64,000 nucleotides of DNA from positions 583,526 through 647,525 of the forward strand of contig JBBCGG010000001.1 of assembly GCA_037200525.1 (NCBI GenBank), in the 5' to 3' direction. The position numbers and the translations under genes are program-made. This document shows positions 1 to 64,000 of the stretch, one piece after another (within the stretch, counting starts at the first letter, position 1; each line of letters begins with the position of its first letter). Under the pieces are notes generated by a model that saw only the letters and a list, made by a program, of their open reading frames with translations, had not been told where the DNA came from and did not search any database. The stretch is from Methylocella sp. Its GTDB lineage: Bacteria; Pseudomonadota; Alphaproteobacteria; Rhizobiales; Beijerinckiaceae.

Positions 1-703
1 TTAGCGCCAAACCAGCGAGCTTGTCCGCGTCGTCCTTGCGCTCGCTATATCGGCTCGTGAGGTAGGCGGAGGCTCCACGGGTCAGCAGCGTAAATTTCAG
101 CAATTCTTCCATCACGTCGACGACGCGGTCGTAATAGGCCGAAGGCTTCATCCGGCCGGCATCATCGAATTGCTCATAGGCTTTGGCGACGGAGGACTGG
201 TTGGGGATCGTGATCATGCGCATCCAGCGGCCAAGCACACGCAGCTGATTGACCGCGTTGAATGATTGCGAGCCGCCGCTGACCTGCATCACCGCCAGCG
301 TTTTGCCTTGCGTCGGCCGCACCGCACCAATCGAGAGCGGTATCCAATCAATTTGCGCTTTTATGACTCCGGTCATGCTTCCATGGCGCTCGGGACTGCA
401 CCAGACCTGCCCTTCGGACCACGTCGACAGCTCCCGCAATTCGTTGATCTTGGGGTGATCGTTGGGCGCATCGTCAGGCAGAGGCAGGCCGCTCGGGTTA
501 AAGATGCTGGTTTCGGCGCCCAAGGCTTGGAGCAGCCGGGCGGCTTCTAGCGTCAGAAAGCGGCTGAAAGATTTTTCGCGCAGCGATCCATAAAGTAGGA
601 GAATGCGTGGGCGATGCGTCGCTGGCTGTGGCTGCAGCGCGGTGAGATTGGGGAGCTCAAAAGCGGCGCCCCGCAGGTTCGGCAGATCAGACAGGTCAAA
701 CAA
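1..703 (-). CDS. arsH: ArsH-type NADPH-dependent FMN reductase (3' end cut by window edge)
   Basis: Last gene of the ars operon. ArsH proteins are flavodoxin-fold NADPH:FMN oxidoreductases that oxidise trivalent organoarsenicals and give arsenic resistance. The minus-strand frame reads a typical ArsH core: a flavin phosphate-binding loop [14 protein letters not shown], the segment [22 protein letters not shown], then [31 protein letters not shown] (seen in pieces) and a C-terminal [17 protein letters not shown]. The frame stays open to base 1, so the last residues lie outside the window. No ATG fits the N-terminus; the best start is TTG at 703, which overlaps the arsC stop by 8 nt and suggests coupled translation. 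The start is uncertain, the family is not. Confidence 0.85.
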
Positions 704-1118
704 TGCGGCGGCCCTGCGGGTCGATGACGCCCTCCCCGTCTTCCTTGACAAAGGGGCCAATGCCCGGGTCCGGCAGGAGATCGAGCACCGCCTCTGAGGG
801 ACGACACAGCCGGACGCCTTTTGGCGTTTCGACGATCGGCCGATTGATCAAGATTGGATGCTCGACCATCAAGTCAATCAGCTCGTTGTCTGTCCATTTG
901 GGATCAGCTAGTCCAAGCTCCGCGTAGGACGTCCCCTTCTCGCGCAGCAGCTGCCGCACGGAGACCTCCATCGCCTGAATTAGTTCGACCAGCCGCCCGC
1001 GACTTGGCGGCGTTTTAAGATATTCAATCACGACTGGCTCTTCGCCGCTTTGCCGGATCATGGCGAGCGCATTGCGCGACGTGCCGCACGCCGGATTGTG
1101 ATAGATGGTGATCGTCAT
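696..1118 (-). CDS. arsC: Arsenate reductase, glutaredoxin-coupled ArsC
   Basis: Reduces arsenate to arsenite with glutathione/glutaredoxin in the cytoplasm. The 140-residue protein has the ArsC thioredoxin-like fold signature: the catalytic loop [10 protein letters not shown] with Cys12 near the N-terminus, and the segment [19 protein letters not shown] whose arginines bind the oxyanion. Length matches the family. It overlaps aqpS upstream by 4 nt and arsH downstream by 8 nt, so the four ars genes form one transcription unit. In the Sinorhizobium meliloti type of operon the arsenite made here leaves through the AqpS channel, which is also present here; no arsB or acr3 pump is visible in the window. 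Confidence 0.95.
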
Positions 1119-1876
1119 AGTCGCGCCTCTGAGTTAAGCGACGGGATGGTGTCCGCCGGGGTGTGCAACAGCCAATTCATCAATAGGAGGCCGCAGGCCG
1201 CGCCGACAAGTTCAGCGGCGATAAAGCCCGGCGCATCGAGCGGCCGTATGCCGGAGAAGGTGTTGGTGAAAGCGCGCGCAATGGCCACGGCCGGGTTGGC
1301 GAACGACGTGGAAGCGGTGAACCAGTAAGCCGCGGTAATGTAGAGCCCGACCAACCACGGAACGGATTTCTGCTCGAAGCGAATCCCGGCGAGGATCGTG
1401 GCGATCAGGCCGAAGCTTGCAACCCACTCGGCGAACCATTGCGCCCCTCCGGTGCGGATCTTCAGCGATGCCTCGAGGATAGGCAAAGCAAACATCAGGT
1501 GCGCCGTCATCGCGCCGATCAAGCCGCCGCTGAGCTGCGCCGCGGAATAGAGCGCGGCTTCGCGCCAACCAAGATCGCGTTTGAGGGCGAAGACCAGGGA
1601 GACCGCCGGATTGAAATGCGCGCCCGAGATTGGTCCGAGGGTGGTGATGAGCACCACCAGCATCGCGCCTGTCGCTAAAGCGTTGCAAAGTAGCATGAGC
1701 GCCGCGTCTTGTGTCATGGCTTCAGCCATTACGCCGGAGCCCACAATTGTCGCGACCAAAAATGCGACGCCAAGCAATTCAGCAGCCAAGCGACGCGGCA
1801 GATCGTAAATTGGCGATAGCCGGTTTTTGCCGCTGCAAGCGTAACCGTTCTGTGCGTCGAAAATCTGACTACTCAT
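1115..1876 (-). CDS. aqpS: Aquaglyceroporin AqpS (arsenite channel) of the ars operon
   Basis: Inner-membrane MIP-family channel of 253 residues with about six hydrophobic segments. Both NPA half-helices are visible: HFNPAVS at about residues 87-93 and FANPAVAIARAF at about 192-203. A polar stretch of about 25 residues precedes the first membrane segment. In S. meliloti the equivalent gene sits in the ars operon in place of an arsenite pump, and AqpS lets arsenite made by ArsC flow out down its gradient; the same job is inferred here from the order arsR-aqpS-arsC-arsH. The ATG at 1876 overlaps the arsR stop by 8 nt. Confidence 0.9.
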   Translation of the reverse strand: MSSQIFDAQNGYACSGKNRLSPIYDLPRRLAAELLGVAFLVATIVGSGVMAEAMTQDAALMLLCNALATGAMLVVLITTLGPISGAHFNPAVSLVFALKRDLGWREAALYSAAQLSGGLIGAMTAHLMFALPILEASLKIRTGGAQWFAEWVASFGLIATILAGIRFEQKSVPWLVGLYITAAYWFTASTSFANPAVAIARAFTNTFSGIRPLDAPGFIAAELVGAACGLLLMNWLLHTPADTIPSLNSEARL

Positions 1877-2225
1877 GTGCGATCACTGTCGGAGGACAGC
1901 GCGACTTCAGATTGGCGATCAACGGGGCGCACAGCTCAGGGCGCCCGCCACAGCAGTCCTTGACCAGAAAGAGCATCACGTCGCGGAGACCGGCGAGATT
2001 GGCTCGATAAATGATCGACCGGCTATGCCGCGCGCCATCCACGAGACCGGCGCGGGAAAGGATCGCCAGATGCGTAGACATCGTATTGTGTGGGACCGCC
2101 AACAAGCGAGCAAGTTCGCCAGCCGGCAAACCTTCAGGTTCATGTTCGACGAGCAGTCGAAATACGTCTAACCGCGTTGCTTGCGCGAGGGCGGCGAGGG
2201 TGAGAATAGCGCGTTCATTGTCCAT
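1869..2225 (-). CDS. arsR: ArsR-family arsenite-responsive repressor
   Basis: Winged-helix repressor of 118 residues and first gene of the ars operon. The helix-turn-helix spans roughly residues 33-60 (GELARLLAVPHNTMSTHLAILSRAGLV). Instead of the ELCVCDL-type metal site in the recognition helix, the cysteines are C-terminal: Cys91-Cys92, Cys99 and Cys110. This resembles the vicinal-Cys As(III) site of Acidithiobacillus ferrooxidans ArsR, so arsenite sensing by these cysteines is inferred. The start codon abuts an inverted repeat (2225-2246) that is a plausible own operator. Confidence 0.92.
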   Translation of the reverse strand: MDNERAILTLAALAQATRLDVFRLLVEHEPEGLPAGELARLLAVPHNTMSTHLAILSRAGLVDGARHSRSIIYRANLAGLRDVMLFLVKDCCGGRPELCAPLIANLKSRCPPTVIAHE

Positions 2226-2246
2226 ATGTCGAGAATAGTAGACATA
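2225..2246. promoter_or_regulatory. Candidate ArsR operator
   Basis: Perfect inverted repeat TATGTC-N10-GACATA touching the arsR start codon. Position and symmetry suit an autoregulatory ArsR site covering the translation start and the promoter just upstream. No binding data; inferred from position only. Confidence 0.5.
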
Positions 2247-2346
2247 ACTGCCGTCGTCAACGTGCTCTTATGGCGAGGCCTGGGCGCACACCGACAAGCG
2301 ATCCTTGAACGCTGTCAAGAGCCGCGCCTTGCGTAACGATGGTCAT

Positions 2347-2364
2347 GGTTCGCCGAGCCGAACC
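2347..2364 (-). terminator. Candidate terminator hairpin after the guanidine/urea operon
   Basis: Perfect 6-bp stem GGTTCG/CGAACC with a 6-nt loop, 8 nt after the stop codon of the allophanate hydrolase gene. No clear U-run follows, so it may be a weak or Rho-assisted end of the 12-kb operon before arsR. Confidence 0.4.
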
Positions 2365-2372
2365 AACGTGGA

Positions 2373-4220
2373 TCAAGCCTTCGCCATCGAAGCTTTCCCC
2401 TGCGCGAGATAGGCGCGCCAACTTCCCAAGGCCGAAATGTCGCGGCCGCCTTCTAAAGCAAATGCTTCGCACAGGAAGCCGGGAACGACGCCGCCATCGG
2501 CCAAAGTAATCTTGCCGATTCCCATCGGCGGCGGGATCGCGGCGACGAAGCGGCCGAAATTTTCAGACGTCAGCGACCACAGCTCGATCTCTATGCCGGT
2601 CCCCTCAAAGCCAGGAGCGCGGACGAGACCGGGCTTTGGCGGCGTCGTTCCGGTCAGGGCGACGAGCCGATAGAATGGCGCCGTTTTTGTACGCTTGACG
2701 AAGGTCGCTCCAAGATCCGTCAGTTCGCGATTGAGCGGCAACCCAGAAAGATGTGCGCCAGCGACAGCGATGACGATTCTATTGCCTGGAGCGATATCCG
2801 GGCTTGGCCCGGCGACCGACGCAAGGGGTGAGGCCGGGAGTTCGGGCGATTGCCCCGCCGTGCGGCCAACCCCTTCGCCGAGCGCTTGATGGAGCCGCTC
2901 TCCGATGGTCGCGAGATCGAAATCGCAAAAGGCCGGTCCGATCAGGCTGACGCCGAAAGGGAGCCGGCTTGCCGCGCGAAAGCCGGCGGGTACGGCGATC
3001 GCGGCGTAATCAAGCAGGTTGACGAAATTGGTGTAAAGGCCGAGCCGGCTGTTATTGACGATCGGGTTCTCCGCAATTTGCTCCACCGTGAAAGTGGTTG
3101 GCGCGGTCGGCAGCAGCATCAGATCGAAATTCGACCATTGACGCGCGGCCTCTCGCGCAATCGTCCGCAGCCTGTATTCGCCCTTGTACGCATCCGCCGC
3201 GGAAAGATTGACCGCCTTGCCGATGATCTGGCGAACTTGCGGATCCATTGCTTCCGCATGAGCGGCGAAGAAGCGGTCGATGGCCGCGAGACGCTCCGCC
3301 ACCCACGGGCCGTCATAGACCAGAGCCGCGGCTTCGCGAAAGGGTCGATACTCGATTTCGACCGCAGTCCCGCCAAGAGCTTTCAACCGGTTGATCGCCG
3401 CGTCATATAGCCCGGCTGCCTCATGATCGCCGAAAAATTCCCGGTCTTCCTGCCTCAAGACGCCGAAGCGGAACTGATCTGTCGGTAGACTCGCCGTCTT
3501 GGAGGGCCGGGAATAAGGGTCCGCCTCATCAAAACCCTCCGCGATGGTCAGAACCGCGCGGGCGTCCGCGGCGGAGGCGGCGAAGATGCTGACGCAATCC
3601 AGAGAACGACAGGCCGGAACCACCCCAGCCGCGCTGATGCGGCCTTTAGTCGGCTTCAGACCGATGAGATTGTTGAAAGCCGCCGGAACGCGCCCCGAAC
3701 CCGCCGTGTCGGTGCCAAGAGAAAACGAAACCAACCCTGCGGCGACTGCGACGGCGGACCCCGAACTTGATCCGCCCGATATGTAGCGACGATCGAAAAC
3801 GCTGCGCGGAGCGCCATAAGGAGACCGCGTTCCGACCAGTCCCGTGGCGAACTGGTCCAAATTGGTCTTGCCGATCAATATGGCCCCGGCGGCCAACAGC
3901 TTTTCGACGACAGTTGCGCTCTTGTCCGGCGTGTATGAAAAGGCGGGACAAGCCGCAGTCGTCGGCAAACCCGCGACGTCTATATTATCTTTGATCGCGA
4001 AAGGAACGCCATAGAGCGGCAAACGCTCTCGCGCGTCGGGGTCCTCGCTCAGCTCGCGCGCGCGGTTCAATATATCGCTCTCGGAAAGCCGGTAGATCCA
4101 GACGCTCGCATCATAGGCGTCGATCCGCTTCAACGCCTCCAGGGCAATTTGTTGCGGCGTAAAGCGCCCTTCGCGATAGCCGCTGCGAAGCGTTTCGATT
4201 TGCAGCATTTGCGGAATCAT
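2373..4220 (-). CDS. atzF: Allophanate hydrolase (AtzF/DUR2 type)
   Basis: Hydrolyses allophanate (N-carboxyurea) to two CO2 and two NH3, the last step of the carboxylase route for urea or guanidine nitrogen. The 615-residue protein has an amidase-signature domain over about residues 1-450 with the Ser-cisSer-Lys triad: Lys77 (AIKDN), cis-Ser151 (GGSSSGS) and nucleophile Ser175 (DTAGS). Spacing between the three equals that of Pseudomonas ADP AtzF (74 and 24 residues). A C-terminal allophanate hydrolase domain of about 120-150 residues follows a proline/alanine-rich linker. Start chosen at the ATG that overlaps the carboxylase stop as ATGA; a longer in-frame extension to 4286 is rejected. Confidence 0.95.
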   Translation of the reverse strand: MIPQMLQIETLRSGYREGRFTPQQIALEALKRIDAYDASVWIYRLSESDILNRARELSEDPDARERLPLYGVPFAIKDNIDVAGLPTTAACPAFSYTPDKSATVVEKLLAAGAILIGKTNLDQFATGLVGTRSPYGAPRSVFDRRYISGGSSSGSAVAVAAGLVSFSLGTDTAGSGRVPAAFNNLIGLKPTKGRISAAGVVPACRSLDCVSIFAASAADARAVLTIAEGFDEADPYSRPSKTASLPTDQFRFGVLRQEDREFFGDHEAAGLYDAAINRLKALGGTAVEIEYRPFREAAALVYDGPWVAERLAAIDRFFAAHAEAMDPQVRQIIGKAVNLSAADAYKGEYRLRTIAREAARQWSNFDLMLLPTAPTTFTVEQIAENPIVNNSRLGLYTNFVNLLDYAAIAVPAGFRAASRLPFGVSLIGPAFCDFDLATIGERLHQALGEGVGRTAGQSPELPASPLASVAGPSPDIAPGNRIVIAVAGAHLSGLPLNRELTDLGATFVKRTKTAPFYRLVALTGTTPPKPGLVRAPGFEGTGIEIELWSLTSENFGRFVAAIPPPMGIGKITLADGGVVPGFLCEAFALEGGRDISALGSWRAYLAQGKASMAKA

Positions 4221-7200
4221 CGTTGATCCTCGATCTGGAGCACGGCTAGGCGCTGTCCATTTTGCACCGGGCGCCCGGCCTGACAAGTGACTTCCACTAT
4301 GCGGCCGGCGGCCGGCGCCGCAACCGAGATTTCCATCTTCATGGATTCGAGAATGACCAATGTCTGGCCGGCGGCCACAATGTCGCCGATCGCCGCCTCG
4401 ACTTTCCAGACGTTCCCAGGCATCGGCGCTTCGATAGCGATCGCATCGACCGGCAAGATTGCATCAGATGACGCTTCGACAACGTCATCCGCGACGAAAA
4501 GATCGAGCCCCTGCTCCGCCCAGCGCCGCCGTTCTTCGTCAAAGGCCGCACGCTGCCGGGTTTGAGCCTTGGCGATGGATTCCGCATTCTGCGCGAGGAA
4601 AGCGTTGTATTTTTTCAGGCTGAAGGTGGTTGGTTCGATCTTCAGCGGATAGCGGCCATGGGGAAAAGATTCCCGCGCATCCGCCAATTCCTCGCCGCTG
4701 ACCGGATAGAAGCGGATCTGGTCAAAGAAGCGCAGCAGCCAGGGCGATCCCGCCTCGAATGCATCGGTTGTCCGCCAGCTGTTCCACATCTGGATGGTGC
4801 GGCCAACGAGCTGGTAGCCGCCAGGGCCTTCCATGCCATAGACGCAAAGATAGGCGCCTCCGATCCCGACGGCGTTCTCCGGCGTCCAGGTTCGCGCCGG
4901 ATTATATTTGGTGGTGACTAATCGATGGCGCGGATCGATTGGCGTCGCGACCGGAGCCCCGAGATAAACGTCGCCCAATCCCAGCACCAAATAGCTGGCG
5001 TCAAAGACGATCTCGCGGACCTCTTCGATCGAGCCGAGACCATTGATGCGGCGGATGAACTCGATATTTGAAGGGCACCAAGGCGCGTCCGGGCGGACCA
5101 GCTCCTGATATTTTCTCATCGCGAGCTGGGCTTGCTCATCGTTCCACGACAGCGGCAAATGGACGATGCGGCTTTCTATCTCGACTTCATCGACCGAAGG
5201 CAGCGTCTGCTCTAGCCTGATCATCTGATCGAGGAGGCGCGTCAACGGCTGCACGGTGTTGTCGTAGTGGATTTGCAGCGACCGAATGCCCGGCGTCAGA
5301 TCGATGATGCCGGGCAGCTTCGCTTGCAGCACGGCCTGGTGCAGCAAATGGACCCGCATCCGCAGCGCGAGATCCAGAACGATCGGCCCGTATTCGATCA
5401 GAAGGTAGCTGTCGCCTGCCCGGCGATAGCAGACGGAAGTCGGGCCATCGTCGTTGCGATGCAAAATGGGGCTCCCGAGCGCGCGCGCAGGCGCTCCCGA
5501 GATTGAGGGGAGAGGCGCCAGACGAAAGCGGACCTTATCGCCCGGCCGCAACTGGCCCGTCTTCCAGAGTTCGTCCTTCACGATGACCACGGGGCAGACG
5601 AATCCGCCAAGGCTCGGCCCGTCCGGCCCCAAAATGATCGGCATGTCGCCCGTGAAGTCGAGCGCGCCGATGGCATAGGCGTTATCGTGAATATTTGAGG
5701 GATGCAGCCCCGCTTCGCCGCCGTCCGCGCGCGCCCAGCGCGGCTTTGGCCCGATCAGCCGAACGCCCGTGCGCGCGCTATTATAGTGCACCTCATATTC
5801 GCTCGCGAAAAGCTCAGCGATGTCTTCATTTTGGAAGAAGTCGGGCGCGCCATGCGGGCCATAGAGAACGTCGATCGTCCAGTCGTGGGTAAGTTTAAAT
5901 GGGTCTTCGGCGACGCGCTTTGGAGCAGACGCCGAGCCCGTTGCTGCGATGCGAAGGACATCCCCCGTTCGCAACGCTCCGGCGGCATGGCCGCCAAACT
6001 TGCCGAGCGTGAAAGTCGCCCGCGATCCCAGATAGAGCGGCGCATCGACGCCGTTGCGGATCGCGAGATAGGTTCTGTTGCCAGGCCCTTCGATTGCTCC
6101 CAGCGTCAGGACTTGCCCCCGCAAGACGTTGACCGGTTCATTACAAGGAACCGACGCGCCATCCAAGAAGGCGGTCATCCTGGCGCCGCTCAGCGCTATG
6201 ATCGCATCAAGGTTGAACCGGAGCGTTGGCCCGCGCAATGTGAGTTCAAGCGCCGCCGCGCCTTCGGGGTTGCCGACGACCGTATTGGCCAGCCGAAAAT
6301 GATGGTCGTCCATTGGACCGCTTGGCGGCGCGCCAACGTGCCAATAGCCGAGGCGGCCCGGCCAGTCCTGAACGCTGGAAAGGGTTCCGGGCGCAAGGAC
6401 GTCAATGGTGCGCGGAATATAAGCGAACTCGCTCAGCGTCTTGGTGACCATCTCGCCTTTGCGGAATGGCGCAAGGTCGAGAACGGCGGACAAATAACCA
6501 AGATTGCTCTCGATGCCCCAGATTTCGCTTTCGTTCAGGGCGCGCGAGAGCCGCTCGATCGCCTCCTCGCGCGTGTCCCCATGCGCGATGACCTTAGCCA
6601 GCAGCGGATCATAGTACGGCGAGACCTCGACCCCTGTCTCGATCCAGCCATCAACCCGGACGCCCTGCGCAAATTTCACGCGGGTCAAAAGCCCGGTGCT
6701 GGGGCGAAAGTCCTTCGATGGATCTTCCGCATAGATGCGCGCTTCGATCGCGGCGCCTTTTGGCTTCAGACTGGACTGCGCCGGAAGCGTGAATTCCCCA
6801 GCCGCCTGCAAAATCATCCATTCGACGAGATCGACTCCGAACGTCGCCTCCGTGACGCAATGTTCGACTTGCAGTCTTGTATTGACCTCAAGGAAATAGA
6901 ACTGATGCGCCTCGGCGTCATAAACGAATTCAACGGTGCCTGCTGACTCATATGAGACGGCCTGCCCGAGAGAAATGGCGGCCTCGCGCAGAGCCGAGCG
7001 GCTCTCCTCGCTGAGGCCGGGGGCCGGCGTTTCCTCTATGACCTTTTGGTTGCGCCGTTGCAGCGAACAATCGCGTTCGCCAAGCGCCACTACGCCGCCT
7101 TCGCCATCGCCAAAGATCTGCACTTCCACATGGCGAGCGTGCGCGACGAATTTTTCTAGATAAACGCGGTTGTCACCGAAATTATTGGAGCCGAGCCTGC

Positions 7201-7750
7201 GCACGGTCTCGAAGCGCGCGGCGAGTTCGTCCGGCCCATGGCAGAGATGCATGCCGATGCCGCCGCCGCCGGCGGTGCTCTTCAGCATCACCGGATAGCC
7301 GATTCGTTTCGCCTCCGCGAGCGCGCGACCGGCGTCGTCAAGCAGGCCACTGCCGGGCAATAGCGGAACGTTCGCGCGCGCCGCAAGTTCGCGTGCGGTA
7401 TGTTTCAATCCGAATGAGCGCATATGCTCGGGGCGCGGCCCAATAAACGTTATGCCAGCTCCCGCCAGCCGTTCGGCAAAGCCCGGATTCTCGCTGAGGA
7501 AACCATAGCCGGGGTGGACCGCTTCGGCGCCGCTCTCTTCGCACGCTGCAATAACAGCATCGATATTGAGATAGCTCTGCGCGGCCGGAGACGCTCCCAG
7601 CCGGATCGATTCATCGGCCGAAAGAACGGTTGGCGAGAAACGATCCGCGTCCGAATAGACGGCGACGGAGGAAATGTTCATCCGTCGCAATGTGCGGATG
7701 ACCCGTCCGGCGATTTCTCCCCGGTTGGCGATGAGAACTTTTTTGAACAT
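4217..7750 (-). CDS. Biotin-dependent urea/guanidine carboxylase
   Basis: ATP- and biotin-dependent carboxylase of 1177 residues. Order of domains: biotin carboxylase (about 1-450, starting FKKVLIANRGEIAGRV, with the ATP-grasp loop GGGGIGM), then the two KipA/KipI-like carboxyltransferase halves (about 465-1000), and a C-terminal biotinyl domain with the lysine in ESMKME. Enzymes of this architecture act on urea or on guanidine. Two DUF1989 subunits and an ABC importer in the same operon, the layout shown for guanidine assimilation, make guanidine carboxylase the better guess, but the substrate cannot be proven from sequence. The product route is carboxyguanidine, allophanate, ammonia. ATG at 7750 chosen because MFKKVLIANRGE is the canonical N-terminus; it lies 5 nt after the previous stop. 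Confidence 0.92.
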   Translation of the reverse strand: MFKKVLIANRGEIAGRVIRTLRRMNISSVAVYSDADRFSPTVLSADESIRLGASPAAQSYLNIDAVIAACEESGAEAVHPGYGFLSENPGFAERLAGAGITFIGPRPEHMRSFGLKHTARELAARANVPLLPGSGLLDDAGRALAEAKRIGYPVMLKSTAGGGGIGMHLCHGPDELAARFETVRRLGSNNFGDNRVYLEKFVAHARHVEVQIFGDGEGGVVALGERDCSLQRRNQKVIEETPAPGLSEESRSALREAAISLGQAVSYESAGTVEFVYDAEAHQFYFLEVNTRLQVEHCVTEATFGVDLVEWMILQAAGEFTLPAQSSLKPKGAAIEARIYAEDPSKDFRPSTGLLTRVKFAQGVRVDGWIETGVEVSPYYDPLLAKVIAHGDTREEAIERLSRALNESEIWGIESNLGYLSAVLDLAPFRKGEMVTKTLSEFAYIPRTIDVLAPGTLSSVQDWPGRLGYWHVGAPPSGPMDDHHFRLANTVVGNPEGAAALELTLRGPTLRFNLDAIIALSGARMTAFLDGASVPCNEPVNVLRGQVLTLGAIEGPGNRTYLAIRNGVDAPLYLGSRATFTLGKFGGHAAGALRTGDVLRIAATGSASAPKRVAEDPFKLTHDWTIDVLYGPHGAPDFFQNEDIAELFASEYEVHYNSARTGVRLIGPKPRWARADGGEAGLHPSNIHDNAYAIGALDFTGDMPIILGPDGPSLGGFVCPVVIVKDELWKTGQLRPGDKVRFRLAPLPSISGAPARALGSPILHRNDDGPTSVCYRRAGDSYLLIEYGPIVLDLALRMRVHLLHQAVLQAKLPGIIDLTPGIRSLQIHYDNTVQPLTRLLDQMIRLEQTLPSVDEVEIESRIVHLPLSWNDEQAQLAMRKYQELVRPDAPWCPSNIEFIRRINGLGSIEEVREIVFDASYLVLGLGDVYLGAPVATPIDPRHRLVTTKYNPARTWTPENAVGIGGAYLCVYGMEGPGGYQLVGRTIQMWNSWRTTDAFEAGSPWLLRFFDQIRFYPVSGEELADARESFPHGRYPLKIEPTTFSLKKYNAFLAQNAESIAKAQTRQRAAFDEERRRWAEQGLDLFVADDVVEASSDAILPVDAIAIEAPMPGNVWKVEAAIGDIVAAGQTLVILESMKMEISVAAPAAGRIVEVTCQAGRPVQNGQRLAVLQIEDQR

Positions 7751-7755
7751 TTCCG

Positions 7756-8400
7756 TTACTTCGCCGCAGCGTTCCAAATCAAAACCCTGATCGGCGACGG
7801 GTTGAATCCGTTGCACGGGTTGTTGACCTGAGGGCAATTGGAGAAGACGCACAGCACATCCATCTCGGCCCGAAGGTCGACATAGCCGCCCGGCGCCGAG
7901 ATGCCATCGACGATCGCCAGCTCGCCGCTCGGCTCAATCGGAACATTCATGAAGAAGTTGATGTTGCTGACGATGTCGCGCTTGCCGAGGCCGTATTTGC
8001 CGATCTCGAGGACGAAGTTTTCACGGCAGGCATGCATGTATTTCGTATGATGGCCGAAGCGCACCGTGTTGCTCTCGCAGCTGCAAGCGCCAGCCGATGT
8101 GTCATGGCGGCCGCAGTTGTCGGCGACGACGGTCAACAAGACGCGGCCTTCGTTTGAAAGCAGACGAGAGCCGGTCGTAATATAAGCGGCTTTCTGCTCC
8201 CGCAAAGTATCCTGCGCGCTGTAGCGCTCCTCGAAATGGTCCGCGCGGTAGAACAGGGCGTCAACAGCCTGCTGACCTTCAAGATCGATAATGCGCATGA
8301 TCTGGCCCTTGCGCAGAATGCCCGACCATGGCGCGCGGGCGGGCACGGTCCAATCATGCATAGCCGTCGCCGGATCGAAGGAGGCGAATTCAATGTTCAT
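7756..8400 (-). CDS. cgdB: DUF1989 protein UAAP2, probable carboxyguanidine deiminase subunit
   Basis: DUF1989/urea carboxylase-associated family 2, about 214 residues. The conserved central block CGRHDTSAGACSCESN followed by ACRENFVLEIGKYGLGKRDIVSNINFF is clear; the cysteines and His in the first block are likely metal or active-site ligands. Proteins of this pair were shown in other bacteria to form carboxyguanidine deiminase (CgdAB), which turns carboxyguanidine into allophanate and ammonia. The start at 8400 has a good AAGGG 9 nt upstream; an alternative ATG at 8409 overlaps the stop of the upstream partner gene as ATGA. The gene lies between its partner and the carboxylase gene. Confidence 0.85.
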   Translation of the reverse strand: MNIEFASFDPATAMHDWTVPARAPWSGILRKGQIMRIIDLEGQQAVDALFYRADHFEERYSAQDTLREQKAAYITTGSRLLSNEGRVLLTVVADNCGRHDTSAGACSCESNTVRFGHHTKYMHACRENFVLEIGKYGLGKRDIVSNINFFMNVPIEPSGELAIVDGISAPGGYVDLRAEMDVLCVFSNCPQVNNPCNGFNPSPIRVLIWNAAAK

Positions 8401-8405
8401 CGGAA

Positions 8406-9245
8406 TCATCCCTTCGCCGGAGTTGCATTCGAAAAAAGCGCATCGGTGTTTTCGAAGCCGCGCACTGCTTCTTCGCTGGCGGTTCGGCACGGATCTGCGG
8501 CGGCGGCCGCATCGCCGCGCCCTACGACGGCCTCGACCAGGCCAGGCGCATAATCGGGATGCGGATCGAAGGGATGCGGACAATTGGAGAGGGCGACGAG
8601 AAGGTTCATCTCAGCGCGGAGCTCAACGAAATCATTTGCTTTGACTGCGCCTTGCCGCCACGCGAAGCCGCCATCCGGCGTGGTGCGGAGAGGAGCAAAA
8701 AATGTGATGCATGGCATGATATCGCGCCGCGCAAGGCCCAGCTTTGCGGCGGCTATGCAAAAATTGTCTCGCGTATTGCGAAAAGATGCGACGCCATAGC
8801 GCTCTTCGTTTGTTGACGCTGTACTGCCGCCAACCAAGGCGTCATGGCCAGCGCCGCTGTCCTCCGTGATCGACGCCAGCACGCGGCCCATGTCGGAAAA
8901 CAGAACGTTGCCTTTGCTGAGCAATGCGTTCCATTGGATTTTAACGGTGTCGCCGGCGTTATATCGCTCGCTGATGTCATCCGCATTCCAGATCAGCACC
9001 GACACCGAGGCGCGGCCGCTCGCATTTAGGATGCGCAGGCTTTCGCCCCGGTTGACGCGCCGCGTCCAGTACCACCCGTCCGGAATGGTTTCGCGCCACA
9101 GAATTTCGCTGTCCGCAAGTGGGCGGAGCTTCGATGGGGCCTCTGATTGCGGCGCGCGGGCATTCAGCCGGGTTTCGGCATTGTGTTTCAGTTCCAGATA
9201 ACGCTCTCGATGTTGTTCGGGCGTCGACGCATCTAACAGACTCAT
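8406..9245 (-). CDS. cgdA: DUF1989 protein UAAP1, probable carboxyguanidine deiminase subunit
   Basis: Paralogue of the next gene and member of DUF1989/urea carboxylase-associated family 1, 279 residues. A charged N-terminal part of about 55 residues precedes the family domain, in which GAGHDALVGGSTASTNEERYG corresponds to the His/Cys block of the partner; the cysteines of the partner block are replaced here by small residues. This asymmetry is in keeping with a hetero-oligomer in which only one type of subunit carries the full metal site (inference). The C-terminal 40 residues are Ala-rich and poorly conserved in appearance. Joint role with the partner in carboxyguanidine deimination is inferred from known operons. 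Confidence 0.82.
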   Translation of the reverse strand: MSLLDASTPEQHRERYLELKHNAETRLNARAPQSEAPSKLRPLADSEILWRETIPDGWYWTRRVNRGESLRILNASGRASVSVLIWNADDISERYNAGDTVKIQWNALLSKGNVLFSDMGRVLASITEDSGAGHDALVGGSTASTNEERYGVASFRNTRDNFCIAAAKLGLARRDIMPCITFFAPLRTTPDGGFAWRQGAVKANDFVELRAEMNLLVALSNCPHPFDPHPDYAPGLVEAVVGRGDAAAAADPCRTASEEAVRGFENTDALFSNATPAKG

Positions 9246-9354
9246 GGCTTTGTCCTTACAGGCGGATGCCAGGTCGTCCTGGCGTTGCCCTTATGATCGG
9301 CGGGTCGTCCCGGCGAGGGCCAGAGTTCGCGCGGATGAAGCGCCAGGCGATGCA

Positions 9355-10716
9355 TTAGAACATCGCGCTGTAACGTTCGGTCTCCCACGCGCTGACGGTC
9401 AGATGATATTCACGCCACTCCTCGGATTTATAGCGGATGAACTCGTCGCGCAAACCCTTGCCGAGCGTTGCTTCGACAAAGGGATCGTCGGCGAAGGCTT
9501 CAACCGCTTCCTGCAGGTTTTGCGGCAAAAAGTCTATGCCCCGGCGAAGCCGCTCCTCTTCCGAGATGCCATAAAGATTATCTTCGTTGGGGTGACCTGG
9601 GTCGATGCGCTCGCGAACGCCCTCAAGCCCCGCCGCGAGAACGAGAGCGGCGGCGAGATAGGGATTGACGGAGCCGTCGGCATTGCGCGACTCGCAACGC
9701 CCGCCACCGGCTGGAACGCGCACGGAATTGGTCCGGTTGTTCGAGCCATATGAGTTGAATACGGGCGCCCAGGAATAGGTCGCCATCGCGCCCTGGCGGA
9801 TCAGCCGCTTGTAGCTGTTGACGGTTGGCGCGAGCGCCGCGCAGAGCGCGCGCCCGTGGCGCAGAATGCCGCCGATGAAGTGATAGCCAGTCTTGGTGAG
9901 GCCAAGGCCCCGCGGATCTTCCGACGGCGGGCAAGCGAAAAGATTATGGCCGCCCCCGCGTTCGCTGAGCGACATGTTGAAATGCGCGCCGTTGCCGGTT
10001 CGATTGGCGAAAGGCTTCGGCATCATCGTTGCGATCAGACCTTCATCCTCGGCGTATTTCTTGGCCATGAAGCGGAAGAAAGTAAGTCGATCGCAAGTCG
10101 TCAGCGCATCGGCGTAGTTGAAGTCGAATTCAAACTGGCCGTTGGCGTCTTCATGATCGAAGGAGTAAAGGTCCCAGCCAAGATCGTTGATCGAGCTTGC
10201 GACCTTGTCGAGCCAGGTGAAATTGCTAGTGAAGCCGCGCACGTCGTAGCAGGGCTTTACGAGATTGTCGGTCGGGTGCGGAATGGTCAAAGTCCCGTCC
10301 GCCGCCTTGCGCAGAAGAAAGATCTCGCATTCGATCCCAAGCTTGAAATCAAAGCCCATGGCGGCCGCATCGGCGAGCACCCGTTTCAGCGCGACGCGGG
10401 TCGAGAGCGGATAGGGCTCGCCTCTGAAGGTGAGATCCGCCGGCATCCAAGCCAATTTTGGCTCCCAGGGCAGCTGGATCACATGGGATAGATCTGGCAC
10501 GGAAGCGAGTTCGTCGTCGTTCGGCTCCTGGCCAAGGCCATCCAGCGCGTAACCGGTGTAGCGTTCCGATCCTTCCGCCATATGGGCGAGATGAGCAATG
10601 GGCACGACCTTGGCTTTTTGCGCGCCGTGGATGTCGACATAGGCGCCGATGCAGTATTTGACCCCGCGTTTGCGCAGGTCCTGCAGAACGGACTGAACTT
10701 GGTCGTCGGCGGCCAT
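9355..10716 (-). CDS. glnT: Type III glutamine synthetase-like ligase (GlnT family)
   Basis: Gamma-glutamyl ligase of the glutamine synthetase fold, about 453 residues. The N-terminal beta-grasp ([20 protein letters not shown]) and the catalytic domain with metal-binding motifs ([43 protein letters not shown]) are intact. The family contains ammonia-using GlnT and gamma-glutamylmethylamide synthetase. In a guanidine/urea operon, capture of released ammonia as glutamine is the simplest job. The adjacent creatininase-family gene leaves room for a gamma-glutamyl-amine route. The start at 10716 has AAGGA 6 nt upstream; the ATG at 10746 overlaps the upstream stop as ATGA and is also possible. The 109-nt gap that follows is the largest inside this operon. 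Confidence 0.88.
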
Positions 10717-10742
10717 GATGGATCCTTGGGTTTCTGGCGTCG

Positions 10743-11516
10743 TCATCGACGCTCTGGTTTGTCATAGGCATACGGCAACGGCGGCGTTTCGACGAGGCCG
10801 CGTTGGATTAGGCCGCTGAGATCCTCGACCATCCAGGCGAACAGTTGGCGGCCTTTTTCAGCGCTGGCCAGCGTTGGCCACCCTGTCACCCCGTTGAGGC
10901 TCGTGCGGTTGACCGGGTGGGCAAAGACGAGACCTTCAGTGCGGTCGGCGTCGTCCGCATCCGCGATCCGGTCTGGCTTCACCATTTCAGGCGCGAGGGC
11001 CATCATCAGCGAGGTTTCGGCGTCATTGGCGTGCCAATCGGCGGCGTCCGCAAAGTGAGCCTCGCGAACGCGATCGCTGATCCGGGCCGTATCGATTACG
11101 GCGACCATGAGATCGTCGTAGCTCGCTCGCAACATCTCCAGCGCGCAGCGCAGCGGAGCGGCGTTCGTCACATGCGCATTGATGATGAAAAGGCGCCGCA
11201 CCCCCGAATGATGCGCCCATGCGCCGATCGCAGCGACGAGTTGCGTCAACAGCAGGGGATCGAGCGCGATAGTCCCCGGCCAGCGCCGGCTGTGGCCGAG
11301 CGAACACCCATATGGCAGCAGCGGCAGCATCAGCGCCTGCGTTTCGCGCGAGACTGCCTGGCACAAAATATCGGCCAGCATTGCATCCATGCCGCAGCCG
11401 AGATGCGGCCCATGCTGCTCAGTCGCCCCGACCGGCAAGATAGCGGCCTGCCCCGCCCCCTCGAGGCGGCGCGGAATCTCCTCCCAGCTCTGCTCGCTCC
11501 ACAGCAAAGGCGTCAC
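10743..11516 (-). CDS. Creatininase-family amidohydrolase
   Basis: Creatinine amidohydrolase/MftE-fold metalloenzyme of 257 residues. Metal-ligand motifs are visible: [19 protein letters not shown] (about residues 26-44, with E, H and D ligands) and the downstream [17 protein letters not shown] and [14 protein letters not shown], where the final Glu is a usual ligand. The family acts on cyclic or linear amides (creatinine, formamidopyrimidine, peptides in redox-cofactor maturation). In this operon a role in opening a guanidino compound such as creatinine, or removal of a gamma-glutamyl or amide group, is possible but unproven. The GTG start overlaps the ATPase stop (GTGA) and its own stop overlaps the next ATG. 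Confidence 0.85.
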
Positions 11517-12430
11517 TCTACGTTGTCATCAATCGCCGTGAGGCGGATGACCGCGGAGGGGGAGTCCTCGTCTTCGACGACCGCCGGGTGGATCAGCGCG
11601 TCAAGATGCGCCCGGGTCGCGAGAAACTCAGGCTCGGAAGCCTGTTTCGCGTGACGCGGCCGCGGCACCGGAACTTCAATCAGTTCGAGGACCTCGCCCG
11701 GATGGGCTTTCAGCACCAGAATGCGGTCAGCGAGCAGAACGGCTTCGTCGAGATCATGCGTGATGAACACGATGGTGATGTCGATCTTCTTCCAGATCTC
11801 GAGCAGATAGGCCTGCATTTTGGCGCGGGCCTGCGCGTCAAGGGCCGAAAAGGGCTCATCCATCAGAAGGATGCGAGGCTTATTGGCCAGCGCCCGCGCA
11901 ATCGCGACGCGCTGCTTCATCCCGCCCGACAACTGGTGTGGGTAGGCGTCCGCGAAATGCTCAAGCCCGACGAGATCGAGCCACTGGCGGGCCTCGCGCT
12001 CTGCTTGCGGACGTTCATGTTTGTTGATCCGCAGACCGAACATCACATTATGCAAAACCGTCAGCCACGGGAAAAGGGTGTAGCCTTGAAACACCATGCC
12101 GCGATCGGCGCCGGGTTTGGTGACGGGAGCGCCATCAAGGAGCACATCCCCGACGGTCGCGGTCTCAAGTCCCGCGAGAATCCGCACAAAGGTCGATTTG
12201 CCACACCCTGATGGCCCGACGACGCAAAGAAATTCGCGGCGATGCGTCGTCACGTCGATATTGCGCAAGGCGACGACTTCGCGGCCGTCGGCCGCGCGGA
12301 AAGTCTTGCCGAGCCCTTTCACGCAAAGCACTACTTCGCGGCTTTTCAGTCGGTCCAAGCGGGCCTTTACGGCGTCGGATTGCTCGAGCAACTTCGGCGC
12401 GTCGCTTAGGAGAGTATGGTTGCCGCTCAT
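11513..12430 (-). CDS. ABC transporter ATPase, nitrate/taurine (NitT/TauT) type
   Basis: Energising subunit of the importer, 305 residues. Walker A GPSGCGKST (about residue 78), Q-loop, ABC signature LSGGMKQRVAIARAL, Walker B ILLMDEPFSALD and the switch His in ITHD are all present. The first 40 residues and last 45 residues extend beyond the usual core. Its ATG overlaps the permease stop (ATGA), so the three transport genes are translationally coupled. Family members import nitrate, taurine, bicarbonate or small nitrogen compounds; with the downstream guanidine/urea enzymes the cargo is most likely a guanidino compound. Confidence 0.93.
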   Translation of the reverse strand: MSGNHTLLSDAPKLLEQSDAVKARLDRLKSREVVLCVKGLGKTFRAADGREVVALRNIDVTTHRREFLCVVGPSGCGKSTFVRILAGLETATVGDVLLDGAPVTKPGADRGMVFQGYTLFPWLTVLHNVMFGLRINKHERPQAEREARQWLDLVGLEHFADAYPHQLSGGMKQRVAIARALANKPRILLMDEPFSALDAQARAKMQAYLLEIWKKIDITIVFITHDLDEAVLLADRILVLKAHPGEVLELIEVPVPRPRHAKQASEPEFLATRAHLDALIHPAVVEDEDSPSAVIRLTAIDDNVE

Positions 12431-13419
12431 CGGTTCACCTGGTCCCACGGAAAGAGGCGGCGACCCAGGCGGCCCAAAGCCACATCGGTCAGCGATCCGA
12501 CGAGACCGATGATCAGAATGGCCCCGTAGACGTTCTCGAAATGCTGGTAGCGCGCCTGCTGGGTGATGAAGAAAGTAATGCCGGAAGATGTGCCGATCAG
12601 CTCGGCCACGATCAGATAAGTCCAGGCCCAGCCGAGCAGGATGCGTTGATCGCGGTAGAGCTGCGGCATGACGGCCGGCACCACGACATGGGTAAGCAGC
12701 CGCAACTTGCGCGCTCCAAGGGTCAGAGCCGCCTCGATCAGAAGCCGGTCGGCCTGCCGCGTGGTGTTGGCGATGATCAGAACCTGTTGGAAGAAGGTTC
12801 CAATGACGATGATGGCGATCTTTGGTCCGTCGTAGATCCCGAGGATGGCCACCATCAGGGCGCCGAAGGCGGGGGCCGGCATGTAGCGGAAAAAGTCGAT
12901 GAAGGGCTCGACCAAGCCGCCGAACGTCTTGGATGCTCCGCATAAAATGCCGAGCGGGACGCCGACGAGCGATGAAAACAGGAAGCCGCAGAATATGATC
13001 TGGATGCTGTGCCACATGCTCCAGGGCAGCGTCGGCGTGTCGTGCATCGGGGCCGCCCTCAAGGCGACCCAGAGGGCGGATGCGACTTCGCCGGGAGCCG
13101 GCAGGTAGACGGGGTTCGCCGCCACGCCCTCAGGCGGGGCGGTATTGGCTTCGCGCGCCTCGGTCACCGCATCGGCGAAAGCCTGGCGGTCCATGCGCAT
13201 CCCGACCTCGAGATAGGCTACGTCGCCAGGGTTGGTGACGAACATAAGCGGATGCCAGATGGCAGGGACGTAGGACACGAGGCACCAAGCCGCCAGAGGC
13301 AGCACAAAGGACCACAGCGCCAGCATCCGGCCTCCGCCGCCCATCGAGCGACGGAAGCTGAACGAGATCCGCTTTGGCGTCGCCGGCTCTGCCGACTCGA
13401 TGGACGGGGTTAAGGCCAT
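12427..13419 (-). CDS. ABC transporter permease, NitT/TauT type, with a large periplasmic insert
   Basis: Inner-membrane permease of 330 residues with the BPD_transp_1 domain. A first membrane helix at about 33-52 is followed by an unusually long hydrophilic stretch (about 55-120, rich in Ala, Glu and Pro). The remaining helices then run from about 135 to 320, with the EAA-like cytoplasmic loop LLIEAALTLGARKLRLLTHVVVP at about 220-245. Typical SsuC/TauC permeases are about 250-280 residues, so the insert accounts for the extra length; it may contact the substrate-binding protein. The gene stops 4 nt into the ATPase gene and begins 7 nt after the SBP stop. Confidence 0.9.
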   Translation of the reverse strand: MALTPSIESAEPATPKRISFSFRRSMGGGGRMLALWSFVLPLAAWCLVSYVPAIWHPLMFVTNPGDVAYLEVGMRMDRQAFADAVTEAREANTAPPEGVAANPVYLPAPGEVASALWVALRAAPMHDTPTLPWSMWHSIQIIFCGFLFSSLVGVPLGILCGASKTFGGLVEPFIDFFRYMPAPAFGALMVAILGIYDGPKIAIIVIGTFFQQVLIIANTTRQADRLLIEAALTLGARKLRLLTHVVVPAVMPQLYRDQRILLGWAWTYLIVAELIGTSSGITFFITQQARYQHFENVYGAILIIGLVGSLTDVALGRLGRRLFPWDQVNR

Positions 13420-13426
13420 CGGGAAC

Positions 13427-14437
13427 TTACTTGCCGACGGTTATTTTAGGATCGATGTAGGCGTCGACCGCCTGGCTCTCTTTATAGATGCTGTTCTTAA
13501 CATTGAACTCATCGGCGTTGCGCGAGGAGCCGTAGAGCGAGCCGAACCCCTTTGCGTCCACCATCGCGGTCTTCGCCTCGGCCAGATTGAGGAGCTTGGT
13601 GCCCTTGAGCATGCGGAGATAGGCGGCAGGCTCGACGCCGACTCGCGCCGACATGATGGAGATCGCGTCAGGCTGGGTCTTGGGATCATCAATGTAGGCG
13701 ACGACTTTATCCCAAATGGCGGCGAGCTTGATCCAGTCGGCGCGATGAGCGGCGAGAGCGGCTGGGCTCACTGCTATGGCGTCGTAGATGAGGCCGGGTT
13801 GGTCGGCGGACGTGTAAAGCGGATGTGATCCCGGCGAGCCGCGCATCGCCTCGCCGGCGATCGGCTGCCATACCCCGACGGCCGCGACGTCCCCGGAGCT
13901 CAGCACCTGCGGGGTTTCATTGGTCTTGGCGTTGACGAGAGTTACGTCACTTTCAGTCATTCCGGCTTTTTTCAGGCCGTTGAGCAGAAGGAGATGCTCG
14001 ACGAGACCGACCTCGAGACCGACTTTCTTGCCCTTCAAATCCTTGAGCGTTTTGACGTTGGGCTTGCCGACGATGATATCATTGCCGTTCGAATAATCGG
14101 TCAATATCACCATGACGCTTTTCGCGCCATTGCCGCCCATAACCAGGGCATCGCCGTTGGTCACCATGACGCCGTCCAGCTTGCCGGCCGAAAAGGCGTC
14201 CATCGAGGCCGAATAATCGAACCACTCGAAACTGATGTCGAGTCCTTCGGGCTTGAGCCAACCCTTGTCAATGGCGACCTGCCAAGCGACAAAACCGGGC
14301 CAATCGCTATAGCCGATCTTCAGCGGCTCCGCGCTCACAGACGCGGCCTGCAGCGCGGCGGACAGAGACAAGGCGGCGATAGAAAACAGCGCTCCCGTCG
14401 CAAACTGGCGGATCGAGGGCAAAATAAAAGCAGGCAT
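13427..14437 (-). CDS. ABC transporter substrate-binding protein, NitT/TauT type
   Basis: Periplasmic binding protein of 336 residues, first gene of the operon. An N-terminal Sec signal (Arg at position 9, hydrophobic core ATGALFSIAALSLSAAL, likely cleavage near AASVSA-EP at about residue 36) leads into the SBP domain LKIGYSDWPGFVAWQVAIDKG. Later segments such as LKGKKVGLEVG are typical of NMT1/THI5-like binding proteins. The ATG at 14437 has GAAGG 7 nt upstream. It lies about 60 nt downstream of a sigma-54-type promoter and is divergent from the NikR-like gene. The ligand is unknown; guanidine, urea or creatinine are the candidates from context. Confidence 0.9.
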   Translation of the reverse strand: MPAFILPSIRQFATGALFSIAALSLSAALQAASVSAEPLKIGYSDWPGFVAWQVAIDKGWLKPEGLDISFEWFDYSASMDAFSAGKLDGVMVTNGDALVMGGNGAKSVMVILTDYSNGNDIIVGKPNVKTLKDLKGKKVGLEVGLVEHLLLLNGLKKAGMTESDVTLVNAKTNETPQVLSSGDVAAVGVWQPIAGEAMRGSPGSHPLYTSADQPGLIYDAIAVSPAALAAHRADWIKLAAIWDKVVAYIDDPKTQPDAISIMSARVGVEPAAYLRMLKGTKLLNLAEAKTAMVDAKGFGSLYGSSRNADEFNVKNSIYKESQAVDAYIDPKITVGK

Positions 14438-14460
14438 TGGTGCTTCCTTCGGCAAATCCG

Positions 14461-14486
14461 TACTACGATTGGGAATAATCGTGTTA
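14461..14486. promoter_or_regulatory. Inverted repeat in the operon leader, candidate operator
   Basis: Core palindrome ACGATT-N6-AATCGT (14465-14482), extendable to 10-bp arms with two mismatches. It lies between the predicted start of transcription of the ABC operon and its first ATG, and about 60 nt from the divergent NikR-like gene. It could be the site of that regulator or an RNA hairpin in the leader. Confidence 0.45.
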
Positions 14487-14500
14487 CTGATTATCGAGAC

Positions 14501-14515
14501 GCAAGCGGTGTGCCA
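14501..14515 (-). promoter_or_regulatory. Sigma-54-type promoter of the guanidine/urea operon
   Basis: Minus-strand TGGCAC-N5-TTGC with the obligatory GG and GC ten bases apart, the -24/-12 pattern of RpoN promoters. Transcription would begin near 14490, giving a leader of about 50 nt before the SBP start. This points to NtrC-like nitrogen control. Confidence 0.65.
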
Positions 14516-14544
14516 AGCAAAAGAATCATTCCGGGACTCGGAAA

Positions 14545-15042
14545 ATGGAAAAAATCTCCAAAGATCGAAAAGCCGACCATGCGCCAATCGCGCGCGAGGA
14601 TGCGAACGGCCAGCGCCCGCTCGTCAGCCGCATCAGCATATCGCTGTCGGAGGATCTCCTGCAGGAACTGGATTTGATGGTGGGCGATCGCGGCTTTGCG
14701 AGCCGCTCGCAGGCCGTATCGACGATCTTGCATCGCTCGCTGACCGAGCACCGGCACAAGATGGGCGACCGCGTCATGGTCGGCACAATTACGCTATTTT
14801 ACAATCACCTCGCCGCCGAGATCGAGCAAAAGCTTGCCGATTTGCAGCGGCGGCATATCGACGAGGTGATCTCCTCGCTGCATGTGCATTTGGAACAGAA
14901 CCAGACCCTTGAGGTTGTCCTCGTTCAAGGGCGCGCCGACAAGCTGCAGCAGATCGCCGATGAGATGATTGTGCAGAAAGGCGTCATTTCCGGACATCTG
15001 CAATTGGCCGCGGCGCTTATCCCGCCAATACACCAAATGTAG
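14545..15042 (+). CDS. NikR-like ribbon-helix-helix regulator with altered metal site
   Basis: The 165-residue protein has a ribbon-helix-helix domain (about 28-70, SRISISLSEDLLQELDLMV then SRSQAVSTILHRSL) and a C-terminal ACT-like NikR domain (about 85-160). A polar N-terminal tail of about 26 residues precedes the DNA-binding part. Aligned by eye to E. coli NikR, His87 and His89 are kept (His123, His125 in SLHVHLEQ), but His76 becomes Arg112 and Cys95 becomes Thr131, so the square-planar nickel site cannot form in the usual way. The gene is divergent from the guanidine/urea operon and convergent with hupE. It may have a different effector or altered nickel affinity; its target is unproven. 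Confidence 0.8.
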   Translation: MEKISKDRKADHAPIAREDANGQRPLVSRISISLSEDLLQELDLMVGDRGFASRSQAVSTILHRSLTEHRHKMGDRVMVGTITLFYNHLAAEIEQKLADLQRRHIDEVISSLHVHLEQNQTLEVVLVQGRADKLQQIADEMIVQKGVISGHLQLAAALIPPIHQM

Positions 15043-15058
15043 CGCAGACGCGCGGCGA

Positions 15059-15664
15059 TCACGCCGGGATAAAGCCTGTCAGTAGGCCGACGCCCGCAAC
15101 CGCCATCGCCATTCCGCCGGCGCGCGCCGCCCGCGGGCCAAAATTGCCGCCAAGTCGAGCCACGCCGAGACCAAGGCCGACGCCAACGGCATGAAGCGCC
15201 GCAGTCGCCAGGATAAAGCCAAGGCCATAGGCGAGGCCGGACGCCTCTGCCGGCATTTCCGAGCCATGCGCATGACCGTGGAAGAGCGCGAAGAAGCCGA
15301 CGAGACCCATCGCTGCGGCGATCGGCGGATTGACGCGCAGCGCGATCAATGCGCCAAGCGCGATGATGGAGCAGGCGATGCAGATCTCGACGAAGGGCAT
15401 CGCGACCCCGGCAACGCCAAGCGCGCCGCCAAAAGTCATCAGCACGATGAAGCTGAGAGGAACCAGCCACAAGGCCCGGCCACCGATCTGGGCGGCGAAG
15501 ACGCCGACCGCGACCATGGCGAGTTCATGGTCAAGGCCGCCTAAAGGATGCGCGAAGCCATGGGCGAAACCGTGGGCGTCGCCAAGCCCGGTATGAGCCA
15601 AGGCCGGCGTAGCGATGAGGCCTCCAATAAGGGCCAAAGCGATGGGCGGATATTTGCGCGTCAT
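15059..15664 (-). CDS. hupE: HupE/UreJ family nickel/cobalt permease
   Basis: Small membrane protein of 201 residues: a signal-like first segment, then the family motif HPLGGLDHELAMVAVG (about residues 41-56) and about six further hydrophobic segments including a His-rich FHGHAHGSEMPAE. HupE/UreJ proteins are secondary nickel (or cobalt) transporters usually found beside hydrogenase or urease genes. Here neither is present; the neighbour is the NikR-like regulator, whose stop is only 16 nt away in convergent orientation. Cobalt supply for the B12-dependent ethanolamine lyase in this window, or nickel for enzymes elsewhere, are both possible. Confidence 0.88.
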   Translation of the reverse strand: MTRKYPPIALALIGGLIATPALAHTGLGDAHGFAHGFAHPLGGLDHELAMVAVGVFAAQIGGRALWLVPLSFIVLMTFGGALGVAGVAMPFVEICIACSIIALGALIALRVNPPIAAAMGLVGFFALFHGHAHGSEMPAEASGLAYGLGFILATAALHAVGVGLGLGVARLGGNFGPRAARAGGMAMAVAGVGLLTGFIPA

Positions 15665-16122
15665 GTGTTTCTCGCCTCCTTAGCAGCGCGATAGAGTAGA
15701 TGGCATAGCGGGATGGTTTCAAGCTGAATCCGCGCGGGGGCGAGTTTGGACGAAGAATGCCGCGCGATGGCGCATCGTCGTCTTGGAAGCGCCGGAATGC
15801 ACCGCCGCCTTGCGCGGCGAAACCGAGATATTTGGCTCGACTTGGGGTCAACTCCCATGAACAATGACGCGCAGATCTCAGATCGTCGTGCGTCAAGCAG
15901 GGCGCGGCCAAAAGCCTGCGCCAGAGCGTGATTCCGAAAAGTTGCAGACTTTCGGTAGGAATCCCGGCGTGAACTTTAAAGAAATCAAAGGCCACGTTCT
16001 AGGAGGGAGGATATGTTGATGCGATTGGGCGGGGAAAAACCCCCGGCCAAAAATCTGCGTGGGAGCGACGCGGCGGCCGGAGACGCAGCCTCACTGTCGT
16101 TCACGGCGTCCGGCGCGCTTTT
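15665..16122. other. 458-bp divergent intergenic region hupE/lysR
   Basis: No convincing gene on either strand. It holds a degenerate palindromic repeat (15930-15963) and a short G4-A5-C4 hairpin near 16031-16044 with no U-run. The promoters of hupE and the LysR gene should lie here, but no strong -35/-10 pair was recognised. Confidence 0.5.
15930..15963. repeat. Degenerate intergenic palindrome of the Hyphomicrobiales type
   Basis: Imperfect hairpin: GATTCCGAAAAG and CTTTCGGTAGGAATC pair around a 7-nt loop with a 3-nt bulge. The text AGCGTGATTCCGAAAAG just before it resembles the short dispersed palindromes common between genes in rhizobia and relatives. Only one copy was found in this window, so the assignment rests on resemblance. 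Confidence 0.4.
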
Positions 16123-17031
16123 GTGATCGACAAGCTCGAATTTCTGCTGGCCGTCGCCCGCGAACGCAGTTTCAGCCGCGCCGCGGAAAGCTGCGGCGTG
16201 ACCCAGCCGACCTTGTCGGCCGGCATCAAACACCTCGAGGATAGTTTGGGCGTCCTTCTCGTCAATCGCAGCTCGCGCTTTCACGGGCTCACGGCGGAGG
16301 GGGAGCGCGTGCTGGAGTGGGCCAAGCGCATTGTCGCCGACGCGCGCGCCATGCGGCAGGAGATCCGCGCCCCGAAGGCCTCTCTGATCGGCCATTTGAA
16401 GATCGCCGCCGTCCCGACCGCGCTTGGAATGACGGCGCAGCTGACGCTCCCCTTCCAGCTGAAGCATCCAGAAGTGCGCTTCACCATTCTATCGCGGACC
16501 TCGCGCGAAATACTGACCTTGCTCGACGGACTCGAGATCGACGCGGGGCTGACCTATCTCGACAACGAGCCGCTTGGACAGATTCGCACGGCGCCGCTCT
16601 ATCACGAGCGTTATAGGCTCCTGACGTCGGCGCATCGCCCGCTCGGCGATCGCGAGACGGTGACCTGGAAGGAGGTTGCCCAGATCCCGCTCTGCCTGCT
16701 AACCCCAGACATGCAGAATCGCCGCATCATCGACCGCTTGCTGGCGGGTTCGACCTCAGCGCCGCCGGTCATGCTCGAATCGAATTCGATGGTCGTCCTC
16801 GCCGCGCATGTGCGGACCGGGCAATGGTCCAGCATCATCCCGGAAACTTTCGCCGATGTACTCGCCCTGAATGAACCGCTGCGTTCAATTCCGATCGTCG
16901 ACCCGCAGGAAGTGCAGAGAATCGGGCTGGTGCTGCCGCGACGCGAACCAATGCCGGCGCTCACGCGCGCGCTCCTGGCGGAGGCCCATCGCCTTGCCTT
17001 GCCGGAAGCGGAAAATCCCAACAATCGATAG
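16123..17031 (+). CDS. LysR-family regulator, probable regulator of the fds operon
   Basis: Protein of 302 residues with an N-terminal winged helix (about 1-60, FLLAVARERSFSRAAESCGVTQPTLSAGIKHLEDSLGVLLVNR) and a LysR substrate-binding domain (about 88-295). It begins with GTG at 16123, immediately before the family's conserved start; no in-frame ATG lies nearby. It is encoded 95 nt upstream of fdsG in the same direction, the position of LysR-type FdsR regulators in other bacteria, so control of formate dehydrogenase is inferred. Confidence 0.88.
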   Translation: MIDKLEFLLAVARERSFSRAAESCGVTQPTLSAGIKHLEDSLGVLLVNRSSRFHGLTAEGERVLEWAKRIVADARAMRQEIRAPKASLIGHLKIAAVPTALGMTAQLTLPFQLKHPEVRFTILSRTSREILTLLDGLEIDAGLTYLDNEPLGQIRTAPLYHERYRLLTSAHRPLGDRETVTWKEVAQIPLCLLTPDMQNRRIIDRLLAGSTSAPPVMLESNSMVVLAAHVRTGQWSSIIPETFADVLALNEPLRSIPIVDPQEVQRIGLVLPRREPMPALTRALLAEAHRLALPEAENPNNR

Positions 17032-17126
17032 ACGATCCCTATCGGGCGACGAAAACTAGCGTGTTGATCTTCGGATTCCATCGGGCCACTCTGTTTTTTA
17101 AATAAACAAAAAATAGGTGGGATGAA

Positions 17127-17600
17127 TTGCTTCAGGCACAGCCTTGGAACGTCGAGCGCGCCAAAGCAATTGTCAGCGAACATGCTGGGCTCGAAGGTCC
17201 GATGCTGCCGATTCTTCATGCGTTGCAGCATGAATTTGGCTATGTCGGCGAAGCGGCCGCTCCGCTGATAGCGCAGGCGCTGAATCTCTCCCGCGCAGAA
17301 GTGCACGGCGTCATCACTTTCTACCATGATTTCAGACGCGAACCCGCCGGACGGCATGTATTAAAACTTTGCCGCGGCGAGGCTTGCCAGAGCATGGGCA
17401 GCGAGGCTCTGGCGCAAAATCTTCTTGCCGAGCTTGGCGTTGACTGGCATGGGGCGACGCAAGACGGCGCCTTGACGATCGAGCCGGTCTACTGCCTCGG
17501 CCTCTGCGCTTCATCCCCCGCGGCGATGCTCGACGGGGAGCCGCTGGCCCGGCTTGATGCCGAACGCCTCGCGGAAGCTATCGAGGCCGTGCGCCCGTGA
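17127..17600 (+). CDS. fdsG: NAD-dependent formate dehydrogenase gamma subunit (FdsG)
   Basis: NuoE-like thioredoxin-fold subunit of 157 residues carrying one [2Fe-2S] cluster in the cytoplasmic formate dehydrogenase. Ligands Cys82, Cys87 (CRGEAC), Cys123 and Cys127 (CLGLC) are present. The start is TTG at 17127 with AGGTGG 6 nt upstream; an ATG five bases earlier is out of frame. Its stop overlaps the GTG of fdsB by 4 nt, as expected for the tight fdsGBA order. The 95-nt upstream gap is AT-rich (a TTTTTTAAATAAACAAAAAAT tract in part) and should contain the promoter. Confidence 0.93.
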   Translation: MLQAQPWNVERAKAIVSEHAGLEGPMLPILHALQHEFGYVGEAAAPLIAQALNLSRAEVHGVITFYHDFRREPAGRHVLKLCRGEACQSMGSEALAQNLLAELGVDWHGATQDGALTIEPVYCLGLCASSPAAMLDGEPLARLDAERLAEAIEAVRP

Positions 17601-19146
17601 CCCGGATTTTCATTCCGAAGGACGTCGCAGCCTTAGCCGTCGGAGCCGACAAGGTCGCAGCTCGGATTTTGGCGGAGGCGCAGTTGCGCGGTCAGGCGGT
17701 CGAAATCGTCCGCACCGGCTCGCGCGGCATGTTTTTTCTGGAGCCGCTCGTCGAGATCGAGACCGAGCAAGGCCGCATCGCTATGGCCCGGTCAAAGCGT
17801 CCGATGTCGCCTCGCTGTTTGATGCGGGCTTTATTGCCGGAAACGCCCATCGGCTCCGCGTAGGCAAGCCGGAAGATCACCCTTTCTTCACCCGCCAGAC
17901 CCGCCTCAGCTTCGCCCGCTGCGGCATTATCGATCCGAGCTCGCTTGCGGATTACGCCGCGCACGATGGTTGGCGCGGCCTCGCCCGCGCAATCGACATC
18001 GGACCCGCCGCAATCATAACGGAAGTGACCAAATCGGGCCTTCGCGGGCGCGGCGGCGCCGGCTTCCCGACAGGAATCAAATGGAAGACCGTCGCCGACG
18101 CCCCGGCCGACCGCTGTTATGTCGTCTGCAACGCCGATGAGGGCGATAGCGGCACATTCGCCGACAGAATGATCATGGAAGGCGATCCTTTCGCTCTGAT
18201 CGAAGGCATGACCATCGCAGCCATCGCCGTCGGCGCAACCAAAGGCTATGTCTACTGCCGCTCGGAATATCCGCATGCGGCGAAAACCTTTTCCGAGGCG
18301 CTGAAATTGGCGAGGGAGGCTGGCTCTCTCGGCCCCGACATCCTTGGCTCGGGACATGCTTTCGAGCTTGAGCTGCGCATCGGCGCCGGAGCCTATGTCT
18401 GCGGCGAGGAAGCCGCCCTGCTCGAAAGCCTCGAAGGCAGGCGCGGCATCGTGCGGGCCAAACCGCCGCTCCCCGCGCACAAAGGTCTGTTCGAGCGGCC
18501 GACGGTCGTCAACAATGTCCTCTCGCTCGTTGCAGTCCCGACGGTGCTTGATCGCGGCGCGGAGTTTTACGCCGGCTTCGGCATGGGGCGCTCGCGTGGA
18601 ACCATGCCGTTGCAGATCGCCGGCAACGTCCGCTACGGCGGCCTGTTCGAAACGGCATTTGGCCTGACCCTCGGCGAGATCGTTGAATCGATCGGCGGCG
18701 GCACGGCTTCCGGACGGCCGGTGCGCGCAGTCCAATGCGGCGGGCCGCTGGGGGCTTATTTTCCGCCTTCGCTGTTCGACACGCCCTTCGATTATGAGGC
18801 CTTCGCTGCGCGCGACGGTCTGATCGGCCACGGCGGCCTTGTCATATTCGATGATGCGGTGGACATGGCGAAGATGGCCCGCTTCGCCATGGAGTTTTGC
18901 GCCGTCGAGAGTTGCGGCAAGTGCACGCCGTGCAGGATCGGGTCGACGCGCGGGGTTGAGGTCATCGACCGCATCATGAACGGCGTCAAAACCGCCGAAA
19001 ACATCGCGCTGCTCGAAGATCTTTGCCAGACCATGAAATTCGGCTCGCTTTGCGCGCTCGGAGGCTTTGCGCCCTATCCCGTGCTGAGCGCCGTTCGGCA
19101 TTTCAGAGAAGATTTCGCGCCGCGCCATGCGCTTGCGGCGGAGTGA
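17597..19146 (+). pseudogene. fdsB: Formate dehydrogenase beta subunit (FdsB), interrupted by a -1 frameshift
   Basis: NuoF-like FMN/NADH-binding subunit. The reading frame from GTG 17597 gives the canonical N-terminus (TRIFIPKDVAALAVGADKVAARI, in part) up to EIETEQGRIA. The family then continues YGPVKASDVASLFDAGF, but that text is in the next frame. One base is missing near 17781: GCTATGGC where GCnTATGGC is expected. Unshifted, translation would stop at about residue 88. After the shift the protein is complete: GRGGAGFPTG for NADH/FMN, and ESCGKCTPCRIG plus a later Cys for the 4Fe-4S cluster, to a total of about 516 residues. Either a real mutation, an assembly error, or less likely recoding. 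The gene is otherwise undamaged. Confidence 0.88.
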
Positions 19147-19157
19147 GGAAGATCGCC

Positions 19158-22004
19158 ATGGCTCTCATCAAAGAGATCGATTACGGCACGCCCGCCTCGA
19201 AGTTGGAAAACATGGTCGCTTTGACCATCGACGGCGTCGAGGTGCGCGCCCCGGAAGGCACGTCGATCATGCGCGCGGCGATGGGCATCGGCACAGAGAT
19301 TCCAAAACTCTGCGCCACCGACATGCTTGAGTCATTCGGCTCCTGCCGTCTTTGCCTTGTCGAGATAGAGGGGCGCAATGGCACACCGGCGTCTTGCACG
19401 ACGCCGATCGCGCCTGGCATGATCGTCAAAACCCAGACCGAGCGGTTGAAAGGTCTGCGCAAGGGCGTGATGGAGCTTTACATCTCCGACCATCCGCTTG
19501 ATTGCCTGACCTGCGCCGCAAATGGCGATTGCGAGTTGCAGACGCAGGCGGGCGCCGTTGGCCTGCGCGAGGTCCGCTACGGCTACCAGGGTGCCAATCA
19601 CCTTGAGTCGGTGAAGGACGAATCGAACCCCTACTTCACCTATGACCCGGCCAAGTGCATCGTCTGCAATCGCTGCGTGCGGGCTTGCGAGGAAGTGCAG
19701 GGCACGTTCGCCCTAACCATCGATGGCCGTGGGTTTGAAAGCCGCGTCGCGGCGGGACAGAACGAGCATTTCCTCGAATCCGAATGCGTTTCTTGCGGCG
19801 CCTGCGTGCAGGCCTGCCCCACCGCGACATTGAGCGAAAAATCAGTAATCGACATCGGTCTACCCGAACATTCGGCCGTAACGACCTGCGCCTATTGCGG
19901 CGTCGGTTGCACCTTTAAGGCGGAAATGCGCGGCGAAGAACTCGTCCGCATGGTTCCCTACAAGGACGGCAAGGCGAATCACGGCCATTCCTGCGTCAAG
20001 GGACGGTTCGCATGGGGCTACGCCACTCACCGCGATCGGATCCTCAACCCGATGATCCGCGCTAAAATCACTGATCCGTGGCGCGAGGTATCTTGGGAAG
20101 AGGCGATCTCCTACGCCGCCTCCGAGTTCAAGCGCATTCAGGCGGCTTACGGCAAACGCTCAATCGGCGGAATTACCTCGTCGCGCTGCACCAATGAAGA
20201 GACCTACCTCGTCCAAAAACTCATTCGCGGCGGATTCGGCAACAATAATGTCGATACCTGCGCCAGGGTTTGTTATTCGCCGACCGGCTATGGTCTGAAG
20301 ACCGCGTTCGGCACATCGGCGGGCACGCAGGATTTCGACTCCGTCGAAGAGACCGACGTCATGCTGGTCATAGGCGCCAATCCGACGGACGGCCATCCGG
20401 TGTTCGGCTCGCGCATGAAGAAGCGGTTGCGAGAGGGCGCGAAGCTCATCGTCATCGATCCGCGCCGGATCGATCTCGTGCGGACGCCTCATGTCGCCGC
20501 CGACTATCATCTTCCATTGAAGCCCGGCTGCAATGTCGCAGTCTTGACGGCGCTGGCTCATGTCATCGTCACGGAAGGCCTTGTAAACGAGGCTTTCGTC
20601 CGTGAGCGCTGCGATTGGTCGGAGTTTCAGGATTGGGCTGCTTTTGTCGCGGAGCCGCGCAATAGCCCGGAAGAGATCGCAAAGATCGCCGGCGTCGACG
20701 CCGATCTCATTCGCGGCGCCGCCCGCCTCTACGCCACCGGCGGCAACGCTGCGATCTTCTATGGGCTTGGCGTCACCGAACACAGCCAGGGCACGACGAC
20801 GGTTCTCGCCATCGCCAATCTTGCGATGGCGACGGGAAATCTTGGGCGGCCTGGCGTCGGCGTTAATCCGCTGCGCGGGCAGAACAATGTCCAGGGCGCC
20901 TGCGACATGGGCTCATTTCCGCATGAATTCGCTGGCTATCGCCATGTATCGGAAGATTCAGTCCGTCACGTCTATGAAAGTCTATGGGGCGTTGGGCTCG
21001 ACAACGAGCCTGGCCTGCGCATTCCCAATATGCTTGACTCCGCCGTCGAGGGAGCCTTCCGCGGCATTTATATTCAGGGCGAGGATATCTTGCAGTCCGA
21101 TCCCGACACGCATCACGTCGCCGCTGGGCTCAGAGCCATGGAATGCGTCGTCGTGCAGGATCTTTTCCTCAATGAGACGGCGAATTACGCGCATGTCTTT
21201 CTGCCTGGCTCGACCTTCCTCGAAAAGGACGGAACCTTCACCAATGCGGAGCGGCGCATCCAGCGCGTACGCAAGGTTATGAGTCCGAAGAACGGCTATG
21301 GCGATTGGGAGATCACTATCCTGCTCGCCAAGGCCATGGGTTTTTCGATGGAGTACAAACACCCGAGCGAAATCATGGACGAAGTCGCCAAAACGACGCC
21401 GAGTTTTGCCGGCGTCTCCTTCGAGAAGCTCGATGCCGTCGGATCGATTCAATGGCCGTGCAATGAAGCCGCGCCCGAGGGCACGCCAATCATGCATATA
21501 GGCCACTTCGTCTCAGGCAAAGGCAAGTTCGTCGTCACCGAATATGTCGCGACCGACGAGCGGACCGGGCCCCGCTTTCCGCTTCTGCTCACCACCGGCC
21601 GCATCCTCAGCCACTACAATGTCGGCGCGCAGACAAGGCGAACCGCCAATGTGGCGTGGCACGAGGAGGATCGCCTTGAAATCCATCCGCATGACGCGGA
21701 ACTGCGCGGCCTTCGCGATGGCGAATGGGTGAAGCTGCATAGCCGCGCCGGGGAAACTACTTTGCGCGCGCTCATCACCGATCGCGTTGCGCCGGGAGTC
21801 GTCTACACGACCTTCCATCATCCGACGACGCAGGCCAATGTTGTGACGACCGAGTTCTCCGATTGGGCGACCAATTGTCCGGAGTTCAAGGTCACTGCGG
21901 TGCAGATCTCGCATTCTAACGGACCGAGCGACTGGCAGGAAGAATATCGTCGCCAAGCCGAGGAAAGCCGCCGCATCATTCATACGATCGACGCGGCGGA
22001 ATGA
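19158..22004 (+). CDS. fdsA: Formate dehydrogenase alpha subunit (FdsA), Mo/W-bis-MGD catalytic
   Basis: Catalytic subunit of 948 residues. In order: [2Fe-2S] domain (about 15-95), His-Cys and 4Fe-4S motifs (CIVCNRCVRACEE, CVSCGACVQACPT; about 100-235), then the molybdopterin oxidoreductase body beginning CAYCGVGC, and a C-terminal MopB domain. Cys372 in the motif CARVCYSPTGYGL corresponds to the metal ligand. The next residue is Tyr373 (codon TAT, 20274-20276), where characterised FdsA enzymes have a catalytic His. The conserved Arg in NPLRGQNNVQG is present. Start ATG 19158 follows GAGGAAG; 11 nt after fdsB. Activity with the His-to-Tyr change is uncertain. Confidence 0.93.
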   Translation: MALIKEIDYGTPASKLENMVALTIDGVEVRAPEGTSIMRAAMGIGTEIPKLCATDMLESFGSCRLCLVEIEGRNGTPASCTTPIAPGMIVKTQTERLKGLRKGVMELYISDHPLDCLTCAANGDCELQTQAGAVGLREVRYGYQGANHLESVKDESNPYFTYDPAKCIVCNRCVRACEEVQGTFALTIDGRGFESRVAAGQNEHFLESECVSCGACVQACPTATLSEKSVIDIGLPEHSAVTTCAYCGVGCTFKAEMRGEELVRMVPYKDGKANHGHSCVKGRFAWGYATHRDRILNPMIRAKITDPWREVSWEEAISYAASEFKRIQAAYGKRSIGGITSSRCTNEETYLVQKLIRGGFGNNNVDTCARVCYSPTGYGLKTAFGTSAGTQDFDSVEETDVMLVIGANPTDGHPVFGSRMKKRLREGAKLIVIDPRRIDLVRTPHVAADYHLPLKPGCNVAVLTALAHVIVTEGLVNEAFVRERCDWSEFQDWAAFVAEPRNSPEEIAKIAGVDADLIRGAARLYATGGNAAIFYGLGVTEHSQGTTTVLAIANLAMATGNLGRPGVGVNPLRGQNNVQGACDMGSFPHEFAGYRHVSEDSVRHVYESLWGVGLDNEPGLRIPNMLDSAVEGAFRGIYIQGEDILQSDPDTHHVAAGLRAMECVVVQDLFLNETANYAHVFLPGSTFLEKDGTFTNAERRIQRVRKVMSPKNGYGDWEITILLAKAMGFSMEYKHPSEIMDEVAKTTPSFAGVSFEKLDAVGSIQWPCNEAAPEGTPIMHIGHFVSGKGKFVVTEYVATDERTGPRFPLLLTTGRILSHYNVGAQTRRTANVAWHEEDRLEIHPHDAELRGLRDGEWVKLHSRAGETTLRALITDRVAPGVVYTTFHHPTTQANVVTTEFSDWATNCPEFKVTAVQISHSNGPSDWQEEYRRQAEESRRIIHTIDAAE

Positions 22005-22061
22005 CGCGCGATCCGACTTTGACGGCGTCTTCATTGAGCGCTGATCGCTATAGCGCCTGGA

Positions 22062-22096
22062 AGGCGTTTCGAAGTTTTCACTCATCCCGAACGCCT
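22062..22096 (+). other. Hairpin between fdsA and fdsD
   Basis: AGGCGTTTCG and CGAACGCCT pair with one bulged base around a 16-nt loop, inside the 111-nt gap where other bacteria carry fdsC. It may trim or attenuate the transcript, or be a remnant of rearrangement. No U-run. Confidence 0.3.
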
Positions 22097-22115
22097 CACC
22101 GATCGAGCAATCGTC

Positions 22116-22352
22116 ATGTCGCCTGACCGACTGATCTATATGGCCAATCAGATTGGAACGTTTTTCGCCAGTCAGCTGCGGACCGATCCGGCCGACTGCA
22201 TCGCCGACCATCTCGCCAAATTCTGGGATCCGAGCATGCGGAAGAAAATCGTCGCTCACCTCGAACAGGGCGGCGAAGGTCTCGACCCGCTCGTCAAGGA
22301 CGCCGTGCGACAGCTCGGACGCAAGGATTTTTCAAACCCCGAGGTCAGTTGA
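22116..22352 (+). CDS. fdsD: Formate dehydrogenase delta subunit (FdsD)
   Basis: Small soluble protein of 78 residues with the FdsD family pattern: IYMANQIGTFFASQ near the N-terminus, IADHLAKFWDPSMRKKIVAHL in the middle and a C-terminal LDPLVKDAVRQL. FdsD is needed for assembly or stability of Fds enzymes. It lies 111 nt after fdsA with no fdsC between them, so the sulfurtransferase that activates the metal centre must be encoded elsewhere. Confidence 0.9.
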   Translation: MSPDRLIYMANQIGTFFASQLRTDPADCIADHLAKFWDPSMRKKIVAHLEQGGEGLDPLVKDAVRQLGRKDFSNPEVS

Positions 22353-22445
22353 TTCCATTACACGCGGCCATTGAACGGAATTCTCAATATCGCCTTGCCG
22401 CGATGAGTCATCTATCATCCGCCTTTATCTCAGATGGAGACCTGG

Positions 22446-22841
22446 ATGGTGGATGTTCGCGTCATTTGCGCAATCGGAAAACGAGGACAGCTTGGGCTCA
22501 ATGGCGGCCTGCCCTGGGAGGGAAGCCCAGGGCGCGAATATAAAGATGACGTCCAGCGATTCTTCGCCTTGAGCAAAGGCCATGTTCTGATTGCGGGGCC
22601 TAAGACCATCGCCTCCTTTCCAGAATGGGCGCGGCCCGACAGAACGCTGGTCGAAATTCGCTCAACGGATGATCCTGAGCGGATTTTGGGGCGATATTCC
22701 GATCGCGTTGTCTTTATTGGCGGCGGACCGGCCGTGTGGAAAGCCTACGCCCGCTTCGTTCGGCACTGGGATGTGACGCGCCTGCCATATGACGGCGAAG
22801 CCGATCGCTATTTCGATCCGGCGTGGCTGGTTTCAGTATAG
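22446..22841 (+). CDS. dmrA: DHFR-family protein, probable dihydromethanopterin reductase DmrA
   Basis: Short dihydrofolate-reductase fold protein of 131 residues. The N-terminus DVRVICAIGKRGQLGLNGGLPW resembles the DHFR substrate/cofactor loop, and VVFIGGGPAVWKAY matches the DHFR NADPH-binding GG motif. In methylotrophs a short DHFR homologue, DmrA, reduces dihydromethanopterin for the H4MPT-linked C1 pathway; length and placement after formate dehydrogenase favour this over folate DHFR. Start ATG 22446 chosen because GGAG lies 6-7 nt upstream; an ATG at 22434 is less well placed. The gene could be co-transcribed with fdsD (93-nt gap). Confidence 0.65.
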   Translation: MVDVRVICAIGKRGQLGLNGGLPWEGSPGREYKDDVQRFFALSKGHVLIAGPKTIASFPEWARPDRTLVEIRSTDDPERILGRYSDRVVFIGGGPAVWKAYARFVRHWDVTRLPYDGEADRYFDPAWLVSV

Positions 22842-22861
22842 GCTTCTGATCGGGTGAAAAG

Positions 22862-22877
22862 CCTGCGATTTTGCAGG
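22862..22877. terminator. Candidate bidirectional terminator between dmrA and mdcH
   Basis: CCTGC-GATTTT-GCAGG hairpin, 20 nt after the dmrA stop and 1 nt after the mdcH stop on the other strand. Short stem, so termination is a modest inference from its place between convergent genes. Confidence 0.4.
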
Positions 22878-22878
22878 A

Positions 22879-23808
22879 CTACGCTCGCGCCAGCCAAGCC
22901 CTCACGCCGTCAAGACTGCGGAAATCTTCAAGGCTGCGCGCGTTGACGCCGGGATAGGCCGCGCTCGCCATCGTCGCCAAAGCGCCGCCGGGGCCAAGCT
23001 CGAGGAATCGATCGACGCCCGCCTCGATGCAGGCGTTGAGGCACGCCTCCCAATCGATTGTGTGGGAAATCTGGGCGGCGAGTTTGTCGAGCCCGGCGTC
23101 AATGTCCAGCACCGCCACGGCGTCGATGCCGCTGAATAGCCGAACACCGGGCGCAAGGCGCTGTGCGGGGCGTTGCGCCGCCAAGACGCGACGGAAATTC
23201 ACGCTAGCCTTGACGAGGCGCGGCGTATGAGACGCGACGGAAACCGAGAGAGCGCCCACATGGGTGGCGCCCATGTTCTGGGCCTCATCGCAAAGCGCGC
23301 GTAGGTCATCCCGCCTGCCTCCTAAGACGAACGCCTCGCCCGGATTGATGATGGCGATGGCGGCGCCAAAGCGAGCGCAGATGGCGTCCACCTTGGCTCG
23401 ATCGAGACCGCGGACGAAGGCGAGGCCTTCATCGGGGCCGCTGACCTCGTCCATAAAGGCGGCGCGTTGCAGCGCGAGGTCGATGATCGCGGCGGGAGAA
23501 AAAAGTCCGACGCATCCCCAACTCGCCAATTCCCCGACGCTATACCCGGCAATCGCCAATCGCGCGCCAAGCGCATCCTTCAATGCGACGAAGGCGGCGA
23601 GCGCTTGCGTGCAGGACAGCATTTGAGCCAGCGCGTTGGCGTGCAACGCTTCCGCGTTGTCCTCGCGAACGATCGCGCGGGGATCGCGCCCATCGAGCGC
23701 CTGCGTCGCCGCCGCAAATACGGCGGCGGCTTCGGGAGCCTTTGCCGTCAATGCGAACATGTCTCGATGCTGCGTCCCCTGGCCCGAACATAAGATGGCG
23801 ATCGTCAT
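22879..23808 (-). CDS. mdcH: Malonate decarboxylase epsilon subunit, malonyl-CoA:ACP transacylase
   Basis: FabD-like malonyltransferase of 309 residues that loads malonyl groups from malonyl-CoA onto the decarboxylase carrier protein to prime the enzyme. The N-terminus ILCSGQGTQ, the nucleophile elbow GYSVGE (Ser about residue 90) and the catalytic His in SVASHTPRL are present. Last gene of mdcACDEGBH. Its ATG overlaps the mdcB stop as ATGA. Confidence 0.92.
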   Translation of the reverse strand: MTIAILCSGQGTQHRDMFALTAKAPEAAAVFAAATQALDGRDPRAIVREDNAEALHANALAQMLSCTQALAAFVALKDALGARLAIAGYSVGELASWGCVGLFSPAAIIDLALQRAAFMDEVSGPDEGLAFVRGLDRAKVDAICARFGAAIAIINPGEAFVLGGRRDDLRALCDEAQNMGATHVGALSVSVASHTPRLVKASVNFRRVLAAQRPAQRLAPGVRLFSGIDAVAVLDIDAGLDKLAAQISHTIDWEACLNACIEAGVDRFLELGPGGALATMASAAYPGVNARSLEDFRSLDGVRAWLARA

Positions 23809-24683
23809 TGCATGTCGAGCCCTTGCACAAAGAGGCTCATGGCCAACATATCGGCCGCGCCTCCCGGGCTGAGCCGACGCTGCACGAATTCGCGATGGAT
23901 CCGCGCAGCCTCCTCACGCCAGCCTGCCGCTCCGACGCCGCCCCGCAGAAGAAAATTTTTGGCGCGGCGCTGAGCAAAAGCCAAGCCCTCGGCCCCGCCG
24001 CGATGCAGAATATTGGTGTCCGCAATCCCGGCGATCAGGGCGAATAGCGCATGGACCCGTGCGGCCTCTGGATCTCCCGATCCCAGCTGAAAACCACGTT
24101 CGAGCGCAGGCGCGCCAAGTTTGTAAATGCCGGGAAATCCAGCGATAGCCTCGCCGCGGGCGCCGGTTGCTCCAAACCTCCGCGCCGCTTCGGCTCCATG
24201 GCTGTGAGGGCTCGCTGGGCCTTTGGCGATAGCGCGGCTCCAGCGGCGGCTGACGATCGCGCCGAGCGTTTCTCCGCCCTCGCTCCGGCCGACGCTTATC
24301 GCGCCGGCGGCGGCGCAGAGCAGGCCTAGCCCGAAGATCGCGCCGCGATGCGTGTTGACGCCGCCTGTCGCGGCGAGCATCGCGACTTCCGCCTCCACGC
24401 CGATGGCGCGCAAGCGATCCATTCCCTCTCCCTCCGCGCCCGCCTGAGCCAGAGCGGTGAAATAAGGTAACAGGACGTCGGCGCTTCGATGAAGCATGGC
24501 GGCGTCCATGTCGTCATGGCTGCCATTATCGACGTGACTGACGAGGCCCGGCTTCGGCCAGGTTTCGACCTCAAGATGGAGAGATTGAGAGGCGAGGGCC
24601 CCCAACTCCTCCGGCGCCTGAACGCCGCGAGCAGATTCCGCTTGAACCGGCGTTTCCGCGCGCCGAAAAATCGCGGCGGTCAC
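23805..24683 (-). CDS. mdcB: Triphosphoribosyl-dephospho-CoA synthase
   Basis: CitG/MdcB family protein of 292 residues; makes 2'-(5''-triphosphoribosyl)-3'-dephospho-CoA from ATP and dephospho-CoA, the precursor of the decarboxylase prosthetic group. The motifs EVETWPKPGLVS near the N-terminus, DNGSHDDMD, ATGGVNTHRGAIF (about residues 105-118) and DTNILHRGG are characteristic. The start is GTG at 24683, overlapping the mdcG stop as GTGA; reading further upstream in this frame runs through mdcG and is a shadow. Confidence 0.92.
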   Translation of the reverse strand: MTAAIFRRAETPVQAESARGVQAPEELGALASQSLHLEVETWPKPGLVSHVDNGSHDDMDAAMLHRSADVLLPYFTALAQAGAEGEGMDRLRAIGVEAEVAMLAATGGVNTHRGAIFGLGLLCAAAGAISVGRSEGGETLGAIVSRRWSRAIAKGPASPHSHGAEAARRFGATGARGEAIAGFPGIYKLGAPALERGFQLGSGDPEAARVHALFALIAGIADTNILHRGGAEGLAFAQRRAKNFLLRGGVGAAGWREEAARIHREFVQRRLSPGGAADMLAMSLFVQGLDMQ

Positions 24684-25378
24684 GCCAGCGTTTCCAAGGC
24701 GTGGAGGAAGACGGACGCTGGCTGCAATGCGACCCCTTCCAGGCTCTTGACCAGGATTTGATCCGCGCCTGAATGCAGCTCCCGCCAATTTGCCGCCATG
24801 CCGGTTTTGGCATTGATCAGCTCGCCATCGAGACGTCCGGGCGCGGCCGCCTCGATGCGCGCCAGCCCTTGCAAAAGTGCGTCGAAGTCGGTCTCTGGCG
24901 ATACGGCCCAAAGCAGGTCGAGGTCGGAGCTGGCGCTTACATAGTCCAAGCCGGTCAAAGCGGCCCAAGCGAAACTGCCAAAGACGCGTGGATCGATGCC
25001 GACGCGGGCGCCAAGATCCAGCACGGCGTCAACGGTCTTGAGCCATGCGGCAGGGGCGGCCGTGCGCGATGAAGCCAACAGCAGCGGAGGCCCGACAGAG
25101 GAGATCGAGCTTGGCGCAAGCGCGACTGCGACGCGCAACTTGCCTTGCGACGGCGGCAGCGGAATCCCCGCGGCGATGGCGTCGCCCCAGTCGCCGGATC
25201 CCCGGCGGCGAACGACGAGCGGTCGCGAAAGAGCAGCCCATTCGACGAGAATCGCCTTGTCGCTGAGGTCCGGGCGATTTTCGAGAAGCGCCGCCCAAGC
25301 CTCTATTTTCACACGCAGCAAAGCATGCCGCGCCGGAGCCGGAGCCGATTTCCATCCAGCCGTTGGGCGCTCAGCCAA
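24680..25378 (-). CDS. mdcG: Phosphoribosyl-dephospho-CoA transferase (holo-ACP synthase for MdcC)
   Basis: Transfers the phosphoribosyl-dephospho-CoA group onto the MdcC carrier serine. The 232-residue protein shows the family's nucleotidyltransferase-like core, including VFGSFAWAALTGLDYVSASSDLDLLW with the paired Asp residues (SDLDL, about 148-152) that coordinate metal, and a C-terminal substrate part. The likely start is TTG at 25378, overlapping the mdcE stop by 8 nt; no in-frame ATG lies close. Confidence 0.87.
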   Translation of the reverse strand: MAERPTAGWKSAPAPARHALLRVKIEAWAALLENRPDLSDKAILVEWAALSRPLVVRRRGSGDWGDAIAAGIPLPPSQGKLRVAVALAPSSISSVGPPLLLASSRTAAPAAWLKTVDAVLDLGARVGIDPRVFGSFAWAALTGLDYVSASSDLDLLWAVSPETDFDALLQGLARIEAAAPGRLDGELINAKTGMAANWRELHSGADQILVKSLEGVALQPASVFLHALETLA

Positions 25379-26099
25379 GGCCGGTCGCCAGAGTTTTCAC
25401 CCGCGAGGCAATGTCCGCCGCTTTGAGGCGACCGCCGCGTTGCTTGCCGAGAAGGTCGCGCCGATCGCCGGCGACGGTTTCACGTTGGAGCAGTTCCGAC
25501 AATTGCGCGGCGAGGGATTTGTTCGGATCCCAGCTTTCCAAGACGGCGCCGGTGCGCGCGACATTATCAAGTCCCGGCGCAAAGACAGGAGTGGATTTTG
25601 CCTTCTCCTTCAAGACGTCGAGAGAGAGTTTTGTGACGCGCGACATGGATGGAAGATCCATGACTTCGGGATCGGCGCCTGGCAGCGCTGTCAGCGTTCG
25701 GGTCGATAGCGCGGTGGCGATGAAAGCGCCCGCGGCGGAGCGGCCATAAAGTATGCCGACGGTGTTGATGCCGCGCATATCGGCGAGAATCAGACATTTC
25801 GCGAGATGCGAAAGATATTCGCTAAGGCCCAAAAGCTCGTCGCGTTTGCTCATGCGCTGGCTGTCGCTGTCGATCAGGACGAGGAGCGGGCCGCTGGCGC
25901 CCGTCGCAATGATCTCCAGCACTTTGCATGCTAATTTGATTGCGCCATCGACGCCGAGCGGAGTTTTGTTGGCGACGCCGATAATTTCCGCGACGCCTCC
26001 GCGCTCGAGCGGTCCCGACCCCAGGATCAAGCCCTCATTGTCGACCGCGACCGCGTGCCCTTTTGGAAAAAGCGAGGCCAGAATCTCATCGAGCGTCAT
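25371..26099 (-). CDS. mdcE: Malonate decarboxylase gamma subunit
   Basis: Carboxyltransferase-fold partner of MdcD, 242 residues. Together they decarboxylate malonyl-S-ACP to acetyl-S-ACP without biotin. The conserved crotonase-like stretch LLVLIDSDSQRMSKRDELLGLSEYL and the oxyanion-region GILYGRSAAGAFIATAL are clear. The start at 26099 has GGAG 7 nt upstream and overlaps the mdcD end by 14 nt; an in-frame extension to 26132 is rejected. Confidence 0.92.
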   Translation of the reverse strand: MTLDEILASLFPKGHAVAVDNEGLILGSGPLERGGVAEIIGVANKTPLGVDGAIKLACKVLEIIATGASGPLLVLIDSDSQRMSKRDELLGLSEYLSHLAKCLILADMRGINTVGILYGRSAAGAFIATALSTRTLTALPGADPEVMDLPSMSRVTKLSLDVLKEKAKSTPVFAPGLDNVARTGAVLESWDPNKSLAAQLSELLQRETVAGDRRDLLGKQRGGRLKAADIASRVKTLATGLG

Positions 26100-27009
26100 G
26101 GCTTTTCTCCTGGATCTCGTTGGCGAGGGCAATGAACGCCCCGGCGGGCATGGCCGGAATTTTTTCGGGGTCCTTTATCCCCAGCGCAGACCAGATTTGC
26201 GTGGCGTCCGGGCAGGACCCGAACCGGGTTAACCGTTCTTCCAAGCGCATCTGCTCGGCCTGCATGGCGCCCAGATCGAAACGCGATGATTGCGACAGAA
26301 GCGCGAGGGTCGCCGTCCGGAAGCTGTCTACCGCATCATCCGCAAAAGCATCGGCAACGCCGAGTAGACGACGGTTTTTTCCGCCCATGGTGCGCCACAC
26401 CAAAGCGCGGTCCTGCGAATCGAATTCCTCGATGCCCCTGTTGGTCTCGATTACTTCCGGGCCGGAGACGCTGATGCGGCCCTGCTCTGAAACGACCAAA
26501 GCGCTGCAACAGCCGGAGATCAAGCTGCCGCCGCCGTAGCACCCGGCGCGGCCCCCGATCAGTCCGAGGACGTGCAGCCCGGCGGCGCGAACGTCAAGCA
26601 CCGCCCGCATGATCTCGCTGATGGCGAGTTCGCCGGCATTGGCTTCCTGCAAACGCACGCCCCCTGTATCGAACAGGATGAGCACGGCGCTGAGCTCATT
26701 GGCCGCCGCGAGCGCCCCGCGCAATAGGCCCGCAAGCTTTGCGCCATGCACTTCGCCGAAGGCGCCGCCCATGAAACGGCCCTCTTGAGCGGCGATGAAA
26801 ACGCTTTTATTCGCCAGCATGCCGCGCCCGACGATCATCCCATCGTCGAACTGTTTGGGCAAATCGAAGATGTCGAGATGAGGACTGACTTCGCGCTGCT
26901 CCGGTCCGATGAATTCCTTAAAACTGCCGGGATCGAGCAAGGCCGCTACGCGCTGTCGCGCGCTCGCCTCATACCAGCTCGTCGCGGCGGCGCTGTGCAA
27001 GGCGCTCAA
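26086..27009 (-). CDS. mdcD: Malonate decarboxylase beta subunit
   Basis: Carboxyltransferase subunit of 307 residues, homologous to the beta half of acetyl-CoA carboxylase-type enzymes. Glycine-rich oxyanion segments GGAFGEVHGAKLAG (about 80-95) and GGRAGCYGGGSLISG (about 150-165) bind the acyl thioester. The gene starts with TTG at 27009, overlapping the mdcC stop by 4 nt. With MdcE it forms the decarboxylase active site. Confidence 0.92.
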   Translation of the reverse strand: MSALHSAAATSWYEASARQRVAALLDPGSFKEFIGPEQREVSPHLDIFDLPKQFDDGMIVGRGMLANKSVFIAAQEGRFMGGAFGEVHGAKLAGLLRGALAAANELSAVLILFDTGGVRLQEANAGELAISEIMRAVLDVRAAGLHVLGLIGGRAGCYGGGSLISGCCSALVVSEQGRISVSGPEVIETNRGIEEFDSQDRALVWRTMGGKNRRLLGVADAFADDAVDSFRTATLALLSQSSRFDLGAMQAEQMRLEERLTRFGSCPDATQIWSALGIKDPEKIPAMPAGAFIALANEIQEKSHDAR

Positions 27010-27323
27010 ATCCCGTCCTCCTCTATCAAGCGCAAGCCCTGAGCCAATCTTAGCGAAACAGCATCGGGCCGCGCCCCGCCATCATTGATGGACATCCGCA
27101 ATCCGCCGGGCGAATAGCGCTCGACGAAATCGCCGATCACCGCCGCCCATATGTCGGCGAATCCGGGCGCGGTCGTTGCGATTTCGACGACGCAATCGGC
27201 TTCCGGCATGACGCGCTCGACAAGCACTTCAAGATTGCCCGATGCGACGACGCCGACGATGGCTTGAGGCTTGGTTCCGCGCGCGGCTTTTGTGACTTTG
27301 TGACGGAATGTCAAATTCTCCAC
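27006..27323 (-). CDS. mdcC: Malonate decarboxylase acyl carrier protein (delta subunit)
   Basis: Small carrier of 105 residues that holds the phosphoribosyl-dephospho-CoA arm. The attachment serine lies in VVASGNLEVLVE (Ser28), matching the known modified serine of MdcC. Begins with GTG at 27323, 13 nt after the mdcA stop; overlaps mdcD by 4 nt. Confidence 0.9.
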   Translation of the reverse strand: MENLTFRHKVTKAARGTKPQAIVGVVASGNLEVLVERVMPEADCVVEIATTAPGFADIWAAVIGDFVERYSPGGLRMSINDGGARPDAVSLRLAQGLRLIEEDGI

Positions 27324-27336
27324 GGTTCGAACCTCC

Positions 27337-28989
27337 TCACCAATTGCGAAATCTCGAGGGCGGCTGATAGAGGCCTCCCGACCAATGCATCAGATCCTTG
27401 ATGGATTTGGCCGCCAATAGGCTGCGGTCCGCATCGAGCATATCGATCCCGAGATCTTCGGGACGCAAGATCACGCCGCGCTCGCGCAGGCGCTGGACCA
27501 TTTTGGCGTCGCGCGCGCGGCCGACTTCGGTATAGCCGGCGACTCCGCGCACGGCCTGTTCGCACTCGTCCTTGTCGCGACAGAGAAGAAGATTGGCGAT
27601 GCCTTCCTCGGTGACGATGTGCGTCACGTCGTCGGCATAAATCATCACCGGCGCGAGCTCGAGGCGCAGCCTTTCGGCAAGCGCGAGCGCGTCGAGCTTT
27701 TCGACGAACGTCGGCGCGTTTCCTTCTCCAAATGTTTCGCCGATCTGCACGACGAGTTTCCTTCCGCGCCGCAGCGCCGGAGCGCTGTCGGGGTCGGCCT
27801 CTTTGCCCGCGCGCAGCCACGGATCGCTCGGATGCCGCCGTCCCCGCGCGTCGGACCCCATGTTCGGCGCCCCGCCAAATCCGGCGATCCGCGATGGCGT
27901 GATCGTCGAGCTGTTGCCCTGTAGATCGATCTGAAAGGTCGAGCCGATAAACATGTCGCAGGCATAGAGCCCAGCCGTCTGACAGAACGCCCGATTGGAG
28001 CGCAGCGAGCCGTCCGAACCATTGAAGTAGATGTCGGGCCGGGCGGCGATATAATCGTCCATCCCGACTTCGGATCCAAAGCTATGGATCTGCTCGACCC
28101 AGCCGGACTCGATCGCCGGAATCAAGGTCGGATGCGGGTTAAGCGCCCAGCGCGTTGCGATCTTGCCTTTGAGGCCGAGCCGTTCGCCAAAGGTCGGAAG
28201 CAGCAACTCGATCGCCGCCGTGTTGAAGCCGATGCCGTGGTTCAACCGCTTCACGCCATACGGCGCATAGAGGCCTTTGATGGCGATCATGGCGGTCAGG
28301 ATCTGCGTCTCGGTGATCGCGCCGGGATCGCGGGTGAAAAGCGGCTCCACGTAGAAGGGTTTGCCTGCCTCAATGATGAAATGAACGCGATCGCCCGGGA
28401 TGTCGACGCGCGGAACCTTATCGACGATAGCGTTCACCTGCGCGATAACGACGCCGCTCTTGAACGCCGTGGCTTCGACGATCGTCGGCGTGTCCTCGGT
28501 ATTGGGGCCGGTGTAGAGATTGCCTTCCCGATCCGCGCTGACCGCGGCGATCAATGCGACATTCGGCGTCAGGTCGATGAAGTATCGGGCGAAAAGCTCG
28601 AGGTAAGTGTGTATCGCGCCGAGCTCGATTTCGCCGCCGAACAGCATTTTTGCGATGCGCGCCGCTTGGGGGCCAGAATAGGCATAGTCCAGCCGCTTCG
28701 CGATGCCGGTTTCGAATACGTCAAGATGTTCGGGAAGGACGACGCCCGACTGCACCATGTGAAGATCGTGGATCTTGGAGCGATCGACGCCGGCGAGGGC
28801 GCCGGCCAACAGATCCGCCTGTTTCTGGTTATCGCCTTCGAGACAAACGCGGTCGAAGGGGCGAATCACCGCCTCGAGCAGAGCAGTGGCTTTCTTCGCG
28901 TCAACGATTTTGCCGTCCGCGAGCGCCGCGCCCGCCGCAATCCGCTCGCTGCGCGCCTTTTGCTCCCTACGCCACTCACTCATCTGCAT
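27337..28989 (-). CDS. mdcA: Malonate decarboxylase alpha subunit, acetyl-S-ACP:malonate ACP transferase
   Basis: CoA-transferase-fold protein of about 550 residues that exchanges acetate for malonate on the carrier protein. Family segments visible include VCLEGDNQKQADLL near the N-terminus, TPNVALIAAVSADREGN, GFNTAAIELLLPT and GMDDYIAARPDIYFNGSDGSLRSNR. First gene of the mdc operon. ATG at 28989 (reading MQMSEWRR) or 28983; both have GGA-rich sequence upstream. Divergent from madL across 198 nt. Confidence 0.93.
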   Translation of the reverse strand: MQMSEWRREQKARSERIAAGAALADGKIVDAKKATALLEAVIRPFDRVCLEGDNQKQADLLAGALAGVDRSKIHDLHMVQSGVVLPEHLDVFETGIAKRLDYAYSGPQAARIAKMLFGGEIELGAIHTYLELFARYFIDLTPNVALIAAVSADREGNLYTGPNTEDTPTIVEATAFKSGVVIAQVNAIVDKVPRVDIPGDRVHFIIEAGKPFYVEPLFTRDPGAITETQILTAMIAIKGLYAPYGVKRLNHGIGFNTAAIELLLPTFGERLGLKGKIATRWALNPHPTLIPAIESGWVEQIHSFGSEVGMDDYIAARPDIYFNGSDGSLRSNRAFCQTAGLYACDMFIGSTFQIDLQGNSSTITPSRIAGFGGAPNMGSDARGRRHPSDPWLRAGKEADPDSAPALRRGRKLVVQIGETFGEGNAPTFVEKLDALALAERLRLELAPVMIYADDVTHIVTEEGIANLLLCRDKDECEQAVRGVAGYTEVGRARDAKMVQRLRERGVILRPEDLGIDMLDADRSLLAAKSIKDLMHWSGGLYQPPSRFRNW

Positions 28990-29087
28990 GTCTCCATTCC
29001 CTGACGTCCAAAACTCGGACTGCGCATGCAGCGCTCGCCGACGGCGCTTAGGGATTGCCTGTATAGAGGGTTTCCGTATAGTTGCTA

Positions 29088-29105
29088 CGCAATTGACAAA
29101 TTGCG
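29088..29105. promoter_or_regulatory. Palindromic operator candidate between mdcA and madL
   Basis: Perfect 7-bp arms CGCAATT and AATTGCG around GACA, midway between the divergent malonate decarboxylase and transporter genes. Likely target of a malonate-responsive regulator, although no mdcR or mdcY gene is adjacent. Confidence 0.5.
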
Positions 29106-29187
29106 GCGCACATCGGGAGGACGCAAGCTTGGGCCAGTTTCTCGCCTTCCGCGCATCGCGCTTACTCCATATCGGAAGGGCGCGTTT

Positions 29188-29637
29188 ATGACGATTTTTG
29201 GCGTCGCCCTCCTTGCGATCTGCACGCTGGTTGGCGTGTTCCTTGGCGATCTTCTCGGAATTCTCCTCGGCGTCAAGGCCAATGTCGGCGGGGTTGGCTT
29301 GGCGATGATCCTGCTTATCATCGGCCGCGTCTGGCTGCAGAAGCGGGGCGCCTTGACGCACGGGATTAAGCTTGGCGTCGAGTTTTGGGGGGCGATGTAT
29401 ATCCCGATCGTCGTAGCCATGGCTGCGCAGCAAAATGTGGTTTCCGCACTTCGTGGAGGGCCCCTCGTTTTGATTGCGGCCGTCGGAACGGTTGCGATCT
29501 GCTTTGCGGCGACAGCGCTGCTCGGCCGCATTGGCCGGGACCAAAAGACCGACGCAAAAACCGAACTCGGCATTGAGCGAGGAGGGGAGGTCATAGCCGG
29601 GGATCTCGTTCCCGACGCTTCCGCGAAGAAAGCGTAG
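29188..29637 (+). CDS. madL: Malonate transporter subunit MadL
   Basis: Small membrane protein of 149 residues with four hydrophobic segments in the first 120 residues and a charged cytoplasmic tail. The pattern GVFLGDLLGILLGVKANVGGVG matches MadL. MadL and MadM together form a sodium/malonate symporter. ATG at 29188 has GGAAGGG about 8 nt upstream; madM follows after 4 nt. Confidence 0.92.
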   Translation: MTIFGVALLAICTLVGVFLGDLLGILLGVKANVGGVGLAMILLIIGRVWLQKRGALTHGIKLGVEFWGAMYIPIVVAMAAQQNVVSALRGGPLVLIAAVGTVAICFAATALLGRIGRDQKTDAKTELGIERGGEVIAGDLVPDASAKKA

Positions 29638-29641
29638 CTAA

Positions 29642-30409
29642 ATGCTGCATGTGCTTCAGCATGTCTTCATCGAACAAAGTCTTGTAGCCGCCTTCGCCTT
29701 CGTCGGCGTCGTGATGTGGATCTCTTTATTCCTTTCCCGGCGCCTGACCGCCGGACGCATTCACGGTTCGGCGATCGCCATCATCATCGGGCTGGTCCTT
29801 GCCTATTTCGGCGGCGTGGCGAGCGGGGGACAAAAGGGAATCGCCGACATCCCCGTCTTCGCCGGCGTCGGCCTGCTTGGCGGCGCCATGCTGCGGGATT
29901 TCGCAATCGTCGCAACGGCTTTCGAAGTAGATGTCGTCGAAGCGCGTAAAGCGGGCTTGCTGGGCGTGTTCGCTCTTTTTCTCGGCACGATCCTTCCTTT
30001 TGCTTTTGGCGCCCTCGTCGCGGTCGCATTCGGCTATACCGACGCGGTCAGCATCACGACGATCGGGGCCGGCGCGATCACCTACATTGTTGGTCCAGTT
30101 ACCGGAGCAGCGCTTGGCGCGAGCTCGCCGGTGATCGCCATGTCGATCGCCACGGGCGTTTTGAAAGCAGTGCTGGTCATGGTGCTGACGCCGATGCTCG
30201 CTCGCTTCATTGGGCTGGACAATCCGCGCTCCGCCATGGCGTTCGGCGGCCTCGTTGGGACAGTCAGCGGCGTGGCGGGAGGCCTTGCCGCAACGGACCC
30301 AAAATTGGTGCCCTATGGCGCTTTGACCGCGACGTTTCACACAGGCATCGGCTGCCTGGTCGGGCCCTCAATTCTTTATCTGACGGTTCGCGCGATGACA
30401 GGCGCCTGA
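29642..30409 (+). CDS. madM: Malonate transporter subunit MadM
   Basis: Integral membrane subunit of the malonate symporter, 255 residues with about seven hydrophobic segments. Gly-rich helices such as GAGAITYIVGPVTGAALGASSPVIAMS and FGGLVGTVSGVAGGLAATDPKLVPYGALTATFHTG are family hallmarks. Follows madL by 4 nt; together with the divergent mdc operon it supplies acetyl units from external malonate. Confidence 0.92.
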   Translation: MLHVLQHVFIEQSLVAAFAFVGVVMWISLFLSRRLTAGRIHGSAIAIIIGLVLAYFGGVASGGQKGIADIPVFAGVGLLGGAMLRDFAIVATAFEVDVVEARKAGLLGVFALFLGTILPFAFGALVAVAFGYTDAVSITTIGAGAITYIVGPVTGAALGASSPVIAMSIATGVLKAVLVMVLTPMLARFIGLDNPRSAMAFGGLVGTVSGVAGGLAATDPKLVPYGALTATFHTGIGCLVGPSILYLTVRAMTGA

Positions 30410-30668
30410 TACTCGGAAAATTACTGACTTTTTGCGGTGTCCCTCAAGATTCCTTCCTGCGTCAATATTAGCCGCCGCGGATTGGCCGCGCGATCGAAGC
30501 CTGTCTACGGCTCCTTCGAGGCGCACGATCATGGCGCGATCCGCGAATCGGTCCCCTTCTTGCATAGTTCAGCTATCGCTCATTATAGGCGAGATCAGCG
30601 AGCCTGATTGCAACCGGGCTCAGCTCCAGGTCTGTCCGACGTCGGAAGGTAATCGGGAAGGATTGCGC

Positions 30669-32093
30669 ATGGAAGAACACTCGCATCACATAGGCGTTGT
30701 TACCCATCATGAGCTGAAGCAGAGCTTGACCACCCTTCAATTATGGGCGATCGCGGTCGGGCTCGTCATCTCGGGCGAATATTTCGGCTGGAGCTACGGT
30801 TGGGCCACCGCCGGCACGCTGGGATTTACCGTCACAGCCCTGTTCATCGCGGCGATGTATGCGACCTTCATCTTCAGCTTCACCGAGTTGACTACCTCAA
30901 TTTCTCATGCGGGGGGCCCGTTCGCATACGCGCGCCACGCCTTTGGGCCAACCGGGGGCTATTTTGCCGGAGCTGCGATGCTGATCGAATTCGTGTTCGC
31001 GCCTCCGGCGATCGCGCTCGCAATCGGGGCCTATCTCAACGTTCAATTTCCATCCCTCGATCCCAAAATCGCGGCGGTCGGCGCGTACCTCATATTCATG
31101 ACGCTCAATGTCATCGGGGTCGAGATCGCGGCGACGTTCGAACTCATCGTCACTGTTTTGGCGATCTTTGAGCTGCTCGTATTCATGGGAGTCGTCAGTC
31201 CCGGATTTTCGATCGCGAATTTTGTCAAGGGCGGCTGGTCGGGCGAAGATCATTTCAGCGCGGGAGCGATTTCCGGCATGTTCGCGGCGATTCCTTTCGC
31301 CATTTGGTTTTTCCTGGCGATCGAGGGCGTCGCGATGGCGGCCGAAGAGGCGAAAGACCCCAAGCGCTCGATTCCTATCGCCTATATCGCCGGCATATTG
31401 ACTCTCGTCGTCCTCGCCATCGGCGTAATGCTGTTCGCGGGAGCCGCTGGCGATTGGACGAAGCTCTCCAACATCAACGATCCGCTACCGCAAGCGATGA
31501 AATACGTCGTCGGCGAGAATAGCGGCTGGCTTCACATGCTCGTGGCGCTTGGGCTATTTGGCCTCATCGCCTCTTTCCACGGCATCATCCTTGGCTACTC
31601 GCGGCAGATTTTTGCGCTGGCGCGCGCCGGTTATCTGCCGCCGGTTCTGGCGAAAGTGCATCCTCGCTTCAAAACGCCCCATATTGCCATTCTCGCTGGC
31701 GGCGTAATCGGCGTTCTCGCGATTTTCAGCGACGACCTGATCAAGATCGGCGGGCAGCCGCTGACCGCGAATATCGTGACCATGTCGGTGTTTGGCGCGA
31801 TCCTGATGTATATCTTGAGCATGGCCAGCCTGTTCAGGCTGCGCTGGGCGGAGCCTCGGATGAACCGGCCATTTGTCGCGCCGCTTTACCCTTATTTCCC
31901 GGCCTTCGCCCTGTTTGCATCAGTGATTTGCATGATCGCCATGATCTATTACAACTTCCTGATTTTCGTCATCTTCGTCGGCTTTCTCGCAGTGGGTTAC
32001 GCCTATTTCCTGACCACCGTCCATCGGCGGGAGGCCGCTCCTATCGACGAATTGATCGAGTCGCCTGAAGAACTCACGGCGGAAGGCATTTAA
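30669..32093 (+). CDS. eat: Ethanolamine permease (APC family)
   Basis: Amino acid/polyamine/organocation transporter of 474 residues with about twelve membrane helices. The N-terminal LWAIAVGLVISGEYFGWSYGW is typical of the proton-linked ethanolamine permease Eat. ATG 30669 chosen because the hydrophilic lead MEEHSHHIGVVTHHELKQ fits the family; GGAAGG lies upstream. Directly precedes eutB (22-nt gap), so uptake and cleavage are co-expressed. A weak sigma-54-like box lies about 105 nt upstream. Confidence 0.92.
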   Translation: MEEHSHHIGVVTHHELKQSLTTLQLWAIAVGLVISGEYFGWSYGWATAGTLGFTVTALFIAAMYATFIFSFTELTTSISHAGGPFAYARHAFGPTGGYFAGAAMLIEFVFAPPAIALAIGAYLNVQFPSLDPKIAAVGAYLIFMTLNVIGVEIAATFELIVTVLAIFELLVFMGVVSPGFSIANFVKGGWSGEDHFSAGAISGMFAAIPFAIWFFLAIEGVAMAAEEAKDPKRSIPIAYIAGILTLVVLAIGVMLFAGAAGDWTKLSNINDPLPQAMKYVVGENSGWLHMLVALGLFGLIASFHGIILGYSRQIFALARAGYLPPVLAKVHPRFKTPHIAILAGGVIGVLAIFSDDLIKIGGQPLTANIVTMSVFGAILMYILSMASLFRLRWAEPRMNRPFVAPLYPYFPAFALFASVICMIAMIYYNFLIFVIFVGFLAVGYAYFLTTVHRREAAPIDELIESPEELTAEGI

Positions 32094-32115
32094 ACCAAGA
32101 GATGAGGGTTTAGCG

Positions 32116-33504
32116 ATGGCGTACGCGCATAGCGTTGGGGGGCGGACCTACCGCTTCGCCGATCTGAAAACGCTGCTGGCGAAAGCCAGTCCGGCGCGCT
32201 CCGGAGATTATCTGGCCGGACTAGCGGCTGAGGACGATGAGGAGCGCGTAGCCGCGCAGATGGCGTTGAGCGAGACGCCATTGAAGACCTTTCTGAACGA
32301 AGCGCTAATCCCTTACGAGGAAGATGAAGTCACGCGGTTGATCGTTGATGAGCACGACGCCGCGGCCTTCGCTCCAGTCAGCGCTCTGACAGTCGGCGAT
32401 TTCCGCAACTGGCTCCTTGGCGCCGACGCCGACGAGCAAGCGCTGACTCGGCTCGCGCCCGGGTTGACGCCGGAGATGGTTGCGGCGGTCTCGAAGCTGA
32501 TGCGCGTGCAGGATTTAATCCTGGTCGCGCGCAAATGCCGCGTGGTCACGCGTTTCCGCAACACCATCGGCCTGCCGCGCCGGCTTTCGACGCGGCTGCA
32601 GCCGAACCACCCGACCGACGACCCGGAAGGCATCTCCGCCAGCATTCTGGACGGTTTGCTCTATGGCAGCGGCGACGCGGTAATCGGCATAAATCCCGCG
32701 ACCGACAGCGTGGCCGCCGTCTGCGCGCTCCTCGCGATGCTGGACGACATCATCCACAAATATGCGATCCCGACGCAGTCTTGCGTGCTGACGCATGTGA
32801 CGACCGCGATCGCGGCGATTAATCGCGGCGTGCCGATCGACTTGGTGTTCCAGTCGATCGCCGGCACAGAGGCGGCCAACCGAAGCTTCGGCATAGACCT
32901 CGCGATGCTGGCCGAAGGACGCGAAGCGGCGCTGGCGCTCAAGCGGGGAACGGTTGGCGACAATGTTATGTATTTCGAGACAGGTCAGGGTTCGGCGCTG
33001 TCGGCGAATGCCCATCATGGCGTTGACCAGCAGACCTGCGAGGCGCGGGCTTACGCTGTCGCGCGCAAGTTCAAGCCATTGCTGGTCAATACCGTCGTCG
33101 GCTTCATCGGCCCGGAATATCTTTACAACGGCAAGCAGATCATCCGAGCCGGGCTCGAGGATCACTTCTGCGGCAAGCTGCTTGGCCTGCCGATGGGTTG
33201 CGACATCTGCTATACCAATCATGCCGAGGCCGACCAGGACGACATGGATGTCCTGCTGACCTTGCTCCCCGCCGCGGGCTGCAATTTCATTATGGGCATT
33301 CCGGGGTCTGATGACGTTATGCTGAACTACCAGACGACCTCGTTCCACGACGCGCTTTACGCGCGTGAAGTATTGGGATTGCGGATGGCCCCCGAGTTCG
33401 AGGAATGGCTTATCCGCATGGGCGTATTCGAGAGCGCCGAACAGATGCGCCCGCGCGATGCGTTGGCGGCGCCGTTCCGCCCGGCGCTGGCGCGAATCGC
33501 GTGA
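32116..33504 (+). CDS. eutB: Ethanolamine ammonia-lyase large subunit
   Basis: Adenosylcobalamin-dependent TIM-barrel subunit of 462 residues that converts ethanolamine to acetaldehyde and ammonia. Diagnostic stretches: TRFRNTIGLPRRLSTRLQPNHPTDD, the glutamate-containing YFETGQGSALSANAHHGVDQQTCEARAY that binds substrate, and GFIGPEYLYNGKQIIRAGLEDHFCGKL. AGAGATGAGGG precedes the ATG. No microcompartment shell gene is nearby, so acetaldehyde is handled in the cytosol by enzymes encoded elsewhere. Confidence 0.96.
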   Translation: MAYAHSVGGRTYRFADLKTLLAKASPARSGDYLAGLAAEDDEERVAAQMALSETPLKTFLNEALIPYEEDEVTRLIVDEHDAAAFAPVSALTVGDFRNWLLGADADEQALTRLAPGLTPEMVAAVSKLMRVQDLILVARKCRVVTRFRNTIGLPRRLSTRLQPNHPTDDPEGISASILDGLLYGSGDAVIGINPATDSVAAVCALLAMLDDIIHKYAIPTQSCVLTHVTTAIAAINRGVPIDLVFQSIAGTEAANRSFGIDLAMLAEGREAALALKRGTVGDNVMYFETGQGSALSANAHHGVDQQTCEARAYAVARKFKPLLVNTVVGFIGPEYLYNGKQIIRAGLEDHFCGKLLGLPMGCDICYTNHAEADQDDMDVLLTLLPAAGCNFIMGIPGSDDVMLNYQTTSFHDALYAREVLGLRMAPEFEEWLIRMGVFESAEQMRPRDALAAPFRPALARIA

Positions 33505-33525
33505 AAGCCTAATGGGTCCATCGCT

Positions 33526-34344
33526 ATGAGCAAACTTGTCGTCGCCAATCCTTGGGAGAGTTTGCGCCGCTTCACGCAGGCGCGCATTGCGCTGGGACGG
33601 GCAGGGGTCAGCATACCGACCAAGCCGCTGCTTGAGTTTCAGTTCGCTCATGCGCGCGCGCGCGATGCGGTGCATTTGCCGATGGATCGCGAGGTGCTCT
33701 GCGCGCAGCTCGAGGCCGCTGGTTATCCTGTCGTCGGACTGCACAGCGCCGCCGCCGATCGCACGCAATATTTGCAACGCCCCGACCTCGGCCGACGACT
33801 GGACGAGCGCTCCCGCGAGCGACTCGCAGGACTAGCAAACAAGGGCGCCTGCGGCTTCGACATCGCCTTTGTCGTCGCCGATGGCCTGTCGGCGTTCGCC
33901 GTCAATCAGCATGCGCGGTCTATGCTCGATGCGGTCCGCCCGAAGCTGGCGGAGGCAGGCTGGCGGATGGCCCCGGTGACTTTGGTGGAGCAGGGCCGGG
34001 TGGCCATCGGCGACCAAATCGGGCAGCTGCTTGGCGCCGAAATTGTCGTAGTGCTGATCGGTGAGCGGCCGGGGCTCAGCGCGCCGGACAGTCTCGGGCT
34101 ATATGTGAGCTATGGGCCCCGCATAGGACTGACCGACGCTGCGCGCAATTGCATCTCCAATGTGCGGCCCGATGGCCAAAGTTTTCCTGACGCCGCGCAT
34201 AGACTGATATATTTGTTGCGCGAGGCGCGACGACGTAAATTGACCGGCGTCGAGCTTAAGGACGAGGTCGAGATGCCCCTCGCCGTCACGAAGAGCCCCG
34301 CGCCGCAAGCGAACTTCCTGATTGACGACGGCGACGCGAGCTAG
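33526..34344 (+). CDS. eutC: Ethanolamine ammonia-lyase small subunit
   Basis: Partner of EutB, 272 residues, forms part of the cobalamin cleft. The order [72 protein letters not shown] and a basic C-terminal region match EutC. Starts 21 nt after eutB and ends 11 nt before the convergent ppc stop, so there is little space for a terminator. Confidence 0.95.
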
Positions 34345-34355
34345 CTTTTCCCGTG

Positions 34356-37127
34356 TCAACCGGTATTGCGGAGACCCGCTGCAATGCCGTTGATTGAGAT
34401 GAGAATGCTGCGCAGGGTCGCCTCGTCGTGCTCGCCGCTTCGCCAGCGCCGCAGAAGTTCGACCTGGAGGTGATTGAGCGGGGCGATGTAAGGGAAACGG
34501 TGTTTGATCGATCCGGCCAAAGCTGGGTTGTCGGCCAGGCGCTCCGTTGTCCCCGTGATTTCGTTCACCGCCTCGACAGTGCGCCGCCATTCATCTTCCA
34601 AAGCGCCGAAGACTTGGCTGGCCAGCTCTCGGTCGGGCACAAGGTCCGCGTAACGCTTTGCTATGCCCATATCGGCCTTGGCGAGCACCATGTCCATATT
34701 GGAGAGCAAAGTGCGGAAGAAGGGCCACTCGGCGTTCATGCGCTTCAAAAGCGCCATTCGCTCCTCCGGCGCATCGGCGACGAATGCTTCCACCGCTGAC
34801 CCAAAGCCGAACCAACCAGGCAGAGTGAGACGCGCCTGGCCCCAGGAGAATCCCCAGGGAATGGCGCGCAGATCCTCAATGCGCCGCGTCGAGCGGCGGG
34901 AAGTGGGGCGCGATCCGATGTTGAGTTCGGCGATTTCCGCAATTGGCGTCGCGGCGAAGAAATAGTCGACGAAACGCGGATTGTCGTAAACAAGGCCCCT
35001 GAAAGTCTTCATGCTCTTTTCCGAGAGCGCCGCAGAGGCTTGCAAAAAATCTTCCGGAGCGGTGCGTGCGGGCGGCAGCAAGGTCGCTTCAAGCGAGGCC
35101 GAGACCAGAGCTTCGAGATTGCGCCGCCCGATGTCTGGATTGGCGTATTTGGAGGCTATGACTTCGCCCTGCTCGGTTAGCCTGATCTGTCCGTTCACGG
35201 TTTCCGGCGGCTGCGCCAGTATGGCTTGATAGCTCGGGCCGCCGCCGCGCCCGACAGTGCCGCCGCGTCCGTGAAAGAGCCGCAGCGAGATGCCTTGATG
35301 CTCTTTGAACAATTTCGCCAGAGCGGTCGAGGCGCGGTATAATTCCCAATTGCTGGTGAAGAAGCCGCCATCCTTATTGCTATCCGAATAGCCCAGCATG
35401 ATCTCTTGCTGGGTCCCTGATCCGCGCACTAGATCGGGGATGCCCGGCAATGCGTAAAACGCGCGCATGATGGCTTCGGCGTTGCGCAGATCCTCGATCG
35501 TTTCGAACAACGGGACGACCAACAGCTCCGCGGAAGAATCGGCGTCGCCCAAGACGCCATGCATCATGCCGCACTCTTTCTGCAGCGTAAGGGCTTCCAG
35601 CAGATCGCTGACCGTTTCCGTATGGCTGATGATGTAATGAATGATAGCCCTTTGGCCAAAAGCCCTGCGCAGATTTCTCGCTGCCTCGAAAATCTCGATT
35701 TCTTCTTCGCTCCGCGCGGAATAGCGAACGCCGGGGATGCGCAGGGGCCGCGGATCGCGGAGAAGCCCGAGCAGCAGCGTCTGTTTCTGCGACTCATCGA
35801 GCTTCGCGTAATCGTCGACGACGCGTGCGACGACCAGCAGCTCCTTAAGGGTCTCCTCATGACGATCGGAGCTTTGCCGAAGGTCCACAGTGGCGAGGTG
35901 GAAGCCGAACACGTCGACGGCGCGGCGTAGGGGCGCGAGGCGGGCCGGAATCAGGGCGGCCCCGTGGTTCGCGCGCAGCGACTCTTCGATGGTGGCGAGA
36001 TCAGCCTGCAATTCGCTGGCGTCGAGATAGGGCTCGCCAGACGCGACGGCATGCCGCAAAGCTTCGGCGCCCGTCAGCTCGAAGAGGCTCGCCGCCAGCC
36101 GGGAGTAGATGCCGATCAGGGCGCGGCGATAGAGCTCATCCTCTCGATGCGCGTTTTCATCGCCCGATCGATGCGCCAGCGCCTGCAATTGCGCGGTGCA
36201 TCCGACCAGCCGGCGGGAGATCGAGAGTTCGCCGCCGAGTATGTGAATTTCGGTCAAGTAATAGCGCAGGGTTGTTTCGCACTGGCGCCGTAACGCGAGC
36301 GCTAATGTATCGGCGTTGACATTGGGATTGCCGTCGCGATCGCCTCCGATCCAGGATCCCATGCGGAAAAATGGGCCAATCGGCGCACCGTCCAAATGAT
36401 CCTCGAGCTCCGCATAGAGGCGAGGAATCTGGCGCAGAAAGGTGGTTTGGTAAAAGCCAAGCGCGTTTTCGATCTCGTCGCGGACGCTGAGCTTTGCGTA
36501 GCGCAGTAGTCGCGTTTGCCACAATTGCGCGATTCTGGCCCTGAGCAGCATCTCGTTTTGCTTGCGCTCGCGTTCGCTTTGCGTGGTTTCGCGCAGGAGC
36601 AAAAGCTGGGCGATGGAGCGCTCGGCGTCGAGCAGGCTTTTACGCTGCACCTCGGTCGGATGGGCCGTCAGCACCGGCGAGACCAAACTGCGTCCCAGCG
36701 CCTCGGCGATCGTCTTCGGCGCTATGCCCGATGCCGCCATGCGCTCAAAGGTCAGAGAGAGGCTGCCGTCTTCGTGACTTTTGGGATCCTGCGCCTCTTG
36801 CGCCGCGCGGCGGCGAATATTGTGGCGGTCCTCCGCTATATTGGCGAGATGCGCGAAATAGCTGAAAGCCCGGATGACCGCCATCGCCTGTTGCGATGTC
36901 AGCCCGCGCACCAATTCATCGAGCGCGCGCCCTACTTCCGGATTGGCGTCGCGCTGGAAGGCGACGCTGAGACGGCGCATGCTTTCGATGCGTTCGAAGG
37001 TTTCATCGCCTTCCTGTTCGCGGATGGTGTCGCCAAGCAATTGGCCAAGCAGGCGAATGTCATCGATGAGGGGGCGCTCGATGGTGGAGGCCCCGGTGGT
37101 CGAACTTGAACCGAAACTCTTTGTCAT
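34356..37127 (-). CDS. ppc: Phosphoenolpyruvate carboxylase
   Basis: Carboxylates PEP to oxaloacetate; in serine-cycle methylotrophs it fixes CO2 into C4 acids. The 923-residue protein has the catalytic motifs [15 protein letters not shown] (active-site His, about residue 160), [25 protein letters not shown] and [14 protein letters not shown], and ends in the usual RNTG. The N-terminal Ser-rich part of about 18 residues is loosely conserved. ATG 37127 is chosen as the first Met before [15 protein letters not shown]. The start region is duplicated in tandem and preceded by a six-residue overlapping leader ORF. Confidence 0.95.
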
Positions 37128-37160
37128 CAGTGCCTCGTCGCCGTCATCAGCGCCTCGTCG
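37123..37160 (-). repeat. Tandem duplication of the ppc translation-initiation region
   Basis: Two 18-bp copies (37123-37140 and 37143-37160), one mismatch, period 20. Each holds GACGAGG-N5-ATG on the minus strand, so ribosome-binding site and start codon are both doubled. Confidence 0.8.
37127..37147 (-). CDS. Six-codon leader ORF overlapping ppc start
   Basis: ATG at 37147 in the upstream repeat copy opens MTATRH and ends in TGATG, where the ppc ATG begins. The arrangement would allow reinitiation at ppc. Expression is inferred only. Confidence 0.35.
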
Positions 37161-37305
37161 GCGGCGCTGGCGCAACGCGAGTTTGACAGATTTCGCCCGC
37201 CGCACAAGGCCGAGCGCAGCCGCTTGCGCCGCCTGCCGAAAAAGCATCCATTGTTCACATGGACTGCGCGGTTCAGCAACGCTCGGCGATGCGATGGGCC
37301 GGCGT

Positions 37306-38592
37306 TTATTTTGCTGCGATTGCCTCGCCTATCGGCAATTCGGCAAAAACGTCCTCGAGTGGTTTTTCCGGGTGCATGAAAAACGCCGAAATGGCGCCTG
37401 CCAACAGCAGCCCGATCGACATGATGAACGGCAAATACCAATTGCCTGTTATATCGATCATCGCGCCCGCCGCGAGCGGCGACGCGATCGCGGCAAATGC
37501 CGATCCCGTGTTCATGAGGCCCGCCGCCGTGCCTGAAAATTTGGGCGCGATGTCCATCGGAATCGACCACATTGGACCGATGACCATTTCTGCGAAGAAG
37601 AATCCGGCGGACAAGCAAATAGCGACGACTGTCATGTCGCGCACAAAAAGAATCGGCATCAGCGACGCGAGGGCTCCGACAAAGCCGAAAACAACAACGC
37701 TCAATCGAGCGAAACGGATGTCGCCAGTGCGAGCTAAGAGGTAGTCCGACAGCGCGCCGCCCAATGTGTCTCCGATCACGCCCGCGAAAAAGACGCCTGA
37801 TGCGAAGAGCGCCGATTTTTTGATGTCGAGACCATAGTTGGTCTTGAAGAACAGCGGCAGCCAGTTGAGATAAAGCCAGAGACACCAGCCATAGCAGAAA
37901 TAGGTGAGCGTGACCGGCCACATCCGACGGATAAGCGCGCTCCATGGGATCTTCGGCTTGACGGCGCCTGCTGTGGGAGCCGGAAGCTCCATCAGCTCTT
38001 GCTTCGAGATGCCCGGGTGATCTTTCGGCTCGTTGCGGAAATAGAGAGCCCAGACAAGGCCCCAAAGCAGGCTGATGATTCCGACCAGAACGAAAGATGC
38101 GCGCCAGGTCAGCGCAATCATGAGCGCGGCGATAATCGGAGGAGTCACGGCGTTGCCCACCCTTGCGGAGGCGTGCGTGATCCCCTGGGCGAAGCCCCGC
38201 CTAGCCGCGGGCACCCAAGATTGCATGGCTCTGGTGGCGACGGGGAATGTCGCGCCCTCCCCCAATCCCAGCAGAATGCGGGCGGCGAACAATGTCGCCA
38301 GTCCCGTGACGAATCCGGTTGAAATGGTCGCCACAGCCCATATCACGCCGCACCAGAACAGCGTCTTGCGCGGCCCGAAGCGATCGCCCAACCATCCGCC
38401 GCATATTTGAAATGCGAGATAGGGATAGGCATAGGCCGAGAACACCAGGCCGAGCTGCGTATTGGTGAGGCCGAGATCTTTTTGTATGTCGCCCGCGGCC
38501 GTGCCAATATTGACGCGGTCGACATAGGTTATGAAATACATGATGCACAGGAGCGCCAGTACGCCATGCGTTGGCTTCAAGCTGAGTCGCAT
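37306..38592 (-). CDS. MFS transporter, anion:cation symporter (ACS) family
   Basis: Major facilitator of 428 residues with twelve predicted helices in two halves. The first cytoplasmic loop [12 protein letters not shown] and [16 protein letters not shown] at the N-terminus are typical of the ACS family that imports sugar acids, tartrate, phthalate and similar organic acids. ATG 38592 follows AGGAG. Starts 20 nt after the FAH-family gene; both follow the aminotransferase gene. The substrate is probably the organic acid handled by this operon, not identified. Confidence 0.9.
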
Positions 38593-38612
38593 GTCTATCT
38601 CCTGATGACCAT

Positions 38613-39395
38613 TTATGCCGAGCGCGCAATCGCGACGGAGCCGATGTCGGCGAAGTCCGCTACGGCGCGGCTCCCTGGCGGAAGCTGCGTCATTCCAGTG
38701 TAGGAGCCGGTGGTCACAAGGTCGCCGGCGCGCAGGCCAACGCCAGTCAAGGCCAGATGGTTGGCGAGCCAAACGACGAGTTCGATGACGTCGCCCGCTG
38801 GGTTGCCGCCTTCGCCCTCGACGGCTACGCGTTCGTCGATAAGGAAGCGAACCTTGGCGCGTTCGAACGACATCGCAGGCGATGGCGAAACGCCCGATCC
38901 GATGACCATCGCGCCATGCGAGAGAAGATCGGCCACGAGAAGCTGCGGCGTCAGGTCGGGCCACGCCGCAAACCGGCTGTCTATGATCTCGAAACCGGCC
39001 GACACCTCGTCAATAGCCTCAAAGATCTCCTGGCGCGCATAAGGCCTGCCAATCGGCGGAAGGTTTCGTCCAACGCGGAACACGAGTTCGGCTTCGAGGA
39101 GCCACAGCCGAAAATTATCTCGCGGCAATGTGGCGTCAGAGCGGTGGATGCGATTCTCGAACAATGGCGCAAAAGCTGGGGCGGCGGTTGGCGCCTTGCG
39201 TCCGACCTTCCAGCCGACTGTCGGGCCGATAGTTTTCGCGATGTCCGCCTGAACGCGATAGGCCTCGGCTTGCGAGATTTGGAAATCTTCGGCGGCGAGC
39301 CCGGCGACGCCATGGCCCGTCGCGTGGGCGGCGATCAGCATGTTCAAAAGACGCGCCGCCGCATCGTCTTTCGCCTCCGCGCTTTGCGTGATCAT
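38613..39395 (-). CDS. FAH-superfamily hydratase/decarboxylase, 2-keto-4-pentenoate hydratase type
   Basis: Protein of 260 residues of the MhpD/fumarylacetoacetate hydrolase fold. Metal-binding carboxylates appear in LLEAELVFRVGRNLP (E-x-E, about residues 101-104) with a further Glu/Asp set in VSAGFEIIDSRF. The C-terminal GDLVTTGSYTGMTQLPPGSRAVADFADIGSV is the family's closing strand set. Such enzymes hydrate or decarboxylate 2-oxo acids. Start at ATG 39395 with GGAGAG upstream. The actual substrate is unknown; the neighbours (organic acid importer, glyoxylate aminotransferase) suggest a 2-oxo or 2-hydroxy acid. Confidence 0.85.
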   Translation of the reverse strand: MITQSAEAKDDAAARLLNMLIAAHATGHGVAGLAAEDFQISQAEAYRVQADIAKTIGPTVGWKVGRKAPTAAPAFAPLFENRIHRSDATLPRDNFRLWLLEAELVFRVGRNLPPIGRPYARQEIFEAIDEVSAGFEIIDSRFAAWPDLTPQLLVADLLSHGAMVIGSGVSPSPAMSFERAKVRFLIDERVAVEGEGGNPAGDVIELVVWLANHLALTGVGLRAGDLVTTGSYTGMTQLPPGSRAVADFADIGSVAIARSA

Positions 39396-39517
39396 CAATC
39401 TCTCCGAGGCAAACCGCCGGCTCTTTTGAGCCAGGTCGAGTCTTTTAGCAATGGCTCAAAGGCAGCACGGGGGGTCGATCGCAACCCACGGTTTGCTGGA
39501 CGGAGTAGAGCCGCGCG

Positions 39518-40726
39518 TCATCCGGCGGCCGCCATCAGCGGGGAAAACGAATTGGAGTCGCCGCGATCCTCCAAAACCGCCATCGCCGCCAATACGCCGC
39601 CCGCGCGATGCGGCACTCCTGCGGCGGAAAGACCCATCTCGACGCCGCTCAAAGCGCCCATCAAGACAAGCTCATTGCACTCGCCGAGATGGCCGATGCG
39701 AAACACCTTGCCCGCAAGCTTCGTCAGGCCTGCGCCGAGCGACATGTTGAATTTGTCAAGAACGACGGCGCGGAACCGATCCGCGTCATGGCCGGGGGGC
39801 ATGAGAACCGCGGTCAGCACCGGGGAGTATTCGGCGGGCTCCTGACAAAGCACCTCCAATCCCCAGGCGCGCACGGCTTCGCGCGTCGCGGCGGCGAGCC
39901 GCTGATGACGGGCGAATGCCTCATCGAGGCCTTCCTCGAGCAACATCGCGATCGCTTCGCGAAGTCCGTAAAGCAGGTTCGTCGCCGGAGTGTAAGGGAA
40001 AAAGCCATTCGCGTTGGGCTTCAACATGTCTCCCCAATCCCAATAGGAGCGGGGCAGCGTGTTGGTTTTCGACGCCGCGAGGGCCTTTTCCGAAACCGCC
40101 GTAAAGCCAAGGCCCGGCGGCAGCATCAAGCCCTTCTGCGAGCAACTCACGGTGACGTCGACGCCCCATTCCTCGTGACGGTAATCGACCGAGCCCAGGG
40201 ATGAAATGGTATCCACCATCAGCAGCGCGGGATGGCCGGCCCTATCGATCGCTTTGCGGATCTCCGCGATGCGGCTGGTCACGCCGGTGGAGGTCTCGTT
40301 GTGCACCACCATGACGGCTTTGATTGAATGAGACTTGTCTTCCGCCAGTTTTGCTTCGATCTCGGCCGGATCGGCGCCGCGACGCCAGTCGCCAGCGAGA
40401 AAATCGACTTCCAGCCCCCAGCGAGCCGCCATTTGGCGCCACGCGGTTGCAAAATGTCCGGTCTCGACCATCAAAACCTTGTCATTCGCCGACAAAGTAT
40501 TGACGATCGCCGACTCCCAAGCCCCGGTGCCGGAAGATGGATAGATTATGACCGGACCCGATGTTTTGAACACCTCCTGGCAGCCCTTCAGCACTTCGCG
40601 GCCGAGCTTCGCGAACTGCGCGCTGCGGTGGTCGATCACCGGCATGTCCATCGCCCGAAGCACTCTGTCGGGCACGGGGCTTGGTCCCGGAATCTGCAGA
40701 AAATGGCGTCCTTGGCGCGCCGTCAT
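39518..40726 (-). CDS. Glyoxylate-using class V aminotransferase (serine--glyoxylate type)
   Basis: PLP enzyme of 402 residues in the alanine/serine/aspartate-glyoxylate aminotransferase family. The segments PSSGTGAWESAIVNTL (phosphate/PLP loop, about 63-78), LLMVDTISSLGSVD and the Schiff-base lysine Lys198 in SCSQKGLMLPPG are present; FRIGHLGECNELVLMGAL closes the domain. In methylotrophs SgaA works in the serine cycle, but here the gene sits with a hydratase and an organic-acid transporter, so a catabolic paralogue is equally likely. ATG 40726 has a strong AAGGAGG. Divergent from the GntR gene. Confidence 0.88.
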   Translation of the reverse strand: MTARQGRHFLQIPGPSPVPDRVLRAMDMPVIDHRSAQFAKLGREVLKGCQEVFKTSGPVIIYPSSGTGAWESAIVNTLSANDKVLMVETGHFATAWRQMAARWGLEVDFLAGDWRRGADPAEIEAKLAEDKSHSIKAVMVVHNETSTGVTSRIAEIRKAIDRAGHPALLMVDTISSLGSVDYRHEEWGVDVTVSCSQKGLMLPPGLGFTAVSEKALAASKTNTLPRSYWDWGDMLKPNANGFFPYTPATNLLYGLREAIAMLLEEGLDEAFARHQRLAAATREAVRAWGLEVLCQEPAEYSPVLTAVLMPPGHDADRFRAVVLDKFNMSLGAGLTKLAGKVFRIGHLGECNELVLMGALSGVEMGLSAAGVPHRAGGVLAAMAVLEDRGDSNSFSPLMAAAG

Positions 40727-40874
40727 GCTTTCCCTCCTTGATGAATCGCCGACTGCATCGACGCCCAGACTTATTGCTGCCGGCATATTTGCATTCAAAA
40801 TTTTGACAGGCAATAGAAATAATGCGTTCAATACGGCGTATCGACGGCGCGGGCCGGAGGCATTACTAATACCG

Positions 40875-41645
40875 ATGATGACCGGAATCATTCTGCAAGA
40901 TCTCGAAACGGGCGTTGCCGGTCGGCGACGCGATCCCGCGGATTCGTCCGAAAATGGCGGGTCCGCCGCTTCATTGCACGACGAGACTTTGACGCGCCTG
41001 CGCGACTATATCGTCGAAGGCAATCTTCCCGGCGGCGCGCGCATTCCTGAACGTCAGCTTTGCGAGATGTTTGCGATTTCGCGTACGCCGTTGCGCGAAG
41101 CGCTGAAAGTCTTGGCGTCCGAGGGACTGGTCGAACTGCTTCCGAATAGGGGTGCCAGGGTGCGGCAATTGAGCGCCGCCGATCTGAGAGAGCTTTTCGA
41201 CCTTATGGGCGGCCTCGAGGCGCTCGCCGGACGGCTTGCCTGCGAAAATATCACGGAAGACGAGATTTCCGAGATCGAAAAAATGCATCACGAGATGTAT
41301 GCGTGCTTTCTGCGGAGGGATATGCACGGTTACTTCCGCTGCAATCAGTCGATTCATCAGAGCATCGTCAGATCCGCCGGCAATTCGGCTTTGAACGCCG
41401 CCTACGCCGGCGTCGCCGGCCGAATTCGTCGCGTGCGCTATGCCGCTAATATGGACAGGAAACGCGATCGCTGGAGCGAGGCCATGCGCGAACATGAAGA
41501 CATTCTTGACGCTTTGCGTCGGCGCGCAGGCGAGGAGCTGAGCGATATTCTATTCCGGCATCTGCGCAATAAGCGCGCAGCCGCCATCGATTGTTTCGAC
41601 ATCCCAAGCGCGGCGAGCTGTGAGGCGCCGAGACAATCGCGGTAA
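40875..41645 (+). CDS. GntR-family (FadR/FCD type) transcriptional regulator
   Basis: Protein of 256 residues: an N-terminal winged helix (about 35-105, with GARIPERQLCEMFAISRTPLREALKVLASEGLVELLPNRGARV in pieces) and a C-terminal all-helical FCD effector domain with metal-binding His residues (HHEMYACF, NQSIHQSIV, REHEDILDAL). FCD regulators sense small organic acids. It is divergent from the aminotransferase operon by 148 nt and upstream of the FAD/Fe-S oxidase, so it probably controls both. Start taken at the first of two adjacent ATG codons. Confidence 0.9.
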   Translation: MMTGIILQDLETGVAGRRRDPADSSENGGSAASLHDETLTRLRDYIVEGNLPGGARIPERQLCEMFAISRTPLREALKVLASEGLVELLPNRGARVRQLSAADLRELFDLMGGLEALAGRLACENITEDEISEIEKMHHEMYACFLRRDMHGYFRCNQSIHQSIVRSAGNSALNAAYAGVAGRIRRVRYAANMDRKRDRWSEAMREHEDILDALRRRAGEELSDILFRHLRNKRAAAIDCFDIPSAASCEAPRQSR

Positions 41646-41826
41646 GCCCGTTCGATGCCCGGCCGCATTTTCGCGGTCGCCTCTCCGAGGCATGCTAGTT
41701 GGTCATTCTGAATTCACTTTGGTCCAGAATTGCATGCAAAATATAGCGTTTCCGATCAATGGACTTATAAAACTGGCGTAGACAGCGCCGCCATCGTTCG
41801 AGCGGCGGCATGGCGGCAATCGGGGT

Positions 41827-44790
41827 ATGCGGATGCAGGGTGAGTCACAGTCGGGATTCGGCAGGCGGCTGAAAGCCGAGGTTGAAGGCGAAGTGCTATT
41901 CGACCCATTCAACAGAGGCCGCTACGCCACCGACGCTTCACATTATCAGATGATGCCCACGGGTGTGGTCGTGCCCAAGACCATGGACGCGGCGCGGCGC
42001 GCCCTCGACCTCGCGCGGGATGAGGGCATTCCCGTCACTGCGCGCGGGGGCGGCACGTCGCAATGCGGCCAGACAATCAACCGCGGCCTCATCATTGATG
42101 GCTCCAAACATCTTCGCCGCATCCTCTCGCTTGACGTGGAGAACAAGCGCTGCGTGGTCGAGCCGGGCATCGTGCTCGATGAACTCAATCGCAGCCTCAA
42201 GCCGCATGGTCTCTGGTTTCCCGTCGATGTCTCCACGGCCTCGCGCGCGACGATCGGCGGCATGGTTGGAAACAATTCCTGCGGCGGTCGCTCCTTGCGC
42301 TATGGCACCGCAAAGGACAACGTCATCTCCATCGAGGCGATATTGGCCGATGGGGAGGCCATGAGCTTTGGCGAAGTCGACGCCGATCTCGCCGGTCTGA
42401 AAGACAATCGCAAAAAAGCGCTCGCCGGGCGGCTCCTCGAGATTGGCGCGCGCGAGGCGGCCGAAGTCGCCGTGCGGTTCCCAAAAGTGCAACGCCGCGT
42501 CGGCGGCTACAATCTCGACGCTCTCGATCCCGCGCGCGGTCGCATCAACCTCGCGCATGCTCTCGTCGGGTCTGAAGGGACCCTCGCCTATTCGACCGCC
42601 ATCGAATTGAAGCTATGGCCGCTGCTCGGACGCCGCGCAGTCGGCCTATGTCACTTCGGCTCGTTCTACGCGGCGATGGATGCCGCCCAGCATCTCGTGA
42701 AGCTGAAGCCGATCGCTGTCGAGCTTGTTGATTCAACCTTGATCTCGCTGGCAAGCGAGATCGCCATGTTCCGGCCGACGATCGACGCTATTTTGCGCGG
42801 GACGCCAGAGGCCCTTTTGCTCGTCGAATTCGCGGAAGACGATGCCGAGAATGTCCGCCGAATGAAGCAGCTCGTCGCGCTGATGGGCGATCTTGGCCTT
42901 GGCTTTGATCGCGAGGGCGCGCATTGGGGCGGCGTCGTGGAAGTGTTCGATCCTGCGCTTCAGGCGGCGATAACTGACCTGCGCACATCTGGCCTCAACA
43001 TCATGATGTCGATGAAGGACCAGCGCAAGCCGATCTCTTTCGTCGAGGATTGCGCGGTGCCGCTGCCGCACCTTGCCGATTACACGCAAAGTCTGACGAG
43101 CATATTCGAAAAGCACGGCACGCGAGGCACGTGGTATGCGCATGCCTCGGAGGGCTGCTTGCATGTGCGCCCCGTGCTTAATCTGCGATTGGACAAAGAC
43201 GTCAAAGCGATGCGCGCGATCGCCGAGGAGGCTTTCGCATTGGTGCGCGCATATAAGGGCTCGCATTCCGGGGAGCATGGCGACGGTCTGACTCGCAGCG
43301 AATTTCACGAGCCCATGTTCGGCTCGAAGCTGGTGCGGGCTTTCGAGGAGATCAAAGACGTTTTTGATCCGGTGGGCTTGCTCAATCCGGGCAAGATCGT
43401 GCGGGCTCCGCATTTTGACGATCGCAGTCTGTTCCGCTATCCGCCAAACTATCATGTCGACGATTTTCGGCCCCAGCTCGATTGGTCTGCTTATCCAGGC
43501 GCCGTCGGCGGCCTGCAGGGGGCCGTCGAGATGTGCAACAACAATGGCGCCTGCCGCAAACTCGAAGGGGGCGCAATGTGTCCTTCGTACCGGGCGACCC
43601 GCGATGAAATGCATGTGACGCGCGGGCGCGCCAACACGCTTCGCCTCGCGCTTTCCGGCCAACTCGGAAAGGATGCGTTCAGCTCGGATGACATGGCCGA
43701 GGCGATGAAGCTGTGCGTCTCGTGCAAATCCTGCAAGCGCGAGTGCCCAACTGGCGTCGATATGGCGCGCATGAAAATCGAGGTTCTGGCGGCTCGCGCG
43801 GCAAAGCTCGGCTATTCCATGCGCGATCGGCTGGTCGCGTTCTTGCCGCACTATGCCCCCTATGCCGCGCGCATCGCTCCCTTGCTCAACCTGCGCAACC
43901 GCATCCCATTCTTGGCCCGGCTTTCCGAGAAGATGATCGGGATCAGCGCGCGCCGCTCGTTGCCCGTCTGGCGGCGCGATCGCTTCGCCATTCCTGCGGA
44001 GGCGTTGGGGCCGCGCGACGGACGAGAGGTCGTCCTCTGGGTTGACACCTTCAACGCCGCATTCGAGCCGGGGACAGTCGAGGCTGCATTAGCAACGCTG
44101 ACGGGTTCGGGATATCGGGTTCACATCGCGCGCGCTGCCGATGGATCAAAACGCCCGCTTTGCTGTGGCAGGACATTTCTTTCAGTAGGCAATGTCGAGG
44201 CGGCGCGGGCGGAGATGTCGCGCACGCTGAAAGCGCTGCAGCCGTTCCTGGAGCGCGGCGCGCCGATCATTGGACTCGAACCAAGCTGCCTTTTCACGTT
44301 TCGCGACGAGCTGGCCGCTGTGTCCCCCGGGGCCGACGCCGACCGCGCAGCGGCGCTCGCCGTTCTGTTTGAGGAATTCATCGTCCGCGAAGCCAAGGCC
44401 GGGCGATTCCTGCCTCGCTTCGCGCCCCTCGCCGAGAAAGTCTTGCTGCATGGCCATTGCCACCAAAAGGCGTTCGGCGCCATGAGCTCGATCGAGGCTG
44501 CTCTTCGGCTGATTCCCGGTCTCAAACTCGAAACGATCGAATCAAGCTGCTGCGGCATGGCCGGCGCGTTCGGCTATCAAGCAGAGACGGTCGATGTCTC
44601 GCTGGCGATGGCCGAATTGTCCCTACTGCCCGCCGTTCGCAAGGCGGAGCCCGGATCCATTGTCGTTGCGGACGGCACGTCTTGCCGGCACCAGATCAAA
44701 GACGGCTCGGGCCGCGAAGCAATTCACGTCGCGCGCCTCATGGCCGCCAGCATAGCCGCGGCGGACGCGAGCTTTATGACTCCGCAATGA
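41827..44790 (+). CDS. FAD-linked oxidase fused to Fe-S/CCG domain (GlcD-GlpC type 2-hydroxyacid dehydrogenase)
   Basis: Fusion protein of 987 residues. The N-terminal half is a VAO-type FAD domain (about 45-270, with TARGGGTSQCGQTINRGLIID and GGMVGNNSCGGRSLRYG) plus its C-terminal cap with SGEHGDGLTRSEF. The second half carries ferredoxin cysteines (CNNNGACRKLEGGAMCP and CVSCKSCKRECPTG, about 565-650) and CCG motifs (CCGRTF, SSCCGMAGAFGYQ). Related YdiJ-like proteins oxidise D-2-hydroxy acids such as D-lactate or 2-hydroxyglutarate and feed electrons to the respiratory chain. Here it may produce the 2-oxo acid or glyoxylate used by the neighbouring operon (inference). Confidence 0.9.
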   Translation: MRMQGESQSGFGRRLKAEVEGEVLFDPFNRGRYATDASHYQMMPTGVVVPKTMDAARRALDLARDEGIPVTARGGGTSQCGQTINRGLIIDGSKHLRRILSLDVENKRCVVEPGIVLDELNRSLKPHGLWFPVDVSTASRATIGGMVGNNSCGGRSLRYGTAKDNVISIEAILADGEAMSFGEVDADLAGLKDNRKKALAGRLLEIGAREAAEVAVRFPKVQRRVGGYNLDALDPARGRINLAHALVGSEGTLAYSTAIELKLWPLLGRRAVGLCHFGSFYAAMDAAQHLVKLKPIAVELVDSTLISLASEIAMFRPTIDAILRGTPEALLLVEFAEDDAENVRRMKQLVALMGDLGLGFDREGAHWGGVVEVFDPALQAAITDLRTSGLNIMMSMKDQRKPISFVEDCAVPLPHLADYTQSLTSIFEKHGTRGTWYAHASEGCLHVRPVLNLRLDKDVKAMRAIAEEAFALVRAYKGSHSGEHGDGLTRSEFHEPMFGSKLVRAFEEIKDVFDPVGLLNPGKIVRAPHFDDRSLFRYPPNYHVDDFRPQLDWSAYPGAVGGLQGAVEMCNNNGACRKLEGGAMCPSYRATRDEMHVTRGRANTLRLALSGQLGKDAFSSDDMAEAMKLCVSCKSCKRECPTGVDMARMKIEVLAARAAKLGYSMRDRLVAFLPHYAPYAARIAPLLNLRNRIPFLARLSEKMIGISARRSLPVWRRDRFAIPAEALGPRDGREVVLWVDTFNAAFEPGTVEAALATLTGSGYRVHIARAADGSKRPLCCGRTFLSVGNVEAARAEMSRTLKALQPFLERGAPIIGLEPSCLFTFRDELAAVSPGADADRAAALAVLFEEFIVREAKAGRFLPRFAPLAEKVLLHGHCHQKAFGAMSSIEAALRLIPGLKLETIESSCCGMAGAFGYQAETVDVSLAMAELSLLPAVRKAEPGSIVVADGTSCRHQIKDGSGREAIHVARLMAASIAAADASFMTPQ

Positions 44791-44992
44791 CATCAGCGCG
44801 GCGACGCTAACCTAACGCATAATATTTAACGGTTCGACGAATCGGCCTAGATCACGCGAAATTGTTACTTTGAAACAGAGCTCTGAACCACGATTATAGC
44901 GCACACTGAAATAATATAGGACGATCGCCGAGAATAAACGCGGCGCCCCGGCGTCTTTATGTTTTGATCGATGTTGACCATGGAGAGCACCA

Positions 44993-45382
44993 ATGCTGAA
45001 AGCTTTCGTCCGCGCCGCGCTGATCGCCGGCGCGCTTTTCGTCGCCAATACTTCATTTGCACAAGCGCCGGCTCCGGCGCACGCCGCCGATACAAGCAAG
45101 GGCAAAGCCCTCGTCGATTCCAAGGGCATGACGCTTTATATCTTCGACAAGGATGCGGAGGGTAAATCGGCTTGCAACGGCGGATGCGCCACCAACTGGC
45201 CGCCTTTTGTGTCCGCGGCGGGCGCAAGCGCCTCTGGTGATTGGACCATCGTTACGCGCGATGACGGCGCGACGCAGTGGGCCTACAAGGGCAAGCCGCT
45301 TTATGCCTATATCAAGGACGCGAAGCCGGGAGACGTAGTGGGCGATGGCTTCAAGGACGTCTGGCACGTCGCAAAGCCCTGA
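44993..45382 (+). CDS. Small secreted protein of the COG4315 (secreted repeat) family
   Basis: Protein of 129 residues with a Sec signal peptide (about 1-24, cleavage near FAQA-PA), then two copies of the family's roughly 40-residue repeat: GMTLYIFDKDAEGKSACNGGCATNWPP and the shorter KPLYAYIKDAKPGDVVGDG. Cysteines in CNGGC may pair in the periplasm. Function unknown for the family; often annotated as lipoprotein-like or haem/stress-linked. A 200-nt AT-rich leader separates it from the oxidase gene. Confidence 0.85.
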   Translation: MLKAFVRAALIAGALFVANTSFAQAPAPAHAADTSKGKALVDSKGMTLYIFDKDAEGKSACNGGCATNWPPFVSAAGASASGDWTIVTRDDGATQWAYKGKPLYAYIKDAKPGDVVGDGFKDVWHVAKP

Positions 45383-45511
45383 CCAGCGGATCATTTGCCG
45401 ATCGCCGCAGCTACTGAAGAATGAGTTGAGGTTAGGCTCGCGATGCGCCGAATGGATATCATAGCGTAGGGAATTGGGATCGCGCGGCCATAAAGGGAGC
45501 AAGGTTCAACA

Positions 45512-46102
45512 ATGAGCCAGTCCGTAAGAGAATGCGCCGACGCGGACAAAGCGCGCGTTTCGGCCATGCTTGGGGCCGCGTTCCAAGATGACCCCGTAAT
45601 CGCTTATATTTTTCCCAATCCGGAGGTTCGCCGCGCGCGGCTTCCGGGTTTTTACGGCGTCGTCTATGGCGTCGACGGCGCAAGGGGCGCCCGGTTCATG
45701 ACGGCAAACGGCGAGGCCGCAACAATTTGGCGAGCCCCTGGCCATGAACGCCATTCGCTCGTCGAAAAAATACAGCAGGCGTGGCCCTGGGTGGCGGCGT
45801 CGGGGCCTGCGATCGGTCGCGTGCTCGTTTTCAGCGGAGCCAGCGACGAGCATCATCCACCAGAGCCCCACTGGTATCTTCACGCGGCGGGATGCCTGCC
45901 TTCCGCCCAGCGCAAAGGCTTCGGCAGCGCCGCCGTTCGGGCGGGACTCGCCCGCGCCGACGCCGACGGGGTTCCCGCATATCTGGAGACTGCAACCGAA
46001 GCCAACCTTCCCTTTTACGCCTCGCTCGGCTTTGCCGTAACGCATGAGTGGAAGGTAAAGAATGGCCCTCGATGCTGGTCAATGCTCCGCAAGCCATCGT
46101 AG
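45512..46102 (+). CDS. GNAT-family N-acetyltransferase
   Basis: Protein of 196 residues; the acetyl-CoA pyrophosphate loop QRKGFGSAAVRAGLARA (about 131-147) and the following strand YLETATEANLPFYASLGFAV are typical of GNAT enzymes. Acceptor unknown. Stands alone between the secreted protein gene and the convergent oxidase operon. Confidence 0.88.
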   Translation: MSQSVRECADADKARVSAMLGAAFQDDPVIAYIFPNPEVRRARLPGFYGVVYGVDGARGARFMTANGEAATIWRAPGHERHSLVEKIQQAWPWVAASGPAIGRVLVFSGASDEHHPPEPHWYLHAAGCLPSAQRKGFGSAAVRAGLARADADGVPAYLETATEANLPFYASLGFAVTHEWKVKNGPRCWSMLRKPS

Positions 46103-46125
46103 CGCTGCCGAGACTCTGATCTCGC

Positions 46126-46962
46126 TTAGTTTGATGCCGGCATGCCTTGGTAGTAAATGGCCAAGCGACGCTCCTCGTCAGGCGTCAGTTGATGCGCGAT
46201 GGTTCGCATGCGCTTGAAAAAGTCGTTGTGGCGTTCGCCAGTCCCAAAATCCTTGAGCTGTTGTTCGAGGTAGGGACTGGATTGGCCGAGGAGAAGAGGA
46301 GCGGCCTCGGGACCGCTCCGGCTTAACCCATGGCAGGAATCGCAAGATGGAATCGCGCGCGCGGGGTCGCCGATCCGCGCCAAAGTGCTAATCTTGAGCA
46401 AAACCCCCGAGTCGGCCGCCCGCAAATCCGCCCGCGGCCGCGTCGCGAAATAGGCGGCGACATCAGATATTTGCTCTTCCGTTAAAGACGCGGCGATCGG
46501 TTGCATTATGTCGGACTTGCGATCGCCCGATTGGAAATCGCGGAGTTCCTTGAAAATCGCCGCTTCGGATTGCCCGGCGAGATTTGGAAATTGGGCCGGA
46601 TCGACAGATTTTCCATCCTCGCCATGGCAGACGCCGCAGGTGTCCTTGGCGATAGTCGCGCCCCGCGTCGCGCTCGCGTTGGAGAGGAGACGGCGCGTCT
46701 CGACCGTCCACGCGACATTGGAGACGGGAGCGCTCGCCGTCGCAGCGCCTGGGTCCGGCGGGATCTTCGCGTAACCTGGTATGCCGAGCGCGCGGCAGAT
46801 GGCGGTGAATGGGTCAAACCGGGTCTCGCTCCGCGACGGCAGAACGATCAGCGCGAGGATAAGGCTGATGAGGGTAAAAGCGCCGACGAGCACGCTAGCC
46901 CAAAGACACCAGGAGCGATCAGCGGCGCTAGGCTCGGTTGGGGGAGGAAGAGCTTCGGACAT
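46126..46962 (-). CDS. Membrane-anchored dihaem cytochrome c of the ba3-type oxidase operon
   Basis: Protein of 278 residues: one N-terminal membrane helix (about 17-42), a linker of about 50 residues, then two c-type haem domains with CGVCHGEDG (about 120) and CDSCHGLSRSG (about 225). Arrangement resembles cytochrome c4/c-type electron donors. It follows the oxidase subunit I gene by 7 nt and is likely the immediate electron donor to the oxidase. ATG 46962 used; GGAGG lies 10 nt upstream. Confidence 0.88.
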   Translation of the reverse strand: MSEALPPPTEPSAADRSWCLWASVLVGAFTLISLILALIVLPSRSETRFDPFTAICRALGIPGYAKIPPDPGAATASAPVSNVAWTVETRRLLSNASATRGATIAKDTCGVCHGEDGKSVDPAQFPNLAGQSEAAIFKELRDFQSGDRKSDIMQPIAASLTEEQISDVAAYFATRPRADLRAADSGVLLKISTLARIGDPARAIPSCDSCHGLSRSGPEAAPLLLGQSSPYLEQQLKDFGTGERHNDFFKRMRTIAHQLTPDEERRLAIYYQGMPASN

Positions 46963-46969
46963 GTGGAGC

Positions 46970-48610
46970 TTAGCCTCCAAGGTCGACGCGATGAATAGGC
47001 GCGGGATAATCCTTGATGAAGAAGAACTGCCCGATCGGGTATCCGTAGGCCATCAGCATCAGGAAGAGCAGCAGCCAGTTGCAAAGCGCAAATCCGTTGA
47101 GGGCGCTCGGCACCCGTTGCGGCGGATGTAGGGCGACGGCGTAATGCATCTGACGGTCCGCCTCCGGACCGCGATAGAGAGTCACGAGATTCCACACGAA
47201 TAGAAGGCCGCCGGCGAGCATGATGTAGCCGCCGATCATCGAAACAATGGTCCAGGGTTGCCAAAACGCGATCGCTGGATTGGCGTAGTCGAAGGTCGCG
47301 ACCCTGCGCGGCTCGCCGAACAGACCTAGCACGTGCCAGGGAAAAGTCGTCACCACGATTCCGATAGCCCACAGCCACAGCTGCAGACGAATTGGCTTTA
47401 GGGACAGCGGCTGGCGCCCGACGAGCTTCGGCCAAAACTCATAGGCGATGGCGAAATACATGGTCACCACCGAACCGCCATAGATCAGATGAAAATGGGC
47501 GGTTACCCAGGAGGTGTTATGGATCATGGCGTTCATGCCATAAGACATATTGATGGTGCCGCCAAAACCACCGAAACCGAGCAGAACAAAGCTAAGCCCG
47601 GTGGCCAGCACCATCGGCCTGTCCCAGGGAAGCGCTCCGATCCAGCCGAATAGGCCGCGACCGCCGCGGAGCCGTCCGACGATCTCCATTGAGGCGCCGA
47701 TCGTGAAGATCGTCAGCAATGTCGGCACGGTCACGAGCGCTGTCAGCATCATCTGAAGGAACTTGAAGCCGGTCCCGTGTTCGGGGTCCGTGAATAGATG
47801 ATGCATGCCGACGGGGAGCGAGTAGAGCACCAAAAGCAAGAAACTCAGGCGCCCCATCATATCGCTGTAAAGCCGGCCGCCGGCGGCTCGCGGCGCCATT
47901 GTGTAGAATGCGATATAGGCGGGAAGCAGCCAGAAATAGACGATTGGGTGCAACGTCCAGGCAAATAGCGTCCGGGCGAGGCCGATGTCTATCGTCTGCG
48001 TCCAGCCGAGCGAGGCCGGAATTGCCTGAAACAAAAGCTCGGCGGCGACGCCGGCCGTGGTCCACAACCACAGGAACGCGTTCGCGACATTGCCGAACAT
48101 GGCGAGCGGAACGGGCTTGCCGGGATTGTCCTTCTTCCAGTCGCTCATCGCCCAGATCATCAACGCGATCCAGAACCAAGAGCCGACAACCACGAGCACA
48201 AGGCCGAGATAGTAGAACACGCTGCCGGTCAGCGGCGGATAGAAAGTGTAGAGCACGGTGGCTTTGCCGGCCAGCACAGGGGCCATCGCCATGACGACGC
48301 CAGCCATGATGAGCCAAAAGCCGATCCACGCGAGGCGCGTGTTGGGCAGCGGCCTGTCAAGCGAGGTCACGGCGACGAAATAGCCAAAGCCCATGACGAA
48401 CAGCGTCGGCATGACATAGCCCATGATCGTGCCATGTGCGGTGACCGAAGCGAAATAGGCCTCCGGCGACGTAAAGACGGGATTGAGGCCGCTGCGCACC
48501 GTCATCTGCCAAGCGCCTAGAATAATGGCGACGGCGAAGGTCGCGAACGCGACCCCGAAATGGGCGAGGATCAGCCGATCAGCGCGGTATGTCACAGCTC
48601 GCCCTTCCAT
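46970..48610 (-). CDS. ba3-type haem-copper oxidase subunit I
   Basis: Catalytic subunit of about 546 residues with at least 13 hydrophobic segments. Haem/copper ligand regions are visible: VTAHGTIMGYVMP (first haem His), WTLHPIVYFWLLPAYIAFYT (CuB His and the following Tyr), GMHHLFTDP (CuB His pair) and NTSWVTAHFHLIYGG (haem His pair). Type B oxidases reduce O2 to water at low oxygen with proton pumping. The start is uncertain: ATG 48610 overlaps the subunit II end by 32 nt, while a GTG at 48595 with GGAAGG upstream is an alternative. Confidence 0.92.
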   Translation of the reverse strand: MEGRAVTYRADRLILAHFGVAFATFAVAIILGAWQMTVRSGLNPVFTSPEAYFASVTAHGTIMGYVMPTLFVMGFGYFVAVTSLDRPLPNTRLAWIGFWLIMAGVVMAMAPVLAGKATVLYTFYPPLTGSVFYYLGLVLVVVGSWFWIALMIWAMSDWKKDNPGKPVPLAMFGNVANAFLWLWTTAGVAAELLFQAIPASLGWTQTIDIGLARTLFAWTLHPIVYFWLLPAYIAFYTMAPRAAGGRLYSDMMGRLSFLLLVLYSLPVGMHHLFTDPEHGTGFKFLQMMLTALVTVPTLLTIFTIGASMEIVGRLRGGRGLFGWIGALPWDRPMVLATGLSFVLLGFGGFGGTINMSYGMNAMIHNTSWVTAHFHLIYGGSVVTMYFAIAYEFWPKLVGRQPLSLKPIRLQLWLWAIGIVVTTFPWHVLGLFGEPRRVATFDYANPAIAFWQPWTIVSMIGGYIMLAGGLLFVWNLVTLYRGPEADRQMHYAVALHPPQRVPSALNGFALCNWLLLFLMLMAYGYPIGQFFFIKDYPAPIHRVDLGG

Positions 48611-49118
48611 TCTCGTCATTGCGCCATTCGCTCTGCGGGATGACGCGGACCAGGCTCCACATCTCGCTGTGGCCCAATCCACAAAATTCGTGGCAAGGCA
48701 TCAGATGATCGCCCGCCTCGTTGAAGACCGTGTGAATTTCGGAAACATAGCCGGGCACGACCATCGTATTTGCGTTTGTGCCGGCGATGAGAAAGCCGTG
48801 GATGACGTCGGGACTGGTGACGCGAATCGTCACCGGCTTTCCTTGCGGCACGGGGATGCAGCGCGGCACGAAAGCGAACTGGGCGGCGATGATCCGCACC
48901 GTCACCGAACCGTCAGGATTGACGCTAGCGCCGAGATTGTTTTCGGCGAACTCTTTGTTCGCGCCGAGCGTCGTCGGGTCGGTGGTTTCGACATGGCTCG
49001 GCGGATGCATCGCCATGACGAAGCTTGAGACGCCGGTGACTGCGAGCATGATCGCCACCGCGACGATGACGATGGCGGCCCACCTGCGCTCCGTCTTTTG
49101 AATGTCCTGCTCATTCAT
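48579..49118 (-). CDS. ba3-type oxidase subunit II (CuA)
   Basis: Protein of 179 residues with one N-terminal membrane anchor (about 14-36) and a periplasmic cupredoxin domain. CuA ligands: His in SPDVIHGFLIAGT and the cluster CHEFCGLGHSEM near residue 140-152. Receives electrons from the operon's cytochrome c and passes them to subunit I. A 12-nt gap separates it from the small subunit gene upstream. Confidence 0.93.
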   Translation of the reverse strand: MNEQDIQKTERRWAAIVIVAVAIMLAVTGVSSFVMAMHPPSHVETTDPTTLGANKEFAENNLGASVNPDGSVTVRIIAAQFAFVPRCIPVPQGKPVTIRVTSPDVIHGFLIAGTNANTMVVPGYVSEIHTVFNEAGDHLMPCHEFCGLGHSEMWSLVRVIPQSEWRNDENGRASCDIPR

Positions 49119-49130
49119 GATTGGAGAGCC

Positions 49131-49331
49131 TCAGCTGATCGGGCCGCGCGGCAGGAACACGAAGAAATAAACCGCAAGCCAAGCCAGCAGTAACAAGCTC
49201 AGAGTTAAGCCGGCCAAAGCGAACGCGCCCCTTGGCACAATCTTCAGAGCCTGCTCCAACGCGGCGTCGGCGGCCGGGTCGGAAACGTTCTCCGCGATGA
49301 GCGATTCCAAGGATTGATCAAAATTTGCCAT
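49131..49331 (-). CDS. Small single-helix subunit of the ba3-type oxidase
   Basis: Sixty-six residues: an acidic N-terminal half and one membrane helix (about 38-60, ALAGLTLSLLLLAWLAVYFFV). First gene of the oxidase operon, before subunit II. Matches the short accessory subunit (IIa-like) found in B-type oxidases by size and place; sequence alone is weak evidence. ATG 49331 preferred over an upstream extension. Confidence 0.7.
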   Translation of the reverse strand: MANFDQSLESLIAENVSDPAADAALEQALKIVPRGAFALAGLTLSLLLLAWLAVYFFVFLPRGPIS

Positions 49332-49585
49332 GCACTTTCTTTCAGCTAATTTCAAAATTGCGTCAACTGTAACCTACGCAAGAAAATGGCGTCGAGTTTT
49401 GTTCTAGCGCAAGCCGGACGGTAGACGTACTCCGGCGTTCAATTTTTGCTTCCGAACCCGAACCCGAACCCGCTCTAGCGAGCATGCGGGCCTCGCCTTC
49501 ATCGTTAGGTCGCATTCCAAACAGAGACTGACCCGCATCGTCAGGCCATCGCAACCGATGTCCTCCCACCAGGAATCATTGTTAC

Positions 49586-50557
49586 ATGAACATCATAATA
49601 GGGAGCGCTCAAAGCCCCATTCTGGCGAGCGCTCAGAGCAGAGCTGAGTTAGAGGCCGCCGCCTCGCGGCGCGGCGTCGAATCCGTTGTAGCGAACAGCC
49701 GCGCCGACCTCATGAGGGAATTGCCGCGGGCCGACGCGATTTGGATCGAACCCGCGACATATGACGCCGAGTTTGTCGCAACGCTCCGGCGCGATGTCGG
49801 CCATCTTAAATGGATTCAGCTGATGAGCACGGGGTTCGACGCAGTCGAACGTTACGGCGCCCCGGACGGCGTCGTCGTGACCAACGCGGGCGACGCCTAT
49901 GCTCCTCTTGTCGCGGAGCACGCCTTGGCATTGCTGCTGGCGCTTGGTCGCGGGCTGCCAGACGCGCTCGACAGCGGCGCCGAGCATCAATGGAAGTCGG
50001 AGATCGGCGCCCGCGTGACGACGCTCGATGGCGCGGCCGTAACCATTTTCGGCTTTGGCCGCATCGGGCGGGAGATCGCGCTCCGGCTGCGTCCCTTTGG
50101 GACCCGCATCATAGCCGTAACGCAGCGCGGGCGACTGGAGCCGCTTGCTGACGAAACGCTGTCCAGCGATAAATTAGGCGACGCGCTCAAAGTCAGCGAC
50201 GCGCTCATTGTCGCGGCGCCGTTGACGAAGAGCACGCATCATGCAATCGGCGCAAAGGAGCTTTCGGCCTTGCCGCGTCACGCCTTCGTCATCAATATCG
50301 GCCGAGGGCCGATCATTGATGGGGCGGCGCTCAGCCATGCGCTGGCAAAAGGCGTGATTGGAGGAGCGGGTCTTGACGTGACGGACCCTGAGCCGCTGCC
50401 GCTCGATGATCCGTTATGGGCCTGTAAAAATGTCATTGTGACGCCGCATATCGCCGCGATGGGCGGCGCGCTTCCAGCACGGCGTCTTGCAGCCATTCTC
50501 CAGCGCAATCTCGATCATTTCATCAATGGGCGCGAATTGGAAAATCGCATCTTCTGA
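49586..50557 (+). CDS. NAD-dependent D-2-hydroxyacid dehydrogenase
   Basis: Protein of 323 residues in the D-isomer-specific 2-hydroxyacid dehydrogenase family. Rossmann motif FGFGRIGREIALRL (about 154-167), then VINIGRGPIIDGAALSHAL with the catalytic Arg region, GLDVTDPEPLP with Glu, and TPHIAA with His. Substrate (glyoxylate, hydroxypyruvate, phosphoglycerate or other) cannot be read from sequence. Transcribed alone; convergent with lon. Confidence 0.9.
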   Translation: MNIIIGSAQSPILASAQSRAELEAAASRRGVESVVANSRADLMRELPRADAIWIEPATYDAEFVATLRRDVGHLKWIQLMSTGFDAVERYGAPDGVVVTNAGDAYAPLVAEHALALLLALGRGLPDALDSGAEHQWKSEIGARVTTLDGAAVTIFGFGRIGREIALRLRPFGTRIIAVTQRGRLEPLADETLSSDKLGDALKVSDALIVAAPLTKSTHHAIGAKELSALPRHAFVINIGRGPIIDGAALSHALAKGVIGGAGLDVTDPEPLPLDDPLWACKNVIVTPHIAAMGGALPARRLAAILQRNLDHFINGRELENRIF

Positions 50558-50570
50558 AAGGTGTGACGGA

Positions 50571-50603
50571 GGCGCGATCGCTTCGATTTGAATTGATCGC
50601 GCC
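50571..50603. terminator. Candidate bidirectional terminator
   Basis: Perfect 9-bp arms GGCGCGATC/GATCGCGCC around a 15-nt loop, located between the convergent 2-hydroxyacid dehydrogenase and lon genes. Strong stem, no U-run. Confidence 0.6.
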
Positions 50604-50621
50604 CCAGGATCCGCTGCGCGC

Positions 50622-53024
50622 TTATGCTGCGGACGTCGCTTCCTTGCTTTCAAATGCAGCGGCGACGGCGTCATCGACCCGCTCGAGCCAGACGAATTCG
50701 AGACGCTCGCGGGCGTCTTGCGGAATGTCATCATAGTCGCGCCGATTGCGGGCTGGCAGCAGAACGCGGGTCAAGCCCGCCCGCGCCGCCGCGGCCACTT
50801 TCTCCTTGATGCCGCCGACCGGCAGCACCAGCCCGCGCAGACTGATCTCGCCGGTCATGGCGGTGTCGTTGCGGACAATGCGCCCGCTCAGAACAGAGAC
50901 GAGCGCGATGAACATCGCAACTCCGGCGCTCGGTCCATCTTTCGGCGTCGCGCCGGCCGGAACATGGATATGGATGTCGTTCTTGTCGAACATCGCGGGG
51001 TCGACGCCGAGGTCGCCTGCCCTGCTCTTCACCAGGCTGAGCGCCGCCTGCGCGCTCTCGCGCATTACCTCGCCGAGCTGACCGGTGAGGATCAGCTTGC
51101 CATGGCCAGGGGTGCGGGTCGCTTCGATGAAAAGAATGTCGCCGCCGACCGGAGTCCAGGCAAGGCCTGTCGCAACGCCCGGCACGCTGACGCGCATCGC
51201 CACCTCATCCTCAAACCGCGGCGGTCCGAGCAGATCGCTAAGATCGCTTTGCTTGATGTGAACGTGGCTGGCGCTGCCCTCGGCGATGTTGATGGCGATG
51301 TGACGTAACGCGCGGCCTATCTCGCGCTCGAGGTTGCGTACGCCCGCCTCGCGCGTATAGCCGCGAATGATGTCAGCCAGCGCGGCGTCGTCGATCTTGA
51401 CTTGCGCGGACGTCAGACCGTTCATTTCCAGCTGGCGGCGCATCAAATAGCGCCTCGCGATCTCAAGCTTTTCCGCATCGGTATAGCCAGTGAGGCTGAT
51501 GATCTCCATGCGGTCGCGCAGCGGCCCGGCGATCGTGTCGAGCATATTGGCTGTGGCGATGAACGCCACGCTGGAGAGATCAAACGGCACAGCGAGATAA
51601 TTGTCGCGGAAGCTATTGTTCTGCTCGGGATCCAGCACCTCGAGCATGGCTGAGGCCGGATCGCCGTGGGCGCTGGCTCCCATTTTGTCGATCTCATCCA
51701 GCATCATTACGCAATTGCGCGTCCCGGCCTTGCGGATGCCTTGAATGATATTGCCGGGCAAAGCGCCGACATAGGTGCGCCGGTGGCCTCTGATCTCGGC
51801 TTCGTCATGAACGCCCCCGAGACTGACGCGGACGAATTTTCGTCTCATGGCGCGTGCGATGGATTGGCCGAGCGACGTCTTGCCGACGCCGGGCGGTCCG
51901 ACAAAACAAAGAATCGGCGCTTTGCCCTGCGGCGCAAGCTTGCGCACCGCGAGATATTCGACGATGCGCTCCTTGATCTTTTCGAGACCGAAGTGATCCT
52001 CGTCAAGAATGCGGCGCGCCTCTGCGATATCGATCGGCGCCTCTTCGGGAAGCGTCCAGGGCAGTTCGATCAGCCAATCGAGATAGCTGCGGATCATGCC
52101 GAATTCGGCGGAGGCGTCGGGCATTCGCTCCAGCCTGTGCAGCTCCTTGCGCGCCGCCTGATCGACCTCGGGCGGCATGTTCGCTTTTGCGATCGCCCCG
52201 GTCAGCTCGGCGATCTCTTGCGCCTTGCCGTCGCCTTCGCCGAGCTGGCGCTGAATCGACGCCATCTGCTCGCGCAGCAGCATCTCGCGCTGACGCTCAT
52301 CGAGGGTAGCTTTGGTCTGGCGGCCGATTTCCTGCGACAGCCGCAGCACCTCGATGCGCTGGGCGAGCAGCCGGGCGACCTTGTCCATCCGCGCAGGAAG
52401 ATCGATGGTCTCCAGTATGTCCTGCTTCTGCTCGGGCGTCGCATCCATGTAAGCGGCGACGAGGTCGGTCAGAGCGGCCGGCGTGCTGGCTCCGTTGACG
52501 GCGGCGATCAGCTCGTTCGGCGTTTGCGGCAGAAGCTGGAGCGCCTCCGACGCCTGACCCTGGAGATGGACGAAACGCGCTTCGATGTCAGGCGAGCGCG
52601 CGTCGGATTCTTCGATCCGTCGCACCCTAGCGGCGAGGAAGGGCTGCTCCCTGACGAATTCTTCGACATAAAAGCGTTGTTCGCCCTGGCAGATCAAATG
52701 ATGACCGCCGTCGGGGGCCGCTATATAGCGCAGGACGCTGGCGACAACGCCCATGCGATGCATGTTCAAGGGCAAGGCGTCCTCATCATTCGCATCGCGC
52801 TGCATGAGAAGGCCAACCGGACGTCCTTGTCGGACGGCCTCTTGCGCTGCGGCGATCGATTTGGGCCTGCCGACGGTTACCGGCATGACGACGCCCGGAA
52901 ACAGTACGAAGTTGCGCACCGGCACGATAATTAGGGCGTCCTCCGGAAGATCGACGCGAGGACTGGCGACGGCGGCGGGCGCGCCGGCGTCCGCGGCGCG
53001 GAGAATTTGGGGAAAACGAGACAT
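50622..53024 (-). CDS. lon: ATP-dependent protease Lon
   Basis: AAA+ serine protease of 800 residues. N-terminal LON substrate domain (about 30-225), coiled-coil linker, AAA+ domain with Walker A GPPGVGKTSLG (about residue 375) and Walker B MLDEID, and C-terminal protease domain with the Ser-Lys dyad (Ser in PKDGPSAGVAMF, Lys in the later GGIKEKVAAA). It follows an Hsp20 gene by 15 nt, which differs from the usual clpX-lon-hupB setting and suggests a stress-linked second Lon, though this cannot be confirmed here. Confidence 0.95.
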   Translation of the reverse strand: MSRFPQILRAADAGAPAAVASPRVDLPEDALIIVPVRNFVLFPGVVMPVTVGRPKSIAAAQEAVRQGRPVGLLMQRDANDEDALPLNMHRMGVVASVLRYIAAPDGGHHLICQGEQRFYVEEFVREQPFLAARVRRIEESDARSPDIEARFVHLQGQASEALQLLPQTPNELIAAVNGASTPAALTDLVAAYMDATPEQKQDILETIDLPARMDKVARLLAQRIEVLRLSQEIGRQTKATLDERQREMLLREQMASIQRQLGEGDGKAQEIAELTGAIAKANMPPEVDQAARKELHRLERMPDASAEFGMIRSYLDWLIELPWTLPEEAPIDIAEARRILDEDHFGLEKIKERIVEYLAVRKLAPQGKAPILCFVGPPGVGKTSLGQSIARAMRRKFVRVSLGGVHDEAEIRGHRRTYVGALPGNIIQGIRKAGTRNCVMMLDEIDKMGASAHGDPASAMLEVLDPEQNNSFRDNYLAVPFDLSSVAFIATANMLDTIAGPLRDRMEIISLTGYTDAEKLEIARRYLMRRQLEMNGLTSAQVKIDDAALADIIRGYTREAGVRNLEREIGRALRHIAINIAEGSASHVHIKQSDLSDLLGPPRFEDEVAMRVSVPGVATGLAWTPVGGDILFIEATRTPGHGKLILTGQLGEVMRESAQAALSLVKSRAGDLGVDPAMFDKNDIHIHVPAGATPKDGPSAGVAMFIALVSVLSGRIVRNDTAMTGEISLRGLVLPVGGIKEKVAAAARAGLTRVLLPARNRRDYDDIPQDARERLEFVWLERVDDAVAAAFESKEATSAA

Positions 53025-53039
53025 ATCGAATATCCTCGA

Positions 53040-53447
53040 TCAGACGAGTTTGCGCAAAGTAATGGCGAGGCAACCATTGACGACCGAGGGTCGCGCAACC
53101 TCATACCGGCCAGCTGGCAGCGGCACTTGTCGCTCGAAACGCCCCTGCGGCAATTCGAGCCGGTGGATCGCGGCCGTCATCAGCTGGGGCGGCGGCACGC
53201 GTTCGCCTGTGATCAGCAGCATGCCGTTGCTGAGCGTGACCGAGATATGCTCCGGATCGACGCCGGGCAACGCCGCAAAAACAAGCACTTCCCGATCCGT
53301 CTCGAGGACGTCGACCGGAGGCTCCCAATTGGGCGTGCGGCTGCGACTCGAGGCGGGTTGGAACATTTGGCGGTGCAATCGCTCCGCCCGAACCAGCATT
53401 TCCACCGCATCGGACCACATCCAGGCCCGCGCATCCGGGTATTTCAT
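53040..53447 (-). CDS. Hsp20-family small heat-shock protein
   Basis: Alpha-crystallin domain protein of 135 residues: N-terminal arm of about 45 residues, then PPVDVLETDREVLVFAALPGVDPEHISVTLSNGMLLITGER (in part) and a C-terminal strand NGCLAITLRKLV. Holds unfolding proteins for refolding or for degradation by the Lon encoded 15 nt downstream. A CTTGCAA box about 70 nt upstream could be part of a heat-shock promoter, but the -10 element is poor. Confidence 0.9.
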   Translation of the reverse strand: MKYPDARAWMWSDAVEMLVRAERLHRQMFQPASSRSRTPNWEPPVDVLETDREVLVFAALPGVDPEHISVTLSNGMLLITGERVPPPQLMTAAIHRLELPQGRFERQVPLPAGRYEVARPSVVNGCLAITLRKLV

Positions 53448-53665
53448 GCCTCATCCTCCACTGGCGAGCGACAAAGGGAGCTTTGCAGAAAGCGGCAATC
53501 CAGACGTCGTTGTCGCGTTGCAAGGTTCTAGCGCGCCGGACGCTCACGGCGCAAACGGCGAGATGCAAATTCGTTAGCTCCGAGATCGGCTGCCGAGCTT
53601 GGCTGAAACAGATGGCGCGCTGTATTCTGGCTCCCGACTCAGTCTTCGACGAGGACATGGAAGGG

Positions 53666-54772
53666 ATGAGCGAGACCTCGCCGGCCGGGCGCCTCAAAGA
53701 AGCGACGCCTCAGCGCAAGATCATCCACGTCGATATGGACGCCTTTTTCGCCTCGGTGGAGCAGCGCGACAATCCGGAGCTGCGCGGCCGGCCGGTCGCC
53801 GTGGGCGGCGCGCGGCAACGCGGGGTCGTCGCCGCCGCGAGCTATGAGGCGCGAAAGTTTGGGGTGCGTTCGGCTATGGCCTCCGTGACGGCGCTGCGAA
53901 AATGTCCGGACCTTGTTTTCGTAAAGCCCCGCTTCGACGTTTATAAGGAAATCTCGCTCCAGATCCGGGCGATTTTCGCTGAGCATACCGCCGTCATCGA
54001 GCCGCTATCGCTGGATGAGGCCTATCTCGATGTGACCGAAACGCTGAATGGCTTATCGGCGACGGGGATCGCCGAAGAGATCCGGGCGAAAATCCGCGCT
54101 GCAACCGGTCTCACCGCCTCGGCCGGGGTGAGCTACAATAAATTCCTCGCCAAACTCGCGTCGGATCAACGCAAGCCAGACGGGATCTTCGTCATCACGC
54201 CGAAGATGGGCGGAGCCTTTGTCGAGGGCCTCGAAATCGCGAAATTTCATGGCGTCGGGCCGGCGACCGCCGCCAAGATGAACCGGGTCGGGATCTACAC
54301 AGGTCTTGATCTGCGGGCATGGACGCTTCCCGATTTGCAGGCGCATTTCGGAAAATCAGGCGCTTTTTTCCATGCCATCGCGCGGGGCGTCGATCATCGG
54401 CCGGTCCGCGCCGATCGCATTCGCAAATCGGTCGGCGCGGAAAACACATTTGCGCAGGATCTCAGCGGATTCGAAGAGATGCGCGAATGCTTACAACCGA
54501 TCCTCGACAGGGTCTGGAGTTATTGCGCGGGTGCAGGGCTCAGCGGCAGAACGGTGACGCTGAAGGTGAAATACGCCGATTTCGAGCAAATCACGCGCAG
54601 CCGATCGATAGCCGCAGGCGTTACCGGAAGGGAAGAGCTGGAGCGCCTCAGCCTTGATCTGCTGACGCCGCTGTTTCCGGTGAAAAAGGGCGTTCGGCTG
54701 CTCGGCGTTTCGCTTTCATCGCTCGATGCCGAAGCGGCGGCGGAAAGCCGGCAGTTGCGGCTGGGGTTTTGA
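53666..54772 (+). CDS. dinB: DNA polymerase IV (DinB, Y family)
   Basis: Translesion polymerase of 368 residues. Catalytic motif IIHVDMDAFFASVEQRDNPELRG (Asp of the metal site) and PLSLDEAYLDVT (second carboxylate pair) are intact; helix-hairpin-helix and little-finger domains follow (KFHGVGPATAAKMNRVGI). The last residues are not a clear beta-clamp-binding QxxLF-type peptide, although RQLRLGF is similar. ATG 53666 (GAGGA 10 nt upstream) or 53657. Confidence 0.94.
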   Translation: MSETSPAGRLKEATPQRKIIHVDMDAFFASVEQRDNPELRGRPVAVGGARQRGVVAAASYEARKFGVRSAMASVTALRKCPDLVFVKPRFDVYKEISLQIRAIFAEHTAVIEPLSLDEAYLDVTETLNGLSATGIAEEIRAKIRAATGLTASAGVSYNKFLAKLASDQRKPDGIFVITPKMGGAFVEGLEIAKFHGVGPATAAKMNRVGIYTGLDLRAWTLPDLQAHFGKSGAFFHAIARGVDHRPVRADRIRKSVGAENTFAQDLSGFEEMRECLQPILDRVWSYCAGAGLSGRTVTLKVKYADFEQITRSRSIAAGVTGREELERLSLDLLTPLFPVKKGVRLLGVSLSSLDAEAAAESRQLRLGF

Positions 54773-54872
54773 GAATCGGCACGGCCCCAAGCCGGGCGGG
54801 TGCGCCGAGCTGGGAAATCGCCTGTGACGAAAATAACAATACTGAGTTTGTCGGGAGAGAAAGTAAGCGCCA

Positions 54873-56498
54873 ATGAAGACCTCTACAGATGTATTAATCG
54901 TTGGCGCCGGACCGGTTGGCCTGCTGCTGGCGACAGAATTGTCGCGCGACGGAGTCGACGTTCTGCTGATTGACCACCATAAAACGCGTTCGTTCTTTTG
55001 TAAGGCGCTTGGCGTCACCCCGCGCACATTGGAGATCTTTGATGATCTCTGCATCGCTCAGGACGCCGTCGATAGCGGGGTCTGGCTGCATGGCGTTTCG
55101 GCGTTCAACGACGGCGTAGCCGGGCCGTCGATGGACGTCCCGACCGACCTTCCATTTGGCAGTCTGTCGCTGGCGCAGTTCGACACCGAACGGCTTTTGG
55201 AAGCTTGTCTGCACCGTTGCGGCGGAAGGGTGTTGTATGGCCGCACGCTCACCGGCTTCGAGGCGAGGGCTGATGGCGCCCGCGCCCAAGTCCAGGGACC
55301 AGACGGCGAGACGCAGACGGTCGATTGCCGCTGGCTGGTAGGTTGCGATGGCGCTCATAGCAAGGTCCGCACCACCCTCGGCGTGGATTTTGCGGGCGGC
55401 CAATATCCGCAAACTTTTGTTCTCGCGGATCTGGAGGTGGACTGGGATCTGCCGCGCGGCTGGATGTACCGGTTTAACACTGGAGCGGAAGCCGGCCCAT
55501 CCGGCAGCGCTGCGCTGGCGGCTGTTCCGGTGCATGGCTCCTCTCGTCGTTATAGGTTGTCCACCGTAGTGCCGGACGCCACTCTGAACACGTCGGGGGA
55601 CGCCACGGGAGAAATCTTTCCAGCGACGCTCGATCAGATCACCGCTCTAATGTCCCCTATCCTGCCGAAGGGGACGATCCTTTCATCGTTGCATTGGTCG
55701 TCGGTCTATCGGGTCAGCCACCGGATCGTGCCGACCTATGCGAAAGGACGCGTATTCCTGGCCGGCGATGCTGCGCATCTGCACCCGCCGGTTGGCGGGC
55801 AAGGCATGAACACCGGTCTTCAAGACGCGCATAATCTGGCGTGGAAGCTGACCTTGGCCTGTCGCGGGCTTGCCAGTGAGGCATTGCTGGACAGCTACTC
55901 TACCGAACGCCATGCGGTGGGTCTCGATGTCGTCGAGAACACCAACCGTGCGCTAAATGACGTGCTGGCGCAGCGCGCGCAACTGCCTGGCATGCGGGAG
56001 ACTCAACTTCTCGTCAGCTATCGCGGCAGTCCGATCGTCGAGGATGAGCGCGCTGGCGCCGCCGCCGCACTGCTCGCCGCCGGAGATCGCCTCCCAAACG
56101 CGGGACAACTGCGCCGCCCCTTCGTCGGTCATGCATTGAGGCTGCACGAGCGCCTTGGGCGTGGTCGGCACGTCTTGCTTGGCTTTATCGACGATGACCC
56201 GGCGGCGGCCTTGCTTGCGCAAATGCTGAATCTACTTCGCGCTACGCTCGGCGAAAGCGCGGACGGATGCGCCATCGCACCCCGAGGCGGAAGTCCGCTG
56301 GCGGCGCCGGAGGAACTTCCGCTCCTGACTGATGCGGGGGGAGAGTTTGCCGCAGCGGTTTCCGCCAAACCAGGAAGCGTTTGGTTGGTCCGGCCGGATG
56401 GATATATCGGCTGGTGCAGCGAGACCCCATCGACAGATGGCCTGCGATCCTTCCTGAACCTGGTGGTTCGGACGCCGCCGCCGAGCTCCGGTGGATGA
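54873..56498 (+). CDS. FAD-dependent aromatic hydroxylase-type monooxygenase (PheA/TfdB/MhpA family)
   Basis: Flavoprotein of 541 residues. FAD motifs: GAGPVGLLLATELSRDG (Rossmann, about 11-27), VGCDGAHSKVRTTLG (about 158-172) and GRVFLAGDAAHLHPPVGGQGMNTGLQDAHNLAWKL (about 290-325, seen in parts). A C-terminal thioredoxin-like part follows. The family hydroxylates phenols or polyketides with NAD(P)H and O2. No ring-cleavage genes are near, so the substrate is open. GGGAGAG precedes the start. Confidence 0.87.
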   Translation: MKTSTDVLIVGAGPVGLLLATELSRDGVDVLLIDHHKTRSFFCKALGVTPRTLEIFDDLCIAQDAVDSGVWLHGVSAFNDGVAGPSMDVPTDLPFGSLSLAQFDTERLLEACLHRCGGRVLYGRTLTGFEARADGARAQVQGPDGETQTVDCRWLVGCDGAHSKVRTTLGVDFAGGQYPQTFVLADLEVDWDLPRGWMYRFNTGAEAGPSGSAALAAVPVHGSSRRYRLSTVVPDATLNTSGDATGEIFPATLDQITALMSPILPKGTILSSLHWSSVYRVSHRIVPTYAKGRVFLAGDAAHLHPPVGGQGMNTGLQDAHNLAWKLTLACRGLASEALLDSYSTERHAVGLDVVENTNRALNDVLAQRAQLPGMRETQLLVSYRGSPIVEDERAGAAAALLAAGDRLPNAGQLRRPFVGHALRLHERLGRGRHVLLGFIDDDPAAALLAQMLNLLRATLGESADGCAIAPRGGSPLAAPEELPLLTDAGGEFAAAVSAKPGSVWLVRPDGYIGWCSETPSTDGLRSFLNLVVRTPPPSSGG

Positions 56499-56530
56499 CC
56501 TCGCCTGTTGAGCTGCAAACGGCGCGGCGA

Positions 56531-57913
56531 TCATAGAAACGTTGAGGCGAGGGCCGGCGTTTCCGTCAGGGCGTGCGCCATATATTCGAGGGCGGTGCGG
56601 ATAGCCGACCGGTTCGTCGGACCCCCTAAGCAAACGCGCACCGCCTCCGGGGCATTGCCGTCGACGGCGAAGGCATCGCTCGGCACGACCCCGATGCCCG
56701 TCGAGCGCATATGCGCGGCGAAGGCGGATCGGGTCCAAGGCGGGGGTAGCGCGACCCATAGATTGAAGCTGATCGGGTCGGCGCGAAAACTGCCCGTCGG
56801 CAAAATCTCCGTCGCAAGCGCCTGACGCGCGGCCGTCTCCGTCCGGATGAAGCGCAAGATGGCGTCGGCGGCGCCATCCTCGATCCAGCGGGTCGCGAGC
56901 GCGACGGTGAGGGGAGACGCCATCACATTAGCGGCTCGCGCGGCGGCGGCGAAGGGCCAGCCGGAGCGCACGTCGGGCGCAAGGACGTAAGCTGCGCGCA
57001 ATCCCGCGCCGATGCATTTCGATAATCCGGCTACATGCCAGGTGAGATCCGGCGCGATCGCCGCGAAAGGCGCAGGGCCGCGTAACGGAATGAATCCATA
57101 GGCGTCGTCCTCGACGATAGGCACGCGGAACCGCCGCGCGACGGCGGCGATCGCGGTGCGGCGCGGCTCTGAAATAGTCAGCGTCGTCGGATTTTGCAGC
57201 GTCGGATTCAAATAGAGCGCCTTTGGCTGCAGCCGCTTGCAAGCCTCCGCGAAAGCGTCCGGATCGATGCCTTCCTCATCCATTGGCAACCCATGCAGCT
57301 TCAGCCCCAATTGCGCCGCGATCGAACGAGCGCCGGGGTAGGTCAGCGTCTCCGCGAGGATGGCCTCTCCGGGTTTTGCAAGGATTCCGAAAATGGCCAG
57401 CAAGGCCGGATGAGCGCCGGGCGTGACGAACAAACGTCCCTGCGCGGGCACTAGCGCGCGCCGGCCGAGCCAGCTCGACGCTGCGTCTTTGTCCGCCTGC
57501 GAACCGCCAAAGTCCTGATAGCGCAACAGAGGGATAAGATTGCGCGACACGGCTTCGAGCCCCGCTTGCATGCGTGCGATGAGGACAGGATCGTCCGGCT
57601 CGGGCGGAAGGTTCATCGAAAAATCGACGAGCACAGGCCGCGCCGTTCCCGCCGCCTTCGCGGGCTTGGCTTTGGCGAGCACGAAGGTGCCTTGGCCAAC
57701 CTTGGATTCGATCAGTCCGCGCTTTTGAGCCTCGACGTAGCCTCGCGCCACCGTCGTGAAATCGACGGCGAGCCGCTCGGCCAGTTTGCGTTGCGGCGGC
57801 AGGCGGTCTCCACTCATGAGACGCCCGCTCTGGATGTCGTCGGCGATCACGTCGGCGATGGCGAGATAGCGCGGTTTGCCGCTGCGACTCAGATCAGGCG
57901 TCCAGTCACGCAT
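56531..57913 (-). CDS. MocR-type regulator: GntR winged helix fused to class I aminotransferase domain
   Basis: Protein of 460 residues. N-terminal GntR domain (about 8-80, with GDRLPPQRKLAERLAVDFTTVARGYVEAQKRGLIESKVGQGTFV in pieces) joined to a fold-type I PLP domain (about 105-450) with the PLP lysine in HVAGLSKCIGAGLRAAYV. MocR proteins bind PLP and usually control a neighbouring gene or themselves through direct repeats. It is divergent from the Nit1 cluster, and the shared 352-nt region contains a 12-bp direct repeat, so control of Nit1 is inferred. An alternative longer frame upstream is rejected. Confidence 0.9.
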   Translation of the reverse strand: MRDWTPDLSRSGKPRYLAIADVIADDIQSGRLMSGDRLPPQRKLAERLAVDFTTVARGYVEAQKRGLIESKVGQGTFVLAKAKPAKAAGTARPVLVDFSMNLPPEPDDPVLIARMQAGLEAVSRNLIPLLRYQDFGGSQADKDAASSWLGRRALVPAQGRLFVTPGAHPALLAIFGILAKPGEAILAETLTYPGARSIAAQLGLKLHGLPMDEEGIDPDAFAEACKRLQPKALYLNPTLQNPTTLTISEPRRTAIAAVARRFRVPIVEDDAYGFIPLRGPAPFAAIAPDLTWHVAGLSKCIGAGLRAAYVLAPDVRSGWPFAAAARAANVMASPLTVALATRWIEDGAADAILRFIRTETAARQALATEILPTGSFRADPISFNLWVALPPPWTRSAFAAHMRSTGIGVVPSDAFAVDGNAPEAVRVCLGGPTNRSAIRTALEYMAHALTETPALASTFL

Positions 57914-57960
57914 GGTTATGCCCCTCGCGATCTCGGCGGGAGGTGACCGCTCTCCCCAGA

Positions 57961-57982
57961 GATTGACTGCATCGTGTTGCAA
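57961..57982. promoter_or_regulatory. Upstream copy of the Nit1/mocR direct repeat
   Basis: GATTGACTGCAT followed by CGTGTTGCA; second half less symmetric than in the downstream copy. About 50 nt upstream of the mocR start, so suited to MocR autoregulation. Confidence 0.5.
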
Positions 57983-58128
57983 TGTCTTGGCATCATTCTT
58001 GACGAAAGACAAGATCGACTGGAATGCGTCCGTTGGCCCCAGCAACTGGAGAAAACTTAGGCAGTCGCTAGCTAAATTGAAGGCGGGGCGCCTTAATTTT
58101 GACCGCGGCGATACGGCCAAAAGGAACG

Positions 58129-58151
58129 GATTGACTGCATAATTGTATGCA
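58129..58151. promoter_or_regulatory. Downstream copy of the repeat with palindrome
   Basis: GATTGACTGCAT merges into the palindrome TGCATAATTGTATGCA, about 40 nt before the -24 element of the Nit1 promoter. Could bind MocR or an NtrC-like activator (TGCA-N8-TGCA). Confidence 0.55.
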
Positions 58152-58190
58152 AAATGACCGGTTTCGCGCGTTTCAGCGGAAACATACAAT

Positions 58191-58206
58191 TGGCACGCCG
58201 ATTGCT
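58191..58206 (+). promoter_or_regulatory. Sigma-54 promoter of the Nit1 cluster
   Basis: TGGCACG-CCGA-TTGCT matches the RpoN consensus TGGCACG-N4-TTGCW at every defined position. The predicted start of transcription is about 58218, giving a leader of about 48 nt before the first gene. Confidence 0.85.
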
Positions 58207-58265
58207 ATCAATTGCTCGTCCGAGGCCGATAGCCCATGACCCTAATGTCCTATGAGGAGTTCACT

Positions 58266-58748
58266 ATGCCAGCAGTTACCAAGCCCGCCCACCAGAAAGG
58301 CGATTTTTTCGTCGATTACGAAGAGAAAGTCTTCGAGGACGTTCAGGCGCGGCCCGGCGAAAAGGCTCTGGTCACGTTTCATACCGTCGCTTTTGAGGGC
58401 TCCATCGGCTTCGTCAACCTGCTGCAGGCGACCCGCCTCAAGCGCAAAGGCTTCGATACCTCGATCCTTCTCTACGGGCCGGGCGTCACCCTCGGCGTCC
58501 AGCGCGGCTTCCCCAAAATCGGCGATGAAGCGTTTCCGGGGCATCAGAATTTCAATAACCAGATTACCAAGTTCATGGCTGAAGGCGGCAAGGTCTATGC
58601 CTGCCGCTTCGCCTTGCAGGCGTTGTACGGCCATGGCGAACCCTCGCTGATCCCCGGCATTACGCCGATCAGCCCGCTCGACGTGCTGGATCTCATCCTG
58701 CTCCACCGCAGAGACAACGCCTTCGTCCTCGACACCTGGACGCTCTGA
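58266..58748 (+). CDS. MSMEG_0572/Sll0783-family nitrogen starvation response protein
   Basis: First gene of the Nit1 cluster; 160 residues, soluble, no membrane segment. The family is named for Synechocystis Sll0783, which responds to nitrogen starvation; its biochemical activity is unknown, though the fold resembles DsrE-like small proteins ([20 protein letters not shown], then [19 protein letters not shown] with one Cys). ATG 58266 is chosen for its GAGGAG at 6 nt; two ATG codons further upstream lack such a site. The nitrilase follows after 34 nt. Confidence 0.88.
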
Positions 58749-58782
58749 GGCCAACCGGCGGCATCCTTCATAGGAGATGGCA

Positions 58783-59832
58783 ATGGCTGAAAAGAAACTG
58801 GTCCGCGTAGCGGCCGTTCAGATCGCGCCGGACCTCGAGACGCCGACAGGAACGCTGGATCGCGTCCTGGCGGCGACCGCCGAGGCGGCGGAAAAAGGCG
58901 CCAAGCTCGTGGTCTTTCCCGAAACCTTCGTGCCTTGGTATCCCTATTTTTCCTTTGTCTATCCGCCGATGCTCACCGGCTCTGAGCATGTCCGGCTCTA
59001 TGAGAACGCCGTTACCGTACCAGGACCCGTGACGGAGGCTCTCGCCTCCGCCGCGCGGCGACATGGCGTCGTCATCGCGCTCGGAATCAACGAGCGCGAT
59101 CATGGCTCGCTCTACAATGCGCAGTTGGTCTTCGACGCCGATGGAAGTTTGCTGCTGCGGCGCCGTAAGATCACCCCGACCTTCCACGAGCGGATGATCT
59201 GGGGGCAGGGAGACGGCTCTGGCCTCAAGGTCGTCGACACCGCCGTCGGCAAGGTTGGCGCCCTCGCCTGCTGGGAGCATTACAACCCCCTCGCCCGCTA
59301 CGCGCTCATGGCGCAGCATGAGGAGATTCATGTTGCGCAATTTCCCGGCTCGATGGTCGGGCAGATTTTTGCCGATCAGATCGAGGTCACTATCCGCCAC
59401 CACGCGCTGGAATCTGGATGCTTCGTCGTCAATGCGACGGGCTGGCTAACGGAAGAGCAGATTGCGAAAATCTGCCCCGACGAAAAGATGCAACGGGGTC
59501 TGCGCGGCGGTTGCATGACGGCGATCATCTCGCCGGAAGGCGTTCATATCGTCCCGCCGATAACAAGCGGCGAAGGCATTCTCATCGCCGATCTCGACAT
59601 GGGCCTGATCGTCAAGCGCAAACGCATGGTGGACAGCGTTGGCCATTATGCGCGGCCGGAATTGCTCAGTCTCAATCTCGACAATCGTCAGACGGCGCCG
59701 ATGCAGACCGCGACGTCATTTGAACAGTCTTTCGTCTCCGGGAGCCAATTCGATGAAACAGACGATTCCAGCCGCAATCTCGACGGCGCAGTTGATCAGC
59801 GAGCTGCAGTCTTACGGAGTGCGTCTCGTTGA
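58783..59832 (+). CDS. Nit1-cluster nitrilase
   Basis: Carbon-nitrogen hydrolase of 349 residues with the Glu-Lys-Cys triad: Glu47 (VFPETF), Lys129 (RRKITP) and Cys163 (ACWEHYNPL). Hydrolyses a nitrile or cyanide to acid or formate plus ammonia; the Nit1C cluster nitrilase of Pseudomonas supports growth on cyanide. Start ATG 58783 with AGGAG 6 nt upstream. The last 25 residues overlap the next gene by 80 nt, longer than usual in this cluster. Confidence 0.92.
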
Positions 59833-60877
59833 TCCGAAGTCCGGCGCAGACAGCCGGCGCGGCGGCGCCGGTCCGTCGGACCACAAGGCTCTGACGATCG
59901 GCGGCATGACGTTGATGGCCCCGGTGCATACCGCGCCGGCGTTTGAGAGCCCCTATCTCGTCGAGAAGCCGGATGCGTTCGGCAACAGCCGCATCACCCG
60001 CGATGGGCTGCCGATCACGGAAGCCTCATTCCCGCTGCAGCCGCGCTTTTATGCTCTGCGCACGGCTGATGGCGTTCCTTACTCCAAAATCGCCGCGCTG
60101 CATGGCCGCGACGTGCTGGCGACGACCATTCTTCAAACCTGCATCCGCTATCAGAGCCGGACGAAAACCTGTCAGTTCTGCGCCATCGGCCAATCGCTCG
60201 CGGCCGGGCGCACCATCGAGCGCAAGACGCCGGCGCAACTCGCCGAGGTCGCCAAGGCGGCCGTCGAGCTTGACGGCGTCAAACATATGGTGATGACGAC
60301 TGGCACGCCGCCCGGCGCCGATCGCGGCGCATCGATCCTGACGGAAAGCGCCGCCGCCGTGAAAGCCGCCGTCGCTTTGCCGATTCAGGCGCAGTGCGAG
60401 CCGCCGGATGACGATGCGTGGTTCGGCCGCATGAAGGAGGCGGGCGTCGACGCTCTCGGCATGCATCTTGAGGCCGTAACGCCGGAGGTGCGCGCTCGCA
60501 TCATGCCGGGGAAGGCGCAAGTTCCTCTCAGCCGCTATTTTTCGGCTTATGAGGCGGCCGTTCCGGTGTTCGGCCGCGGTCAGGTTTCGACCTATATTCT
60601 GGCTGGGCTCGGGGACAGCAAGGAAGCGATCCTTGATATCTGCGAAAAGCTTGTCGCCATTGGCGTCTATCCATTCGTTGCGCCTTTCACGCCGATCTCC
60701 GGAACTCCGCTCGAAAGCCATCCGGCTCCCTCGCCCGACTTCATGCATGAGATCCTGCGCCCGCTCGCCGCGATGCTGGTCGCGGCCGGCATGAAATCGG
60801 AAGACGTCAAGGCGGGCTGCTCAAAATGCGGCGCCTGTTCCGCTCTCTCCGCCTATGAGCGGAGGATCTCGGCATGA
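59753..60877 (+). CDS. Radical SAM protein of the MSMEG_0568 (Nit1) family
   Basis: Protein of 374 residues. The Fe-S cysteines appear as [17 protein letters not shown], a CX9CX2C pattern rather than CX3CX2C, at about residues 139-152. Downstream, a TIM-barrel with [24 protein letters not shown] and a C-terminal CSKCGAC motif (about 358-364) that may bind a second cluster. Biotin synthase-like overall. Reaction unknown; conserved with the nitrilase. ATG 59753 preceded by GGGAG. Confidence 0.88.
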
Positions 60878-61416
60878 TCTTCGAGCCCTTCGCGCCTTTT
60901 CTCGCCAGCGAGTTTCAGGTGAAGTTCGCAACGCAGCCCTGGGAGCGCAATGGCGCTTATGCGCTTCGCCGCGCTGTCTTCTGCCAGGAACAGGGTCTCT
61001 TCGGAGGAAATGACCGAGATGCGATCGATGATTGCGCGATTCCGATCGTCGCGGTCTCGCTGCTTGGGGTGGCGGCCGACGCGGTAGTTGGAACCGTGCG
61101 AATTCACGAGCGGGAGCGAGGCGTCTGGCTTGGCTCGCGTCTTGCCGTCGCCGCCGATTATCGCCGCGTCGGAATGCTCGGCAGCTCGCTGATCAGACTG
61201 GCGGTGTCTTCGGCGCATGCGCGGGGATGCAAGCGTTTCTTCGCCGACGTCCAGAGCCAAAACGTCCTTTTGTTCCGGCGCATGCAATGGCGCACCATCG
61301 AAGAAGTCGTTTTGCACGGAAAGCCGCATCATAGGATGGAGGCTGATCTCGCCTTCTATCCGCCTTTCGTCAATTCCGAAGTCGGCTTTCATTCATTGTC
61401 GCGAAAGGCTGCATGA
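60874..61416 (+). CDS. GNAT-family protein of the MSMEG_0567 (Nit1) type
   Basis: Protein of 180 residues. The acetyl-CoA binding region VAADYRRVGMLGSSLIRLAVSSAH (about 91-114) follows the GNAT strand LGSRLAV; the N-terminal RRAVFCQEQGLFGGNDRDAID resembles acyl-homoserine-lactone synthase-like or phospholipid/hemolysin acyltransferase GNATs. Overlaps the previous stop (ATGA) and the next start. Acceptor unknown. Confidence 0.86.
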   Translation: MIFEPFAPFLASEFQVKFATQPWERNGAYALRRAVFCQEQGLFGGNDRDAIDDCAIPIVAVSLLGVAADAVVGTVRIHERERGVWLGSRLAVAADYRRVGMLGSSLIRLAVSSAHARGCKRFFADVQSQNVLLFRRMQWRTIEEVVLHGKPHHRMEADLAFYPPFVNSEVGFHSLSRKAA

Positions 61417-62396
61417 TGGCCAGATCGCTCGACCTCGCAGCTCTCGCCGATGCGTTGCGCGCCAGCAGCGGGCTCGCGGCGAAGCGGGACATTGGCGCGG
61501 TTGCGGCAAGGCTCGGCCTCAATGGCGCGTCCACAGTCGCTGTCGGAGATGACTGTGCCGCGATTCCCGATGGCGACGGCTTTTTGCTGTTGGCGATCGA
61601 AGGCTTCATGAATGAATTTGTTGCTGGCGACCCCTGGTTCGCCGGATGGTGCGGCGTCATGGTCAATGTCTCGGACGTTGTCGCCATGGGCGGGCGCCCC
61701 ATCGCTGTCGTCGACGCGCTGTGGGCGGATGGCGAGGACAAGGCTGATTCGGTGCTCGCTGGCCTGCGAGCGGCGGCCGATGCTTTCGGCGTGCCGATTG
61801 TCGGCGGCCACACCAATATCCGGACCGATCGCGGGCAGCTCTCGGTCGCTATCCTTGGACGCGCCAAACGCCTTCTGACCAGCTTTGACGCTCTGCCTGG
61901 CGATCGCCTTATCGCCGCGATAGATCTGCGCGGTCGCTATCGCGAGCGCTTCTCCAATTGGGAAGCAGCGACGAACGCGCCGCCTGCTCGGCTTCGTGCG
62001 GATCTCGAAATCCTTCCGGTAATCGCCGAAGCGGGCCTCGCCAAAGCCGCCAAGGATATCAGCCAGGGCGGCTTGATCGGGACAGCCGCCATGCTCGTTG
62101 AATGCTCGGGGGTCGGCGCCGAGATCAATGTCGCGGCGGTTCCTCGCCCTGACGGCGTCCCGCTCGCGCGCTGGCTCGCTACATTCCCGAGCTTTGGTTA
62201 TCTCCTGTCGGTAGCGCCGCGCGATGTCGCTGAGGTGCTTGAGGCTTTCACGCGACGCGGCATCGCCGCCGCCGACATTGGAGCCGTCACGATGGGCGAG
62301 CAACTGGCCATTGTCGACGGCGCCTCAAAGCAAGTGATTTGGGATTTTTCCGAACGGCCTTTGATCGGCTGCGCCCGGCATGAGGCGTGCGCATGA
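61413..62396 (+). CDS. AIR synthase (PurM)-related ATP-binding protein of the Nit1 cluster
   Basis: Protein of 327 residues of the Sll0787 family, related to PurM, SelD and ThiL. The N-terminal GDDCAAIPDGDGFLLLAIEGF with its Asp pair (about 46-50) and VNVSDVVAMGGRPIAVVDAL are ATP/Mg-binding signatures; GGHTNI and KAAKDISQGGLIGTAAML continue the fold. It may phosphorylate or activate a substrate in the cluster pathway. Begins ATGATGG overlapping the GNAT stop; ends in ATGA with the glycosyltransferase. Confidence 0.88.
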   Translation: MMARSLDLAALADALRASSGLAAKRDIGAVAARLGLNGASTVAVGDDCAAIPDGDGFLLLAIEGFMNEFVAGDPWFAGWCGVMVNVSDVVAMGGRPIAVVDALWADGEDKADSVLAGLRAAADAFGVPIVGGHTNIRTDRGQLSVAILGRAKRLLTSFDALPGDRLIAAIDLRGRYRERFSNWEAATNAPPARLRADLEILPVIAEAGLAKAAKDISQGGLIGTAAMLVECSGVGAEINVAAVPRPDGVPLARWLATFPSFGYLLSVAPRDVAEVLEAFTRRGIAAADIGAVTMGEQLAIVDGASKQVIWDFSERPLIGCARHEACA

Positions 62397-63544
62397 GCCT
62401 GCGCGTCGCCATCCTCGCGCATTCGACCAATCCGCGCGGTGGCGTCATCCACGCGCTCGAGCTCGCCGACGCGCTTGTCGGACTTGGGCACGAGGCGACG
62501 GTGCACGCGCCAGATCCCAAAGGCAGCGGCTTTTTCCGCCAGACGAATTGCCGAACGGTGTCGGTTCCTGCGTCGGCGGCGCCCGTCGACGTGACTGAGA
62601 TGGTCAAGATTCGCATCGCCGAATACGTGCGCCATTTCGAAGATCCGGCAAATCGCGGGTTCGACGTTTATCACGCACAGGACGGCATATCGGGCAATGC
62701 GCTCGCAACCTTGAAGGCTCGCGGCTTGGTTGGCGCCGCGGCTCGCACCGTCCATCATGTCGACAACTTCAAGTCGGCGGATTTAGCGGCTTTGCAGACG
62801 CGCGCGATAGGCGCCGCCGACGCGCATTTTGTCGTTAGCCGGACATGGCGGGATTGGTTGGCTGAACGCTTCGACGTTTCTGCGACAGTCATCGGCAACG
62901 GGGTCGACTCCCGCCGTTTCACCAACGCGGCCGGCGATCGCGACGCTGAATTGCGCCAGCGCCTTGGCCTTGCGTCCGGCCCCGTGTTTCTTTCCGTCGG
63001 CGGCGTCGAAGAGCGCAAGAATACGATCCGCATCCTCGAAGCCTTCCAGCAGGTCCATAGCCTCTATCCATTGGCGCAGCTTGTCATCGCCGGCGGCGCA
63101 TCTTTGCTGGATCATGAAGCCTATCAGCAGATGTTCTCAGAGGCGCTGGAGGCCAGCGGATTGCCGGCGGGCGCCGTCATTCGCACAGGTCCGCTGGCGC
63201 AGGCGGATATGCCGTCTCTGTACCGCATCGCCGACGTCCTCGCCTTCCCGTCGCTGAAAGAGGGTTTTGGCCTCGTCGTGATCGAGGCGATGGCGAGCGG
63301 GACGCCGGTAGCGACCTCCAAAATTGCGCCTTTTACGGAATATCTCGGCGACAATGATGTTGCCTGGTGCGACCCGTTCAGTACGGCCTCGATCGCCAAC
63401 GCCATGATCGCCGCGCTTGCTGAACCATTGCGCAGTCGATTGATCGCCGCAGGCGGCGCGGTCGCTCGCAAACATGATTGGCGGAAGACGGCCAAGGCGC
63501 ATCTCGCCGCTTATGAAAATCTGAAGGAGCTTCGTCATGCCTGA
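62393..63544 (+). CDS. Glycosyltransferase family 4-like protein of the MSMEG_0565 (Nit1) type
   Basis: GT-B fold protein of 383 residues: N-terminal AILAHSTNPRGGVIHALELADAL, donor-binding C-terminal half with FLSVGGVEERKNTIRILEAF and the E-x7-E motif in PSLKEGFGLVVIEAMASGTPV (about 288-308). Transfers a sugar from a nucleotide donor to an unknown acceptor, suggesting that the Nit1 product is glycosylated. ATG 62393 overlaps the previous stop. Confidence 0.9.
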   Translation: MSLRVAILAHSTNPRGGVIHALELADALVGLGHEATVHAPDPKGSGFFRQTNCRTVSVPASAAPVDVTEMVKIRIAEYVRHFEDPANRGFDVYHAQDGISGNALATLKARGLVGAAARTVHHVDNFKSADLAALQTRAIGAADAHFVVSRTWRDWLAERFDVSATVIGNGVDSRRFTNAAGDRDAELRQRLGLASGPVFLSVGGVEERKNTIRILEAFQQVHSLYPLAQLVIAGGASLLDHEAYQQMFSEALEASGLPAGAVIRTGPLAQADMPSLYRIADVLAFPSLKEGFGLVVIEAMASGTPVATSKIAPFTEYLGDNDVAWCDPFSTASIANAMIAALAEPLRSRLIAAGGAVARKHDWRKTAKAHLAAYENLKELRHA

Positions 63545-63824
63545 GATGCATTTCAAAATCCGGTGGCCCGACGGCACAGCGGAACGCTGCTATTCGCCCT
63601 CGCTCGTAATCAAGGATTTTTTCGAAGCCGGAGCGAGCTATCCGCTTGCTGATTTCATTGAGAAAAGCCGCGCCGCCCTCAACATCGCCAGCGATCGCGT
63701 GAAGGCGAAATACGGCGCCCCATGTTCGCTTGCCCTCGGTCAACTCGCTCGCATTGAAGCGGCCGGAGCAAGGTTCGCCACGACGCCAAACGCTCGCGTC
63801 AGCGTCGAAGTCTTCGAGAATTAA
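63537..63824 (+). CDS. MSMEG_0570-family nitrogen starvation response protein
   Basis: Small protein of 95 residues conserved in Nit1 clusters. Begins [13 protein letters not shown], with an acidic/basic body and no membrane segment or cysteines of note except near residue 20 and 63. Function unknown. Overlaps the glycosyltransferase stop by 8 nt. Confidence 0.85.
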
Positions 63825-63847
63825 CGCTTACAGGAGGAGTTGTTCCG

Positions 63848-64000
63848 ATGAGCTCACGCCTACCTTCCCATCGCTCCGTCGTCGTCATTGGCGGCGGCCA
63901 AGCCGGTCTTTCAGCCAGTTATTTTTTGAAACAGCATGGCGTCGATCATATCATTCTTGAGAAAAACCGCATTGCGCACTCCTGGCGCACTCAACGCTGG
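63848..64000 (+). CDS. Flavin-dependent oxidoreductase of the MSMEG_0569 (Nit1) type, 5' part
   Basis: Cut by the window end; 51 residues visible. The Rossmann FAD-binding motif [21 protein letters not shown] and a following HSWRTQRW match group B flavin monooxygenases, and a flavoprotein is a regular member of Nit1 clusters. ATG 63848 follows AGGAGGAG. Confidence 0.85.

Follow-up and report, generated by a model that had tools for sequence, protein, structure and literature searches.

The window (the whole 64,000-nucleotide stretch of Methylocella sp. DNA analyzed here) carries at its right-hand end, from 58266 to 64000, what profile scores identify as an intact copy of the Nit1C cluster, a gene set reported, together with its glycosyltransferase variant, since 2005 (PMC1199592, in the part available). 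A regulator gene and control region precede the cluster, and a gene for an LnmK-like enzyme follows it outside the window. The features, with bit scores and cut-offs in parentheses, are as follows.

56531..57913, minus strand: MocR-type regulator gene, divergent from nitB; GntR HTH plus PLP aminotransferase fold (Pfam GntR, Aminotran_1_2)
58130..58159, plus strand: candidate MocR operator, ATTGACTGCATAATTGTATGCAAAATGACC; tandem direct repeats of the TGANYG type, 11-12 bp apart
58191..58206, plus strand: predicted sigma-54 (-24/-12) promoter of the operon, TGGCAC-N5-TTGCT
58266..58748, plus strand: nitB, MSMEG_0572/Sll0783 family, DsrE/F-like (TIGR04044, 288 bits; cut-off 110)
58777..59832, plus strand: nitC, Nit6803-family nitrilase, E49-K131-C165 (TIGR04048, 561 bits; cut-off 503)
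59753..60877, plus strand: nitD, radical SAM protein with CX9CX2C and a C-terminal CX2CX2C (TIGR04043, 604 bits; cut-off 304)
60874..61416, plus strand: nitE, GNAT acyltransferase (TIGR04045, 231 bits; cut-off 68)
61413..62396, plus strand: nitF, PurM/ThiL/SelD/HypE-like ATP-dependent enzyme (TIGR04049, 474 bits; cut-off 321)
62387..63544, plus strand: glycosyltransferase, GT4, MSMEG_0565 family (TIGR04047, 507 bits; cut-off 260)
63537..63824, plus strand: nitG, small protein with invariant Cys63 (TIGR04042, 129 bits; cut-off 80)
63848..64000 in the window, reading frame ending at 65128, plus strand: nitH, flavin-dependent oxidoreductase (TIGR04046, 652 bits over the full-length protein; cut-off 498)
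65142-66065, outside the window, plus strand: LnmK-like acyltransferase/decarboxylase gene (TIGR04099, 329 bits; TIGR04098 LnmK, 288 bits; cut-off 100)

The core genes nitB-nitC-nitD-nitE-nitF-nitG and nitH lie in one cluster with every member above its cut-off; curated NCBIfam cut-offs are passed by seven complete proteins and by the flavoprotein NitH, whose gene runs past the window and has its first 153 bases alone inside it. These scores bear out the Nit1C identity proposed in a preliminary description, and the start given there, 58266, is the beginning of the conserved part of NitB. Each gene type listed there is present, but the divergent MocR gene, the promoter region, and the LnmK-like gene past the window were omitted. 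The same description had the genes locked in overlaps, which by measured spacing is true of five of the eight junctions (NitC/NitD, 80 nucleotides; NitD/NitE, 4; NitE/NitF, 4; NitF/glycosyltransferase, 10; glycosyltransferase/NitG, 8), but the other three have gaps (NitB/NitC, 28; NitG/NitH, 23; NitH/LnmK-like gene, 13). Newly described here are the extension of the operon into the LnmK-like gene, the predicted sigma-54 promoter, the MocR gene with its tandem repeats, the NitB fold, and the NitD motifs.

Across 109 nitB loci the core is well kept, with NitC matched in 108, NitD in 108, NitE in 107, NitF in 105, NitG in 102, and NitH in 101; these counts rest on tblastn thresholds, and some loci are cut by contig ends, so that a missing match may be a contig end. 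The loci are not independent, as two pairs (L042/L149 and L050/L125) share DNA and look like identical contigs, and there are therefore at most 107 different loci. The 80 loci given names are the best 80 among at least 561 confirmed relatives; their skew to Pseudomonas probably reflects a gammaproteobacterial sequence in the first row of the query alignment. Residue conservation comes from aligned subsets (61 MocR, 87 NitC, 102 NitD, and 27 LnmK-like proteins). MocR, the glycosyltransferase, and the LnmK-like gene are missing altogether from 38 of the 109 loci. An MFS transporter-like gene is found about 2.3 kb (median) past the cluster in 15 loci, 13 of them under the names Pseudomonas or Stutzerimonas.

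The control region is shared widely. A MocR gene lies on the strand opposite nitB in 65 of the 109 loci (tblastn, at the threshold used), and six lack any match to a NitA-type or MocR regulator. In the window the MocR open frame extends back to 58189 and homology starts near residue 93; 57913 is therefore the likely start. K391 (long-frame numbering) is presumably the PLP lysine, and 97% or more of the 61 aligned proteins share it. An EhuR identity was ruled out in favor of a MocR-type regulator, the EhuR model scoring 431 bits against a cut-off of 480. Tandem repeats 11-12 bp apart occur at 48 of 64 MocR loci compared with 1 of 42 other loci and 17 of 3,270 random windows. This count covers the 106 loci whose promoter scored at least 9; as its pattern was derived from the MocR loci themselves, the controls are limited to the non-MocR and random sets. 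The sequence TGGCAC-N5-TTGCT has a single exact match within the 64 kb (0.04 expected), and a sigma-54 element matching at least 9 of 11 positions lies ahead of nitB at 106 of the 109 loci, versus 212 of 2,180 random windows. The operon thus appears, by sequence, to have the upstream -24/-12 element of a sigma-54 regulon, and this conserved sigma-54 and MocR control region offers a direct handle for turning the cluster on.

The NitB structure model (pLDDT 76.7) matches DsrE/TusD/YchN structures (3mc3, 3pnx, 1jx7, 2hy5, and 2d1p, at E 2e-4 or better), and Cys113 is present in all 109 sequences; the model thereby predicts a DsrE-type fold with a conserved cysteine after the central strand, as in DsrE/DsrF. 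NitG is modeled with high confidence (pLDDT 94.9) and has Cys63 in all 102 sequences, with no Foldseek match to the PDB at E 0.001 or better, and NitH also aligns with an invariant cysteine. The relatives of NitF in the PDB are ThiL, PurL, SelD, HypE, and PurM. NitD has a Radical_SAM domain (PF04055, 50 bits; cut-off 29.5) that places it in the superfamily. The canonical radical SAM triad is CX3CX2C, and the description of NitD as non-canonical is well founded, its triad being C130-x9-C140-x2-C143; these three cysteines and those of the C-terminal CX2CX2C triad, six in all, are each present in 100% of the 102 alignable proteins. NitC is by sequence a subfamily-1, Nit6803-type nitrilase with a Glu-Lys-Cys triad, E49, K131, and C165, which we take to be the catalytic residues; of 108 NitC proteins 87 could be aligned, and in these each residue of the triad is conserved to 97% or more. 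Its closest solved structure is the 3wuy nitrilase at 500 bits, against 189-191 bits for chains named cyanide dihydratase, and by sequence NitC does not group with the cyanide dihydratases, which convert HCN to formate and ammonia.

The LnmK-like gene extends the operon beyond the window. Its product has the LnmK domain match and a tyrosine, Y88 (at least 97% conserved in 27 aligned proteins), that aligns with Tyr62, presumably the active residue of LnmK, and a predicted acyltransferase/decarboxylase activity is consistent with both, in an alignment that is weak (best domain, 15 bits). LnmK acts together with an acyl carrier protein; a look over the ORFs of the cluster turned up no gene for one. 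Of the 27 LnmK-like genes in 397 genomes from the order, 23 sit about 4.3-8.5 kb downstream of nitB on the same contig and strand, and the other four, all in one genus, are in genomes without nitB; in a phylum sample, five of six are in genomes with nitB and one is not. The hypergeometric values (8e-7 and 5e-22) ignore kinship. Five plasmid matches were inspected, and the two most distant (26-27% identical) are in polyketide-like and glycan surroundings without Nit1C. The megaplasmid of Methylorubrum extorquens AM1 has the cluster in the layout of the window, glycosyltransferase and LnmK-like gene included. Within the 109 loci both the LnmK-like gene (30 loci) and the glycosyltransferase (35 loci) are optional. 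In a smaller locus set the LnmK-like gene was found only alongside the glycosyltransferase, a rule refuted in the larger set, where 13 of 30 are without it. Locus L185 keeps NitB, NitC, NitD, NitH, and the LnmK-like gene, and has no NitE, NitF, or glycosyltransferase match.

A methylmalonyl-CoA mutase gene is present at 14 of the 109 loci and adjoins the LnmK-like gene in all 14; 12 of the proteins exceed the cut-off of 876 bits, and the two from Marinomonas score 800-801. At two Pseudomonas loci the mutase/LnmK-like pair is on the opposite flank of the cluster. Three enterobacterial loci without a mutase have a ligase after nitH, whose best model is propionate-CoA ligase, each below the cut-off. 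No mutase gene follows the cluster of the window. This neighbor is not new: in the available text on a nitrilase from Atlantis II in the Red Sea (PMC4751646), the last products of a nine-ORF operon are listed as a conserved hypothetical protein and as a putative methylmalonyl-CoA mutase. That text neither calls the hypothetical protein LnmK-like nor suggests an acyl role.

Other known systems differ in their additions and control. The Burkholderia and Rubrivivax clusters of Podar et al. (PMC1199592) have the same core order, with ORFs 5 and 6 separated by a glycosyltransferase gene, whereas the window adds the LnmK-like gene after nitH and the divergent MocR gene, neither mentioned in the part available. 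Pseudomonas pseudoalcaligenes CECT5344, for which cyanide growth is shown, shares the nitBCDEFGH order, but the accessible part of the report (PMC11049912) gives the sigma-54-dependent NitA as regulator and an order without a glycosyltransferase or LnmK-like gene. The gpr cluster of Mycobacterium smegmatis, MSMEG_0565-0572, is the namesake of the families in the window and is controlled by nitrogen starvation, but through GlnR, with eight ORFs and no LnmK-like gene mentioned in the available text. The gpr and Nit1C literatures had seemed never to have been connected, an idea we dropped as PMC9716671 cites both. Leinamycin biosynthesis shares with the window LnmK at 288 bits and the aligned tyrosine, but identity is low and neither a PKS nor a carrier protein gene was noticed here.

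We consider it somewhat probable that the cluster directs, in nitrogen starvation, biosynthesis of a metabolite that is acylated, in this genome also glycosylated, and that serves a redox function, with nitrile hydrolysis as one of the steps. The preliminary description had proposed synthesis rather than simple hydrolysis with most steps undefined; we agree on the latter, and the enzyme set fits the former, strengthened by the LnmK-like, mutase, and ligase neighbors. Its glycosylated product suits only that part of the family with the glycosyltransferase. The pathway would be turned on under nitrogen scarcity through the predicted sigma-54 promoter and the MocR/candidate operator ahead of a tight operon of seven core genes, glycosyltransferase, and LnmK-like gene. 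NitD, NitF (through ATP-dependent activation of the PurM/HypE type), and the flavin enzyme NitH would build a small core, and NitC may hydrolyze the nitrile of this core or of a cyanide adduct, freeing ammonia. NitE and the LnmK-like enzyme may supply acyl groups, the latter converting methylmalonyl-CoA to a propionyl unit, and the glycosyltransferase would attach the sugar; NitB and perhaps NitG could carry sulfur or electrons via their invariant cysteines. The product would keep starved cells reduced, with use of cyanide as a nitrogen source one outcome of the nitrile step.

This biosynthetic reading draws on mutants in two unrelated bacteria. In Synechocystis, a mutant in nitB (sll0783) fails to raise NADPH/NADP under nitrogen starvation (PMC3901256), and deletion of MSMEG_0565-0572 is reported to cause peroxide sensitivity and low NADPH/NADP (PMC6039565, in the part available). 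Low NADPH in both would also suit a redox module without any secreted or stored metabolite, in which NitB and NitH are reductases or a persulfide relay that holds NADPH high in starvation; the predicted DsrE fold and the invariant cysteines of NitB, NitG, and NitH are in keeping with it, but it has no need of the nitrilase, radical SAM enzyme, glycosyltransferase, or acyl module, and we regard it as improbable. A fuller version of the biosynthetic reading, in which NitB delivers sulfur that NitD inserts, and the product is N-acylated by NitE, propionylated by the LnmK-like enzyme from methylmalonyl-CoA, and glycosylated, with proteobacterial, cyanobacterial, and mycobacterial variants and cyanide growth a nitrilase by-product, is doubtful in its combined detail. 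Counted against biosynthesis are the optional LnmK-like and glycosyltransferase genes, the lack of a noticed carrier protein gene, the weak LnmK alignment, LnmK-like genes without nitB, and the absence of NitE, NitF, and glycosyltransferase matches at L185, as well as the MFS-like gene, which would suit uptake, and the Pseudomonas cyanide phenotype, which plain nitrile hydrolysis would explain as well. Since 2005 Nit1C has stayed an orphan cluster despite reports in cyanobacteria, mycobacteria, and proteobacteria, and the biosynthetic pathway, if correct, would join cyanide growth, low NADPH, and peroxide sensitivity; a product bearing propionyl and sugar would be a concrete search target through a labeled-propionate mass shift. 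Viridisamide, a natural product name considered here, occurred among the papers listed solely in work on cyanobactins and cyanobacterial compounds.

Cyanide or nitrile assimilation proper, with NitC hydrolyzing external cyanohydrins or nitriles, the other proteins making the acceptor, repairing, or protecting, and any metabolite secondary, is possible but on balance unlikely. Of the 109 loci 108 have the nitrilase, a rearranged Methylocystis cluster has cytochrome bd genes in its vicinity, and, in agreement with the preliminary description, nit1C is reported as essential for Pseudomonas growth on cyanide (PMC11049912, in the part available); induction by a cyanide-containing residue is reported as well. 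Nitrilases of other families hydrolyze cyanide and need no partners of the Nit1C type, and assimilation leaves unexplained the conserved core and the acyl and sugar genes. Nor does cyanide use account for the phenotypes outside Pseudomonas (low NADPH and peroxide sensitivity), which are tied to nitrogen starvation, with cyanide unmentioned in the available Mycobacterium text. Podar et al. suggested detoxification of plant or microbial defense compounds (PMC1199592, in the part available), and some listed Nit1C hosts are of plant or rhizosphere origin; breakdown of such nitrile-bearing compounds, with acyl and sugar transfer as detoxification, is nevertheless very improbable given strong induction by nitrogen starvation alone in Mycobacterium and an MFS neighbor, the transporter-like gene scanned, in so few loci.

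The proposal that formate from cyanide would enter C1 metabolism in this host is without support, as NitC is of the Nit6803 family, and the Pseudomonas NitC, in the part of PMC11049912 available, uses a 2-hydroxynitrile formed chemically from cyanide and oxaloacetate. We note that a pMMO methanotroph host is unsupported, pmoA being without a match, with control genomes silent as well. Two fae genes of C1 metabolism were found, and a C1 setting of the host is therefore likely.

The preliminary description placed a Nit1C cluster of overlapping genes at the end of the window, and the last 5.7 kb is indeed an intact Nit1C. NitB, NitC (nitrilase), NitD (radical SAM), NitE (GNAT), NitF (AIRS-like), the glycosyltransferase, NitG, and NitH (flavoprotein) each exceed their curated NCBIfam cut-offs, with just 153 bases of nitH inside the window, and successive genes from nitC to nitG overlap by 80, 4, 4, 10, and 8 bases. 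The host genome (5.24 Mb) is a single contig, in which the operon can be traced beyond the window. The relevant features are:

56531-57913, minus strand: MocR gene, divergent from nitB
58130-58159: candidate MocR repeats (tandem TGANYG-type), just upstream of the promoter
58191-58206: candidate sigma-54 promoter (TGGCAC-N5-TTGCW), separated from the nitB start codon by 59 bases
58266-64000, plus strand: Nit1C cluster, nitB-nitC-nitD-nitE-nitF-glycosyltransferase-nitG-nitH
65142-66065: LnmK-like gene, past the window, starting 13 bases 3' of nitH

We note also a FAD-dependent aromatic-ring monooxygenase-like gene (PF01494, 265 bits) at 54873-56498, just upstream of the MocR gene.

The Nit1C finding is real and mostly known already. 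Nit1C, including its glycosyltransferase variant, was described in 2005 (PMC1199592), and a 2016 paper lists a form of nine ORFs whose last two are a hypothetical protein and a methylmalonyl-CoA mutase (PMC4751646). The cluster is reported to be essential for growth of Pseudomonas pseudoalcaligenes on cyanide, with NitA as its sigma-54-dependent regulator (PMC11049912). Among the matches listed in open-licence literature, as far as their text was available, none named the LnmK-like gene as part of Nit1C or proposed a methylmalonyl or propionyl step for it. The new elements are the interpretation of the extension as a C3-acyl module, the strong tie of that module to Nit1C, and a control region common to Nit1C loci.

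LnmK acts on (2R)-methylmalonyl-CoA and yields propionyl on a carrier protein; the titles of two papers on it name a bifunctional acyltransferase/decarboxylase and (2R)-methylmalonyl-CoA. The LnmK-like gene belongs to the Pnap_2097 family (TIGR04099, 329 bits) and scores 288 bits against the LnmK acyltransferase/decarboxylase model (TIGR04098, cut-off 100); 3' of it, on the opposite strand, are an epimerase-like gene, UbiB, and UbiE. Clustering of the ORFs that neighbor the Nit1C loci yielded a mutase family encoded within or adjacent to Nit1C at 14 loci (Pseudomonas, Paraburkholderia, Caballeronia, Burkholderia, Cupriavidus, and Marinomonas). Scans of the 14 proteins gave methylmalonyl-CoA mutase as the best model each time, with 12 passing the 876-bit cut-off and both Marinomonas proteins below it (801 and 800). 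The mutase gene adjoins the LnmK-like gene and shares its strand in every one of these loci, which is chemically sensible because of the substrate that LnmK uses; two Pseudomonas loci have this pair past nitA, at the opposite end of the cluster. In the window's host, no mutase gene accompanies the cluster, and the genome contains two mutase-family genes (PF01642, 761 and 330 bits). Klebsiella, Serratia, and Sodalis loci instead carry an acyl-CoA ligase 3' of nitH, for which propionate-CoA ligase is the best model (491, 619, and 524 bits); these scores are under the cut-off of 955 and the acetate-CoA ligase model gives 404, 457, and 438 bits, so that propionate is at most a putative substrate of the three enzymes.

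LnmK-like genes are mostly found with nitB. Among 397 genomes sampled across the phylum, 6 have LnmK-like genes over the cut-off, 19 have nitB, and 5 have both; in an order-level sample, also of 397, the corresponding counts are 27, 42, and 23, and each of the 23 pairs shares a contig and strand, 4,338 to 8,480 bases apart. The exceptions in the order are four genomes of one genus (including those with loci L184 and L186), with an LnmK-like gene and no nitB over the cut-off. Five LnmK-like plasmid matches were viewed among 60 records, three of them in Nit1C clusters and two, more distant, outside.

We compared 109 nitB loci (80 from named genomes, 25 from other genomes, and 4 from plasmids, the first group being the best 80 of at least 561 confirmed relatives), among which two pairs look like one contig each. 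In tblastn searches with the window's proteins, where contig ends cut some loci, matches were found to NitC in 108, NitD in 108, NitE in 107, NitF in 105, NitG in 102, NitH in 101, MocR in 65, the glycosyltransferase in 35, the LnmK-like protein in 30, and the Klebsiella-type ligase in 3. MocR is encoded opposite to nitB in all 65 of its loci. NitA-type genes are present in 39 loci, among them L139, which has MocR too; the single product scanned hits models for sigma-54 activators. Six loci have a match to neither NitA nor MocR. Departures from the common form include a reduced cluster (L185, genome G638) with MocR, NitB, NitC, NitD, NitH, and LnmK-like genes and no match to NitE, NitF, or the glycosyltransferase, and a rearranged one on a Methylocystis iwaonis plasmid (L068), where nitB, 55% identical to the window's NitB, is on the other strand and adjoins FdrA-like, DUF1116, and cytochrome bd genes. 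Of 72,556 plasmid records, 515 (374 from Klebsiella) contain a nitB homologue; in the one Klebsiella stretch viewed (L073), a MocR-like gene runs divergently and a gene for an acyl-CoA ligase is present too. Three loci (L070, L119, and L120; Methylorubrum extorquens AM1 and Marinomonas) have a second nitrilase-like gene close by, near the MocR gene.

TGGCAC-N5-TTGCW is the sigma-54 consensus, and the 64-kb window contains one exact match, with 0.04 expected. Sites scoring at least 9/11 lie upstream of nitB in 64 of the 65 MocR loci and 42 of the 44 others, compared with 212 of 2,180 windows of 350 bases drawn at random from those loci. Tandem TGANYG-type repeats, 11 to 12 bp apart, are present in 48 of 64 MocR loci, with 36 bases ahead of the -24 element as their commonest starting point (28 of 48 offsets); the pattern was drawn from the MocR loci themselves, and its controls are the loci without MocR (1/42) and random windows (17/3,270). 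Because MocR proteins do not serve as sigma-54 activators, activation presumably also calls for a general nitrogen activator, for instance NtrC. Podar et al. state that conserved transcription factor sites could not be found for Nit1C (PMC1199592).

Redox phenotypes are reported in two studies: NADPH/NADP does not rise upon nitrogen starvation in a Synechocystis nitB mutant (PMC3901256), and deletion of the Mycobacterium smegmatis cluster gives peroxide sensitivity and a lower NADPH/NADP ratio (PMC6039565); PMC9716671 cites both the Nit1C and gpr (MSMEG_0565-0572) lines of work. Together with the C3-acyl module, its tie to Nit1C, and the control region, these phenotypes favor a biosynthetic pathway, whose steps other than nitrile hydrolysis are suggested by family membership, over plain cyanide hydrolysis. 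Counting on the side of hydrolysis is an MFS transporter-like gene in 15 of the 109 loci (L043, L074-L081, L083, L085, L086, L096, L099, and L124; e.g., L076:17526-19760), at a median of ∼2.3 kb past the cluster. A GntR/UTRA-type regulator family is near 11 loci; both family names rest on one scanned member each. Further scans, including that of the MFS gene, confirmed the mutase and ligase names and left biosynthesis the favored reading.

NitC retains E49, K131, and C165, and closeness to cyanide dihydratases was not borne out among solved-structure sequences, nitrilase 3wuy being nearest. NitD has the motifs C130-x9-C140-x2-C143 and C356-x2-C359-x2-C362, invariant in 102 sequences, and the second motif may bind an additional Fe-S cluster; the protein has further matches, one to a variant radical SAM model and a weak one to the LipS2 lipoyl synthase, with none among PDB sequences at an E value of 0.1. 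The NitG structure model is confident (pLDDT, 94.9) and has no match among PDB structures. NitF (61413-62396) has ThiL, PurL, SelD, and HypE as structural relatives and scores 255 bits against methanogenesis marker 2, under the cut-off of 365; the NitB model has matches, one below cut-off, in the control genomes of Synechococcus elongatus and Methanosarcina acetivorans, and a module common to Nit1C and methanogens is possible. NitB has a DsrE/TusD/YchN-like fold, a kinship already stated for Synechocystis (PMC3901256) and Mycobacterium (PMC6039565), with nine PDB matches at E values of 0.001 or better, eight named DsrE/DsrF-like, DsrEFH, YchN, or TusBCD and one a protein of unknown function.
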